IMG/VR virus record: IMGVR_UViG_3300050034_000042
Location: 1-40,459 of that record
Strand: one strand, 5' to 3'
Origin: a virus
DNA length: 40,459 bases
Shown piece by piece: positions 1-40,459 of this stretch. Within the stretch, counting starts at the first letter, position 1; each line of letters starts with the position of its first letter. The translations under genes were made by a program, and so were the position numbers. The notes below the pieces were generated by a model. The model searched no databases and had not been told where the DNA came from. It saw nothing but the letters and a program-made list of their open reading frames with translations.

Positions 1-127
1 ATAGACAAAGACAACATGGCAGAGGCTATACGAGACTACGGTGGCATTATCATGCTTATACAGGGGCAGAATGGCAATCAGCCGATGAATTGGACGACAG
101 CGACACCGGCCCCGCCTTCAAAGAGCA
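1..127. repeat. Terminal direct repeat, first copy (assembly overlap)
   Basis: Bases 1-127 are identical to bases 40333-40459. The repeat lies inside an open reading frame that continues in phase across the join, so the two copies are one locus sequenced once and reported twice. A length of 127 fits a de Bruijn graph overlap better than a biological terminal repeat. The molecule is therefore circular or circularly permuted, with a unit length of about 40,332 bp. Confidence 0.95.
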
Positions 128-384
128 ATCCAAAGCCATTGTGGGCACATTATCTCTGGTGTGCATTTACGACGACGACACAAATAGCGGTGTATAATAG
201 TTGGGGAGTTCAAATTGGCAGTGGGGGTAAGCAATTCTTTGACGAGACATATATCAACAGTGGATACATTCTTGATTGTATTGCTTTTATTCCCGATGGT
301 ATGATTGGTTCATTACCAGTAACGATGCCCCCGCCGTGGGCTTCGTTGCTGATATGGTTTAAGAGTTTATTAGCTAATAAATAA
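1..384 (+). CDS. Papain-like (C1) cysteine peptidase, C-terminal part of a gene starting at 39841
   Basis: This is the 3' portion of a gene that starts at 39841 and crosses the artificial ends of the window. Joined in phase, it gives 291 residues. The part here carries the catalytic histidine, in WAHYLWCAF near residue 214 of the joined protein, and the asparagine in YNSWG near residue 230, equivalent to the NSWG motif of papain. The C terminus is proline-rich and then hydrophobic (PPPWASLLIWFKSLLANK), possibly a membrane-associating tail. The in-frame ATG at 16 is internal and not the start. A small membrane protein gene follows after 9 bases. See the entry at 39841 for the N-terminal half and the likely role. 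Confidence 0.85.
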   Translation: MDKDNMAEAIRDYGGIIMLIQGQNGNQPMNWTTATPAPPSKSNPKPLWAHYLWCAFTTTTQIAVYNSWGVQIGSGGKQFFDETYINSGYILDCIAFIPDGMIGSLPVTMPPPWASLLIWFKSLLANK

Positions 385-393
385 AATAAATAT

Positions 394-588
394 ATGCAAA
401 AAGTTCTAACATTATTTACGAGCAAAGTTACATGGGCAATCATCATTACGTTCGTCATTGCTGGTATGGAAGCTGTAGGCTGGATTCCTGTTGCTACAGC
501 CACGACCATTCAAGGTCTATTAAGCCTCTACGGCCTTACTGTACACAATAGCCAGATCGTTGCTGGTAAAGTAGCTCGACCACAGTAA
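394..588 (+). CDS. Small two-helix membrane protein, holin-like
   Basis: A 64-residue protein with two hydrophobic stretches at about residues 12-31 and 34-52, separated by a short Gly-Trp-Ile-Pro turn, and a short polar C terminus. There is no Shine-Dalgarno sequence; the start follows an A/T-only leader. The size and topology fit a class II holin, and its position directly after a peptidase gene and near another membrane protein (39527-39844) suggests a lysis cassette. No sequence motif proves holin function, so this rests on topology and neighbourhood. It could equally be another small inner-membrane protein. Confidence 0.6.
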   Translation: MQKVLTLFTSKVTWAIIITFVIAGMEAVGWIPVATATTIQGLLSLYGLTVHNSQIVAGKVARPQ

Positions 589-676
589 TTGCTTCGAGAC
601 AGCGGGCTTCAACGCTCGTTGCTTCGACACAATAACGTGGCGAAGAAAGGAATAGTTCTTTTAGAAAGGAGAGTAT

Positions 677-934
677 ATGCATGAAGAATTATCGGACAGG
701 CATTGTTGGTGTCAAAGGTGTTGGTCGCTCTACCCTCGATCATGGCGATCGAACGGTCAAGCAGTCATCAAAGACAACGAGTGGGTATGCTCACAGGAAT
801 GTGCTGACCGTCCCCCTAAAAAAGTGGAACGGGAGCAAGTTCATTCTCAAACTCCATACCGAAGGCAAAAAAGAAAGGGTTGTCTGGTAGCAATCTTTGA
901 GAAAGGAGGTATCCATCTCGGCAGAAGGAAATAA
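677..934 (+). CDS. Small zinc-ribbon-like protein, last gene of the late strand
   Basis: An 85-residue basic protein with paired cysteines, CWCQRC near residues 10-15 and CSQEC near 38-42, spaced like a treble-clef or zinc ribbon. It is preceded by AAAGGAGAG about 6 bases before the ATG, one of the few good Shine-Dalgarno sequences here, and the locus is more GC-rich than its surroundings. A second frame starting at 681 is also open to 890 but lacks any recognisable pattern, so this frame was chosen on the cysteines. Function unknown. An intrinsic terminator follows directly. Confidence 0.55.
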   Translation: MHEELSDRHCWCQRCWSLYPRSWRSNGQAVIKDNEWVCSQECADRPPKKVEREQVHSQTPYRRQKRKGCLVAIFEKGGIHLGRRK

Positions 935-950
935 GCCGTTACCTTCACAC

Positions 951-978
951 ACCGCTTGATTTATTTCAGGCGGTTTTT
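951..978 (+). terminator. Intrinsic terminator ending the late strand
   Basis: Stem accgcttga (951-959), loop of six bases, and the complementary arm tcaggcggt (966-974) pair over 9 bp with one G-U. Four T's, an A and a further T run follow. It sits between the last plus-strand gene (ends 934) and the last minus-strand gene (ends 961), where the two convergent transcription units meet, and overlaps the stop codon of the latter. Confidence 0.85.
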
Positions 979-1155
979 ATTTTTATTAGCCTTAACCAAT
1001 AGTTTCATCAGTCCATCGCAGACATGATGTGGTAAATGACTGTGATGAAAGTGAGCCATACAGTTCGGGCAGATGATGTTTCCTTCGTTATGTGCAGGTT
1101 CTCCACAATTATCATCATAGAAATGCGTTTGTCCTTCGGATGTATCTTTCATCAT
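961..1155 (-). CDS. Small Cys/His-rich putative zinc protein
   Basis: A 64-residue protein with a cluster of potential zinc ligands, CGEPAHNEGNIICPNC followed by several histidines (HFHHSHLPHHVC), and a lysine-rich tail. No enzyme motif is visible. Its start overlaps the stop of the upstream gene as ATGA, the usual coupling in this operon. It is the last gene of the leftward early operon and its stop lies in the loop of the terminator. Function unknown. Confidence 0.6.
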   Translation of the reverse strand: MMKDTSEGQTHFYDDNCGEPAHNEGNIICPNCMAHFHHSHLPHHVCDGLMKLLVKANKNKNRLK

Positions 1156-1520
1156 TGTTGTATTTGTTGCTCGGCGAGTTTGATCGAAGATAAAAGATTT
1201 TGAACTACATTATTTCTTTCTTTTTTATCACTGCACTCATAACACAGACCCTCGTAAAAAGTATGTGCTTTACACTTACCTTTTTCTCCCTCAATCATTC
1301 CCCTCACACTTGCTAATAGAGCCAAGGCGGATGTGCGGTTGAAGGATTTGAGATTTTCAAACTTGGAGAGCCACCAATCAGATACAATGGTTGTTTCCAA
1401 TTTCTGGTGATAACCTGTTTTTATATTCTCCTTTTTACAAAACTCAAGGTATTCTTTTATTATCTCTCCAGTTGTTGTTGTCTCCTCACTTGCTTTGTAT
1501 GTGTTATATATTTTGTTCAT
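1152..1520 (-). CDS. Hypothetical early protein
   Basis: A 122-residue, mostly helical-looking protein of unknown family. It has Trp-Trp near residue 49 and two late cysteines in an HTFYEGLCYEC segment that could bind a metal. The C terminus is glutamine-rich. Its TGA overlaps the next start as ATGA, so the two are probably translationally coupled. The context is the distal part of the early operon, where small host-takeover genes are common, but nothing in the sequence identifies a function. Confidence 0.6.
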   Translation of the reverse strand: MNKIYNTYKASEETTTTGEIIKEYLEFCKKENIKTGYHQKLETTIVSDWWLSKFENLKSFNRTSALALLASVRGMIEGEKGKCKAHTFYEGLCYECSDKKERNNVVQNLLSSIKLAEQQIQQ

Positions 1521-1526
1521 GGTTAG

Positions 1527-1757
1527 TTATCCAGCGTCATAAATACTATTTTTAATCGGTTCAAGTGGTTCTTTCAACGGTTCGACCGTTGTATCCCATT
1601 CAAACTTTGGGTGAAAATCACCATCGCCATCTGAATAGAAAGTAAGTTTTCTTGAAGCCCCGACATTTCCAAGACTTTGCATTCGTTTCAGCATCGCCAA
1701 AAATACAGGTATCCATCTCGTTTCCATTGTGACTTTTATATTGAATGTTTCTTTCAT
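1527..1757 (-). CDS. Hypothetical early protein
   Basis: A 76-residue protein. The central segment (TRWIPVFLAMLKRMQSLG, then SRKLTFYSDGDGDFHPKFEW) alternates helix-like and strand-like character and looks like a compact small phage protein. Its ATG overlaps the stop of an open frame at 1754-1909 as ATGA. Function unknown. Confidence 0.6.
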   Translation of the reverse strand: MKETFNIKVTMETRWIPVFLAMLKRMQSLGNVGASRKLTFYSDGDGDFHPKFEWDTTVEPLKEPLEPIKNSIYDAG

Positions 1758-1909
1758 TTTATTGTTGGATTTAATTTTTCTTCATTCATAGAGTTATGGT
1801 CTGGGCAAAAATCAGGAGTACCATACGATGAAAGTGTCTCGCAATCAGTTTCCTTGCATTTATGATATGGTTCATAGACTGATATATCTTGAGGATTATT
1901 TAATTCTTT
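1754..1909 (-). CDS. Short Cys-rich ORF without a standard start (possible -1 frameshift extension or non-AUG start)
   Basis: This frame is open for about 51 codons, ends in a TGA that overlaps the ATG at 1757 as ATGA, and encodes a protein-like sequence with CKETDC and FCPDHN clusters. There is no ATG, GTG or TTG near its 5' end; the only internal ATG leaves 12 codons. The preceding gene (1900-2328) ends with codons AAA AAG AAT TAA. A -1 slip on the AAAAAG run would read straight into this frame, giving a C-terminal extension of about 50 residues. Initiation at ATA is the alternative. Coding is supported by the ATGA coupling and the cysteine pattern; the mechanism is unknown. Confidence 0.4.
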   Translation of the reverse strand, partial: KELNNPQDISVYEPYHKCKETDCETLSSYGTPDFCPDHNSMNEEKLNPTIK

Positions 1910-2328
1910 TTATCATTTATTGCAAGGAACGCACAGCCGACATCGGAATCCGAGTCCCACGGCCCGGGCCCGTCGACACTACCGCCGCCAAAATCGAAGT
2001 CACCGGCGCTGACGAAGTCGCCGCCAGAAGAGCTCGAACTTGTCCATGAGTAATTATTTTTAAGAAAATCTGGTATTTGTATTACACACCATAGCAATTC
2101 TGCAAAGGTAAGCATGTTTCCTTTTTCTTTACATTCGTTCCATGTCTTTCCTAAGGTATCATTCATGTCAGTGATAATCTCTCGCGTACCTTTTCGACAC
2201 TTTTCTGTGGTATAGAAATCTTCATCTTCATACCAATCAGTGTCCCATAAAAGTTTATGACCATTGAGAGTGTTGTTGCAATCTTCTACGATTTCTTTGG
2301 CTGTTTTGTTGGGGAAGGTTATTTTCAT
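1900..2328 (-). CDS. DGR-like variable protein (C-lectin-type variable tail suspected)
   Basis: A 142-residue protein. Residues 1-90 look ordinary (ending FAELLWCVIQIPDFLKNN). Residues about 95-135 (WTSSSSS, then Gly, Asp, Ser and Phe, ending GCAFLA) are encoded by GC-rich DNA at 1924-2046 in an AT-rich genome, and most codons there end in C or T. A run of NNC/NNT codons behind a conserved WTSS segment is what adenine-directed mutagenesis of AAC/AAT template codons by a diversity-generating retroelement leaves. Patescibacteria are known for many such proteins. I found no reverse transcriptase or template repeat here, so diversification would need host enzymes in trans, or the tail is now fixed. 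The binding role is inferred. Confidence 0.55.
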   Translation of the reverse strand: MKITFPNKTAKEIVEDCNNTLNGHKLLWDTDWYEDEDFYTTEKCRKGTREIITDMNDTLGKTWNECKEKGNMLTFAELLWCVIQIPDFLKNNYSWTSSSSSGGDFVSAGDFDFGGGSVDGPGPWDSDSDVGCAFLAINDKKN

Positions 2329-2334
2329 GTTTTG

Positions 2335-2883
2335 TTATTTTTTAATAATTTTGTTGATAATGGAGAGGACATCAGTAATTTCCACTCTATTTTCCCTTTC
2401 GTCACAGCTTTTGAATAATTCTGTTATTTTTTCCTTTATCTCCTTCCTATGTTTGGTAGAGAGGGCGTGGAGGCGAGAGAGGAGAAAGGATTTGATATGT
2501 TCTTTTGTGCCTTCATATCCAAACATGTCAATCATGTCTTTTAAGGAAACTATTTCATCATCGAACATCTCAATTGTTTCTTTTTCAAAGGGGGTTATTC
2601 CTTTTTTGCCACACTTTCCACAATCTCCGCTTTCGGCATAGGTTGGATATTTACAACAAGTTGATAATTTATTTTCATTCATATCATCTTTCTCTATCCT
2701 ATTGCCCGATACGAAGTCAGGGCAAGCGTCAAGAGGATGACTCCTGCGCAGGAGACCACATTTGATACATTCATCATGGCAGATACAATAACAGTTCAAT
2801 CCCATTTTTTCTCCTAGTTTCAATCCTTCGCCAAAATCTTTTGGATTACAATGTCCGCATTCAACGGGACGACCGACTTTCAT
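2335..2883 (-). CDS. Cys-rich putative zinc-binding protein
   Basis: About 182 residues from ATG 2883; an in-frame ATG at 2898 would add five residues and overlap the upstream gene by 11 bases. The N-terminal half has several CxxC-like pairs (CGHC, CYCICHDECIKCG, then CGKCGKKG near the middle), suggesting two or three zinc-binding modules. The C-terminal half is helical and charged. No catalytic motif is seen. It lies between a small zinc-ribbon gene and the DGR-like protein gene. Function unknown; nucleic-acid or protein binding would fit. Confidence 0.6.
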   Translation of the reverse strand: MKVGRPVECGHCNPKDFGEGLKLGEKMGLNCYCICHDECIKCGLLRRSHPLDACPDFVSGNRIEKDDMNENKLSTCCKYPTYAESGDCGKCGKKGITPFEKETIEMFDDEIVSLKDMIDMFGYEGTKEHIKSFLLSRLHALSTKHRKEIKEKITELFKSCDERENRVEITDVLSIINKIIKK

Positions 2884-2887
2884 GTAA

Positions 2888-3049
2888 TTATTTCTCATTG
2901 GTTTGTTTATTTTTTTCTACATAATGGGCGACCTTTTGTCTTCTCTCCTTTTCCTTTTCACAACACTCATCACTATCGCAAAACTTCCAGCTTGGAATAA
3001 TCTTTACACCGCAATAGGGACAGGTATTGAATGGTTTATAATGTTTCAT
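2888..3049 (-). CDS. Small zinc-ribbon protein
   Basis: A 53-residue gene. It starts MKHYKPFNTCPYCG and has a second cluster CDSDECC about 14 residues later, a typical zinc-ribbon arrangement, followed by a lysine-rich helix. Its ATG overlaps the TGA of the NinB-like gene as ATGA, which supports both the frame and the start. Role unknown; such proteins often assist DNA transactions in early phage operons. Confidence 0.6.
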   Translation of the reverse strand: MKHYKPFNTCPYCGVKIIPSWKFCDSDECCEKEKERRQKVAHYVEKNKQTNEK

Positions 3050-3519
3050 AGTATTGTTGGTTCTAAATCATTTTGAGGATAGTTATCACTGGTAATAGCT
3101 GGCACATTTTTATTTTCTTCATGGGGGAAATCTACATGGATATAAAACTTCTCGCCCATGTACCTGTTGATGTGGTCATAGACTAAATCTATATCCATAC
3201 TTTTATCAAGTTTCGTGGTGCTGTTTTTCTTCGTCAATGCTTTCTGTATCGGCCGCCAAATCAATTCCTTGACTAAATCCTTTGTCCAATTTATGTCTAC
3301 AACCTCTTTCAAGACTAACTGGACATTGTAGCCCCCGTCGTTTAGGGCTTGCGCCAACAGCTCAAAGTATTTATGCAAGGCGGCGTTTTGGGTATCACTC
3401 CGTATTCCCGTCTTTCTTTCAATCTTTACCATGACTTCCTTGCCTTCCATTTCAAACACTTCCTTTTTGTTGTTGGGAATGATGAGACCGTCTTTGACTG
3501 TGGCGTATAGGGTAATCAT
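3046..3519 (-). CDS. ninB: NinB/Orf-like recombination mediator
   Basis: A 157-residue protein. The segment RSDTQNAALHKYFELLAQAL near residues 40-59 matches the RSxxQN-start helical signature of lambda NinB (Orf). The lysine/threonine stretch KKNSTTKLDKSMDIDLVYDHINRYM matches the later conserved part. NinB binds single-stranded DNA and helps load annealing proteins, replacing RecFOR functions in phage recombination. The match comes from pattern recall, not a search. The neighbours support it: SSB-like, Exo and RecT genes lie upstream in the same operon, with ATGA overlaps on both sides. Confidence 0.6.
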   Translation of the reverse strand: MITLYATVKDGLIIPNNKKEVFEMEGKEVMVKIERKTGIRSDTQNAALHKYFELLAQALNDGGYNVQLVLKEVVDINWTKDLVKELIWRPIQKALTKKNSTTKLDKSMDIDLVYDHINRYMGEKFYIHVDFPHEENKNVPAITSDNYPQNDLEPTIL

Positions 3520-3695
3520 TTTTTTATAAAGTTTTCTTCTATCATTAACACATAACCTTCAGCTATTTCTCTAACTTCTTTTATAGAATCTTGATAAGGT
3601 TTTCCATAAGTCAAAAATCCTTTAGCCATAGCACTACAACACCTTATCAATTCGTCTACTAAAAAAATTCTTTGTTTTGTGTTTAGTTTTTTCAT
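3516..3695 (-). CDS. Small helical early protein
   Basis: A 59-residue gene. It begins MKKLNTKQRIFLVDELIRCC and is predicted almost entirely helical and basic, with no recognisable domain. Both ends overlap the neighbouring genes as ATGA (start on the HNH-like gene's stop, stop on the NinB-like start), which is good evidence that it is translated. Function unknown. Confidence 0.6.
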   Translation of the reverse strand: MKKLNTKQRIFLVDELIRCCSAMAKGFLTYGKPYQDSIKEVREIAEGYVLMIEENFIKK

Positions 3696-4159
3696 ATAAG
3701 TTTTTGGTATTCGTTTTTAAGTGCAATCAACTCAAGTTTTAAGTCTGTCTTATGCGGTGTACGGTCATCCTGCACCCGTGTGAGTAAGTCCGACCTTTGT
3801 TTACCAATATGGTTTCTTACGAACCGATAATACTCATCGGCATGCTGTGGTTTGTAGAATATGTGATGGTTCCTGCAAATGCAGACCACGAGGCGACTGT
3901 CAGAGAAACTGGCGGCGTTAGCCCTCGTGTGCAAATGTTCTGCTTGTAGTATCAATGTTCCGTCTTTTCGGTATCCGCCACATACCCCAGCTTCGCTGTA
4001 ATGCCTCAAAATGCACCCGCCATCGCGTTTAATTACGATAGACCGAAGTATGGACTGTATTTCGTCTTTTAAGTCAGCAGTGTCACTGTGTCCCTTAACA
4101 CGAATTTTTGTTCGTCTCATGGGTTTGTACGCCTTTTGTTTGAATCCAGTTCTTTTCAT
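3692..4159 (-). CDS. HNH-type nuclease, NinG/Rap-like position
   Basis: A 155-residue basic protein. A lysine/arginine-rich N terminus (MKRTGFKQKAYKPMRRTKIR) precedes a metal-finger nuclease core: CILRHYSEAGVCGGYR, then LQAEHLHTRANAASF and VCICRNHHIFY, in which paired cysteines frame candidate HNH histidines. The KRTGFK...KPMRRT start is typical of phage NinG-like and related HNH proteins. Lambda NinG (Rap) acts on branched recombination intermediates. The position between SSB-like and NinB-like genes fits a resolvase-type role, but assignment to NinG rather than a generic HNH nuclease is tentative. Confidence 0.55.
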   Translation of the reverse strand: MKRTGFKQKAYKPMRRTKIRVKGHSDTADLKDEIQSILRSIVIKRDGGCILRHYSEAGVCGGYRKDGTLILQAEHLHTRANAASFSDSRLVVCICRNHHIFYKPQHADEYYRFVRNHIGKQRSDLLTRVQDDRTPHKTDLKLELIALKNEYQKLI

Positions 4160-4180
4160 TTTCTATAGGTTACAGACCTA

Positions 4181-4585
4181 TTAAAAAGGGATTTCGTCGC
4201 CAGTATTCTCTGGGTATTCTTGTCCGCTTGTCGGTGCTACTTCAGATTCTATTTTCAAGATATTGACATCTACTACAGGCTCATCAGTCGTTTTTAGAAG
4301 TATGTACTCGTTTCCGGCTTTGCTCATCTTTATTTCACATTTCAAAGTATGTCCTATCCAATTTTCTGTTTTCGTTCCCCATTTGTTTGACATTTCATCG
4401 CATGTACTTTCCATAAGTCCTGCAATTTTATGCTCCCCATTTGGCAGACTTACTTTACAATTCCAATATGTCTTTTGCTGTTTATCTGAAAAGGTAGATT
4501 TCGTCTCGTCTAAAATTATTACGGTGTCGCCTGTCTTGACTTGACCAACTGCTAGTAAACCACTTCGTGTTGATACATATTCCAT
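4181..4585 (-). CDS. ssb: Single-stranded-DNA-binding-like protein with DEIPF tail
   Basis: A 134-residue protein ending GDEIPF, the acidic amphipathic tip by which bacterial SSBs recruit partner proteins. The body is beta-rich (VGQVKTGDTVIILDET, TYWNCKVSLPNG, TLKCEIKMSK), compatible with one OB fold, and a flexible segment links it to the tip. The sequence is not a textbook SSB and may belong to a divergent phage family. Context is strong: it is directly downstream of the coiled-coil, Exo and RecT genes. It would coat single strands made by the exonuclease during recombination-dependent replication. Confidence 0.65.
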   Translation of the reverse strand: MEYVSTRSGLLAVGQVKTGDTVIILDETKSTFSDKQQKTYWNCKVSLPNGEHKIAGLMESTCDEMSNKWGTKTENWIGHTLKCEIKMSKAGNEYILLKTTDEPVVDVNILKIESEVAPTSGQEYPENTGDEIPF

Positions 4586-4590
4586 ATTGA

Positions 4591-5391
4591 TTATTTTGTT
4601 AATTTTAATAATTCGTCATTCAAAACGATATAGAAAGCCTTTAGATTTTTCATCGCCTCTACCGTCTTGACATCGGGTGGTTGAACTCTAACCAATGATT
4701 GCGCGTATATCTTAAGCTTTTCTTTATCTGGCGCGGCGGCTAATTCTCGTTCTCTCTTTTCCGCCTCTTGCTTTGCAAGCCTTATCGAAACTTCCTGTTT
4801 TTCTTTTTCTGCCTTAATCGCATCTTCACGCTCATGCGCTTCACGCTCGACCTTTGCTTTCGCTTCCCGTTCCGCTTTCTCGGTAGCTTCCTTACGGCCA
4901 CGCTCTTCTGCTTCTTTGAGGTCATTAAGTCGCTTTTTCTCGTCTGCGATCTTTTTATCCTCGGCATTTTTCTCATCAACCTTTGCCATGTGAAACGCCG
5001 AGAAAGCGACGTCGTCCATTGCACATAGCTCGTCATCTGTCGGCTTTGCAAGTTCGCCAATCATTTGGCGACGGATAGGGATAAGTGCCTTTCGACGTAT
5101 CATTTCGACAGTGAGCTCGGCCTGTTCTTCAATAGATTTGAGGCGCACTTCTTCCGGCTCAATGATTCCGATAAGCTCCCTTTCCTTTGCGATGACGTCT
5201 TTCTGAAACTTTAGAGCGTCCTCGCGCATCTCCTTTCCTTTTTTGGTAATAACTATGCGTGCTTTGCCCAAGCTCAAACGCATCTCCTTGATTTCTTTCA
5301 AGGTCGAAGATTCGCCGACTTTCTTAGCTTCCTCGGCTATTTTAGTCAGCTCTGCAACATTCGGGTCAAATTGGTCGATGTTTAGATTCAT
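4591..5391 (-). CDS. Coiled-coil protein of the recombination operon
   Basis: A 266-residue, highly charged protein. Residues about 15-75 form an early helical region (ELTKIAEEAKKV, then RIVITKKGKEMREDALKFQK). Residues about 140-220 are an almost uninterrupted Glu/Lys/Arg/Ala coiled coil. A short globular C terminus follows. Proteins of this build are common beside SSB, Exo and RecT genes in phages and have been annotated under DUF1351-like or generic coiled-coil names. No enzymatic motif is seen. It may scaffold the recombination complex; that is inference from position. Confidence 0.6.
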   Translation of the reverse strand: MNLNIDQFDPNVAELTKIAEEAKKVGESSTLKEIKEMRLSLGKARIVITKKGKEMREDALKFQKDVIAKERELIGIIEPEEVRLKSIEEQAELTVEMIRRKALIPIRRQMIGELAKPTDDELCAMDDVAFSAFHMAKVDEKNAEDKKIADEKKRLNDLKEAEERGRKEATEKAEREAKAKVEREAHEREDAIKAEKEKQEVSIRLAKQEAEKRERELAAAPDKEKLKIYAQSLVRVQPPDVKTVEAMKNLKAFYIVLNDELLKLTK

Positions 5392-5395
5392 ATTT

Positions 5396-6025
5396 TTAAA
5401 AGTTTGAAAGCTTAGCTACTATTTCTTCGACTTCTTTTAATACTGTTCGCTGATACTCAAGATATGTTTTTATATCTTCCTCAATGTCTTTTCTCTCTAT
5501 CTTCAAGAAAAAGAATTGAATGGCTGGCATACGAGGGTCGTAGAAAGAAAAGTACAATGTTTGTAGTTTTTCGTTCACGATAAAGTATTGCAGTTTTTGA
5601 AACTCATACTCATCGGGTACTGCTTGCGTTAAGTATGCCTCGACATGACGGGCAGAAGCTAAACACTTTGTTTCAATAGCCGCTTCCTCACCGATTACTG
5701 TACCGTCGGGAGATATTGCTATGCTTTCATTATCATCTCGTACCCATAAAACAAGTTTATCATCTATCTTTTTACCTGTTTGTTTAGAAAATTCTTCTAA
5801 AGCTATTTTCTGAAGCCGAGTACCCCTATCCATCGGCGTTTCATTCGGGATATATCCGTCAAAGTCTTCTTCACTGACTGAAAGTCTCTCTGCAATAAGT
5901 TCGTAGTAGCCTAACTTCTTGCCTGTGCCTCTCTTGACTACAATATCCTTGAGGCGAGTACCGGTTATCTTTCCAAGCCGGGCTGTGAGCCACTGTGCTT
6001 TGTCTTCATAAGTAAGTATTTTCAT
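5396..6025 (-). CDS. exo: Lambda-type exonuclease (YqaJ family)
   Basis: A 209-residue protein with the YqaJ/lambda Exo layout. QWLTARLGKITGTR near residues 11-24 is the entry motif, DRGTRLQKIALEEF near 66-79 is a conserved helix, and SPDGT...AAIETK places Asp107, Glu118 and Lys120 as the D-(E)xK catalytic triad. EFQKLQYFIV near 141-150 supplies the conserved glutamine helix. Such enzymes digest 5' strands of DNA ends and hand the 3' single strand to an annealing protein. The start overlaps the recT stop by 4 bases, so the pair is coupled, as in lambda Red and RecET systems. Confidence 0.85.
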   Translation of the reverse strand: MKILTYEDKAQWLTARLGKITGTRLKDIVVKRGTGKKLGYYELIAERLSVSEEDFDGYIPNETPMDRGTRLQKIALEEFSKQTGKKIDDKLVLWVRDDNESIAISPDGTVIGEEAAIETKCLASARHVEAYLTQAVPDEYEFQKLQYFIVNEKLQTLYFSFYDPRMPAIQFFFLKIERKDIEEDIKTYLEYQRTVLKEVEEIVAKLSNF

Positions 6026-6744
6026 TGTAGTGTTTCTTTTAGATGATTTTTAAAATCCTCAAGGTTCGACTTGGCCTCTTGCGGCATGTTATTCCATGCT
6101 GTTCGTAATTCCGAAAGGTTAGAGCATATCTCAAGTTTTTCCTGATAACTTCTCATTTCGATAGGCTCAAGTTTCGTTACAGTAGCTTTGCCGATTGTCT
6201 TCGTGATATGGACTGGCTGTTCCATTTCTTCTTCGACGTAGACCTGCGACATTTCTTCGGGACATGCCATGCGTAGGGCGTGCATTTCTGCCACTTTGGA
6301 AATCATCGTGCGTGGCTTTTTTATCCATAGATTTGCCCCCGTCGTGTATTCCTCAAAGTATACTTTAGATGAAAACTCTCCGACTTCGTTTCCTACTTTT
6401 CTTTTTATCGTGATCGAACATGCAATTATTTTATTACCACTCATTTCAAATGTAGGTTCTGACTTTCCGACAACTCCGCTTCTCATACCTATTTTACGAG
6501 CATAGTCTATGGAAGTTACCAAGCTATATGTTAATCCACTTTTATTATTGAATGGAATAGCATAGATGTTTTTTTCAAGAAAATCCTCAAAACGAAATCC
6601 TCGTAACATTCCCTCGACGATTGCCTGTTTGATATTTTTTTCATCAAGCCCTTTGAATGTTGTAGCGACTAACGTGGTCATCGTTTCCTTGTCCGCTAAC
6701 TTTTCTATCACTTCACTTTGAATTTTTTGTATATCTGTTGTCAT
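6022..6744 (-). CDS. recT: RecT/Bet-family single-strand annealing protein
   Basis: A 240-residue protein. The diagnostic block IKKPRTMISKVAEMHALRMACPEE, with YVEEEM following, lies at residues 141-174 and matches the family's KxxRTMxxKVAExxALRxAFPE signature. The N-terminal half carries the usual FEDFLEKNIYAIPFNNK segment. It binds 3' single strands exposed by the neighbouring exonuclease and anneals them to complementary DNA. The ATG follows the stop of a 50-residue gene after one base (TAA-A-ATG), and the stop overlaps the exo start. Confidence 0.85.
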   Translation of the reverse strand: MTTDIQKIQSEVIEKLADKETMTTLVATTFKGLDEKNIKQAIVEGMLRGFRFEDFLEKNIYAIPFNNKSGLTYSLVTSIDYARKIGMRSGVVGKSEPTFEMSGNKIIACSITIKRKVGNEVGEFSSKVYFEEYTTGANLWIKKPRTMISKVAEMHALRMACPEEMSQVYVEEEMEQPVHITKTIGKATVTKLEPIEMRSYQEKLEICSNLSELRTAWNNMPQEAKSNLEDFKNHLKETLQ

Positions 6745-6745
6745 T

Positions 6746-6898
6746 TTATTTGTTTATTAAGTTAGATGGGTCAAGATCAAGTTTCTGTTTATTGATATAC
6801 GACATTTTTTCTTCCGCCATAATAGCTTGTAATTTATCTTCGGCAGTTTCTTCACGCCATATAGGTTGTCCGTCCCATTCTCCTGTTATAATTTTCAT
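6746..6898 (-). CDS. Small early protein upstream of recT
   Basis: A 50-residue acidic protein beginning MKIITGEWDGQPIWREETAE. Its ATG overlaps the TGA of the upstream membrane protein gene as ATGA, and its TAA lies one base before the recT start, so it is embedded in a coupled chain. No domain is recognised. Confidence 0.55.
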   Translation of the reverse strand: MKIITGEWDGQPIWREETAEDKLQAIMAEEKMSYINKQKLDLDPSNLINK

Positions 6899-7146
6899 TT
6901 TGTGTAAACAATTAAAGGATGTCTTTGTTGAAAGTCTATGTACGACTGTTCATAGTCTTTTTGTTCTTGTATCTTCATTTCAGCATGTGCCATGTCCGGT
7001 TTGATAGTGAAGTCCATAATTAAACCCCAAGCGATGAAGAAGATACAGATAAGAATAAGGACTAGCTTGACCCACTTCCATACCTTGTCCATCTTTTGAC
7101 GGCGGTATCTTCGTTTCAAGTCTTCTTGTATTTCTGATGGTTGCAT
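6895..7146 (-). CDS. Small single-pass membrane protein
   Basis: An 83-residue protein. A basic N terminus (LKRRYRRQKMDKVWKWVK) is followed by one strong membrane helix at about residues 25-45 (LVLILICIFFIAWGLIMDF) and a polar glutamine-rich C terminus, so the topology should be N-in, C-out. No signal-peptide cleavage site is evident. The position in the early operon hints at a function at the host envelope, such as superinfection exclusion, but nothing specific is visible. Confidence 0.6.
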   Translation of the reverse strand: MQPSEIQEDLKRRYRRQKMDKVWKWVKLVLILICIFFIAWGLIMDFTIKPDMAHAEMKIQEQKDYEQSYIDFQQRHPLIVYTK

Positions 7147-7148
7147 GT

Positions 7149-7709
7149 TTATTTTGTAATTTCTACTTCTTTATCCAAGCAGAAATACTTATTATTATTT
7201 CTTCGACCCACGATTGACTTACACTTGAAAGAAATGTAAGCAAAAGCGACTGCATAAAATGAGATGTCCCTCGCTTTGATGTTCCTCGCTTCGATGTCCC
7301 ACGCTTCGATGTCCCTCGCTTTGATGTTCCACGCTTTGATGTTCCACGCTTTGATGTCCTTCGCTTCGATGTCCCTCGCTTCGATGTCCCTCGCTTCGAT
7401 GTCCCACGCTTTGATGTCCTTCGCTTCGATGTCCCTCGCTTCGATGTCCCTCGCTTCGATGTCCCACGCTTCGATTTTCCCCGCTTCGATGTTCCACGCT
7501 TCGATGTTCCACGCTTCGATGTCCCACGCTTCGATTTTCCCCGCTTCGATGTCCCACGCTTTGATGTTCCACGCTTTGATGTTCCCCGCTTCGACTATAA
7601 TTTCTGCATCTATAGAAAATGAAACCTCAAACCTTACATCACCTTCTATTTTAAGGATACAATCTACAATATCTGCTTCTATTTCTTTTTGTGTTTTGTA
7701 TATTTTCAT
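7149..7709 (-). CDS. Pentapeptide-like repeat protein (beta-solenoid suspected)
   Basis: A 186-residue protein from ATG 7709; a TTG at 7718 would add three residues. After a 45-residue N-terminal region it consists of about 23 five-residue repeats of the type (W/R/G/K)(D/N/K)I(E/K)A, then a 35-residue C-terminal cap. The strict isoleucine every fifth residue suggests a right-handed quadrilateral beta-helix of the pentapeptide-repeat class, though alanine sits in an atypical register. Proteins with GDIKA/WNIEA repeats are frequent in phages and in Bacillota; function is generally unknown. The repeat DNA is a near-perfect 15-bp minisatellite, so copy number should change rapidly. Confidence 0.65.
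   Translation of the reverse strand: MKIYKTQKEIEADIVDCILKIEGDVRFEVSFSIDAEIIVEAGNIKAWNIKAWDIEAGKIEAWDIEAWNIEAWNIEAGKIEAWDIEARDIEARDIEAKDIKAWDIEARDIEARDIEAKDIKAWNIKAWNIKARDIEAWDIEARNIKARDISFYAVAFAYISFKCKSIVGRRNNNKYFCLDKEVEITK
7264..7605. repeat. 15-bp tandem repeat (minisatellite) inside a gene
   Basis: About 23 head-to-tail copies of a 15-base unit close to tcgatgtcccacgct (plus strand). Variants involve c/t at the second position, the middle bases and the ccac/cctc/cttc portion. Since 15 is a multiple of three, several frames stay open on both strands through the array. The minus-strand frame of 7149-7709 is taken as real because it has unique N- and C-terminal parts and fits the operon. Confidence 0.9.
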
Positions 7710-7710
7710 G

Positions 7711-7929
7711 TTAGTCAAAATTACTGCTTACTATTTCTATATCATCCTTTTCGGGAGCTTCATGCTCCCAACAGGTGTCTGCGACCTTTGCCTTTTCCGC
7801 CACCTGTTGAAGTTTCTTTAACTTCCTCGCCCATGCTTGACCGCCTTTCTTTCCCCCTTTCTTGCCTCCTTGCTGTCCAAACCATTCAGGACTCCCTTTG
7901 GGAAACCTTTTTTCGATTTTCTTTGACAT
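7711..7929 (-). CDS. Small basic hypothetical protein
   Basis: A 72-residue protein with a very basic, glycine-rich middle (GGKKGGKKGGQAWARKLKKL) and an acidic C terminus. The lysine/glycine run suggests nucleic-acid contact but no domain is recognised. Its stop overlaps the 5' end of the repeat-protein gene. Upstream of its ATG lies the structured element at 7963-8093, which could form part of its antisense leader if transcription runs leftward from further upstream. Confidence 0.5.
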   Translation of the reverse strand: MSKKIEKRFPKGSPEWFGQQGGKKGGKKGGQAWARKLKKLQQVAEKAKVADTCWEHEAPEKDDIEIVSSNFD

Positions 7930-7950
7930 TGATGTGTAAATTAACTAGTT

Positions 7951-7956
7951 GATAAT
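7951..7956 (+). promoter_or_regulatory. Candidate -10 box upstream of the structured element
   Basis: GATAAT at 7951-7956 matches the TATAAT consensus at five of six positions. A start of transcription about seven bases later (near 7963) would coincide with the 5' edge of the paired structure at 7963-8093. A TTGACA at 7923-7928 is too far for a normal spacer (22 bases) and also encodes the start of the opposite-strand gene, so its presence may be fortuitous. Confidence 0.3.
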
Positions 7957-7962
7957 GGTGAG

Positions 7963-8093
7963 CAGAAATGTTATTGTCGGAGAATAATCTCTGGCGAAAT
8001 TATTGTGCTATTTAGCCTTGCGTGAGAAGTGAGTTAGACTTACTTCTCCGCTGGTCTAAAAACTCCGATGACAACATTCCTGTCTACATACAG
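7963..8093 (+). ncRNA. Structured RNA candidate (three-way junction) upstream of an HNH gene
   Basis: A 16-position closing stem pairs 7967-7982 with 8063-8078 (one mismatch, two G-U). Inside, hairpin aataat/attatt (7983-7988 with 7999-8004) is followed by a long arm. That arm is tttagcc/ggtctaaa (8011-8017 with 8053-8060, one bulge), then gcg/cgc, then an 11-bp stem (8024-8034 with 8038-8048, one G-U) closed by a 3-base loop. Nearly every base is accounted for. The G-U pairs form only in RNA read from the plus strand, the direction of the HNH gene at 8185. A small hairpin ctgt/acag follows at 8080-8093. No known family is recognised, and no T-run terminator follows. It could be a leader or an independent RNA. 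Confidence 0.5.
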
Positions 8094-8129
8094 CATAGCA
8101 AAGTATTGATAGGGGTGCAAGTAGGGGGG

Positions 8130-8138
8130 TGTGGATAA
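8130..8138 (-). promoter_or_regulatory. Consensus DnaA box
   Basis: TGTGGATAA at 8130-8138 is the exact complement of TTATCCACA, the strong DnaA-binding consensus. It follows a run of six G's and precedes the promoter of the HNH gene. A single box may reflect chance or host-DnaA-sensitive control. Confidence 0.35.
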
Positions 8139-8150
8139 CTAAATATATAC

Positions 8151-8181
8151 TTGACATATATAGTCAATATGATAGTATTAA
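8151..8181 (+). promoter_or_regulatory. Promoter with operator-like palindrome for the HNH gene
   Basis: TTGACA at 8151-8156 is a perfect -35 box; TAGTAT at 8173-8178 (16-base spacer) or TATTAA at 8176-8181 (19-base spacer) may serve as the -10. The -35 box is one arm of a perfect inverted repeat, TTGAC-N7-GTCAA (8151-8167), as expected of a repressor site. Transcription would begin within a few bases of the ATG at 8185, giving a nearly leaderless message. Confidence 0.55.
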
Positions 8182-8184
8182 GAC

Positions 8185-8646
8185 ATGAAAAAATATAAAG
8201 ATTGGTATGAATGTAAAGGATGTGGTTATGCCTTTGATACTGAAGATATAGTCAAATCAAAATATAAAAAAACATCATCTAATGGAACTTCACATTTATA
8301 TGAAAAATTACTTTTTCTTTGCAAAGATTGTTGTATAATTAAAAATAGGAAAATAAGTAGGACTTATTATGCCTCTGATAAAGGGGGTGAAAATGTCAGA
8401 AGAGCCATTAAAAAATGTTACTATAAATTCAAAAAAAAATCATCCGCACGACATAAAGTATGGGAAGCAATTAAAAAAGGAAAACTAATCAGATTGCCAT
8501 GTGAAAAATGTGGAAATCCGAAATCACAGGCTCATCATGAGGATTACTCAAAACCATTAAAAGTGATGTGGTTATGTCCGATGCACCATTATGAACATGA
8601 GCATACTCAGAGGAGACAGATGAGGAAGTTCATGACGATTACATAG
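8185..8646 (+). CDS. HNH endonuclease, probable homing-type insertion
   Basis: A 153-residue protein. CxxC pairs at residues 10/13 and 46/49 suggest an N-terminal zinc domain. The C-terminal third has the common phage HNH pattern: LPCEKCG (106/109), then SQAHHEDYSKPL with the catalytic His-His at 117-118, and VMWLCPMHHYEHEH with Cys131 and His134/135. It lies on the strand opposite to all surrounding early genes, with its own promoter, and stops 3 bases before the convergent gene. This is consistent with a mobile insertion. Lysine and AT content are higher than in neighbours. Such enzymes nick or cut DNA and promote their own spread. Confidence 0.75.
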   Translation: MKKYKDWYECKGCGYAFDTEDIVKSKYKKTSSNGTSHLYEKLLFLCKDCCIIKNRKISRTYYASDKGGENVRRAIKKCYYKFKKKSSARHKVWEAIKKGKLIRLPCEKCGNPKSQAHHEDYSKPLKVMWLCPMHHYEHEHTQRRQMRKFMTIT

Positions 8647-8649
8647 TTA

Positions 8650-8889
8650 TCATAGTCTTTTAATTTCTATTGGTTCATTTTTATATTGCGTAGCAATAAA
8701 CACAAACTGTTTGCGAGATTCTTTTGTCAATTCATCTTTTACCATAACTCTACGATAAAGACGTTTGCCGTCTTTAGATAATTTATAATCAATGAAATGA
8801 ACAAGACCACAATCACAGCAACCAACAGGGCAATTGTTCCACTTCGTCCTATACCACTTACCATCATAGATTTGTTTTTTCTTTATCAT
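8650..8889 (-). CDS. Small conserved phage protein with a Cys cluster
   Basis: A 79-residue basic protein starting MIKKKQIYDGKWYRTKW, with CPVGCCDCGLVHFIDYK near residues 20-36. The CCDCGLVH segment recurs in many phage proteins of unknown function and probably binds one metal ion. It is convergent with the HNH gene and downstream of the 138-residue early gene. Confidence 0.6.
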   Translation of the reverse strand: MIKKKQIYDGKWYRTKWNNCPVGCCDCGLVHFIDYKLSKDGKRLYRRVMVKDELTKESRKQFVFIATQYKNEPIEIKRL

Positions 8890-8906
8890 ATCTTCTTCAT
8901 TATGAA

Positions 8907-9323
8907 CTAGGATTTTGGTAAAATATCGCCGATTGATTTCATACCGCCGATTCTTTTGTCTCCTTCACTGTCGTCAACATGATCGGGGACTTCCATTTTT
9001 GAAATGAGGTTTGTCTGGCCATTATTCATCAATTCCTGTACTTTTTCTTTGACGTAACCTATAACGCCAGTGTACTTCTTCAAAATACCTTTTGACTTTA
9101 TTTCAGCCCAGTCTTCATTTTCCATGACATGCGTAGGATTCCAGCCCATAGCTTTGTGCCAGTCTTCGGATATGGCGATGATGTCCTTACCCCGGCAAAC
9201 TCCGTTATTGAAAATCCCTTTGGATTCGGTCATAAAGCAATATACGGCAGTCGGCAATTCTTTTTCATCAATGGGAATAAACTCATGTTCATCGTATCCT
9301 ATCTTGATTTTAAAGTATTTCAT
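8907..9323 (-). CDS. Hypothetical early protein downstream of gene O
   Basis: A 138-residue acidic protein. The N terminus is beta-like (YFKIKIGYDEHEFIPIDEKELP), followed by a segment with Cys and Trp residues (YCFMTESKGIFNNGVCRGKDII) and a polar C terminus. It starts four bases after the O-like gene ends. Its place beside the replication initiator suggests an accessory replication role, but no helicase-loader motif (Walker A) is present. Confidence 0.55.
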   Translation of the reverse strand: MKYFKIKIGYDEHEFIPIDEKELPTAVYCFMTESKGIFNNGVCRGKDIIAISEDWHKAMGWNPTHVMENEDWAEIKSKGILKKYTGVIGYVKEKVQELMNNGQTNLISKMEVPDHVDDSEGDKRIGGMKSIGDILPKS

Positions 9324-9327
9324 GTTG

Positions 9328-10044
9328 TTAGCTAAAAATTACGTTAGGCTTGCTTTTAATGCTTTCCATTTTCTTTTTAATAAGCTGTGATTCTAAGGTA
9401 GACCATTTTTCTTCTAACTGAAGCGGTGTGGTTATGGTGGTTATGTACGGTATCTTATTCGTTTGGGGTAAAATACGAATAACGCTTAATACCTTTTCAA
9501 GGGTTTGTGTCTTTATAAGCCGTGCTATTGCATCTCGTTGGGTGGTATTCCCATACCATTTACCATAAGACTGATTCACTTCCTTGAAACTATCAATAAC
9601 GGAAACTATATCAGGCGACGGTACGTCGCTAGTTTCTTTTGTAATAGTTTCTTTTGTATAGTTTCTTTTGTATGCACCAGATTTGGTAACTTTCGTACCT
9701 AATTTGGTAACTCTTGTACCAGATTTGGTAACTGTTACCTTTTTAGGTAACTCACGCCATTGAGTGTAGTCTTTCTGAAATGATAGTTTGTTACCTAATT
9801 TGGTAACTATATTCCTTTGAATGAGCATCTGTTGTGTTCGCCATATATGGGGTCTTTTAATTCCAGTAGCATCAGAAAACTGGCTATTTGAAATGAAATC
9901 TTCTTTTTTGTGCCAACCATAAGTCTTACGCCACAAAACCCACAAATATCTATTCTCATATCCATTTAGATTAGTATGAGCGAGTGCTTCTGCTATCTCG
10001 TTAGCGATTGGTATATTCCCGTTTTCTTTTTGTGGACTAGCCAT
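9328..10044 (-). CDS. O: Replication initiator, lambda O-like
   Basis: A 238-residue protein. Residues about 4-85 match the phage replication protein O N-terminal domain: GNIPIANEIAEALAHTNLNGYENRYLW, RKTYGWHKKEDFISNSQFSDATG and IKRPHIWRTQQMLIQRNIV form the winged-helix origin-binding module. Residues about 100-128 are repetitive (VTKSGTRVTKLGTKVTKSG) because their codons contain origin-like iterons. The C-terminal half is the expected partner-binding region. O-type proteins bind iterons within their own gene and recruit the replicative helicase. No helicase or loader is encoded here, so the host DnaB would be used. It is the first gene of the leftward operon. Confidence 0.75.
   Translation of the reverse strand: MASPQKENGNIPIANEIAEALAHTNLNGYENRYLWVLWRKTYGWHKKEDFISNSQFSDATGIKRPHIWRTQQMLIQRNIVTKLGNKLSFQKDYTQWRELPKKVTVTKSGTRVTKLGTKVTKSGAYKRNYTKETITKETSDVPSPDIVSVIDSFKEVNQSYGKWYGNTTQRDAIARLIKTQTLEKVLSVIRILPQTNKIPYITTITTPLQLEEKWSTLESQLIKKKMESIKSKPNVIFS
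9676..9807. repeat. Iterons inside gene O, candidate replication origin
   Basis: The core (a/g)atttggtaac recurs at 9680-9690, 9701-9711 and 9722-9732 with a 21-base period and again at 9797-9807; a degenerate copy, taggtaac, is at 9744-9751. Lambda also carries its O-binding iterons within gene O. The repeats encode a polar Thr/Lys/Gly linker, so the DNA rather than the protein seems to be constrained. Confidence 0.6.
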
Positions 10045-10062
10045 ATATTTTTACAACGTAAA

Positions 10063-10112
10063 GGGAGTAAACCACTTGGACACAGCTATAACGGCTGTAA
10101 TGGTTTACTCCC
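10063..10112 (-). promoter_or_regulatory. Stable hairpin in the early operon leader
   Basis: Arms gggagtaaacca (10063-10074) and tggtttactccc (10101-10112) are perfectly complementary over 12 bp; inside them acagc and gctgt also pair. It fills most of the 5' leader between the likely early transcription start (near 10118) and the ATG at 10044. The internal ggacacag (10078-10085) also complements ctgtgtcc at 10138-10145, outside the hairpin, so two alternative folds exist at the DNA level. It may control early expression or act in replication. Confidence 0.6.
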
Positions 10113-10124
10113 TGCACGCAATAA

Positions 10125-10130
10125 ATTATA
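10125..10130 (-). promoter_or_regulatory. Candidate early promoter -10 box
   Basis: On the minus strand this reads TATAAT exactly. The predicted start near 10118 lies just upstream of the leader hairpin and 74 bases before the gene O start. No good -35 box is visible 16-18 bases upstream. Confidence 0.4.
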
Positions 10131-10146
10131 TTATTCACTGTGTCCA

Positions 10147-10204
10147 TACTTTAAATCTACTTTAAATCTACTTTAAAATCAACTTTAAAATCAACTGTGG
10201 ATAT
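10147..10204. repeat. AT-rich tandem repeats with DnaA-like box, possible unwinding element
   Basis: Four tandem 11- to 12-base units of the type tactttaaa(a)tc run from 10147 to about 10193, followed by TGTGGATAT at 10196-10204, one base from the complement of the DnaA consensus. AT-rich repeats beside an initiator-binding site are typical of origins. They lie about 340 bases from the iterons within gene O. Confidence 0.45.
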
Positions 10205-10347
10205 GTGGAAAACTATTTCTTGATACTTTCCCCTCTATGGTGTAGAATTGTAGTACCATCCCTGATTTGCTAAACGTTGAGTTTGTTTTGGCGGGCGCTT
10301 TGGGGAAATAAAATTTTCCAGAGTGTCGTCCAAAGTAAATTGACAAT

Positions 10348-10542
10348 TCGTAATCTCTTTGCCACAGCAGTACAAATATGCCGTGCGACTACAAATATTA
10401 ATCCGATGAAGAACATTTTTTGAGCAGGATATACAAACTTAATCTATTTGGCGTAACACATCGCCATCCAAGCCATTGCGTATCATTTATTGTTTCATGC
10501 TGTGGTAAACTAGACGGTACGGCTTTGGCAAAGAGATTATGA
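10348..10542 (+). other. Long-range inverted repeat, possible structured RNA
   Basis: Bases 10348-10364 pair with 10526-10542 over 17 bp (14 perfect, then G-U and two more pairs). Within the enclosed 160 bases, gccgt pairs with acggc, ccacagca (10362-10369) is complementary to tgctgtgg (10499-10506), and tggcg/cgcca forms a local hairpin near 10449-10466. There is no open frame of note. Either a structured non-coding RNA or a DNA-level feature of the control region. Confidence 0.4.
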
Positions 10543-10660
10543 TAACTAATACACTTCAATTGCCAAACTTTTAATAAAAATACAACATATAGAACCTAAA
10601 ATGTGTTCGTGTTCACGACGATACATTCCAACAATTTTGAGTTCGTCAATGTGTATACAG

Positions 10661-10695
10661 TGCTATTATGAAAAAATCAAAGGGTATAGTATAAT
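10661..10695 (+). promoter_or_regulatory. Candidate rightward promoter(s) for the first late genes
   Basis: TGC-TATTAT at 10661-10669 is an extended -10 form, and TATAAT at 10690-10695 is an exact -10. Either would make a leader of about 40-70 bases before the gene at 10743. No consensus -35 box is visible, which is usual for extended -10 promoters. Confidence 0.45.
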
Positions 10696-10742
10696 TATAG
10701 AAAGGGAAGACATTAACAATCGTAACAATAATTTTTAATACT

Positions 10743-10889
10743 ATGAGTGGAAATCCAATTGGGAATCTCAAAGGAAAAACAGGTTTTGGTCAGAAAGGTT
10801 ATAAGCCCGGAAGTATGATTGCGGCGGTGAATAAAGGAAAAGGAAAAAAGGTCGTTAAGAAAGGTTTTACTAAAATAACAAAAAACTAA
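10743..10889 (+). CDS. Small basic protein
   Basis: A 48-residue protein rich in glycine and lysine (MSGNPIGNLKGKTGFGQKGY, later GKGKKVVKKGF). It resembles the short basic NUMOD/GFGKGYxPGS-like leader segments seen in some phage DNA-binding proteins, but nothing more can be said. First gene of the rightward strand. Confidence 0.5.
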   Translation: MSGNPIGNLKGKTGFGQKGYKPGSMIAAVNKGKGKKVVKKGFTKITKN

Positions 10890-10890
10890 A

Positions 10891-11070
10891 TTGTCAAACG
10901 GCACAACGCGCTTAGCGCAAGCAAAAATGTTAGTTCAGGGCAATAAAGCGGCAGGAGTAGAAAGTGAAATGGAAATGGATATTACAAAAAATGAACCAAC
11001 AGGAAGTATCCCAAAGAAGATGAAGAAGATTGCATTAAAGAATCCATCAGAACATAATCACTCACTATAA
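10891..11070 (+). CDS. Small hypothetical protein, TTG start
   Basis: A 59-residue frame starting at TTG, one base after the upstream TAA (TAA-A-TTG), giving a natural N terminus MSNGTTRLAQAKML. The alternative is ATG 10927, leaving 47 residues. It is polar with a lysine cluster (IPKKMKKIALKNP) and is followed closely by the glycosyltransferase gene. Function unknown. Confidence 0.5.
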   Translation: MSNGTTRLAQAKMLVQGNKAAGVESEMEMDITKNEPTGSIPKKMKKIALKNPSEHNHSL

Positions 11071-11077
11071 ACGCTAC

Positions 11078-12112
11078 ATGAAATCAGTTGCGTATTTTCC
11101 TCACCAGCCTAGTGGATGTTTTTGGTACAGAACAGAACACCCAATGCTAACACTTTCAGCGAATGGTATAAAAACCATTCCTATAGAGTTAGATAAGGAT
11201 GTTGAAATAGAGAATATAGCTTCTTTTCATTTCTATGGAGCTACGCCGTTTTCAATGGATAAAGCTCTTACATACCTTAAAGAACAACACATAAAAATTG
11301 TTTATGATGTTGATGATGTATTGGATTTGATAGATGAGACTAACCCGTCGTATTATTCAGTGAAGAAAGATACTGGATCGTTCAACCAAATGATTGAGTA
11401 TGCCGATGAAATCACCGTAGCCACGCCAGTAATAAAAGAAGTCTTATCTCAAAGAACAAAAACTCCAATTACTGTATTACCCAATTGTTATATCCCTGAT
11501 GAATGGATATACAAACGTATTCCTCATGAAGAGATACGAATAGGTTTTGCCGGAAGCTTAACTCATGTAATAGATTTGATTGAAATAATTCCAGCTATTA
11601 AACAACTACAAGCTACATATAACGTAAAGTTCTATATCTTTGGTTTCGGTCAAGATACTTATGAACGATGGTTCAAAGATTTTAGATACTCGTCAACCGA
11701 AAAAGGAAAAGAAAAACTAATTGAATTAGATAAGCTCTTAAAAGAAATAAAGTTTGAATGGATACCCTTCGTTAATTACAAACTCTATCCACGTTTACTG
11801 ACAGAATTATCTTTAGACATAGGATTGTGTCCATTGAAATCCACACCATTCAATAATTGTAGAAGTGCAAGCAAGGCAATGGAGTATACTTTATCCGGTG
11901 CATTAGCTATTGCTGAAGATGTGCCGCCCTATCAAGAAGACAAAACATCTATTTTAGTAAAAGATAATTGGTTTGACAAAATAAACTATTATTGCAATAA
12001 TAAATACATTAGAGACACTCACCACAAACAACATTTAGATTGGCTTATCGAAAACCGCCAAATGAAATCACAATTTGACACATTAAAGAAAGTATATGAT
12101 ATATCACTGTGA
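11078..12112 (+). CDS. GT-B type glycosyltransferase
   Basis: A 344-residue protein with a glycosyltransferase group 1 (GT4-like) layout. An N-terminal Rossmann half contains KIVYDVDDVLDLI and a linker PNCYIPDEW. The C-terminal half contains IRIGFAGSLTHVIDLIEIIPAIKQL and the donor-binding region SASKAMEYTLSGALAIAEDVPPY near residues 263-285, with the glutamate that contacts the nucleotide sugar in retaining GT-B enzymes. The likely role is glycosylation of phage or host surface components together with the sugar cassette downstream. The leader carries the motif AACGCTA two bases before the ATG. It overlaps a small zinc-protein frame at its 3' end. Confidence 0.8.
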   Translation: MKSVAYFPHQPSGCFWYRTEHPMLTLSANGIKTIPIELDKDVEIENIASFHFYGATPFSMDKALTYLKEQHIKIVYDVDDVLDLIDETNPSYYSVKKDTGSFNQMIEYADEITVATPVIKEVLSQRTKTPITVLPNCYIPDEWIYKRIPHEEIRIGFAGSLTHVIDLIEIIPAIKQLQATYNVKFYIFGFGQDTYERWFKDFRYSSTEKGKEKLIELDKLLKEIKFEWIPFVNYKLYPRLLTELSLDIGLCPLKSTPFNNCRSASKAMEYTLSGALAIAEDVPPYQEDKTSILVKDNWFDKINYYCNNKYIRDTHHKQHLDWLIENRQMKSQFDTLKKVYDISL

Positions 12113-12266
12113 TAACTGCAAAAAGGAATGTCCAACTCTGACCGTTTCAGATGATAAGAAGAAATGGCTATGTTCAAAGTGCTATTGGAATAAGGATAAA
12201 TATGTGGTAAAATTACAACACAATGCCAACACTCAAGCAAAAACTAGCATTCAAAGAAATCACTGA
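12096..12266 (+). CDS. Small zinc-ribbon protein overlapping glycosyltransferase and terS
   Basis: A 56-residue frame starting MIYHCDNCKKECP and continuing WLCSKCYW, a CxxC...CxxC zinc ribbon of about 24 residues. It fills the gap between the glycosyltransferase and terS, overlapping the former by 17 and the latter by 44 bases. The cysteine pattern supports coding; the overlap at the 3' end weakens it. Confidence 0.45.
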   Translation: MIYHCDNCKKECPTLTVSDDKKKWLCSKCYWNKDKYVVKLQHNANTQAKTSIQRNH

Positions 12267-12651
12267 AAAACACAGACCAGTAAGTACAGTGATGAAAGAA
12301 GTTGGATATAAAGAAAGTACATCGAATAAGCCTTCAAATCTTACAGAAAGTGATGGATGGAATGAGTTGATGAATAAACATCTTCCTGATTCAGCCTTAG
12401 CTAAGAAACACAGGGAGCTTTTGAATAAAAGGGAATACAGAACATTTGATGGAAACTCTGAAGACATCGGGCCTGAAACTCAAGCAGTATCAAAAGCACT
12501 TGATATGGCATATAGACTCAAAGGAAGATATGAAGAGGGCGAAGACCGAGGAAACAAAACTCTTATTGTAATGATTACAGGTGAAACAGCACAACGATAT
12601 GCAATTCCATCCATCACAAGCACAAGTAGCATTGAACCTAAAACGATTTAG
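12223..12651 (+). CDS. terS: Terminase small subunit
   Basis: A 142-residue protein. The N terminus MPTLKQKLAFKEITEKHRPVSTVMKEVGY is a helix-turn-helix typical of small terminases. The middle (WNELMNKHLPDSALAKKHRELLNKREY) is the oligomerisation helix region, and ETQAVSKALDMAYRLKGRY is a conserved late segment of this family. It recognises viral DNA and positions the large subunit. TGG-TAAAAT at 12205-12213 looks like an extended -10 close to the start. It overlaps the terL start by up to 70 bases. Confidence 0.75.
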   Translation: MPTLKQKLAFKEITEKHRPVSTVMKEVGYKESTSNKPSNLTESDGWNELMNKHLPDSALAKKHRELLNKREYRTFDGNSEDIGPETQAVSKALDMAYRLKGRYEEGEDRGNKTLIVMITGETAQRYAIPSITSTSSIEPKTI

Positions 12652-13813
12652 AGTTTTATGTTGCGGAAGACGTTGGGGTAAAACTACTCTAGCGATTGAC
12701 CAAATGAAAGGCAGAGCTTCTATTCCTAATTCTCGTATTGCTTATGTGGCTCCAACGTATCAGCAAGCACGAGATATTGGATGGGAACAATTACGAAACG
12801 ATTGTAAGAACGCCGCAGAATCAATCAATGAATCACGACTAGAAATAAAGTTAGTGAATGGTTCACAAATAATCTTACGAGGTTGGGAAGCAATTGAAAC
12901 ATTACGAGGACAACATTTTGATATGGTTGTTTTAGATGAAGTAGCAATGATGAGAAACTTTTGGTCAAACTGGAATGAAGTTATTAGACCAACATTGACT
13001 GATACGAAAGGTGAAGCGTTGTTTATCTCCACACCGAAGGGCTTTAATCATTTCTATGATTTGTATAATATGCAAGATAAGGATAGTGATTATCAATCGT
13101 TTCATTTTACTTCCTATGACAATATCCATCTTCCAAAAGAAGAATTGGATAAGGCCGCAAAAGAATTACCCGAAGACCAATTTGCTCAAGAGTATCTCGC
13201 TGACTTTAGAAAGACACAAGGTCTGGTTTATAAAGATTTCAAACGTGAAGTGCATGTCTATCGTGATGATGCTATCAACGTTGTTGAAAGACTTGTACCG
13301 ATTGATTGGGGTTATACAAACCCAACGGCAATCTATTTGATATTGAAAGACACTGATGCAAACTATTGGATAACAAACGAGTATTACAAAACAGGTAAGA
13401 CTACATCTGAAATCATTGAGTATGCCAAGTCATTACGAGGCAACAAATACTATCCTGACCCTGCTGAACCTGACAGGATTGAAGAAATGAAAAGAGCCAA
13501 CTTAAATGTCCGTGAAGTATCAAAAGCCATTGAAGCTGGTATTAGTGCTGTGCAAGAACTGTTGAAAACTAACCGTGTGCATATTAATTATTCTTGTGTT
13601 AATCATATCAATGAGTTTGAAACATATCGTTATCCCGACAAAAAACCAGACATGAATGAAAAGGAAACGCCAGTAAAAGAACATGACCATGCACTTGATG
13701 CCATTAGATATGCTTTGTATATGCAAGTACCAATAGAATCAAATGGCCGTGCTAAACAATTTGTACCTAACATGGTTGGTGGTACGAGACGAGGTTATTA
13801 TTCAAAACTATGA
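12581..13813 (+). CDS. terL: Terminase large subunit (ATPase/nuclease)
   Basis: Up to 410 residues from GTG 12581; ATG 12599 (residue 7) is an equally good start with less overlap. The ATPase has Walker A GRRWGKT (29-35), Walker B MVVLDE (115-120) and coupling motif FISTPKG (148-154). The nuclease domain begins PIDWGYTNPTA (Asp242), and acidic residues near 293 and in HDHALDAIRYAL (369-373) complete an RNase H-like metal site. It pumps DNA into the capsid and cuts it. Its stop overlaps the next gene's ATG. The presence of terS, terL, portal and an HK97-type capsid protein establishes a tailed phage. Confidence 0.93.
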   Translation: MKQHNDMQFHPSQAQVALNLKRFRVLCCGRRWGKTTLAIDQMKGRASIPNSRIAYVAPTYQQARDIGWEQLRNDCKNAAESINESRLEIKLVNGSQIILRGWEAIETLRGQHFDMVVLDEVAMMRNFWSNWNEVIRPTLTDTKGEALFISTPKGFNHFYDLYNMQDKDSDYQSFHFTSYDNIHLPKEELDKAAKELPEDQFAQEYLADFRKTQGLVYKDFKREVHVYRDDAINVVERLVPIDWGYTNPTAIYLILKDTDANYWITNEYYKTGKTTSEIIEYAKSLRGNKYYPDPAEPDRIEEMKRANLNVREVSKAIEAGISAVQELLKTNRVHINYSCVNHINEFETYRYPDKKPDMNEKETPVKEHDHALDAIRYALYMQVPIESNGRAKQFVPNMVGGTRRGYYSKL

Positions 13814-15312
13814 TAACTGTCGTAACACCTTTCAAGCGTAAAGAAAACATGAGCCTCATGGCAGATATGCTCAAAGGTAAATGCAATTGGGTTGTGTTGA
13901 TTGACGATGAGATTACTTTTCCTGATTGGGTTACTGTTAAGAAGTATTCAAAGCCACCTGTTGAAATTGGTTTGTGTCCATCTAACTGGTTGTTTAATAA
14001 GTTTATTGACGAAGGTTTGGATGATGAAACGCAGTACATGATTCTATGCGATGACGATGCTGTTGAAGATGGTTTCTTTGACAAGATACCGAATGATGAC
14101 GCTGTTATAGTCTCGATGAAACGTAGTGAAGATGAAACTAATACACTCATTGCGTCACCCGATAACATTGCAATCGGTAAAGTCGGTGGTGAACAGTTAA
14201 TTCTCAAAGGAAAGATACTTAATCACTATCGCTATGGTTTATCAAACATTGGTGATGGTGAAATGATTATCAATGTTGTGAGGAATCATCAGATAACCTA
14301 TGTTCCAAAAGCATTTGTCATATTCAATCTATTTGAAGACGGCAGATACGCTATCAATCTCAATCGTAAGAAAGAAGATAGAGTAAAACCTGTTGTGATG
14401 TTTGTCGGTGATTACTATTGTGCTGGAAATCCATCAATGGGAATATCAGAATGGGAAGGTAACATTTGGTCATCACTTGAATCAACTGGACTGGTAGATG
14501 TCTGTCGTTTCCATTTTGATAAATACTATTATGTTACAGGCAATCGTGGTGACCAAGCATTACTTGAACGCATTGAATTAATCCAACCTGATTACATTGT
14601 TTTAATCATCTATAAGTTCCCCGGACAAGATTCAGCAGTAATGACTATTGAAACGCTTTCAAAGATAAAAGTACCAATTATTACTATTTGGGGCGATCTT
14701 GAAGCACAACAACAAAGAGATATTGCTACAGTTGTTAAACCTTTTGTATCAAAGATTATAGGTACAGCTACTAAAGAGATTGTTGAATCACTTGGCTACA
14801 CTTATATGCACGTTCCGAAAGACCCTCGTATATTCTACAATCCAAACATTGAACGTGACATAGATGTAGTGTTTTCAGGCTCCTACGGTCTCGGTAGAAG
14901 CGAAAGACAGGAAGTTTTGCAATATCTACTGGATAACGGCGTTAAACTCGTTGTAGGCGGTTCTGAAGGCAGAGACCATTTCACGACAGAAGAATATGCA
15001 ATGAGATATAAACGAGCAAAGATTGCTATTTCATTCTCTAAAGCTCATGGTATCAATGTGGTTAATGCCAGACCTTTTGAAGCTTTAGCTTGCGGTGCAA
15101 TGCTTATCGAACAAGACAGTCCTGAACTATGTAAACTGTTTGAAGAAAACAAAGAGTTTGTTATGTGGAAAACAAAGGTTGATTTATTAGAGAAGATAAG
15201 GTACTATTTATCACATGAAAAAGAACGCTACACTATCGCTAGGTCGGGTCAGTCCAAAATTGAAGAAAGCTACTCCGCAAAACAATTCTGGGAAACTGCA
15301 TTACAAAGTTAA
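13810..15312 (+). CDS. Two-domain glycosyltransferase (GT-A plus CgeB-like GT-B)
   Basis: A 500-residue protein. Residues 1-190 resemble a short GT-A domain: MITVVTPFKRKENM, a DDE at 32-34 and LCDDDAV with a DDD/DxD motif at 81-83 for metal and nucleotide sugar. Residues about 195-500 resemble CgeB-type GT-B proteins: VMFVGDYYCAGN, DVVFSGSYGLGRSERQ near 352 and ARPFEALACGAMLIEQD near 420-435. Two catalytic domains in one chain would let the enzyme add two sugars in sequence. It begins inside the terL stop, so it belongs to the packaging transcript, and opens the sugar cassette. Confidence 0.75.
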   Translation: MITVVTPFKRKENMSLMADMLKGKCNWVVLIDDEITFPDWVTVKKYSKPPVEIGLCPSNWLFNKFIDEGLDDETQYMILCDDDAVEDGFFDKIPNDDAVIVSMKRSEDETNTLIASPDNIAIGKVGGEQLILKGKILNHYRYGLSNIGDGEMIINVVRNHQITYVPKAFVIFNLFEDGRYAINLNRKKEDRVKPVVMFVGDYYCAGNPSMGISEWEGNIWSSLESTGLVDVCRFHFDKYYYVTGNRGDQALLERIELIQPDYIVLIIYKFPGQDSAVMTIETLSKIKVPIITIWGDLEAQQQRDIATVVKPFVSKIIGTATKEIVESLGYTYMHVPKDPRIFYNPNIERDIDVVFSGSYGLGRSERQEVLQYLLDNGVKLVVGGSEGRDHFTTEEYAMRYKRAKIAISFSKAHGINVVNARPFEALACGAMLIEQDSPELCKLFEENKEFVMWKTKVDLLEKIRYYLSHEKERYTIARSGQSKIEESYSAKQFWETALQS

Positions 15313-15313
15313 A

Positions 15314-15409
15314 ATTTCAACAATTAGATGTTGTCTTTGCGGTCAAAATATTTTAGACACTCCATCCAATAGATTTTTGATAGAAACCTATAAAGGAAAT
15401 AAAATATGA
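15314..15409 (+). CDS. Very short Cys-motif ORF, apparent ATT start
   Basis: A 31-residue frame (STIRCCLCGQNILDT...) with a CCxC cluster. No ATG, GTG or TTG gives a sensible start, but ATT 15314 lies one base after the upstream TAA, giving M-S-T-I. Its TGA overlaps the next ATG as ATGA, which argues that it is translated. An ATG at 15215 in this frame would sit 98 bases inside the glycosyltransferase gene and is less likely. Confidence 0.4.
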   Translation: MSTIRCCLCGQNILDTPSNRFLIETYKGNKI

Positions 15410-15585
15410 ATGAATTTTTCTCACAATTTTCACTTAACCTAGATTTATCAGATTACATTAAATGCCAGACATTTCATGTTATCTCTTTGAGAATACACAA
15501 ATGTGAATTTTGCTCTAATGTAACTTTATTTTTACTAGGAATAGGTTTTGTAATCCAATATACATGGAAACCACACGAAAGATGA
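15406..15585 (+). CDS. Small membrane-associated protein with CxxC
   Basis: A 59-residue frame: MNEFFSQFSLNLDLSDYIKC, then a CEFC pair and one hydrophobic segment (VTLFLLGIGFVIQYTW) near the C terminus. Both ends overlap neighbours as ATGA, so it is probably translated. No function can be assigned. Confidence 0.5.
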   Translation: MNEFFSQFSLNLDLSDYIKCQTFHVISLRIHKCEFCSNVTLFLLGIGFVIQYTWKPHER

Positions 15586-16457
15586 GAAAACTTCTTATCA
15601 CAGGAGCTTATGGCCTCGTAGGTTCTAATATCTGTAAGGTATTGGAACGTGATTATCCTAATATTCAGGTGTTTAAGATTAAATTCGATGAGGGTTTAAC
15701 TATTGCAACTGAAGAACCATTTGACGGAATGGATTACATAATTCATGCGTCGGGTTATGGTCAGCCTCAAATGTTTTCTAAGGATAAATTAAAGACGATT
15801 GAAGTTAATACTGAATATACAAATATTTTGTTTAAGTCTCTAAAAAAAGGTGGCACTTTTCTTTTTATATCAACTTCCGAAGTCTACAGCGGCGCACCAT
15901 CTCCTCACAAAGAAACAGACATAGGAACTACCACACCTCAACACCCTAGAGCGTGCTACATCGAAGGTAAGCGTTGTGGAGAGGCTATTTGTATGGCTTA
16001 TTTGGAACAAGGCTACGATGTAAAGATAGCTCGACTAGCTTTGGCTTATGGCCCAGGAACAAAGAAAGGTGATACTCGTGTTCTTAACCAATTCATTGAA
16101 CAGGCTTTGACGACTAAAGAAATACATTTGAAAGATGACGGGTCTGCTGTAAGAACATATTGTTATATAGACGATGCCGTTGAAATGCTTTTGAACATAT
16201 TATTCTATGGAAAGGATTGTGTTTACAATGTCGGAGGTGTTTCAACTCTTACTATCAAAGATGTAGCAGAGTATATTGGTGAAATTACAAAGTCTACAGT
16301 TTATCTAGGTGATAAGATACTTGATGGTTCACCAGATTCTGTTAAACTAGATTTGATTAAATATCTAGATGAGTTCCCAAAACAGTTTGTGGATTTTGGA
16401 ATTGGAATACAAAAGACGATAGATTATCAAAAAAAATTATATGGAATCACAAACTGA
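15582..16457 (+). CDS. NAD-dependent sugar epimerase/dehydratase (extended SDR)
   Basis: 291 residues from ATG 15582, chosen because it forms ATGA with the upstream stop and places the dinucleotide motif GAYGLVG at residues 8-14; a start at 15564 would add six residues. The active site is STSEVY (97-102) with Tyr126 and Lys130 (YIEGK). The late motif DDGSAVRTYCYIDDAVEMLL is typical of UDP-glucuronate decarboxylase-like and UDP-glucose epimerase-like SDRs. It uses NAD to oxidise a nucleotide-bound sugar transiently at C4. The exact substrate is undetermined; the next gene suggests a GDP-linked hexose pathway. Confidence 0.8.
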   Translation: MRKLLITGAYGLVGSNICKVLERDYPNIQVFKIKFDEGLTIATEEPFDGMDYIIHASGYGQPQMFSKDKLKTIEVNTEYTNILFKSLKKGGTFLFISTSEVYSGAPSPHKETDIGTTTPQHPRACYIEGKRCGEAICMAYLEQGYDVKIARLALAYGPGTKKGDTRVLNQFIEQALTTKEIHLKDDGSAVRTYCYIDDAVEMLLNILFYGKDCVYNVGGVSTLTIKDVAEYIGEITKSTVYLGDKILDGSPDSVKLDLIKYLDEFPKQFVDFGIGIQKTIDYQKKLYGITN

Positions 16458-16473
16458 ATATAAAATCGGTGTA

Positions 16474-17451
16474 ATGTATATGGAACAAATTAAACCTAGA
16501 GCATTAGTGTTCGGCCTGACCGGACAAGATGCAAGTTATATGTGTGAACTCCTACTAGAAAAAGGTTACGAAGTACATGGAACTATGCGCCGTTCATCCA
16601 CTCCGAACACTTCCAATGTCAATAAGATAATCAGTAGTATTAATACTCACTTGATGGACTTGTCTGATGCTACGTCTATCAACAAAGTCATATCAGAAGT
16701 GAAACCAGACTTGATGTTCTGTTTAGCGGCACAATCAGATGTTCGTGCAAGTTATGATATTCCTTTGTACACGGAAGATGTTACGGGTGTTGGCTTTGGT
16801 AGGATACTTGAGGCCGCTAGAATGTTCTGTCCACAAGCAAAGATATATCAAGCTGGAAGTAGTGAGATGTTTGGAAAGGTTGAAGCAATACCACAATGTG
16901 AAACAACACCATTTCATCCACGTTCTCCGTATGGTTGTTCTAAAGTCTTTGCCTTCATGTTGGGTCGTGCATATCGTGAAGGCTACGGAATGAAAGTCTA
17001 CAATGGTATCTTGTTCAATCACGAATCACCTCGTCGTGGTCATTTGTTTGTTACTCGTAAGATTGTCAAAGCCGCAGTCAATATCAAGAATGGTAAACAG
17101 TCCAAACTAAAACTTGGTAATATACAATCAAAACGTGATTGGGGTTACAGCAAAGAATACATGGAAATCATTTATGAGTTTGTGACTACGCAAGAACCAC
17201 AAGACTTCGTTGTAGCCACAGGCGAGACTCATACTATTGAAGAATTTGTTAAAGAAGTATTTGATTATCTTGATTTAGGTGACTGGAAACAGTACGTTGA
17301 GTTTGATGCTAACCTATTGCGCCCAGCCGAAGTTGATTTGCTATTAGGCGATGCAAGTAAGATGAAACGGCTTTTGAACAGAGAAATAAAGGTCAAGTTT
17401 AAGGAGTTGGTTAAAATAATGGTAGATGCAGAATTAGAAGATAACAAATAA
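16474..17451 (+). CDS. gmd: GDP-mannose 4,6-dehydratase
   Basis: About 325 residues; ATG 16474 and ATG 16480 are equivalent choices, and the frame is open back to 16441. GLTGQD (14-19) binds NADP, QAGSSEMFG supplies the catalytic Ser and Glu (near 129-131), and SPYGCSK supplies Tyr153 and Lys157. FNHESPRRG (181-189), KRDWGYSKEY and GETHTIEEFV are near-diagnostic for GMD. It converts GDP-mannose to GDP-4-keto-6-deoxymannose, the precursor of fucose, rhamnose, perosamine and related sugars. The flanking epimerase, cupin, methyltransferase and transketolase genes would modify that product further. Confidence 0.92.
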   Translation: MYMEQIKPRALVFGLTGQDASYMCELLLEKGYEVHGTMRRSSTPNTSNVNKIISSINTHLMDLSDATSINKVISEVKPDLMFCLAAQSDVRASYDIPLYTEDVTGVGFGRILEAARMFCPQAKIYQAGSSEMFGKVEAIPQCETTPFHPRSPYGCSKVFAFMLGRAYREGYGMKVYNGILFNHESPRRGHLFVTRKIVKAAVNIKNGKQSKLKLGNIQSKRDWGYSKEYMEIIYEFVTTQEPQDFVVATGETHTIEEFVKEVFDYLDLGDWKQYVEFDANLLRPAEVDLLLGDASKMKRLLNREIKVKFKELVKIMVDAELEDNK

Positions 17452-17487
17452 AAAAATATGTATAAAGAACCATTTAGAAAAGCATAA

Positions 17488-17844
17488 ATGAACTTACCAA
17501 TAACTAGACATGAAGATGAAAGACGAATACTGATTGAGTATATTAAAGATATACCCATGAAGCGGTCTAAAGTTTTGATTGTTAAACAGAAATGTGTTCT
17601 GGGTAAACACTATCATCTAAAAAACGACAGTGTGTTCTATATGTTAAAAGGAAAAGGAATTTGCACACTGAAGTCTGCTCATTCACAGACAGCTCATGTT
17701 ACTCGTGAATGGATGTTCGAGGGTGATTGCAAGTTTGTACCTCGTGGTGTTATTCATCGGTTTGAGTTGTTTCCCGATACCATAATGCTTGAATCGGCAA
17801 GCGAACCATTTGACCAAAATGACGAAATACAGGTTATTGACTAA
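17488..17844 (+). CDS. Cupin-fold protein, candidate sugar isomerase
   Basis: A 118-residue single-domain cupin. Motif 1 is GKHYHLKNDSVFYMLKGKG with metal-binding His41 and His43; motif 2 is FVPRGVIHRFEL with His90. The usual motif 1 glutamate is replaced around Asp/Ser. The size and setting fit small cupins that isomerise 4-keto-6-deoxy sugars (FdtA/WlaRB-like) or mannose-6-phosphate isomerase type II fragments. With GMD upstream, a 3,4-ketoisomerase acting on a GDP-linked keto sugar is the favoured guess. Confidence 0.65.
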   Translation: MNLPITRHEDERRILIEYIKDIPMKRSKVLIVKQKCVLGKHYHLKNDSVFYMLKGKGICTLKSAHSQTAHVTREWMFEGDCKFVPRGVIHRFELFPDTIMLESASEPFDQNDEIQVID

Positions 17845-18604
17845 AAAAGAAGAAGAACAAACGATTATCAAGATACTTGATACATTGCTTGACCCATCCG
17901 TTCCATATTCTGGTGAACATCGTCAATCACAATGGGAAAAGGGATGGGGTGAAAACTTAAAAGAAGGAGACATCAATCCTCGTTACTTTGGAAAGTATAA
18001 AGTTAATCGTTTGAATGGAAAGTTTGTGTGGGGTATTTCAAAAGATTATGAACAAGAAATGCTCTACACATTGGTTGATAGTCTTTCAAAGAAATATCTC
18101 ACAAAGGTTGATACTGTCTGTGAGTTTGGTTGTGGAACTGGTCATAATCTCTATAGAATTAAGAAAGAAAAACCTGATATACGAGCTATAGGACTTGATT
18201 GGACTAATAGTTCAAATAAAATAGTACAAGCTATTGGTATGGAAGGTTATCATTTTGACTTTTTCAAACCACATTTCAACATGCCGAAGGACTCTGCTGT
18301 TCTTACAGTGGCGGCATTGGAACAGACTGGTCGAAAGTACAAACGGTTTGTGTCGTTTCTCCTTAAAAAGAAACCATCAATTGTGGTTCACATCGAACCT
18401 ATCCCAGAACTGCTTGACCCAACCAAGTTGATTGACTATCTTTCAATCAAGTACATGGAAAAGAGAAAATACTTGAGTGGATATTTAGACTATCTTCGTG
18501 AACTTGAGAAGCAAGGGAAGGTTAAGATACTTGAAGCACGTCGATCTGGCATTGGTAGTATGTTCCTTGATGGTTACTCCATAATCGCATGGCGACCACT
18601 ATAA
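17819..18604 (+). CDS. SAM-dependent methyltransferase
   Basis: 261 residues from ATG 17819 (17789 is a possible longer start). VCEFGCGTGHNL (near residues 100-111) is the glycine-rich SAM motif I, followed by an acidic IGLDWT that would bind the ribose. The N terminus contains an unusual WEKGWGENL segment. It overlaps the cupin gene by 26 bases and the transketolase gene by 16, so it is part of the same cassette. A sugar O- or C-methyltransferase is likely by context; TylF/NovP-type or generic folds are not distinguishable by eye. Confidence 0.7.
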   Translation: MTKYRLLTKKEEEQTIIKILDTLLDPSVPYSGEHRQSQWEKGWGENLKEGDINPRYFGKYKVNRLNGKFVWGISKDYEQEMLYTLVDSLSKKYLTKVDTVCEFGCGTGHNLYRIKKEKPDIRAIGLDWTNSSNKIVQAIGMEGYHFDFFKPHFNMPKDSAVLTVAALEQTGRKYKRFVSFLLKKKPSIVVHIEPIPELLDPTKLIDYLSIKYMEKRKYLSGYLDYLRELEKQGKVKILEARRSGIGSMFLDGYSIIAWRPL

Positions 18605-19332
18605 AAAAACTTCGTAATAGGATACTTGAAGTTGCATTGCGTGATGGCATGGGTCATATTCCATCTGCACTTTCCATTCTTGATATAGTTTGGACTTTGT
18701 ACGATAAAGTAATGACTCCTGATGACCAATTCATCCTTTCTAAAGGTCATGGTGTTATGGCTTTATACGCTGTCCTAGAGGAAAAAGGACTAATGACATG
18801 GAATGATAAACTATGGGGACATCCGAAGCGTGGCGGGGCTATTCTAGCCTCTACTGGCTCTTTAGGACACGGTATGCCAATGGCTGTAGGACTTGCGCTG
18901 GCTAAAAAGATAAAAGGTGAACAAGGACGTATCTTTTGTCTTATAGGTGACGGTGAATGTAACGAAGGAACGATATGGGAGAGTGCTTTGATTGCCGCAC
19001 ATCATAAGTTAGACAATTTGGTGGTGATTGTAGACCAGAATCATTCAAGTGATAGGGCATTGAATCTTGGGATTTTGAGAGCGAAGTTTACAGCCTTTGA
19101 TTGGTTTGCCTTAGGAATAAATGGCCATGCCGAAAGCACTCTTGTAGAAGTATTGGATAATTATCATTATATTCCTGATGTTGATGAACCAATAAACTTT
19201 CACGCCAATCATCCGCTTTGTATAATTGCGGATACAATCAAAGGCAACGGTGTCCCTTTCATGCAAGACCCTAGTTGGCATAATCGTAAACTTAATGAAT
19301 CGGAGTATAATGAAGCAATAAAACTATGTTAG
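18589..19332 (+). CDS. Transketolase N-terminal subunit (TPP-binding domain)
   Basis: A 247-residue protein. ILSKGHGVMALYAVL (near 49-63) and GSLGHGMPMAVGLALAKK (90-107) are transketolase signatures. GDGECNEG (120-127), running to VDQN (148-151), is the thiamine diphosphate/Mg motif GDG-x25-30-N. This is the PP domain only; the Pyr domain is encoded by a separate gene at 19483. Split transketolases occur in archaea, many anaerobes and O-antigen clusters. The enzyme transfers a two-carbon ketol unit between sugars. Beside a GDP-hexose pathway it may make a branched or higher-carbon sugar rather than serve central metabolism. Confidence 0.9.
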   Translation: MATTIKKLRNRILEVALRDGMGHIPSALSILDIVWTLYDKVMTPDDQFILSKGHGVMALYAVLEEKGLMTWNDKLWGHPKRGGAILASTGSLGHGMPMAVGLALAKKIKGEQGRIFCLIGDGECNEGTIWESALIAAHHKLDNLVVIVDQNHSSDRALNLGILRAKFTAFDWFALGINGHAESTLVEVLDNYHYIPDVDEPINFHANHPLCIIADTIKGNGVPFMQDPSWHNRKLNESEYNEAIKLC

Positions 19333-19490
19333 GTTATCATTTCAAAACTATTAAAGAAGCTCAAGACTTTTTGGAGATAAAAAAGAAAGAACCCCAGTCA
19401 GTTTTAATTGATTGTAAGCCAATAGAATGGATTATTATACCTTTCTCAAATGGATATGTGGTAACTGATAAACAATCAACTAATGCGTAA
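19326..19490 (+). CDS. Small protein between the two transketolase genes
   Basis: A 54-residue frame starting MLGYHFKTIKEAQDFLEIKK. It overlaps the end of the N-subunit gene by 7 and the start of the C-subunit gene by 8 bases, so the three are translationally chained. Strand/helix alternation (QSVLIDCKPIEWIIIPFSNGYVV) looks like a small folded domain. No homolog comes to mind; it could help assemble the two transketolase parts. Confidence 0.5.
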   Translation: MLGYHFKTIKEAQDFLEIKKKEPQSVLIDCKPIEWIIIPFSNGYVVTDKQSTNA

Positions 19491-19953
19491 ACAATTTCCT
19501 AAAACTTGTTTAGAAATAATGGACAAAGACGAGCGTGTTGTCGTTCTTCTTGGCGATATTGGCGTGTTTGCTTTCAAAAATATCTTTGAGAAATATCCAC
19601 AGCGTGTGTATAACGTGGGGATATGTGAACAGTCAATGGTCGGAATGGCCGCAGGATTGGCTATAGCAGGTTTCATTCCTATCGTGCATACTATTTCACC
19701 TTTCCTCGTTGCCCGTGCGTATGAACAAATACGAGATGACTTTGGTTTTCAAAACCTTATGGGTACATTCGTTGGAGTAGATGTATATTCAACAAGTCCT
19801 AATCTTGGTTTGACACATTCATGTCCTGAAGATATTTCACTTATGGATAATGTACCGAACATGAATACTTATGCGCCGCAATCAGCAGAAGAATTTGATA
19901 AACTACTGAAAGAACACTATGGTGATAGACTTAATTACTTTAGAATAGTGTGA
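19483..19953 (+). CDS. Transketolase C-terminal subunit, pyrimidine-binding domain only
   Basis: A 156-residue protein. RVYNVGICEQSMVGMAAGLA contains the catalytic glutamate (Glu49) that activates thiamine diphosphate. Later segments PFLVARAYEQIRDDFGFQN and GLTHSCPEDISLM are the usual Pyr-domain motifs, including the active-site histidine. Stand-alone C subunits are normally about 300 residues and end with a transketolase C-terminal domain. This one stops right after the Pyr domain, so the third domain is absent. That domain is not catalytic in known enzymes, so activity with the 18589 product is possible. Confidence 0.85.
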   Translation: MRKQFPKTCLEIMDKDERVVVLLGDIGVFAFKNIFEKYPQRVYNVGICEQSMVGMAAGLAIAGFIPIVHTISPFLVARAYEQIRDDFGFQNLMGTFVGVDVYSTSPNLGLTHSCPEDISLMDNVPNMNTYAPQSAEEFDKLLKEHYGDRLNYFRIV

Positions 19954-19959
19954 TATAAT
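19951..19959 (+). promoter_or_regulatory. Extended -10 promoter for the portal gene
   Basis: TGA-TATAAT at 19951-19959 is a perfect extended -10 element overlapping the end of the transketolase gene. The predicted leader carries AGAACGCTA at 19980-19988, just before the portal start region. No strong -35 box. Confidence 0.6.
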
Positions 19960-20000
19960 TTAATAAACTTTACTAACCAAGAACGCTACCATGAATATCA

Positions 20001-22034
20001 ATGAGCTTAATAAAAAATGTAGGCAATGCAGAGTGGGCTGATATACGACTTACACCAAAAGAACTGTCTGACCAAAAGGCACAGCCGTCATCATACGCTC
20101 CCAGTGATGAAGAAAAGGAAGTCAGAGCTATGGTCATTAGACAATTTGTATTAGGTTATCAGACAATGTACTTTCCTCGCAGAGAGTTTAACGATACTTC
20201 GGTTATTGGTCGCATGACGATTGACCAAATGGCTTTCAATACTTATCAACCCAACAATGGTGAAGCACCAGAGTTTGATTTGATTGATGGGTGGAGGTCA
20301 AATGCCATTCGGCCTATCGTACGAAACAAATGTATCTCTATCGCCGCCCACGCCACAGCCCAACTTATCTTTCCTAAGATTTTTGCATACAACGAACAGT
20401 CTGATACTCAAGAAGATGCCTCTAAAGTTATGGAGGACTTGATGGAATGGTCAGCAGATCAAGCTAAGTATGTTGATACGTCACTTAACGCAACAATCGC
20501 CGCCGTAGTTAATCCAGCTTCTATAATCTACAAAGAATATGGAGAAGTCTATCGTACTGTTAAGCGTGATAAGGATGACAATGGAAAATGGATACCATCA
20601 AAAGAGTTGGATGAAGACCTTTCTGGTTTCAAAGATACCATCGTACCTGTTGATGAATTGTTTATAGAAAACATTTATGAGAATGACATTCAGAAACAAG
20701 GTTGGTTAATTTGGCGGCGTGTTATTGGATATGATTTAGCTTCGGTTAAATATGGAGACTTGCCTAACTTCAAATATGTTAAGCCCGGTATGCAAACCAT
20801 CTACAGTGATGCCAACCAGACTTTTTACGATGTCTATGACCCCAACATGCGTACTGAAATGGTTGAGGAAGTAATCTACTTTAACAAAAAGATGGATTTG
20901 AAATTGGTATTTGTCAATGCTATTTTACTTTCAGACTTTGACCAACCAAATCTACGAAACGATAAACTATATCCGTTCGTAAAGTTTGGTTATGAAAACA
21001 TAGACGAAGGTAAATTCTTCTACTACAAGTCACTTGCATTTAAGATGCAAAGCGATGCAAACATTGTGAACACTTTGTATCCGATGATAGTTGATGGAAC
21101 GTATCTTAATTTGTTTCCACCATCAGTTAATTATGGTGCTGAAGTTATCGGTTCAAATGTTATCGTACCGGGTGGAGTTACTACATTGTCAGACCCTAAC
21201 TCTAAACTTGAAACTATCGCTGTTGCTCAAAACCTAAAAGCTGGAATGGATACTTTAATGAAGGTTGAAGAAAGCGTATCCGAGTCTTCGGAAGAACCCG
21301 TACTTAATGGACAATCTCAAGGTGGAGACAGCACAGCATACGAAATATCCCGTCAAGAACAAAACGCTAATACTGTTTTAGGTTTGTTTATCAAGATGAT
21401 TGCTCAATTCGTTAAACAGTATGGAAGATTACAGATAGGAGACATACTTCAGTTCCTTACTATCGTGGATGCGGATAAGATAAGCGACCAGTCAGACTTG
21501 GTATACAAAACATTCCTCGTTAAAGGTAAAGGTAAGACTGGTAAAAAGAAGATTAAGTTTACCGATGAAATACCAAGTGAGCCTATGTCACAAGATGATA
21601 TGATGGTTCACTCGTACAAGATATTGAACGAAGAAAAGAATACTGGTATGGAGATTTATAAAGTTAATCCTGAATTATTTAGGGAATTGACCTATCAGAT
21701 AATCGTATCACCAGATGTTCTACATCCACGTTCCGAAGACCTTGAACGGGCTATGAAATTGGAATTGTATGATCGTGCAATCCAAAATCCAATGGCTAAC
21801 CAGGAAGCAGTCTTTACCGACTTCCTTTTGGGTGCTTACACCGATGTTAAAGAACCAGACGATTACGTTCAGAAACAACAGCCCGGACAACCGCAAGGTC
21901 AACCACAGCAACCTCAACTGGGTCAGCCTAATCCAACGGCAGGACAACCAATGCCACCAAGTGGAAATTCTCCAATGGGTGGAATGGGTAAGATGAATTT
22001 GCCACAAGTGCCAAGCACAGGCAAATTAGGATAG
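20001..22034 (+). CDS. Portal protein
   Basis: A 677-residue protein with the size, position (first after the packaging and sugar genes, before scaffold and capsid) and features of a podovirus portal. It has a long mixed alpha/beta body with KVEESVSESSEEPVLNGQSQGGDSTAYEISRQEQNAN, typical of the portal clip/stem helix region, and a disordered Pro/Gln/Gly-rich C terminus from about residue 627. An overlapping ATG at 19991 opens only a 16-codon frame and is not used here. Twelve copies would form the DNA channel at one capsid vertex. Confidence 0.8.
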   Translation: MSLIKNVGNAEWADIRLTPKELSDQKAQPSSYAPSDEEKEVRAMVIRQFVLGYQTMYFPRREFNDTSVIGRMTIDQMAFNTYQPNNGEAPEFDLIDGWRSNAIRPIVRNKCISIAAHATAQLIFPKIFAYNEQSDTQEDASKVMEDLMEWSADQAKYVDTSLNATIAAVVNPASIIYKEYGEVYRTVKRDKDDNGKWIPSKELDEDLSGFKDTIVPVDELFIENIYENDIQKQGWLIWRRVIGYDLASVKYGDLPNFKYVKPGMQTIYSDANQTFYDVYDPNMRTEMVEEVIYFNKKMDLKLVFVNAILLSDFDQPNLRNDKLYPFVKFGYENIDEGKFFYYKSLAFKMQSDANIVNTLYPMIVDGTYLNLFPPSVNYGAEVIGSNVIVPGGVTTLSDPNSKLETIAVAQNLKAGMDTLMKVEESVSESSEEPVLNGQSQGGDSTAYEISRQEQNANTVLGLFIKMIAQFVKQYGRLQIGDILQFLTIVDADKISDQSDLVYKTFLVKGKGKTGKKKIKFTDEIPSEPMSQDDMMVHSYKILNEEKNTGMEIYKVNPELFRELTYQIIVSPDVLHPRSEDLERAMKLELYDRAIQNPMANQEAVFTDFLLGAYTDVKEPDDYVQKQQPGQPQGQPQQPQLGQPNPTAGQPMPPSGNSPMGGMGKMNLPQVPSTGKLG

Positions 22035-22036
22035 TA

Positions 22037-22045
22037 TGTTATAAT
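22037..22045 (+). promoter_or_regulatory. Extended -10 promoter
   Basis: TGT-TATAAT lies three bases after the portal stop and 24 bases before the next start; the leader is A/T-only with no Shine-Dalgarno sequence. Confidence 0.55.
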
Positions 22046-22068
22046 TATAAATATAATAAAAAAACAAA

Positions 22069-22305
22069 ATGGCAATTACAAAAACAATTTTAGCTTCAGC
22101 TAGTTTCGTTCAACCAACAAATTCAACAGCGAATACATATACTCCAGCAGGCGAGCCTATTGTATTCAATGGTGTATTAGTTCCTTCGTATAAAGTTATC
22201 GCACCAGGTGTATATAACACTGGAAATAGTATTTCTGGCGGTGCTGTCAATGAACAGTCATCTTCTACAGCCGTTCCAACATTATCAAACGCACAACAAC
22301 CTTAA
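22069..22305 (+). CDS. Small structural-region protein
   Basis: A 78-residue protein rich in Ser/Thr/Ala, beginning MAITKTILASASFVQPTNST, with a beta-like composition. It lies between portal and scaffold genes, where small head proteins are found. No domain recognised. Confidence 0.55.
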   Translation: MAITKTILASASFVQPTNSTANTYTPAGEPIVFNGVLVPSYKVIAPGVYNTGNSISGGAVNEQSSSTAVPTLSNAQQP

Positions 22306-22306
22306 T

Positions 22307-22450
22307 ATTGCAAACTCACCTTTAGGAAAAGTAACAACAGTAACAACCATAAAAAATGGTGTTACTTCTACCAAAATTGTTGAGCTTATCGTTCAAGATG
22401 GTAAAATAGTTCCATCTGATACCGATACTAAACAAGGTGTTGAAAGATAA
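22307..22450 (+). CDS. Small protein with apparent ATT start
   Basis: A 47-residue frame. ATT 22307 is one base after the upstream TAA and gives M-A-N-S-P-L-G-K, followed by VTTVTTIKNGVTSTKIVELIV, a plausible small beta protein. No ATG, GTG or TTG fits: the frame's ATG at 22208 lies far inside the previous gene and would encode an unlike sequence. Function unknown. Confidence 0.5.
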   Translation: MANSPLGKVTTVTTIKNGVTSTKIVELIVQDGKIVPSDTDTKQGVER

Positions 22451-22468
22451 TTCAACTTGTCGTATACT
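22440..22468 (+). promoter_or_regulatory. Sigma-70-like promoter
   Basis: TTGAAA (22440-22445) and TATACT (22463-22468) are separated by exactly 17 bases; each differs from consensus at one position. The leader of the gene at 22501 then contains AACGCTAA (22481-22488) and an A run before the ATG. Confidence 0.65.
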
Positions 22469-22500
22469 TTAATTATTAGTAACGCTAACAAAAAAACTCT

Positions 22501-22866
22501 ATGAATCCAATACTTTCAATGTCAATGTGGGTTTCTCTTTCAAACGAACAGAGAAATCGTATTCGTGTTTTGTTTAAGATACCTCGTTCAAGAAATACCG
22601 AAGTTAATGACGGTCGTATCGTAAGTGATGGTACGACACCAGAAGATTTTAAGGCTCTTAGTATTGAGAAAATGCAAGAGTATCTAAGTGATAATTCATC
22701 TACAGACTTTCATAAGTTGTTTGATAGGGTGATTGCTAAAGTACAAGATGAAATCGAAGGTAAACCAGTAGTTGTTGCACCAGTAGTTCAACCAGTTCAA
22801 GTGGCTTCAGTCGTAGTACCTGAAACGCCTAAAAAGCGAGGACGGCCTGCAAAGAAAAATGCCTAA
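22501..22866 (+). CDS. Hypothetical head-region protein with AT-hook-like C terminus
   Basis: A 121-residue protein. A folded N-terminal part (MWVSLSNEQRNRIRVLFKIPRS) is followed by a valine/proline linker and a basic end TPKKRGRPAKKNA, whose GRP core with flanking lysines/arginines matches the AT-hook that inserts into AT-rich minor grooves. Lies between portal and scaffold genes. May touch DNA in the head or regulate expression; unproven. Confidence 0.6.
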   Translation: MNPILSMSMWVSLSNEQRNRIRVLFKIPRSRNTEVNDGRIVSDGTTPEDFKALSIEKMQEYLSDNSSTDFHKLFDRVIAKVQDEIEGKPVVVAPVVQPVQVASVVVPETPKKRGRPAKKNA

Positions 22867-23317
22867 CATTAAAAAACCACGAGTTAATAAGTCTAAAAAA
22901 GATATAGTTAGTGATTTACAGTTGATTGAATCAGCTAAACGCCGTCGTTCCCTCGTCAAGGATATTTTATTTCCTTATTTAGTTTCACTTGATGAGACTG
23001 TCGGATATTCAAAGGTATTTTTACAAGCATTTTCAGGTCTTATAAACGGTGTGTTCGATGAGAAAAGAAAGACTACTACCATTCAACAGTTAAATCCTAG
23101 ACTTATGCAAAAGCTAGGAGAAATCTTTGATATAAAAGACGATACTCAAAAGAAAGAATATGAACGATACCTAAAACTTATTGGTATTTTAGAAAATATT
23201 TCAATAGAAGACTTGTCGTATGCCACAGAATTACCTCGTTACATTGACGGGTATATGTTAAAAGACAAGAACAAGGAAAAGATAAGTGTCATAAAGATTG
23301 ATGAAATACTTGGATGA
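22859..23317 (+). CDS. Hypothetical helical protein
   Basis: A 152-residue helical, basic protein starting MPNIKKPRVNKSKKDIVSDL. It overlaps both neighbours by a few bases, indicating a coupled group 22501-23646. No known family; a head-assembly accessory is likely by place. Confidence 0.6.
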   Translation: MPNIKKPRVNKSKKDIVSDLQLIESAKRRRSLVKDILFPYLVSLDETVGYSKVFLQAFSGLINGVFDEKRKTTTIQQLNPRLMQKLGEIFDIKDDTQKKEYERYLKLIGILENISIEDLSYATELPRYIDGYMLKDKNKEKISVIKIDEILG

Positions 23318-23646
23318 AAAATAGAATAAAAAACTATTTACTTCGTCATTTACTTAATCCAGTAATGGTAGAGGATGTTATTACCCAAGATAAGACCAAC
23401 AAAATATATTTGGGTGGTAAATTAGTCAGTGAAGATAGATTGAGACAATGGCAGGCCGAAATTAAGGCAATAGAAGGTTCAGATGTATGGAAATGTGCCG
23501 AAGAATCATTACGGTTTCAAGCACAAGATAAAATATTCAATATATCTACAAAGTTTGAAGATGTTGTAGCAGGGAAGTTGATGTTGTATAATTTAGAAGT
23601 AATTGATTCTGTTTTTCGTGTCATTAAAAATAGACAGTTGAAATAG
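23314..23646 (+). CDS. Hypothetical protein of the head region
   Basis: A 110-residue protein. The segment KIYLGGKLVSEDRLRQWQAEIKAIEGSDVWKC... is of a type often seen just after portal genes in podovirus-like genomes (small proteins with a GGxLVSxD motif and a helical hairpin). Function unknown. Its 3' end overlaps the promoter of the RNA gene that follows. Confidence 0.6.
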   Translation: MKNRIKNYLLRHLLNPVMVEDVITQDKTNKIYLGGKLVSEDRLRQWQAEIKAIEGSDVWKCAEESLRFQAQDKIFNISTKFEDVVAGKLMLYNLEVIDSVFRVIKNRQLK

Positions 23647-23657
23647 TGTGGTATAAT
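23631..23657 (+). promoter_or_regulatory. Promoter of a short structured RNA
   Basis: TAGACA at 23631-23636 (five of six to the -35 consensus) and TATAAT at 23652-23657 (exact), with TGG directly before it giving an extended -10. Spacer 15 bases. Transcription is predicted to start at about 23664. Confidence 0.65.
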
Positions 23658-23663
23658 AGAATG

Positions 23664-23784
23664 TAGTTTGATAATTTGCAGAACGCTAAGATCCGATGGG
23701 TGCTTGTAAGAAGCATCTGTATCTTAATTAGCGTTCTGGTACAGATTCTTCATAGAGGCACTCATCAAAAATGAGTGTTTTTTT
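23664..23784 (+). ncRNA. Small structured RNA with its own promoter and terminator (candidate antisense regulator)
   Basis: No gene lies between 23647 and 23848. The predicted transcript starts near 23664 and ends at a terminator at 23784, about 120 nt. cagaacgctaa (23679-23689) pairs perfectly with ttagcgttctg (23728-23738) over 11 bp; inside, gat/atc and an inner hairpin tgctt/aagca (23701-23705 with 23711-23715) continue the arm. The 3' strand of the main stem is complementary to motifs in the leaders of several late genes: 12 nt in the capsid gene leader at 25056-25067, and 7-9 nt before 11078, 20001, 22501 and 30442. A trans-acting antisense RNA or an attenuator for the scaffold gene are the two readings. 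No known RNA family is recognised. Confidence 0.6.
23759..23784 (+). terminator. Intrinsic terminator of the small RNA
   Basis: cactcat (23759-23765), loop caaaa, and atgagtg (23771-23777) form a perfect 7-bp stem followed by seven T's. It sits 65 bases before the scaffold gene start. Confidence 0.8.
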
Positions 23785-23848
23785 ATTAGTTAATCTGGGC
23801 GCGGCTGAAATGCCCTTTCGTAAAGAATAAAGGCCGTTTACCAAATAC

Positions 23849-24400
23849 ATGACAATAGAAACAAAGCCAGTTGAAACTAAAGTGGTTGAGACCGCTGGCA
23901 CTCCACCAGAGACCGTAGTCGCTCAAGAGACTACAGAGGTAGATTCCGAAACTTTGCTTGCTCAAAAAGATGCTGAAATAGCAAAGATTGCCACAGAGCG
24001 TGATAATTACCGTAAGGGATTACTCAAAGCTAAAGGCAAGATACCTGCGGAGGAAGAATTGGATAGTTCTACTCCCGAAGGATTGGATGCTCTTATTGAT
24101 AGAAAAGTAACCGAAAGGATGCTTGCTACCAAAGAAGCTCAACTCCACGCTGAAAAGGATGACATCATTAAAAAAACCTTAAAGCGAAACAAAGAGCTTG
24201 AATTGGCATTGAAAAATCGCACAGGTATTACTTCTACTTCTGGTCAGGGTTCAAATCAAGAAAAACCAGAAGGCAAAGCGGATAATTTCTTTTCAAATGA
24301 ACAGCTTGCCTCATTAAAGGCCAAAGGTTACAGCGATAAGAAAATAGAAGCTCTCAAGAAGAATATGCAAAACGCTCCATCAATGCCGACTTCAAAATGA
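23849..24400 (+). CDS. Scaffolding protein (probable)
   Basis: A 183-residue, acidic and highly charged protein. A disordered N terminus rich in Glu/Thr/Val (ETKPVETKVVETAG) is followed by a long coiled coil (about 38-120), a linker, and a C-terminal helix with basic residues (LKAKGYSDKKIEALKKNMQ) that could bind the capsid shell. Composition, length and place directly before the capsid genes are typical for phage scaffolds. No protease domain is present in it. Confidence 0.7.
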   Translation: MTIETKPVETKVVETAGTPPETVVAQETTEVDSETLLAQKDAEIAKIATERDNYRKGLLKAKGKIPAEEELDSSTPEGLDALIDRKVTERMLATKEAQLHAEKDDIIKKTLKRNKELELALKNRTGITSTSGQGSNQEKPEGKADNFFSNEQLASLKAKGYSDKKIEALKKNMQNAPSMPTSK

Positions 24401-24439
24401 TTATTAGCTAAATAAGTCTATGTGAATACATAACCATAG

Positions 24440-25045
24440 ATTTCAACTACCATCGCTCTCGGCGACATTACTATCTACTCAAAGGATGCTGGATTCGGCT
24501 ATCCTGGCGATATTAACTACGAAGTTGTCACTTCTACCACCGTTCCACAGATTCTCGCAGGAGAACCTGTTACTAAGGCTGTAGGTGCGGGAAACTTTTC
24601 AGTATCCCTCGCATCGGGTACATTAGTATCGAGTTTCTATCCAGTCATCGGTGGAGGCCCCATCGCATTTCAACCTTTGGTTGGAGTTGCATCTACGTCT
24701 TCCAATGAACTTACGTCAGGAAATCAAAACGGTCAGGTATCGGTTACACCGATTGACCAACCTATGACGTATTTGATTTCGACTCTCGCTACGTCTCTGT
24801 TCTTTGGTGCGTATGCCACAGGCACAGCAGGACTTACAAACCAGCAAGTATACGATTCAACAGTCGGTTATCGAACCACATTCAATCGTATCGGCGGTGT
24901 AGGTGCTTCCCAGCTTGGTGGAACGTATTACATCAATTGTTCAGATGCATCGGCAGGAGGTCTTATTGTTGAGGAACTTGATATTGTTAAGTTCCCCGGC
25001 AAGGTTCGTTTCTCATTCCGCAACCAGCTCTCATACCGAGCTTAA
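24440..25045 (+). CDS. Head protein upstream of the capsid gene, apparent ATT start
   Basis: The frame is open from just after a TAG at 24437 to 25045. It encodes about 201 residues of beta-rich, Gly/Ser/Thr-rich sequence (ALGDITIYSKDAGFGYPGD...), like head decoration proteins. The first possible codon is ATT 24440, giving M-S-T-T-I-A-L-G-D, a natural N terminus. The first standard start (TTG 24677) would discard 79 residues that look clearly coding. A start-stop pair ATG-TGA sits at 24420-24425 in a hairpin just upstream. A decoration or minor capsid role is inferred from position only. Confidence 0.6.
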   Translation: MSTTIALGDITIYSKDAGFGYPGDINYEVVTSTTVPQILAGEPVTKAVGAGNFSVSLASGTLVSSFYPVIGGGPIAFQPLVGVASTSSNELTSGNQNGQVSVTPIDQPMTYLISTLATSLFFGAYATGTAGLTNQQVYDSTVGYRTTFNRIGGVGASQLGGTYYINCSDASAGGLIVEELDIVKFPGKVRFSFRNQLSYRA

Positions 25046-25097
25046 TTAGTTTGGTCAGAACGCTAATATATTATTAGCTCATTAAAATTATAAAAAA

Positions 25098-25408
25098 ATG
25101 TTTACAGAAGCTCAGCAGTACGCCATCGTCCGTACGGAACTTGACGATGTGTTCTATCAGGAATTTAATTACGAGGACAGTAACCCCGTAATGACAACTT
25201 GCAAGAATGCAATGATATTCATGCAAGAAACAACTGACCGAGCATTCGATATTGAGGAAGTTTACAAGGGTGTAAACCTCTTCCCTTCGATTACAGAAGC
25301 CCAGACAGTTCCAACCTCGACACCGCACGTTGCAAACAAAATTACCACTCAAATTAAGGACTTTGCAGAAAGCGTGGAACTTTCAAAGGACTTGTTTGAT
25401 GACAACAT
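25098..25408 (+). CDS. Major capsid protein, exon 1
   Basis: Encodes the first 103 residues and the first two bases of codon 104 of an HK97-fold type major capsid protein. The exon ends ...ELSKDLFDDN-AT, and after splicing codon 104 becomes ATG. The leader contains CAGAACGCTAAT (25056-25067), perfectly complementary to the small RNA at 23664-23784, and a palindrome gctaata-tat-tattagc (25062-25078). No Shine-Dalgarno; the start follows an A run. Read without splicing the frame would run to a stop at 25451 with residues unlike the family. See exon 2 for the rest. Confidence 0.85.
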
Positions 25409-26206
25409 AAAATCCCCTTATATGGGGTCTATGCAGATAGCATTTGCGTAGCCATGTGTGTTGTATAAACTGGGATAACTTCGGGGAAAATCCAATCAAA
25501 TGGACAACCCCGACCCAAGCATAAGATTAAAAGTTTTATGAAGGGCGAACGACTAGAGTGTGAAACTAGAAATAGAAAATAATCACTCCACGAAACCCCA
25601 GCTTCCGAAAGGAATGAAGATATAGTCTGACCTCTAAAGTACCTTGAAATATTGATAAATGTTTGCTCATGTGATAGGATTAAACTATCCTATGAACAAA
25701 TGTAATAGATGTAAAAAAGAAAAGAATGAAAGTGAGTTTGTAACCACTTCGGGTAAACCATCAACTAGATGTATCGCTTGCCGAGAAGAAAGAAATAAAC
25801 AGGCGAAGGAATACTACAAAAGGTGGCATGATGAAATACGAAGCGGTGATAAAATCTACTATCATAAAAATAGAGAACATTTCAAATTAAGAAATAAGAA
25901 TAATAATTTGAAACGAAAGTATGGAATCACTCTTGTTCAGTATGATAAAATGTACAGAGAACAAGGTGGTAAATGTGGAATATGCAGTTTGATTTTTACC
26001 GAAAACATCAATAAAGGATGGGGCGGAAAAAACGAACCTTGCGTAGACCATGACCACACAACAGGTGAGGTAAGGGGAATCCTATGCAGGGGATGTAACT
26101 TATCACTCTCGATGATAGAAAATGAAGGTTTTCTTTTGAAGTCTAGTCAATATCTCAAGCAAGTTAGAGAAAAATCGGATAAAGAGCCGATTTAAGTAAC
26201 AAAAAG
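25409..26206 (+). mobile_element. Group I self-splicing intron with internal HNH gene
   Basis: A 798-base intron interrupts the capsid gene. The 5' exon ends in T (25408) and the intron ends in G (26206), as group I rules require. The exon end acaacat (25402-25408) pairs over 7 bp with an internal guide gtgttgt (25458-25464), with the conserved U-G wobble at the splice site. The core has gacta (25551-25555) and tagtc (25623-25627) within the hallmark sequences acgactagag and aagatatagtct, forming P7. Splicing restores DDNMHGVWAKTVRDL in phase. The endonuclease gene follows the core, and a hairpin aaatcgg/ccgattt precedes the 3' site. Confidence 0.93.
25692..26195 (+). CDS. Intron-encoded HNH endonuclease, endonuclease VII-like
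   Basis: 167 residues from ATG 25692 (an upstream ATG at 25659 adds an unlike segment). An N-terminal zinc finger CNRCKKEKNESEF, closed by CIAC, precedes the recombination endonuclease VII core: YGITLVQYDKMYREQGGKCGICS (near 77-99), then CVDHDHTTGEVRGILCRGCNLSL (117-139) with the catalytic His-Asp-His and the second zinc pair. Lodged in the 3' half of a group I intron, it is expected to cut intronless capsid genes and drive homing by recombination. Its AT and lysine content exceed the capsid gene's. Confidence 0.85.
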   Translation: MNKCNRCKKEKNESEFVTTSGKPSTRCIACREERNKQAKEYYKRWHDEIRSGDKIYYHKNREHFKLRNKNNNLKRKYGITLVQYDKMYREQGGKCGICSLIFTENINKGWGGKNEPCVDHDHTTGEVRGILCRGCNLSLSMIENEGFLLKSSQYLKQVREKSDKEPI

Positions 26207-26846
26207 GCACGGTGTTTGGGCTAAGACTGTTCGAGACCTTGCCCTAAAAGCTCGTGTTTCGATGGATCAGAATGCCTTTAAGGTATTTCGTGGTGCATGG
26301 ACTACTACTCTTACCGCAGATGGTGTTGCCCTCGTTGGAAACCACGCTCTGTTGAATGGTGCATTCTACAGCAATAACCTATACACCATTTCTCAGGCAT
26401 CTACGGTATTGAGTTCAATATCATTGAACGCCGCTATCTCGGCATTGGCTATTCAGCCAGACCAAGCAGGTGTTATTTTGGGTCAGCAACCTCAGATTCT
26501 TTTGGTTCCACCATCGTTGATTAAACTCGCTTTGGAACTTTCAGACTCTGCTCTTTCTGGAGACCAGACAACTAACGCTATCAACGTATTCCGTTCAGCG
26601 TATGGTTATCGTGTCTTCTCAAATCCTTATATCTCTGCCGCCGCAGGTGGTTCAGATACGGGATGGTTCGTCATTGCACGAAATCATGGCATCAAGAGAC
26701 TCATTCGTCAGGGAGTGGAAACATTCCTTCGCCCATGGGGTTACTCAAACAACCGAACATATCTCTATCAGTGTAACTTCCGTGAGGAAGTTGTAGCGAT
26801 TGACTATGTTGGAGTTATTGGTGCGCAAGGTTTAGCGACAGCTTAA
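26207..26846 (+). CDS. Major capsid protein, exon 2
   Basis: Begins with the last base of codon 104 and adds residues 105-316; the joined protein has 316 residues, a normal size for an HK97-fold capsid protein. The sequence HGVWAKTVRDLALKARVSMDQNAFKVFRGAWTTTLTADG..., then QPDQAGVILGQQPQILLVPPSLIKLALEL and GWFVIARNHGIKRLIRQG, follows the order of conserved blocks in bacteriophage major head proteins of this class. The in-frame ATG at 26262 is internal. A very stable UUCG hairpin follows the stop. Confidence 0.85.
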
Positions 26847-26855
26847 TATCGCTAG

Positions 26856-26879
26856 GTATCATCACTTCGGTGGTGGTAC
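26856..26879 (+). promoter_or_regulatory. 10-bp hairpin with UUCG tetraloop after the capsid gene
   Basis: gtatcatcac (26856-26865), loop ttcg, gtggtggtac (26870-26879): all ten positions pair, two as G-U, with the C(UUCG)G loop that is exceptionally stable in RNA. No T-run follows, so it is more likely a 3' stabiliser or processing barrier for capsid mRNA than a full terminator. A TATTAT element (26888-26893) follows. Confidence 0.6.
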
Positions 26880-26913
26880 TTATGAGGTATTATTAACTAA
26901 CAAAATAAATAAA

Positions 26914-27186
26914 ATGGCGGCATTTCCAAAATATACATATAAACATATTACGTCAGGAACAGTTATCGTTAAACCGAGCGTAGGAACGCTTGCGGCAGTC
27001 TGTGTAAACAAAGCTCTAGCAGGTACAGTCACAATTACTGATGGTGCGGCTACTATCGCTATTCTAACTAACGGTACGACAGCACCTTTGGGTACAGTTT
27101 TATTTGGTGGCGCAGGTGGTGTTCAATTCGCTTCTCTTACTGTTGCACTATCAAGCACTGAAGACATAACCGTTGTATTCGAGTAG
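26914..27186 (+). CDS. Small beta-rich head protein (decoration-like)
   Basis: A 90-residue protein consisting of Val/Thr/Gly/Ala strands (SGTVIVKPSVGTLAAVCVNKALAGTVTITDGAATIAIL...). Its size, composition and place after the major capsid gene suit a head decoration or cement protein. The start follows an A/T-only leader. Assignment is by context. Confidence 0.55.
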   Translation: MAAFPKYTYKHITSGTVIVKPSVGTLAAVCVNKALAGTVTITDGAATIAILTNGTTAPLGTVLFGGAGGVQFASLTVALSSTEDITVVFE

Positions 27187-27210
27187 ATTATTAGTTAATT
27201 AAAAATCAAA

Positions 27211-28425
27211 GTGTCATACACAGTTGGAACACTTATAAACGTAGATTTGGCTGGTTTCATACACGGCCAAAACACTAATGCCATACAAAATGTCTATGGA
27301 GTTATCAATCGAGCTGGTCGAAAGTTACTTCTCGATTGCGACCCTTATGAGACAAAACGAGCTTCTCAAATAGCTGGTACGGTGTTTAACAGTGTCTGGG
27401 ACTATCCCGTTCCCGTAGATTTAAAAGGTCAGAGAATTATAGACCTTTATCCTCAGGTTAATCGTTATCCGAAAGATGTCTGGGCGCAGGTTTATAATCA
27501 GAACTTTGACTCTAATAAAAACACACCGTGGTCGGGTGATATGTTCACCGTGTTGAATAACAGTGGACTCAAGACTATAAGAATTAACGCCCCATTTCTC
27601 ACTGCACCGATTACAATAGACCCATGTAACAATATTCCGGGTACTGGAACGTATACCGCAGGTGGTGGTGCTACGACTCCCGTAGTAGATAATGTAAATT
27701 ACGTTACTAATAATGGTTCGTTAAACTTTAATCTTCTTGCAGGTCATACAACAGGAAACATTGCGGCGGTTCTTACCACACCAATAGACTTAACGACACA
27801 TCTTAATCAAAGCACACTATTCCTCTATACCTACTTACCAACCCCTGCTTCCGTCACAGCAGTTACTCTACAATGGGGTTCAAGTTCATCAAACTATTGG
27901 TCAGTCACTACATCTCTCACACAGCAAAATACTGCATTTCAGACAGGTTGGAATCTTCTACCATTCCAATGGTTAGGAGCTAGTGTTACGGGCAGTCCAG
28001 TTGTATCGAAAATAAGTTATTACAACGTAATTTATACTTATAATTCAACACTTCAAACAGCCGTCAGACTTGATGATGTCAATTCTAACTTAGGTTCTAT
28101 TCTTAATATTGAATACTATTCAAAGTATCTATTCTCAAGTGCGGCAGGTGTCTTTCAAGAAACCACTACTCAATCAAGCGATCTGATTAACTTGGATACC
28201 GATTCATATAATCTTCTTATATTCCTTGTTGGTTATTTCGCCGCACAGCAACAGCAAGGTCTCGATGCTTTGTTTTACGATTCAAACTTCTTCTTACAGC
28301 AATACACCGAGGCTCTACAAAAGTATAAAGCACAGTATAAGTCGGAGATTCAATTACCGCAGACTTCATATTACAAACCAAAGAAGGCTGGATACAGCAG
28401 GTATCTAAGTCGTCGATGGTCATAA
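27211..28425 (+). CDS. Head-tail connector / tail adaptor protein (probable)
   Basis: 404 residues from GTG 27211. The N-terminal part (about 1-110: INRAGRKLLLDCDPYETKRASQIAGTVF, PVDLKGQRIIDLYPQ) and the helical C terminus (about 325-404, ending RYLSRRWS) resemble phage connector proteins. In between is a beta-sandwich-like insert (about 150-315, with NNGSLNFNLLAGHTTGN and SSNYWSVTTSL) that could bind carbohydrate or decorate the neck. In podoviruses the gene following capsid proteins usually encodes the tail tube/adaptor, which fits. Confidence 0.55.
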   Translation: MSYTVGTLINVDLAGFIHGQNTNAIQNVYGVINRAGRKLLLDCDPYETKRASQIAGTVFNSVWDYPVPVDLKGQRIIDLYPQVNRYPKDVWAQVYNQNFDSNKNTPWSGDMFTVLNNSGLKTIRINAPFLTAPITIDPCNNIPGTGTYTAGGGATTPVVDNVNYVTNNGSLNFNLLAGHTTGNIAAVLTTPIDLTTHLNQSTLFLYTYLPTPASVTAVTLQWGSSSSNYWSVTTSLTQQNTAFQTGWNLLPFQWLGASVTGSPVVSKISYYNVIYTYNSTLQTAVRLDDVNSNLGSILNIEYYSKYLFSSAAGVFQETTTQSSDLINLDTDSYNLLIFLVGYFAAQQQQGLDALFYDSNFFLQQYTEALQKYKAQYKSEIQLPQTSYYKPKKAGYSRYLSRRWS

Positions 28426-28428
28426 ATC

Positions 28429-30402
28429 ATGCCAGCAAATCCATCAGGAGGTTCATCATTTACCTTAAATAGACGCATCGGAGCGGCTAAGGCTAAAGAA
28501 ATAACTACATTTGAGAACTTCGTAGAAGGCTACAGAAGCCGTGAGGATACTACGTTGTTGAAACCAGAAACTTTAGTGGCTGGTTCACATGATGTTTTGG
28601 TAGGTACTACGGGGCGTATTCGCTCTCGTGAAGGTTACTATTTAGATGGTGCGGCTTCGACAGTGGTTTCTGCTACTCGACCTCTACCAGACTGGGAAAT
28701 GGGTACTGGTTTCGTTCATCATCTTCGTTCGGGAGGACTGACTTCAGCAGGTAATGACGGACAATTACAATTACGATGGATTGATACTCTCGGTGCATTG
28801 GGAACGGCAGGCGGAACATACTGGCTTCCACTTTTGACTTCTCTTACTTCAACCTATTTTCAGTCAACTAACTATTGGGATACTACAAATCTTAAGGCCA
28901 AAGATTTGCTAGTCAATCGTACAGGTGTAATCTGGGAATGGAACGGTGGTATAGGTACAATAAAATCAGTGACATCTGGCACAATAGTTTTGAATGGTAC
29001 TTTAACCCTTGCACAGTTAAAGTTTGATGCTTCGGGGTATGTTATAAACAACGGGATAGTCTATCAATACGATAGTATCTCTGGTCAGACGTTTACGCTT
29101 CATTCTGGAACACCAAATCCTACAGGCGCAGTGGTCAATTCTCCCGTATACCAACAACCGGTCGCGTTCACATTTGCAAGCGGAACATTCACCAATTCAA
29201 TTTCTCCCCCTACGGGTTTTACTTGTGACCTTATCGGTGTATTGAATACCAATCAGGTCATGGTTGCTTCTATCGTAAACAACTTAGTCTATCTTTCAAA
29301 AGCAGGAACATATATAGATTATTCACAATCAACCGCACGATTGCAGTATGAGGGTGATACGATGGAAACAGTCGGTTCGGTTACAGCTTTCTCACCACAG
29401 GAAAGTGATATGTATATTTCCGCAGGGTTAGATGAATGGTATACGACAAAGTTTGTCCAAACGACACTGGTGTCTTCAGGAACAGGTGCAACTTTGACCT
29501 ACGAGACTGCTCAACTAGCTCAAATAAAGACCGCACGAAACCAAGCCGCACAATCTCAATACTCTACAACTAAGATAGCTAACAATGTTGTCTATCTATC
29601 CAACGAGCCGTTTATAAACTCACTTGGTAGGGTAGCGAACATATTGCAGACACCGCAAATAACAAATCTTTCGTATCCAATAGTGAATGATATGAACTTG
29701 TATAACTTTACCGATGCTTCGGCTTACTATTTCCAGTTGAAATTGTATGTCGCTGTTCCCCAATCGGGTGTTGTCTTAATTTACAACATGACTAATCCAA
29801 AGACACCATTTTGGGAAACTCCACAGTATCTACCTATATCGGGGTTCTGTTCTGTTGGAAATACTTTAATAGGACACTCATATAATATTTTTGAGAGTTA
29901 TGTCATGTTCACAGGTTACTCGGATAGAGCGGCATCGGCAAATTCAACAGGCAATTCTATAAACTCAATAGCACTATTTGCTTTTCAAACTGTCGGTCTA
30001 CGAGCTTTCAGAAAATCCATGAACAAGTTTTTTGTTGAGGGGTACATTACTGAACCGACCACAATAAGTGTAGGTCTGATATTCCGTTCTCCCCAAAACG
30101 GTGTTTCAGCAAGTCAGACATTGACTATACAAGGTACGGGAGGGTATGTCTTAAACAATGTTGTTGATGACTCTTTGGGTAAAATGGCTCTTGGTAAAAA
30201 TCCTCTTGGTATTGACTTGCCACAAGCTCAACAGAAAAACCTTCCTCCCTATTTCGCCGTCATTATTACCGAACCGAGAGACCCATTTCTATCCTATCAA
30301 CCGATGTTTTCTTCAGTCGGAACAAATCAAAGGTGGGAGATATTATCATTCGGTAGTAATGCGGCTCCAGCGAGTGAAATGCCTGTCGATATAACTTATT
30401 AG
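28429..30402 (+). CDS. Tail hub/nozzle-like structural protein
   Basis: A 657-residue, beta-rich protein of Gly/Thr/Ser-punctuated strands (GSHDVLVGTTGRIRSREGYYLDGAA, ESDMYISAGLDEWYTTKF, NPKTPFWETPQYLPISGF). This pattern of repeating beta sheets fits the propeller-like tail nozzle or stabilisation proteins of podoviruses (P22 gp10 type). It follows the adaptor gene after three bases. No tape-measure or tail-sheath gene is present anywhere, which supports a short-tailed particle. Confidence 0.55.
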   Translation: MPANPSGGSSFTLNRRIGAAKAKEITTFENFVEGYRSREDTTLLKPETLVAGSHDVLVGTTGRIRSREGYYLDGAASTVVSATRPLPDWEMGTGFVHHLRSGGLTSAGNDGQLQLRWIDTLGALGTAGGTYWLPLLTSLTSTYFQSTNYWDTTNLKAKDLLVNRTGVIWEWNGGIGTIKSVTSGTIVLNGTLTLAQLKFDASGYVINNGIVYQYDSISGQTFTLHSGTPNPTGAVVNSPVYQQPVAFTFASGTFTNSISPPTGFTCDLIGVLNTNQVMVASIVNNLVYLSKAGTYIDYSQSTARLQYEGDTMETVGSVTAFSPQESDMYISAGLDEWYTTKFVQTTLVSSGTGATLTYETAQLAQIKTARNQAAQSQYSTTKIANNVVYLSNEPFINSLGRVANILQTPQITNLSYPIVNDMNLYNFTDASAYYFQLKLYVAVPQSGVVLIYNMTNPKTPFWETPQYLPISGFCSVGNTLIGHSYNIFESYVMFTGYSDRAASANSTGNSINSIALFAFQTVGLRAFRKSMNKFFVEGYITEPTTISVGLIFRSPQNGVSASQTLTIQGTGGYVLNNVVDDSLGKMALGKNPLGIDLPQAQQKNLPPYFAVIITEPRDPFLSYQPMFSSVGTNQRWEILSFGSNAAPASEMPVDITY

Positions 30403-30404
30403 TA

Positions 30405-30413
30405 TGGTATTAT
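30405..30413 (+). promoter_or_regulatory. Extended -10 promoter for the glycine-rich tail gene
   Basis: TGG-TATTAT lies two bases after the upstream stop. The leader contains AGAACGCT (30421-30428) before the ATG at 30442. Confidence 0.5.
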
Positions 30414-30441
30414 TAAATATAGAACGCTTCAACAAAATACA

Positions 30442-32031
30442 ATGGCAAACCCAGTCAATCCACGATTTATTCAAGCTCAAAGTTTTCAATTGAGTGCCGC
30501 TGGTGCAACGGCAGGTTCTACCTCAATTACTCTGCAATCATTTTTATATTCCGACGGTGTTACTCAAATCGTAACTGCCGATTTGGGGGACTGGTGCTAT
30601 ATGACGCTTGAACCTAATAACGGAACGCAGGAAGAAGCCATACAATTTACTGGGGTTACCCAAAATGCCAATGGTACTGCAACTTTGACTGGTGTTTCGT
30701 CAGTCGGGTTTAAGTATCCTTATACAGTGACATCAGGTCTGGCTCTAAATCATGCTGGTGGAGTAACTTGTATCATTTCAAATGATGCGGCGATGTATGG
30801 AAATCTTGTGGCATATATGAACTCCACATTGGCTTCGGGACTTTCTCCTTTTTCAGATATAAATACTGCAGGTTTGGTACAGGAAGCAACTGTAGCACAA
30901 ATAAATTCAGGTACGGCTACAGGTTCAACGGGTGCACACCTGTTTATATCCCCAGATATGTATGCAGGTTCTAATCTTGCTCTTGCATCGGGTACTATTG
31001 CAGCCTTAGTCGGTTCATCCTCTACTCTTGCATCGGGAGCGCCGAGCGGTACCAATAAATTTTTAACCCAATTGACATTTAACAATGCCATAAAATATGG
31101 CGGCACAGGCGCGGATGGCGCAGGTACTTTTGATGGTACAACTGTTGTCGCAGGAGTAACTCCATCAGGAGGAGTGTATACATTCAATCTTTCAAACGCG
31201 GCTCTTTTTGTAAAGAATTTTACATCCATTGCAATAACCGGCACCGCGAGCGTTGTTTTCATAAATCCAAATACAAATGGAACAACATTCATATTAAAAT
31301 CTCAGGGTAATGTGACACTGACTTCCACTACTGCCCCCATGTTGAGTGTAGCTGGAATGGGCGGTCAAGGAGGGGCTGGATATAGTTTTTCATCAAATGG
31401 ATCGATGAATGGCAATGCCGGTTCAAATGGTATAGGTTTCGGAATTATTCCTACAACCAATGCGGGCGGTGCAGGTCAAGGTAGCGGCAGTACCACTACA
31501 GGTGGAGCAGGAGGAGCTATTGCAGCCACAGCATATCCATCAGCTCTGTACGAGTATTTTATTAAATACCTATTTTCTTTTGTTGGGTCTGGAGGAGGTT
31601 CGGGTGGAATACGCATAACGACATCGGGAGGGGCGACACTAGGCGCAGGAGGTAATGGCGGTGGAGGATTGATTATCGAATGCGGAGGATCATTTAACTT
31701 TACGACTTCTGGAGGAATAAGTGTTGCTGGTACGAATGGAGCAGCAACAAGTGCCACATCAGGAAACACCCTGACAGGAGGGGCGGGGGGTGGTGCAGGG
31801 GGTTTCTGTTATATAACTTATAATTCATTAACTGCAAATACAGGCACTGTCACGGTAACTGCTGGAACTGGAAGTGCTTTTGGATCAACTGGTTCAAATG
31901 GTGGAAGTGCCTCTTGCGGAGGGGGTGGAGGAAATAATGCCTCTGGTTCGACTGGAGGAAATGAGACGGGAAATGGTGGAACAGGGGCGACAGGTATTTC
32001 ATTAATCACCGCTAATACTGAATTTGTTTAA
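30442..32031 (+). CDS. Glycine-rich tail/fibre protein
   Basis: A 529-residue protein. Residues about 1-130 form a conserved-looking base domain (ITLQSFLYSDGVTQIVTADLGDWCYMTLEPNNGTQEEAIQFTGV) of a type found at the virion-proximal ends of fibres. The C-terminal 220 residues are extremely Gly/Ser/Asn/Thr-rich (GGGGSGGIRITTSGGATLGAGGNGGGGL...), like polyglycine-II helix bundles of phage adhesins such as T4 gp38-like tips. Likely a receptor-binding or tail-fibre component. Its 3' half is GC-richer than its surroundings because of glycine codons. Confidence 0.65.
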   Translation: MANPVNPRFIQAQSFQLSAAGATAGSTSITLQSFLYSDGVTQIVTADLGDWCYMTLEPNNGTQEEAIQFTGVTQNANGTATLTGVSSVGFKYPYTVTSGLALNHAGGVTCIISNDAAMYGNLVAYMNSTLASGLSPFSDINTAGLVQEATVAQINSGTATGSTGAHLFISPDMYAGSNLALASGTIAALVGSSSTLASGAPSGTNKFLTQLTFNNAIKYGGTGADGAGTFDGTTVVAGVTPSGGVYTFNLSNAALFVKNFTSIAITGTASVVFINPNTNGTTFILKSQGNVTLTSTTAPMLSVAGMGGQGGAGYSFSSNGSMNGNAGSNGIGFGIIPTTNAGGAGQGSGSTTTGGAGGAIAATAYPSALYEYFIKYLFSFVGSGGGSGGIRITTSGGATLGAGGNGGGGLIIECGGSFNFTTSGGISVAGTNGAATSATSGNTLTGGAGGGAGGFCYITYNSLTANTGTVTVTAGTGSAFGSTGSNGGSASCGGGGGNNASGSTGGNETGNGGTGATGISLITANTEFV

Positions 32032-32036
32032 AAAAA

Positions 32037-33962
32037 ATGGCTACGGCAACACCAACATTCACAAATACAGCACTTGGGTATCAAGCAACGCCAAATGCCA
32101 ATGCAACACCAGCACAAATCGCTAGTGGTGAAAACTCTTTGTCTAAACAAGGGTTTATGCCTACTCAAACAGGGCAACCTGCTGTAGCTTCTCCAACCTA
32201 TACCCCTTCAACTTCAGGTTCATCAGCACCTACTAATAACTATTCTGTTGTCACTTCACAACCAGCACAAAATAATTTAAGTAATATCAAATCAACCTAC
32301 AATAATACGATTACTCCGAACATTGCCGCCGCTACTGCTAACACAGCCGCAACGACTGCCGCTACAAACGCTTCTAACTCTTTACCAGTGATAGCTGGAT
32401 ATAATGTTTCAGCGACAAAGACGGGTGCACAAGGTGAAACGACTATGACCAATCCCCTCACAGGTCAGACGGCTTACGTTTCTCCACAAGAAAAACTAGC
32501 TACCGCTTCCGATGTTCAAAATATACTTTCAGGTACAGACACAACAGGTTCAAATCCCGCTCCATCTGCACCTGCTACACCTGCACAAACCGCAACGGCA
32601 CAAACAGGAATAGACCCAAATGCTGAAACGGCAAACTATCAAAACCAAATCACTACGCAACAGTCTACTTTGGATAGTGCCTACTCAACATTTCAGAGCA
32701 TGGTACAGACCATTCAGTCTGGTTCATTCCCCCTCTCTGGCGCACAGCAGGCACTTGTAGACGCTACCAATCAGGCATTCCAGCAGATGACGACGGAATC
32801 TAATCTAAAAGCCGCCGCACTGTCATCTGAAACGGGCGGTGTATCAAACATGGTCAATGCTACACAGGGTGAATTACTTAATATCACTTCCGACCAAGCC
32901 GCCGCAGTTGCTAAACTAGAGTTAGGTTTTCAAAACCAAGACTACACAGAAATTACCGACTCCTACAAAGCCTTTACCGATGCCGAGACACAAAAGATGG
33001 ACTCCATTCAGAAACTCCATGATAGTGTTATGGCGACGTATAACACGGCTTTAGATGCGGCACAGAAACAACAGACTGAACAACAACAACAGCAACAAGA
33101 TGAAATTACCAACCAACAAAAGCAGGAACAGATTGATGAAACCATACAGCAAAATGCTACTTCCGATTATATAAATTCACAAGGAACGTGGTCTATACAC
33201 GATAATACCGATGGAACAGAATCACTTGTAAATGATAAAACTGGCGCTACTCAAGCAATGGCTCCAAATAACATTATTACGGGAGGTGGAACAGCGGGAA
33301 GTACGGGCATACCAATTCTCGACGATAATACAAAAACTACCTCATCAGGCATTCCATATATCGATGGAAGTTCATTGACTGGAAAAACTGCCACGACGGC
33401 TCAAAATGAAGCCGCGCAAATGGGTATCCCATATATTGATAAAACAAATGCCACATTGTTGAATAATATAGAAACTTCTCGGACAAATCTTACGAATATC
33501 GGTAATGATTTACAGGGATTAAGTCCATCAAGTGGCATTACAAGACCATTTGATGCCGTCGGTCATTACATTGAGGGCGCTACTCAAATAGGGCCAGGAG
33601 CTACTCAAATACAGGCATATAAAGATGATGTCAGTTCAATGGTTCAAACGGTTAAAAGCATGTTGGGTCAGAATAATGTTCCTCGCGCCCTTATACAACC
33701 AATTCTTGATAATATTCCCACAGTGAATGATACATCAGCCGTGGTTACGGCAAAGATTGCTAAACTTAATAATGCTCTCAATGCGGTGGAAAAAGGAATT
33801 GTGGGAGGAACATTATACGACCAATATAATCCCGATAGCGCCATCACTGATTTGCAGACATACTCATCAGCAAGTCCAGAACATGCACAACAGATAGCTT
33901 CTATTCGAGCGGCACAACCTAATTTAACGCCAGATCAAGTATTGCAATTAGTCCAACCATAA
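32037..33962 (+). CDS. Internal virion/ejection protein candidate (Gln/Ala-rich)
   Basis: A 641-residue protein. The N terminus (1-200) is disordered and rich in Ala/Thr/Asn/Pro, a central coiled coil runs through about 200-390 with a glutamine run (KQQTEQQQQQQDEITNQQKQEQ), and a helical C-terminal part ends SIRAAQPNLTPDQVLQLVQP. There is no transmembrane helix or enzyme motif. Podoviruses place internal ejection proteins after tail genes, and such proteins have this Ala/Gln-rich helical character. Confidence 0.5.
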   Translation: MATATPTFTNTALGYQATPNANATPAQIASGENSLSKQGFMPTQTGQPAVASPTYTPSTSGSSAPTNNYSVVTSQPAQNNLSNIKSTYNNTITPNIAAATANTAATTAATNASNSLPVIAGYNVSATKTGAQGETTMTNPLTGQTAYVSPQEKLATASDVQNILSGTDTTGSNPAPSAPATPAQTATAQTGIDPNAETANYQNQITTQQSTLDSAYSTFQSMVQTIQSGSFPLSGAQQALVDATNQAFQQMTTESNLKAAALSSETGGVSNMVNATQGELLNITSDQAAAVAKLELGFQNQDYTEITDSYKAFTDAETQKMDSIQKLHDSVMATYNTALDAAQKQQTEQQQQQQDEITNQQKQEQIDETIQQNATSDYINSQGTWSIHDNTDGTESLVNDKTGATQAMAPNNIITGGGTAGSTGIPILDDNTKTTSSGIPYIDGSSLTGKTATTAQNEAAQMGIPYIDKTNATLLNNIETSRTNLTNIGNDLQGLSPSSGITRPFDAVGHYIEGATQIGPGATQIQAYKDDVSSMVQTVKSMLGQNNVPRALIQPILDNIPTVNDTSAVVTAKIAKLNNALNAVEKGIVGGTLYDQYNPDSAITDLQTYSSASPEHAQQIASIRAAQPNLTPDQVLQLVQP

Positions 33963-33966
33963 AAAT

Positions 33967-35526
33967 ATGCAACCTACAAATACACAACCAACCGCACCCG
34001 CTTCAAATACTCCATTTAACAATGGTGCTCCTTTGACGACGCAACAGATACAGAATATGAGGCAACAGATGAATATATCCCCCACCGAAGGAAATAGCAG
34101 TGCAGGTTCTTCAAATGTTTCTTCACAGTGGGCTAAATATGATGGTGCACAATCTACACAAAATTCTCAACCATCTACAATTCCAGAAGACCAACAGCCT
34201 GGGTCTATGTCTAAAGCATTTGGTAATACCTTTCAACAGGGAGGACAGGATATTATGGGAGATATTTCTGCCATGGGTAATACAACCGAAACAGGCACTA
34301 CAGGTCAGAAAATACTTGGTGCAGTGGCGGATGTCGGTAAGACAGCGGGAAATATTGCAGGAAGTATTGCAGGAACCGCGGGAGGTCTTATTGGAGATGT
34401 AATAGCTCCCTTTCTACCCGATTCGGTTAAAGGAAAACTTGGCGATGTAGCTACAACAATAAATCAGAAAGTAAGTCAAATACCCGGAATGACACCAGAG
34501 ATACAGAAGTCTCTCGGAGACCTTTTTAATACGGTTACACTAATGGGAGGTGCAGAAGCTGAACCTGCGGTAACGAGTGCGCTTGCAAAAGGTGCTGACG
34601 TCGCCACGGAGGGTATCAATAACGCAGTCGAGAATATTGGTAATGCGGCAGATAAGGTCAAGGGAGTGGTATCGGACACAGCTTCAAAATTAAATCCTTT
34701 GGCGGATAATTCCACTGATCTGGAGAAAATAAAGGATACTATTACTCCTAAAATGACTCCCAAAGAGGCTAAATTGGCTGAAACACAAGGGAGACTTATA
34801 AAAGGACAGCCCGCTACCATGTTTAAATCTGGTACGGCGGATCAAATTGCGACTTCCGACGCACAATTGAAACAGGTGAATACTATCTCTAGACTTATTG
34901 GTAGCAAGGAAGCGGCTTCGATGGACGAACCGACATTATATTCTGCCCTTGATGATAAAATAACAGAAACGGCTAAAAATCTTCAACCTGAAATGGAAAA
35001 AGTGGGAGTAAATCCTGCCACAGTAGAAAAGATAACGAATGACTGGGAAGCACTGAAGAAATCCGAGACAGAAAATGCCGATGCGAGTGATGAAAAGAAC
35101 GTAGCAAAAACACAGGCACAGTTTGAAAAAAGGCTACAGACCAGTGGAAATAAGAACATGAATGACTTGTGGAATACGGCAAAAGAGTATGACAAAAGCG
35201 TTCCTGAAAATGTTAAGAAAGCAAACAGTCTATCTTCAGAATCTTTACAGACCAAGAAAGCTCTTTGGCTTGGAAGACGTGCGATACTTAAAAATGCAAT
35301 CAATGATACTTCTAACGGACTTGGTAAAACATCAAAATCTTCTTTCTCCGATATGAGCGATATGTATGAAGCCCAGAAAGGTATTCTATCAAAGGCGAAA
35401 GTGGACACTGTACCAGAGGCAAGTAAATTATCACAAGCATACAATTCTAAACCTGGTAAGATAATACGAGGCGTGGCAAAAGCCGGACTTGGAATAGAGG
35501 GAGCTAAGGAGATATTAAAACTCTAA
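33967..35526 (+). CDS. Internal virion/ejection protein candidate
   Basis: A 519-residue protein. An N-terminal disordered region (Gln/Asn/Pro/Ser) is followed at about 100-150 by a Gly/Ala-rich hydrophobic stretch (GAVADVGKTAGNIAGSIAGTAGGLIGDVIAPFL) that could insert into membranes, then a long helical region with many Lys/Glu/Ala residues to the C terminus. The glycine-zipper-like stretch is typical of proteins ejected to cross a membrane. It starts four bases after the previous gene, and the two are likely co-expressed. Confidence 0.5.
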   Translation: MQPTNTQPTAPASNTPFNNGAPLTTQQIQNMRQQMNISPTEGNSSAGSSNVSSQWAKYDGAQSTQNSQPSTIPEDQQPGSMSKAFGNTFQQGGQDIMGDISAMGNTTETGTTGQKILGAVADVGKTAGNIAGSIAGTAGGLIGDVIAPFLPDSVKGKLGDVATTINQKVSQIPGMTPEIQKSLGDLFNTVTLMGGAEAEPAVTSALAKGADVATEGINNAVENIGNAADKVKGVVSDTASKLNPLADNSTDLEKIKDTITPKMTPKEAKLAETQGRLIKGQPATMFKSGTADQIATSDAQLKQVNTISRLIGSKEAASMDEPTLYSALDDKITETAKNLQPEMEKVGVNPATVEKITNDWEALKKSETENADASDEKNVAKTQAQFEKRLQTSGNKNMNDLWNTAKEYDKSVPENVKKANSLSSESLQTKKALWLGRRAILKNAINDTSNGLGKTSKSSFSDMSDMYEAQKGILSKAKVDTVPEASKLSQAYNSKPGKIIRGVAKAGLGIEGAKEILKL

Positions 35527-35630
35527 AATGCAGATAGAATATCCTTAATTCCAGAATCTATTAGATATATGCATAAGCAAAATACTATAAATGTAATCAT
35601 GTGTGTAATCTTAAACTATTAAACGAAAAA

Positions 35631-35918
35631 ATGAAACAAGAGAATAAAACAAGTCCCCAGAAGAATATAAGAGAAGAAAGAAAAAAGAAAGGTATTTTAT
35701 CTGTCTATCAATACTCAAATGGTACTCTCAGGGCTAATCCCTTTACAAGAGCCATTCTATTAGCGTTTTATGTTAAAGAAAAACCCTTCCAACAGGACAG
35801 TAATCTTTCGATTACCCATCCTCTTGGAAAGGTTCCAAAAGAAGATGTTTCCTGTTGGTTAGATTACTCTAACGTATTTAGTATAGCAGACCCATATTTG
35901 CTGTCAAGTACGCTATAA
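35631..35918 (+). CDS. Doubtful ORF of 95 residues
   Basis: Starts MKQENKTSPQKNIREERKKK, with a short hydrophobic TRAILLAFYV segment. It has no domain and no ribosome-binding signal, and its middle coincides with a dense set of perfect inverted repeats, which is unusual for a coding region. It may be real, or the interval may instead encode RNA. Confidence 0.25.
   Translation: MKQENKTSPQKNIREERKKKGILSVYQYSNGTLRANPFTRAILLAFYVKEKPFQQDSNLSITHPLGKVPKEDVSCWLDYSNVFSIADPYLLSSTL
35789..35858 (+). ncRNA. Three-way-junction RNA-like element
   Basis: Outer stem ccaacagga (35789-35797) with tcctgttgg (35850-35858), 9 bp. Within it, gtaatc-tttc-gattac (35800-35815) and ttggaa-agg-ttccaa (35824-35838) form two perfect 6-bp hairpins. 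All three stems have perfect complementarity. No hammerhead or other ribozyme core residues are visible at the junction. No promoter or T-run terminator is evident close by. Confidence 0.4.
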
Positions 35919-35919
35919 T
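35914..35919 (+). promoter_or_regulatory. -10 box giving a leaderless fibre message
   Basis: TATAAT (exact) ends seven bases before the ATG at 35926, so transcription would begin at or next to the start codon. There is no clear -35 box. Confidence 0.4.
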
Positions 35920-35925
35920 TAACCC

Positions 35926-36750
35926 ATGACCAATCTATCACCACAACAGAAAATAAAACTTACCAAACTCTTCCCAGAATTGGGAACATGGTTTGAACAA
36001 CAATCACCACAATCCAATCCTCTCATGCCTCTCATGGATTCATTGATTATGCAGTTAATTTCAAAAATTGACTTTGTTAAAGGTGAAAAAGGAGATAAAG
36101 GTGATATGCCAGTAAAAGGAAAAGATTATCTGACTGACACAGAGATTAATCAGTTAATTTCTCGTATATTAAAACAAAGTACTCCGATAAAAGGGGTTCA
36201 CTACAATGATGGTAAAAAAGGTGATGCGTATATCCTTACTCTTAAAGACAAAAAAGAAATTGCCTCACAGATTGATGTACCTGTTGTTGATAAAGTTGTC
36301 GAGAGAACGGAAATCATAAAAGAAGTCTCGAAGAATTTGACGGTGGAAGATATTAAAGGAGCTGTTTCAAAAAAGGAATTAGATATTGAAAATAAGAAAA
36401 TACTTGATGGTATGGTAAAAATAGATGGAAGAATTAAAGCAGTAGATATGCGGTGGCATGGTGGAGGTTTATCAAAAGTATCTACTGATACTACTCTTAC
36501 AGGAAATGGAACATCATCAAGTCCATTGTCAGTCGTGGGCGGCGGCTCCTTTTCAGGTCTCCAAGAAAAATCTCTCACCACTCCTAACGGTTCTACACAG
36601 ACCTTTGCTTTTACCCATACTCCAAAGATGATATTCTGGGGTGGTGCATTACAATTTCTTAACACTGACTACACCGTTTCAGGCACTTCAATCACCTTTA
36701 CAGGAACACTTACGCCATTATCGGGAGACATAATTCTAAATCTTTATTAA
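35926..36750 (+). CDS. Tail fibre protein with short collagen-like segment
   Basis: A 274-residue protein. It begins MTNLSPQQKIKLTKLFPELG, carries a short collagen-type stretch GEKGDKGD near residue 53, and then a coiled coil (VVDKVVERTEIIKEVSK..., about 125-175). It ends in a beta domain with STDTTLTGNGTSSSPLSV and SGTSITFTGTLTPLSGD. Trimeric phage fibres combine exactly these elements. The stop precedes the next gene's ATG by one base (TAA-C-ATG), so the two fibre-like genes are probably coupled. Confidence 0.7.
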   Translation: MTNLSPQQKIKLTKLFPELGTWFEQQSPQSNPLMPLMDSLIMQLISKIDFVKGEKGDKGDMPVKGKDYLTDTEINQLISRILKQSTPIKGVHYNDGKKGDAYILTLKDKKEIASQIDVPVVDKVVERTEIIKEVSKNLTVEDIKGAVSKKELDIENKKILDGMVKIDGRIKAVDMRWHGGGLSKVSTDTTLTGNGTSSSPLSVVGGGSFSGLQEKSLTTPNGSTQTFAFTHTPKMIFWGGALQFLNTDYTVSGTSITFTGTLTPLSGDIILNLY

Positions 36751-36751
36751 C

Positions 36752-39226
36752 ATGAAAAAAATACTTATCACAATCTTTGGTTTCCTTTCTATAATATCTG
36801 TAGCTCATGCTTCTATTTTAGGTGTACAAAGTGGTGGTACTGGTGCTAGCACGCTTACTGGCTGTCTCACAGGAAATGGTATACAACCGATTACTGGCAC
36901 TGGTTCAGCGTGCGGTTCAGGTGGTGGCACTGGTTCATCTACCCCTTTAATCGCCTCAACAGAATTATGGATAGACGGCAATGCTACCACTACCACTCAA
37001 AGTGGTTCTATTCAATATCCTTTCCATACGATAGACGCGGCAAATGCGTATGTAACAGCTTCAAGTGGCATCCTTGCTTCAGGTGCGACATACCACATCG
37101 CTCCTGCAAATTATGTCGAATTAAACTCAACACTGACAATGCCGAATACAGCCTTGATGATTTTTGCTGGAAAATCAACTATCATAACAGGTTATGGCGC
37201 GGCAAACGGAACTATCAATTTTCCAAATCAATTCTCATGGAACGGTGGTACAATTTTAGGTAGTGTCACTGAAACTGATACTTCAACTTCAACTCCTCAT
37301 AGTTTTGAAGATGACTTTGCTATTTTAGGAAATATCAACTGTTCTGGTCTCTGTACTCTCTTAAATGGTGTGCAACTTTCTTTCGCTTCTACTACGGCCG
37401 GATATGCTCCAATTGGAGCTACATCAACCTTAACTATTGGAAGGGGTGCTTTGGCAAATATTCTTGGTGAAAATACTGTTGCTTCAGTCGTGGATAATGG
37501 AGGTACTCTTAATCTTAACGACGACCAAGTTATTTGTACAACTTCTTCATATTGTATTACCGCAACAACGACAGGTTCAATAGTGGAAGTGCTTGGTCTC
37601 ACTCTTATCAATCCATCAGGAGGCGGTATCAATGTTCAAAATGGAGCAACGATAACACCAAATAATCTTGGCAATATAATCATTACCGATGGAGTCGGAG
37701 CTACACCAATCATATCAAATGCTACAACGACAACTATTCTTAATGGCTACAATGCCTACAGTGTCATTGGACAGCAACAATATGCCGCAGGTTCGGGATA
37801 TATCGCTTCTGACCAAATTGGCCTCTTTACCGACGGCGGAAGCGTTCTTGGTTCAAACGTTGGAGGTATTCCAATCGGTACAACGACGATAGACGACCCA
37901 TTCGTAGCATCTTCTACTTTTGCAGAAACAAATACAGCCACCTCAACTTTTGCTGGTGGTATATCAGCAACTTGTTTCTCTACAGGTTCGGGATGTATTA
38001 CAGGTACGGGTGGCACAAATTATTTCACTAACTCATCCGCTTCAACAACACTCAATACAGGTACTATCTTAATCGCTCCAACAGGATCATTTGGAGTAAT
38101 TAACGCAACAACAACAGCGACCTCTACATTCAAAGGCGGCATCTCAGCTAATTGTTTTTCTATCAACGGTGGGATATGTCTCTCAAGTGGTAGTGGAAGC
38201 GGAACTATCGGCGGTTCAATAACGTCAGGTCAGATTGCATTTGGAAGCACTACTGCTAATGCTATCAAAGGAACTGCAAATGCTACTCTAGATTTAAGTG
38301 GAGATGCTTTATTCAATGGAAATGTTCAAACCAACAGAAATATAGTCACAAATTATGTGACAAGTCCATCAGATTCAGATGAATATATAAAATATTACGA
38401 AAATTCTATAACAAATGAAATAGATATTGGAGACCTTGGATGTATTTATGGCTGTAATTATTTATCAATGAACGATAGTGGAATACTTTCTGACCAATTT
38501 TCTAGTTTTACTTTAGGCAATGCAAATCTTATTCTCGGCGGTGGAGCGTCAACAGCCAATGGTTATATAAATATAAATAATTCAGGTGGACAGGCTTCAA
38601 CTTTTACAGTTGATACTGCGGGTGACTTGGAGATAGCCCCTTATACCCTAAAGTTAGGCATTAACCAAGCTTCACCTACAACAGCTCTCGATGTCAACGG
38701 AGATATTACAGATGAGAATGTCAAAAACGCAGGTTGTCTTGCGACAAATTCAACAGGCAAAATCATAGCTTCTACTACTTGCTCGGGTGGAAGTGGGGGT
38801 TCTCAAACGCCGTGGACATCGAATATAAATGGTGCAGGATACAATTTGACGAATGTAGCAAATATATCAACTGTTGGAAGTGTAACGGTAGGAAGTTCTG
38901 GAACACTAGGAACGGTAAATATATCTTCTTCTGCTATAGGTAATACTAATGGTCTCATCATTCAGAATGGTGCAGTTTCTGGTGATACACAATTCCAGTC
39001 ATGGATAAGTGGTGGGTGGAAAAATACAATGACACTCAAAGCGGCATCTTATAACGTCGGCATAGCTACCACCACTCCTGCTACTACACTTGATGTCAAT
39101 GGTAATGTCACCATAGAAAAAGCCAACGGTATCATTATGAGAGATACCGTTACAGGCTCGTGTTACATTATCAAAGTAACGAGTGGGGTTTTGGTACCGA
39201 CAGCTTCCACAACGGCGGCATGTTAA
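36752..39226 (+). CDS. Exported fibre-like or surface adhesin protein with signal peptide
   Basis: An 824-residue protein. Residues 1-20 are a classical signal peptide: MKKI, a hydrophobic core, then SVAHA before Ser21. The mature part is rich in Thr/Ser/Gly/Ala, with repeated modules (ATSTF-GGIS-A-CFS... near residues 397 and 456, TTALDVNG/TTLDVNG near the end) and a parallel-beta-helix-like N-terminal third. Such sequences resemble long surface proteins common in Parcubacteria. A secretion signal is odd for a virion protein. The product may be displayed on the infected cell, or the signal-like sequence may serve fibre assembly. Its C terminus ends SYCYIIKV...STTAAC-like with paired cysteines. 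Confidence 0.6.
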   Translation: MKKILITIFGFLSIISVAHASILGVQSGGTGASTLTGCLTGNGIQPITGTGSACGSGGGTGSSTPLIASTELWIDGNATTTTQSGSIQYPFHTIDAANAYVTASSGILASGATYHIAPANYVELNSTLTMPNTALMIFAGKSTIITGYGAANGTINFPNQFSWNGGTILGSVTETDTSTSTPHSFEDDFAILGNINCSGLCTLLNGVQLSFASTTAGYAPIGATSTLTIGRGALANILGENTVASVVDNGGTLNLNDDQVICTTSSYCITATTTGSIVEVLGLTLINPSGGGINVQNGATITPNNLGNIIITDGVGATPIISNATTTTILNGYNAYSVIGQQQYAAGSGYIASDQIGLFTDGGSVLGSNVGGIPIGTTTIDDPFVASSTFAETNTATSTFAGGISATCFSTGSGCITGTGGTNYFTNSSASTTLNTGTILIAPTGSFGVINATTTATSTFKGGISANCFSINGGICLSSGSGSGTIGGSITSGQIAFGSTTANAIKGTANATLDLSGDALFNGNVQTNRNIVTNYVTSPSDSDEYIKYYENSITNEIDIGDLGCIYGCNYLSMNDSGILSDQFSSFTLGNANLILGGGASTANGYININNSGGQASTFTVDTAGDLEIAPYTLKLGINQASPTTALDVNGDITDENVKNAGCLATNSTGKIIASTTCSGGSGGSQTPWTSNINGAGYNLTNVANISTVGSVTVGSSGTLGTVNISSSAIGNTNGLIIQNGAVSGDTQFQSWISGGWKNTMTLKAASYNVGIATTTPATTLDVNGNVTIEKANGIIMRDTVTGSCYIIKVTSGVLVPTASTTAAC

Positions 39227-39249
39227 ATTATCAAATAATATATAAAAAA

Positions 39250-39522
39250 ATGGATACAATTACAACAATTTTACAAGCGCAACTCGATACAGCCAATGAA
39301 AGCCTTACAAGTCTTAATAATAAGCTTATTGAAGTTAATAATGAGCTTAATAATGTCAATGCGAACATCGCTACTGTTACTAATCAAATATCTTCCATCA
39401 ACGCTTCACTTGCCGCCATACAAGACCCTACCGTCTCAACTGTCTTAAACACAGCCATGACAGCACAGATATCGTCGATGAATACGGCTACAATTAACAC
39501 AGCACAGCAAGTAACACCATAA
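39250..39522 (+). CDS. Small coiled-coil protein
   Basis: 90 residues from ATG 39250, preceded by an A run; the frame is open further upstream within the previous gene but lacks sense there. Residues about 5-60 form a heptad-repeat coiled coil (LQAQLDTANESLTSLNNKLIEVNNELNNVNANI). It may trimerise, as a fibre accessory or spanin-like component. No membrane segment. Confidence 0.6.
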   Translation: MDTITTILQAQLDTANESLTSLNNKLIEVNNELNNVNANIATVTNQISSINASLAAIQDPTVSTVLNTAMTAQISSMNTATINTAQQVTP

Positions 39523-39526
39523 TTTT

Positions 39527-39844
39527 ATGAAAAACGAACACCAACAAGAACGAGCAGACGACAAAGCTGAACGAAAAGTAGTCAGTGACGTTAAGGCTAG
39601 TGATATGATTTCAGTCAAGAAGCTCTCTGCTATTGGCTTTGTCATGATTATGGGAATTATCGGCTGGAATCTTATTCAAGTTTATGACCTCAATGCTCAA
39701 GTAGCTGTTCATACAGAAATGCTTAATAACCTTCAAATTGATATGAACACTATGCAACCCGAAGTTCAGTCTATGTATCAAAGTCGAGAATGGAATTCGG
39801 CATTACTTAATAATTCCGTATCAGACGATACGCCAATGAGATGA
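39527..39844 (+). CDS. Membrane-anchored protein of the putative lysis cassette
   Basis: A 105-residue protein with a charged N terminus (MKNEHQQERADDKAERKVVSD), one membrane helix at about residues 33-53 and a polar, partly coiled-coil C terminus (AQVAVHTEMLNNLQIDMN). N-in, C-out topology resembles hemolysin-XhlA-like or spanin-like proteins. Its stop overlaps the ATG of the peptidase gene. A lysis role is inferred from context. Confidence 0.55.
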   Translation: MKNEHQQERADDKAERKVVSDVKASDMISVKKLSAIGFVMIMGIIGWNLIQVYDLNAQVAVHTEMLNNLQIDMNTMQPEVQSMYQSREWNSALLNNSVSDDTPMR

Positions 39845-40459
39845 AAATAAAAAATAAACAACTTGTAGAGGGACAGTTTGGACATGGTGCAATCCACCAC
39901 TCCCGTCTTCATCATTGGTTCAAAAGGAAGATGAGACCAACACTTGGTCGTGCAGAGATACCTTTTGACTGGAGTAAGCCAATACCCGATCCGATGTATC
40001 CTGTAAAGAACCAAGGAACGTCATTTTCCTGTGGTGGCCAAGCTGGAAGTTATCTTATCCGGGACTTACTTAAAACGGCCGGAAAAGACCAAGGAGAGAT
40101 TTCAGCTAAAAGTATCTATGCCCCCTATTGTGCTGTAGGCGGTGGTATGACACTCGATGCCATTGAGACATGTATCGGCGCTCATGGTTCTAACCTTGAA
40201 AGCCTTGTATCGTCGTACGATGTCAATGGTAATCCTCTTACAGAGCCAATGTTTGAGACGAGGGTATGGGAAACGCCTCAAACCGACGCAGATGCCCTCA
40301 CACGAGCTGGATACACCCCAGTAAGCGTTGCAATAGACAAAGACAACATGGCAGAGGCTATACGAGACTACGGTGGCATTATCATGCTTATACAGGGGCA
40401 GAATGGCAATCAGCCGATGAATTGGACGACAGCGACACCGGCCCCGCCTTCAAAGAGCA
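39841..40459 (+). CDS. Papain-like (C1) cysteine peptidase, N-terminal part (continues at 1)
   Basis: The gene starts at ATG 39841, overlapping the upstream stop, and runs off the window; the unique part joins base 1 after 40332 to give 291 residues ending at 384. VKNQGTSFSCGGQAGS (55-70) is the papain signature, with oxyanion Gln58 and catalytic Cys64. His214 and Asn230 are encoded at the window start. No signal peptide. C1 peptidases are known in phages but uncommon. Placed between two small membrane proteins, and with no lysozyme, amidase or CHAP gene elsewhere, it could be the lysis enzyme cutting peptide bonds of the envelope; capsid processing or attack on host proteins are alternatives. 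Confidence 0.85.
   Translation, partial: MKIKNKQLVEGQFGHGAIHHSRLHHWFKRKMRPTLGRAEIPFDWSKPIPDPMYPVKNQGTSFSCGGQAGSYLIRDLLKTAGKDQGEISAKSIYAPYCAVGGGMTLDAIETCIGAHGSNLESLVSSYDVNGNPLTEPMFETRVWETPQTDADALTRAGYTPVSVAIDKDNMAEAIRDYGGIIMLIQGQNGNQPMNWTTATPAPPSKS
40333..40459. repeat. Terminal direct repeat, second copy (assembly overlap)
   Basis: Identical to bases 1-127. Removing one copy restores a single uninterrupted peptidase gene, showing that the circular join is correct. Confidence 0.95.

Follow-up and report, generated by a model that had tools for sequence, protein, structure and literature searches.

In the window (the whole 40,459-nt stretch of viral DNA analysed here), an undescribed RNA element lies between gp110, used here as the marker of the locus in related phages, and a scaffold-like gene, with the major capsid gene further 3'. 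The outer stem of the RNA is called P1, and the locus reads as follows.

23314..23646, + strand: gp110, a small helical structural-region protein directly 5' of the RNA, with homologues in most relatives
23647..23657, + strand: extended -10 promoter TGTGGTATAAT, with a full extended -10 box and a predicted start at about 23664
23679..23689, + strand: region 1, the P1 5' strand CAGAACGCTAA, the same as the motif of other leaders
23695..23723, + strand: region 2, the P1 loop complementary to region 4 (26 pairs)
23696..23720, + strand: inner hairpin P1b of the terminating state (minimum-energy fold)
23727..23738, + strand: region 3, the P1 3' strand plus one loop base, ATTAGCGTTCTG, antisense to the leader motif
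23738..23766, + strand: region 4, which pairs with region 2 and whose 3' end is the terminator 5' arm
23754..23784, + strand: intrinsic terminator, 12-bp stem at 23754-23782 (5' arm 23754-23765, 3' arm 23771-23782)
23797..23837, + strand: small H-type pseudoknot in the scaffold leader, GGGC-loop-GCCC, whose loop GCGGCT pairs with GGCCGT
23849..24400, + strand: scaffold-like gene, the first gene 3' of the terminator, which precedes the major capsid gene in relatives

A preliminary description of this DNA had placed a near-consensus promoter, about 120 nt of strongly paired sequence and a textbook intrinsic terminator in a gap between coding genes, and most of this was borne out. The gap is bounded by gp110 on its 5' side and the scaffold-like gene on its 3' side, and the transcript predicted from promoter and terminator agrees with the RNA coordinates given there, 23664-23784. 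The terminator combines its 12-bp stem with a CAAAA loop and seven T at 23778-23784, and is the strongest among 9 terminator-like sites in 14-33 kb, a region in which simple terminator matches are no more frequent than in shuffles (9 found, 13.5 expected). The stretch 23663-23786 folds at -43.8 kcal/mol, compared with -24.0 +/- 3.0 for its shuffles (z -6.5), and none of 200 shuffles folds as well. The promoter, on the other hand, is near-consensus by half only, since its extended -10 box is complete but no -35 hexamer fits. Boxes of the form T(A/G)TGnTA..AT also stand directly 5' of the portal gene, gp22069 and gene 30442, and no extended -10 box was found between the terminator and the capsid gene of the window.

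The flanking genes offered few clues of their own. An AlphaFold model of gp110 (pLDDT 87) gave a single significant Foldseek match, to an uncharacterised viral protein, and gp110 was dropped as a candidate RNA-binding regulator for want of an informative structural match. The scaffold-like gene had no Pfam or PHROG match. The pseudoknot in its leader scores above all 20 shuffles in the window and averages 21.1 vs 11.7 over 45 relatives, many of which have an H-type pseudoknot just 5' of the scaffold start, with a 3-5 bp hairpin and a loop of about 7 nt that pairs with an A/T-rich tail. Compensating changes are seen in this pairing (AGCTATA/TATAGTT, AGATATG/CATATTT, GAACGCT/AGCGTTT), and it may be a separate translation element.

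Uncultured relatives were collected from IMG/VR through portal and capsid protein searches. The scaffold gene alone as a protein query found no relative; cultured phages gave no match in a DNA search and no relative in a portal protein search, and a capsid search of the phage collection returned two weak matches only, both environmental records. A collection-wide search with the pattern GAACGCTAA..TTAGCGTTCTG recovered one relative, already known. Binning suggested no consistent host, and none was assigned because the titles of the MAGs conflict (Bacteroidia, Falkowbacteria, Pacearchaeota, Erysipelotrichaceae).

The defining trait of the RNA is a crossing helix: the loop enclosed by P1 is complementary to the stretch 3' of P1 (the tail), including the 5' arm of the terminator. 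Blind scanning of 47 distinct loci for an outer stem whose loop pairs with the next 45 nt found the best match anywhere in the locus within the gp110-scaffold gap for about half of them. With the further requirement of a terminator whose 5' arm is complementary to the loop, the architecture was present in the gap in 19 of the 47 relatives, and elsewhere in 610 kb it occurred nowhere on the + strand and twice on the - strand. The window itself holds this full architecture once, with none on the other strand, and its best descriptor energy is -49.5, the best of 25 shuffles being -40.0. Switch sequences diverge strongly among loci, each of which retains 20-38 loop-tail pairs. Of 23 loci, 20 have a terminator 3' of the helix; it is missing from two relatives (L039 and L040) that do have P1 and the loop-tail helix.

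Spacing around the element is regular on its 3' side, with 49-72 nt from terminator to next start codon in most loci, and ranges from -4 to 84 nt between the gp110 stop and P1. In about half of the relatives P1 starts no more than 18 nt after the gp110 stop, which leaves no room for a promoter in the gap. The distance is 32 nt in the window; loci with a wide upstream gap tend to have a -10 box there, and several relatives carry the same -10 box 13-40 nt before P1. Two others (L004 and L008) have the same type of promoter leading straight into the scaffold leader, with no switch RNA. In five further relatives (L068, L076, L059, L025 and L042) one long hairpin replaces the switch in this gap, and the hairpin loop of L059, AAAGCATTT, is antisense to AAATGCTTT of its own capsid leader.

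The preliminary description had named conserved pairing in related phages as one test of its proposal, and such pairing was found. In a formal alignment of six relatives, which share ancestry, 11 of 15 pairs in the loop-tail helix have changes on both sides, as do 18 of 29 pairs in the whole structure. The covariation score of the whole structure is 0.545, falling to 0.159 or less when the partner is slid by one to three columns, and the best column-run pairing in the alignment is the loop-tail helix, followed by P1 and then the terminator. Comparison of the window with its nearest relative (L080) gave a similar picture over 26 loop-tail pairs: 13 are kept and 6 lost, and the remaining 7 all differ on both sides, with no one-sided change. 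Judged from these sequences, the element is a conserved structured RNA. Loop-tail helices contain 75 G-U pairs vs 24 A-C mismatches. Pairing is better on the + strand than on the - strand for 18 of 23 loci, a comparison slightly biased because these loci were chosen on the + strand. The excess of G-U and the better pairing of the + strand fit a + strand RNA rather than a DNA palindrome.

Two folds compete within this RNA. The loop is complementary to the terminator 5' arm and therefore competes with the 3' arm for it: 123 of 147 terminator-arm bases are paired with the loop in register, while shuffling the 5' part of the loop 200 times gave a mean of 73 and a maximum of 93. In the window the folds are iso-energetic in nested-fold predictions (-43.8 kcal/mol terminating vs -43.3 read-through), which ignore a possible pseudoknot coexistence of P1 with part of the 2:4 helix. 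The predicted minimum is the read-through fold while the transcript ends at about 23766-23774 and becomes the terminating fold once the 3' arm emerges. The terminated fold buries region 3 in P1, and the predicted read-through fold leaves it unpaired, or almost so. Only in some loci can the P1 5' strand clearly pair with the terminator 3' arm, and this pairing was dropped as a general feature.

The P1 5' strand CAGAACGCTAA recurs, whole or in part, in the leaders of five other genes of the window (RNA oligonucleotide form of the motif, CAGAACGCUAAU), listed here with the predicted duplex with region 3.

19980..19988, + strand: AGAACGCTA before the portal start; -17.2 kcal/mol, p 0.002
22481..22488, + strand: AACGCTAA before gp22501; -13.8 kcal/mol, p 0.004
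25056..25067, + strand: CAGAACGCTAAT before the major capsid gene, a 12-nt perfect complement of region 3; -18.9 kcal/mol, p 0.004
30421..30428, + strand: AGAACGCT before gene 30442; -12.5 kcal/mol, p 0.018
11070..11076, + strand: AACGCTA before the glycosyltransferase-like gene at 11078; duplex not significant, p 0.07

Duplexes of region 3 with unrelated leaders were not significant. The core AACGCT has 5 of its 13 copies in the 4% of the window that is non-coding (binomial p 1.3e-4), and its reverse complement, with 7 copies, has none there. AGGAG, as a Shine-Dalgarno sequence, preceded none of 30 checked starts in the window, where leaders are A-rich throughout.

The match between P1 and leader motif extends to relatives, with leaders defined by mechanical ORF calls. 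An antisense test over the whole gap was positive, but as P1 contains both senses it could not tell the strands apart and was replaced by a test specific to P1. The 7-mers of each phage's own P1 match 22 leaders, against a mean of 6.9 and a maximum of 16 in 2000 swaps of P1 between phages, and reverse-complement P1 7-mers match only 2. Among 107 leaders of phages with an AACGCT-type P1, AACGCT occurs in 16 and ACGGGC in none, whereas 81 leaders of ACGGG-type phages have AACGCT in 1 and ACGGGC in 6; relatives with another P1 sequence thus tend to bear the corresponding motif in their own leaders. Two phages in which the long hairpin replaces the switch (L068 and L076) have neither a terminator nor the P1 sense strand, carry UAGCGUU at the hairpin tip and have AACGCT in their leaders, and several relatives without any gap hairpin have no AACGCT in theirs. 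The correspondence has exceptions: L025 has the antisense loop and lacks the motif in its leaders, most switch loci outside the AACGCT and ACGGG groups have no clear leader match (e.g. L105, L107 and L114), and neither do L009 and L031 within the ACGGG group. The antisense match to structural-gene leaders supports a possible role in trans.

A search against Rfam, which the preliminary description had suggested, was run on the window with Rfam 15 and no family reached its gathering cut-off, the nearest being trpB with 21.4 bits against a cut-off of 59. In 11 relatives the only matches above threshold were group I introns located elsewhere, and the c4 family model had no cut-off match at the switch site in either set. 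Some traits of known classes are nonetheless present. As in c4, region 3 is complementary to leaders near start codons (portal, gp22501, capsid and 30442), and as in terminator/antiterminator systems an intrinsic terminator stands 5' of a candidate controlled gene, with a conserved, covarying alternative helix that takes up the terminator arm. Ligand-binding nucleotides of the kind expected in a metabolite riboswitch were not seen, as no loop-tail pair is invariant among the six relatives and the P1 core ACGGG is the only fixed part of their alignment. A type III toxin-antitoxin RNA (toxI) was rejected, the window having a single copy with no tandem repeats and the next gene being a scaffold homologue without a Pfam match. 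Control by a leader peptide was also rejected, because the 11-codon frame opened by an ATG in the RNA has no counterpart in L009 or L029.

Lambda-type late read-through requires protein Q, whereas the RNA described here bears its own predicted antiterminator. Lambda-type PR'/tR' and the StxS locus nevertheless have the same order of late promoter, short terminated RNA and late genes, although no sequence relation to either was found. In Shiga phages the short terminated late RNA, StxS, functions as a small RNA and binds a ribosome binding site (PMC7873438). The c4 RNA of bacteriophages P1 and P7 has loops with short stretches complementary to a phage mRNA leader near the ribosome binding site (PMC12197685). 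What c4 and the present element have in common is short antisense boxes in the loops of a phage RNA, but the target of c4 is the antirepressor mRNA ant and here it would be structural-gene leaders. We know of no terminator/antiterminator of the present kind in c4. The put RNA of phage HK022 is a leader RNA that suppresses termination in cis (PMC9378689); put acts on RNA polymerase, whereas the arm complementarity seen here suggests competition between folds. Mutually exclusive terminator and antiterminator helices 5' of a controlled gene are shared with T boxes, riboswitches and antisense-controlled plasmid attenuators, but the present element conserves neither an aptamer nor a tRNA-binding sequence, its covarying helix crosses the outer stem and the setting is a phage structural operon. 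The RNA element matches no described Rfam family; its layout resembles known phage leader and antisense RNAs, none of which matches by family model.

The locus had been proposed to be a free-standing small RNA gene, making a functional RNA rather than an attenuated leader of the scaffold gene. The window does have its own promoter and terminator, and conserved structure and the antisense match to leaders speak for a functional RNA; against the proposal as it stood are the spacing tied to the scaffold start, the lack of a gap promoter in about half of the relatives and the complementarity of the terminator arm to the RNA's own loop. Because of these three features and the layout of L004 and L008, the evidence for an attenuated scaffold leader is at least as good, and such a leader is compatible with a functional RNA. 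The association of the element with scaffold and capsid argues for attenuation and against a gene that merely stands free.

We propose, with moderate confidence, that the scaffold-capsid operon is preceded by a bistable leader RNA in which terminator and antiterminator alternate, and which would pair with other late leaders through its stem or its short product. When this leader is closed, regions 1 and 3 would form P1 and the terminator (4:5) would halt transcription, leaving an RNA of about 120 nt. In the open state, region 2 would pair with region 4 and occupy the terminator 5' arm, and RNA polymerase would read through into scaffold and capsid. This state would also free region 3, antisense to the motif in portal, capsid and other late leaders, and pairing with those leaders could couple transcription of the capsid operon to the other structural mRNAs, by acting as the trigger to open P1, through an antisense effect of the short RNA on the leaders, or both. 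That termination and read-through occur, that the pairing takes place in cells and in which direction it acts, we infer from the predicted folds and the motif matches. The specific version in which portal and capsid mRNA leaders are trans-acting signals that pair with region 3, open P1 and disable the terminator seems doubtful.

Other explanations account for parts of these data. The RNA could be mainly a trans-acting antisense small RNA, in which the terminated 120-nt product binds the AGAACGCTA motif of late leaders via region 3 and alters their translation, the loop-tail pairing being its fold only. The significant duplexes with four leaders and not with unrelated ones, the joint change of P1 and leader motif across relatives and the hairpin loops of L068 and L076, which carry the antisense alone, all agree with this; such an RNA, however, needs neither the complementarity between terminator arm and loop nor a fixed spacing to the scaffold start, would lack a promoter in the gap of half of the relatives and would have region 3 buried in P1 in the very fold that terminates, and we regard it as unlikely. 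Somewhat more unlikely is a plain cis attenuator, in which P1 is opened by a phage or host protein or by the ribosome binding to single-stranded AGAACGCUA, a motif that P1 shares with other leaders, and the antisense strand is a mere partner in the stem. Motif copies do stand near start codons in a phage without Shine-Dalgarno sequences at the starts checked, and in the relatives with P1 close behind the gp110 stop a terminating ribosome could cover P1. But P1 is farther from that stop in the window, and L068 and L076, whose gap has no sense copy, retain the antisense strand, which is at odds with a role as partner only.

Finally, loop and tail are inverted repeats that could extrude in DNA, and the locus might hold no regulator at all, only a DNA-level inverted repeat (a protein site or a replication or packaging element) or a chance fold. 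The G-U excess, the better pairing of the + strand, the terminator that follows the helix in nearly all switch loci and the descriptor energy beyond that of any shuffle make this highly improbable.

Very little is known of how uncultured phages regulate their structural genes, and here a covarying RNA switch without a described family precedes the capsid operon of at least 20 diverged phages, with a P1 stem sequence that changes jointly with the motif of other late leaders. The bistable leader that we favour offers an RNA-RNA circuit, open to direct test, that could time or balance capsid production and, as predicted, would be a compact natural bistable terminator. Under the more doubtful version, with portal and capsid leaders as trans-acting signals, the scaffold-capsid operon would be transcribed in proportion to other structural transcripts, by an RNA-only assembly-timing circuit shared across a large group of uncultured phages.

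Other features of the window lie outside this element. The capsid gene (25098-26846) is interrupted by a group I intron at 25423-25649 (RF00028, 45.8 bits, E 2.8e-10, just under the cut-off of 50), and an endonuclease VII-like gene lies at 25659-26195; L039 and L040 have above-cut-off introns near the same capsid position, and the capsid gene of other relatives is uninterrupted. Between terminase and portal (13810-19953) lie sugar- or glycan-type genes, named by eye from their translations as epimerase/dehydratase-like, methyltransferase-like and transketolase-like halves. A - strand gene at 7219-7718 contains a long run of degenerate repeats (IEAWDIEARDIEAKDIKAW...) that is open in several frames. 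The proteins cut by the right end (39841-40459) and the left end (1-384) of the record overlap, with residues IDKDNMAEAIRDYGG... in common, which suggests a terminally redundant or circular record.
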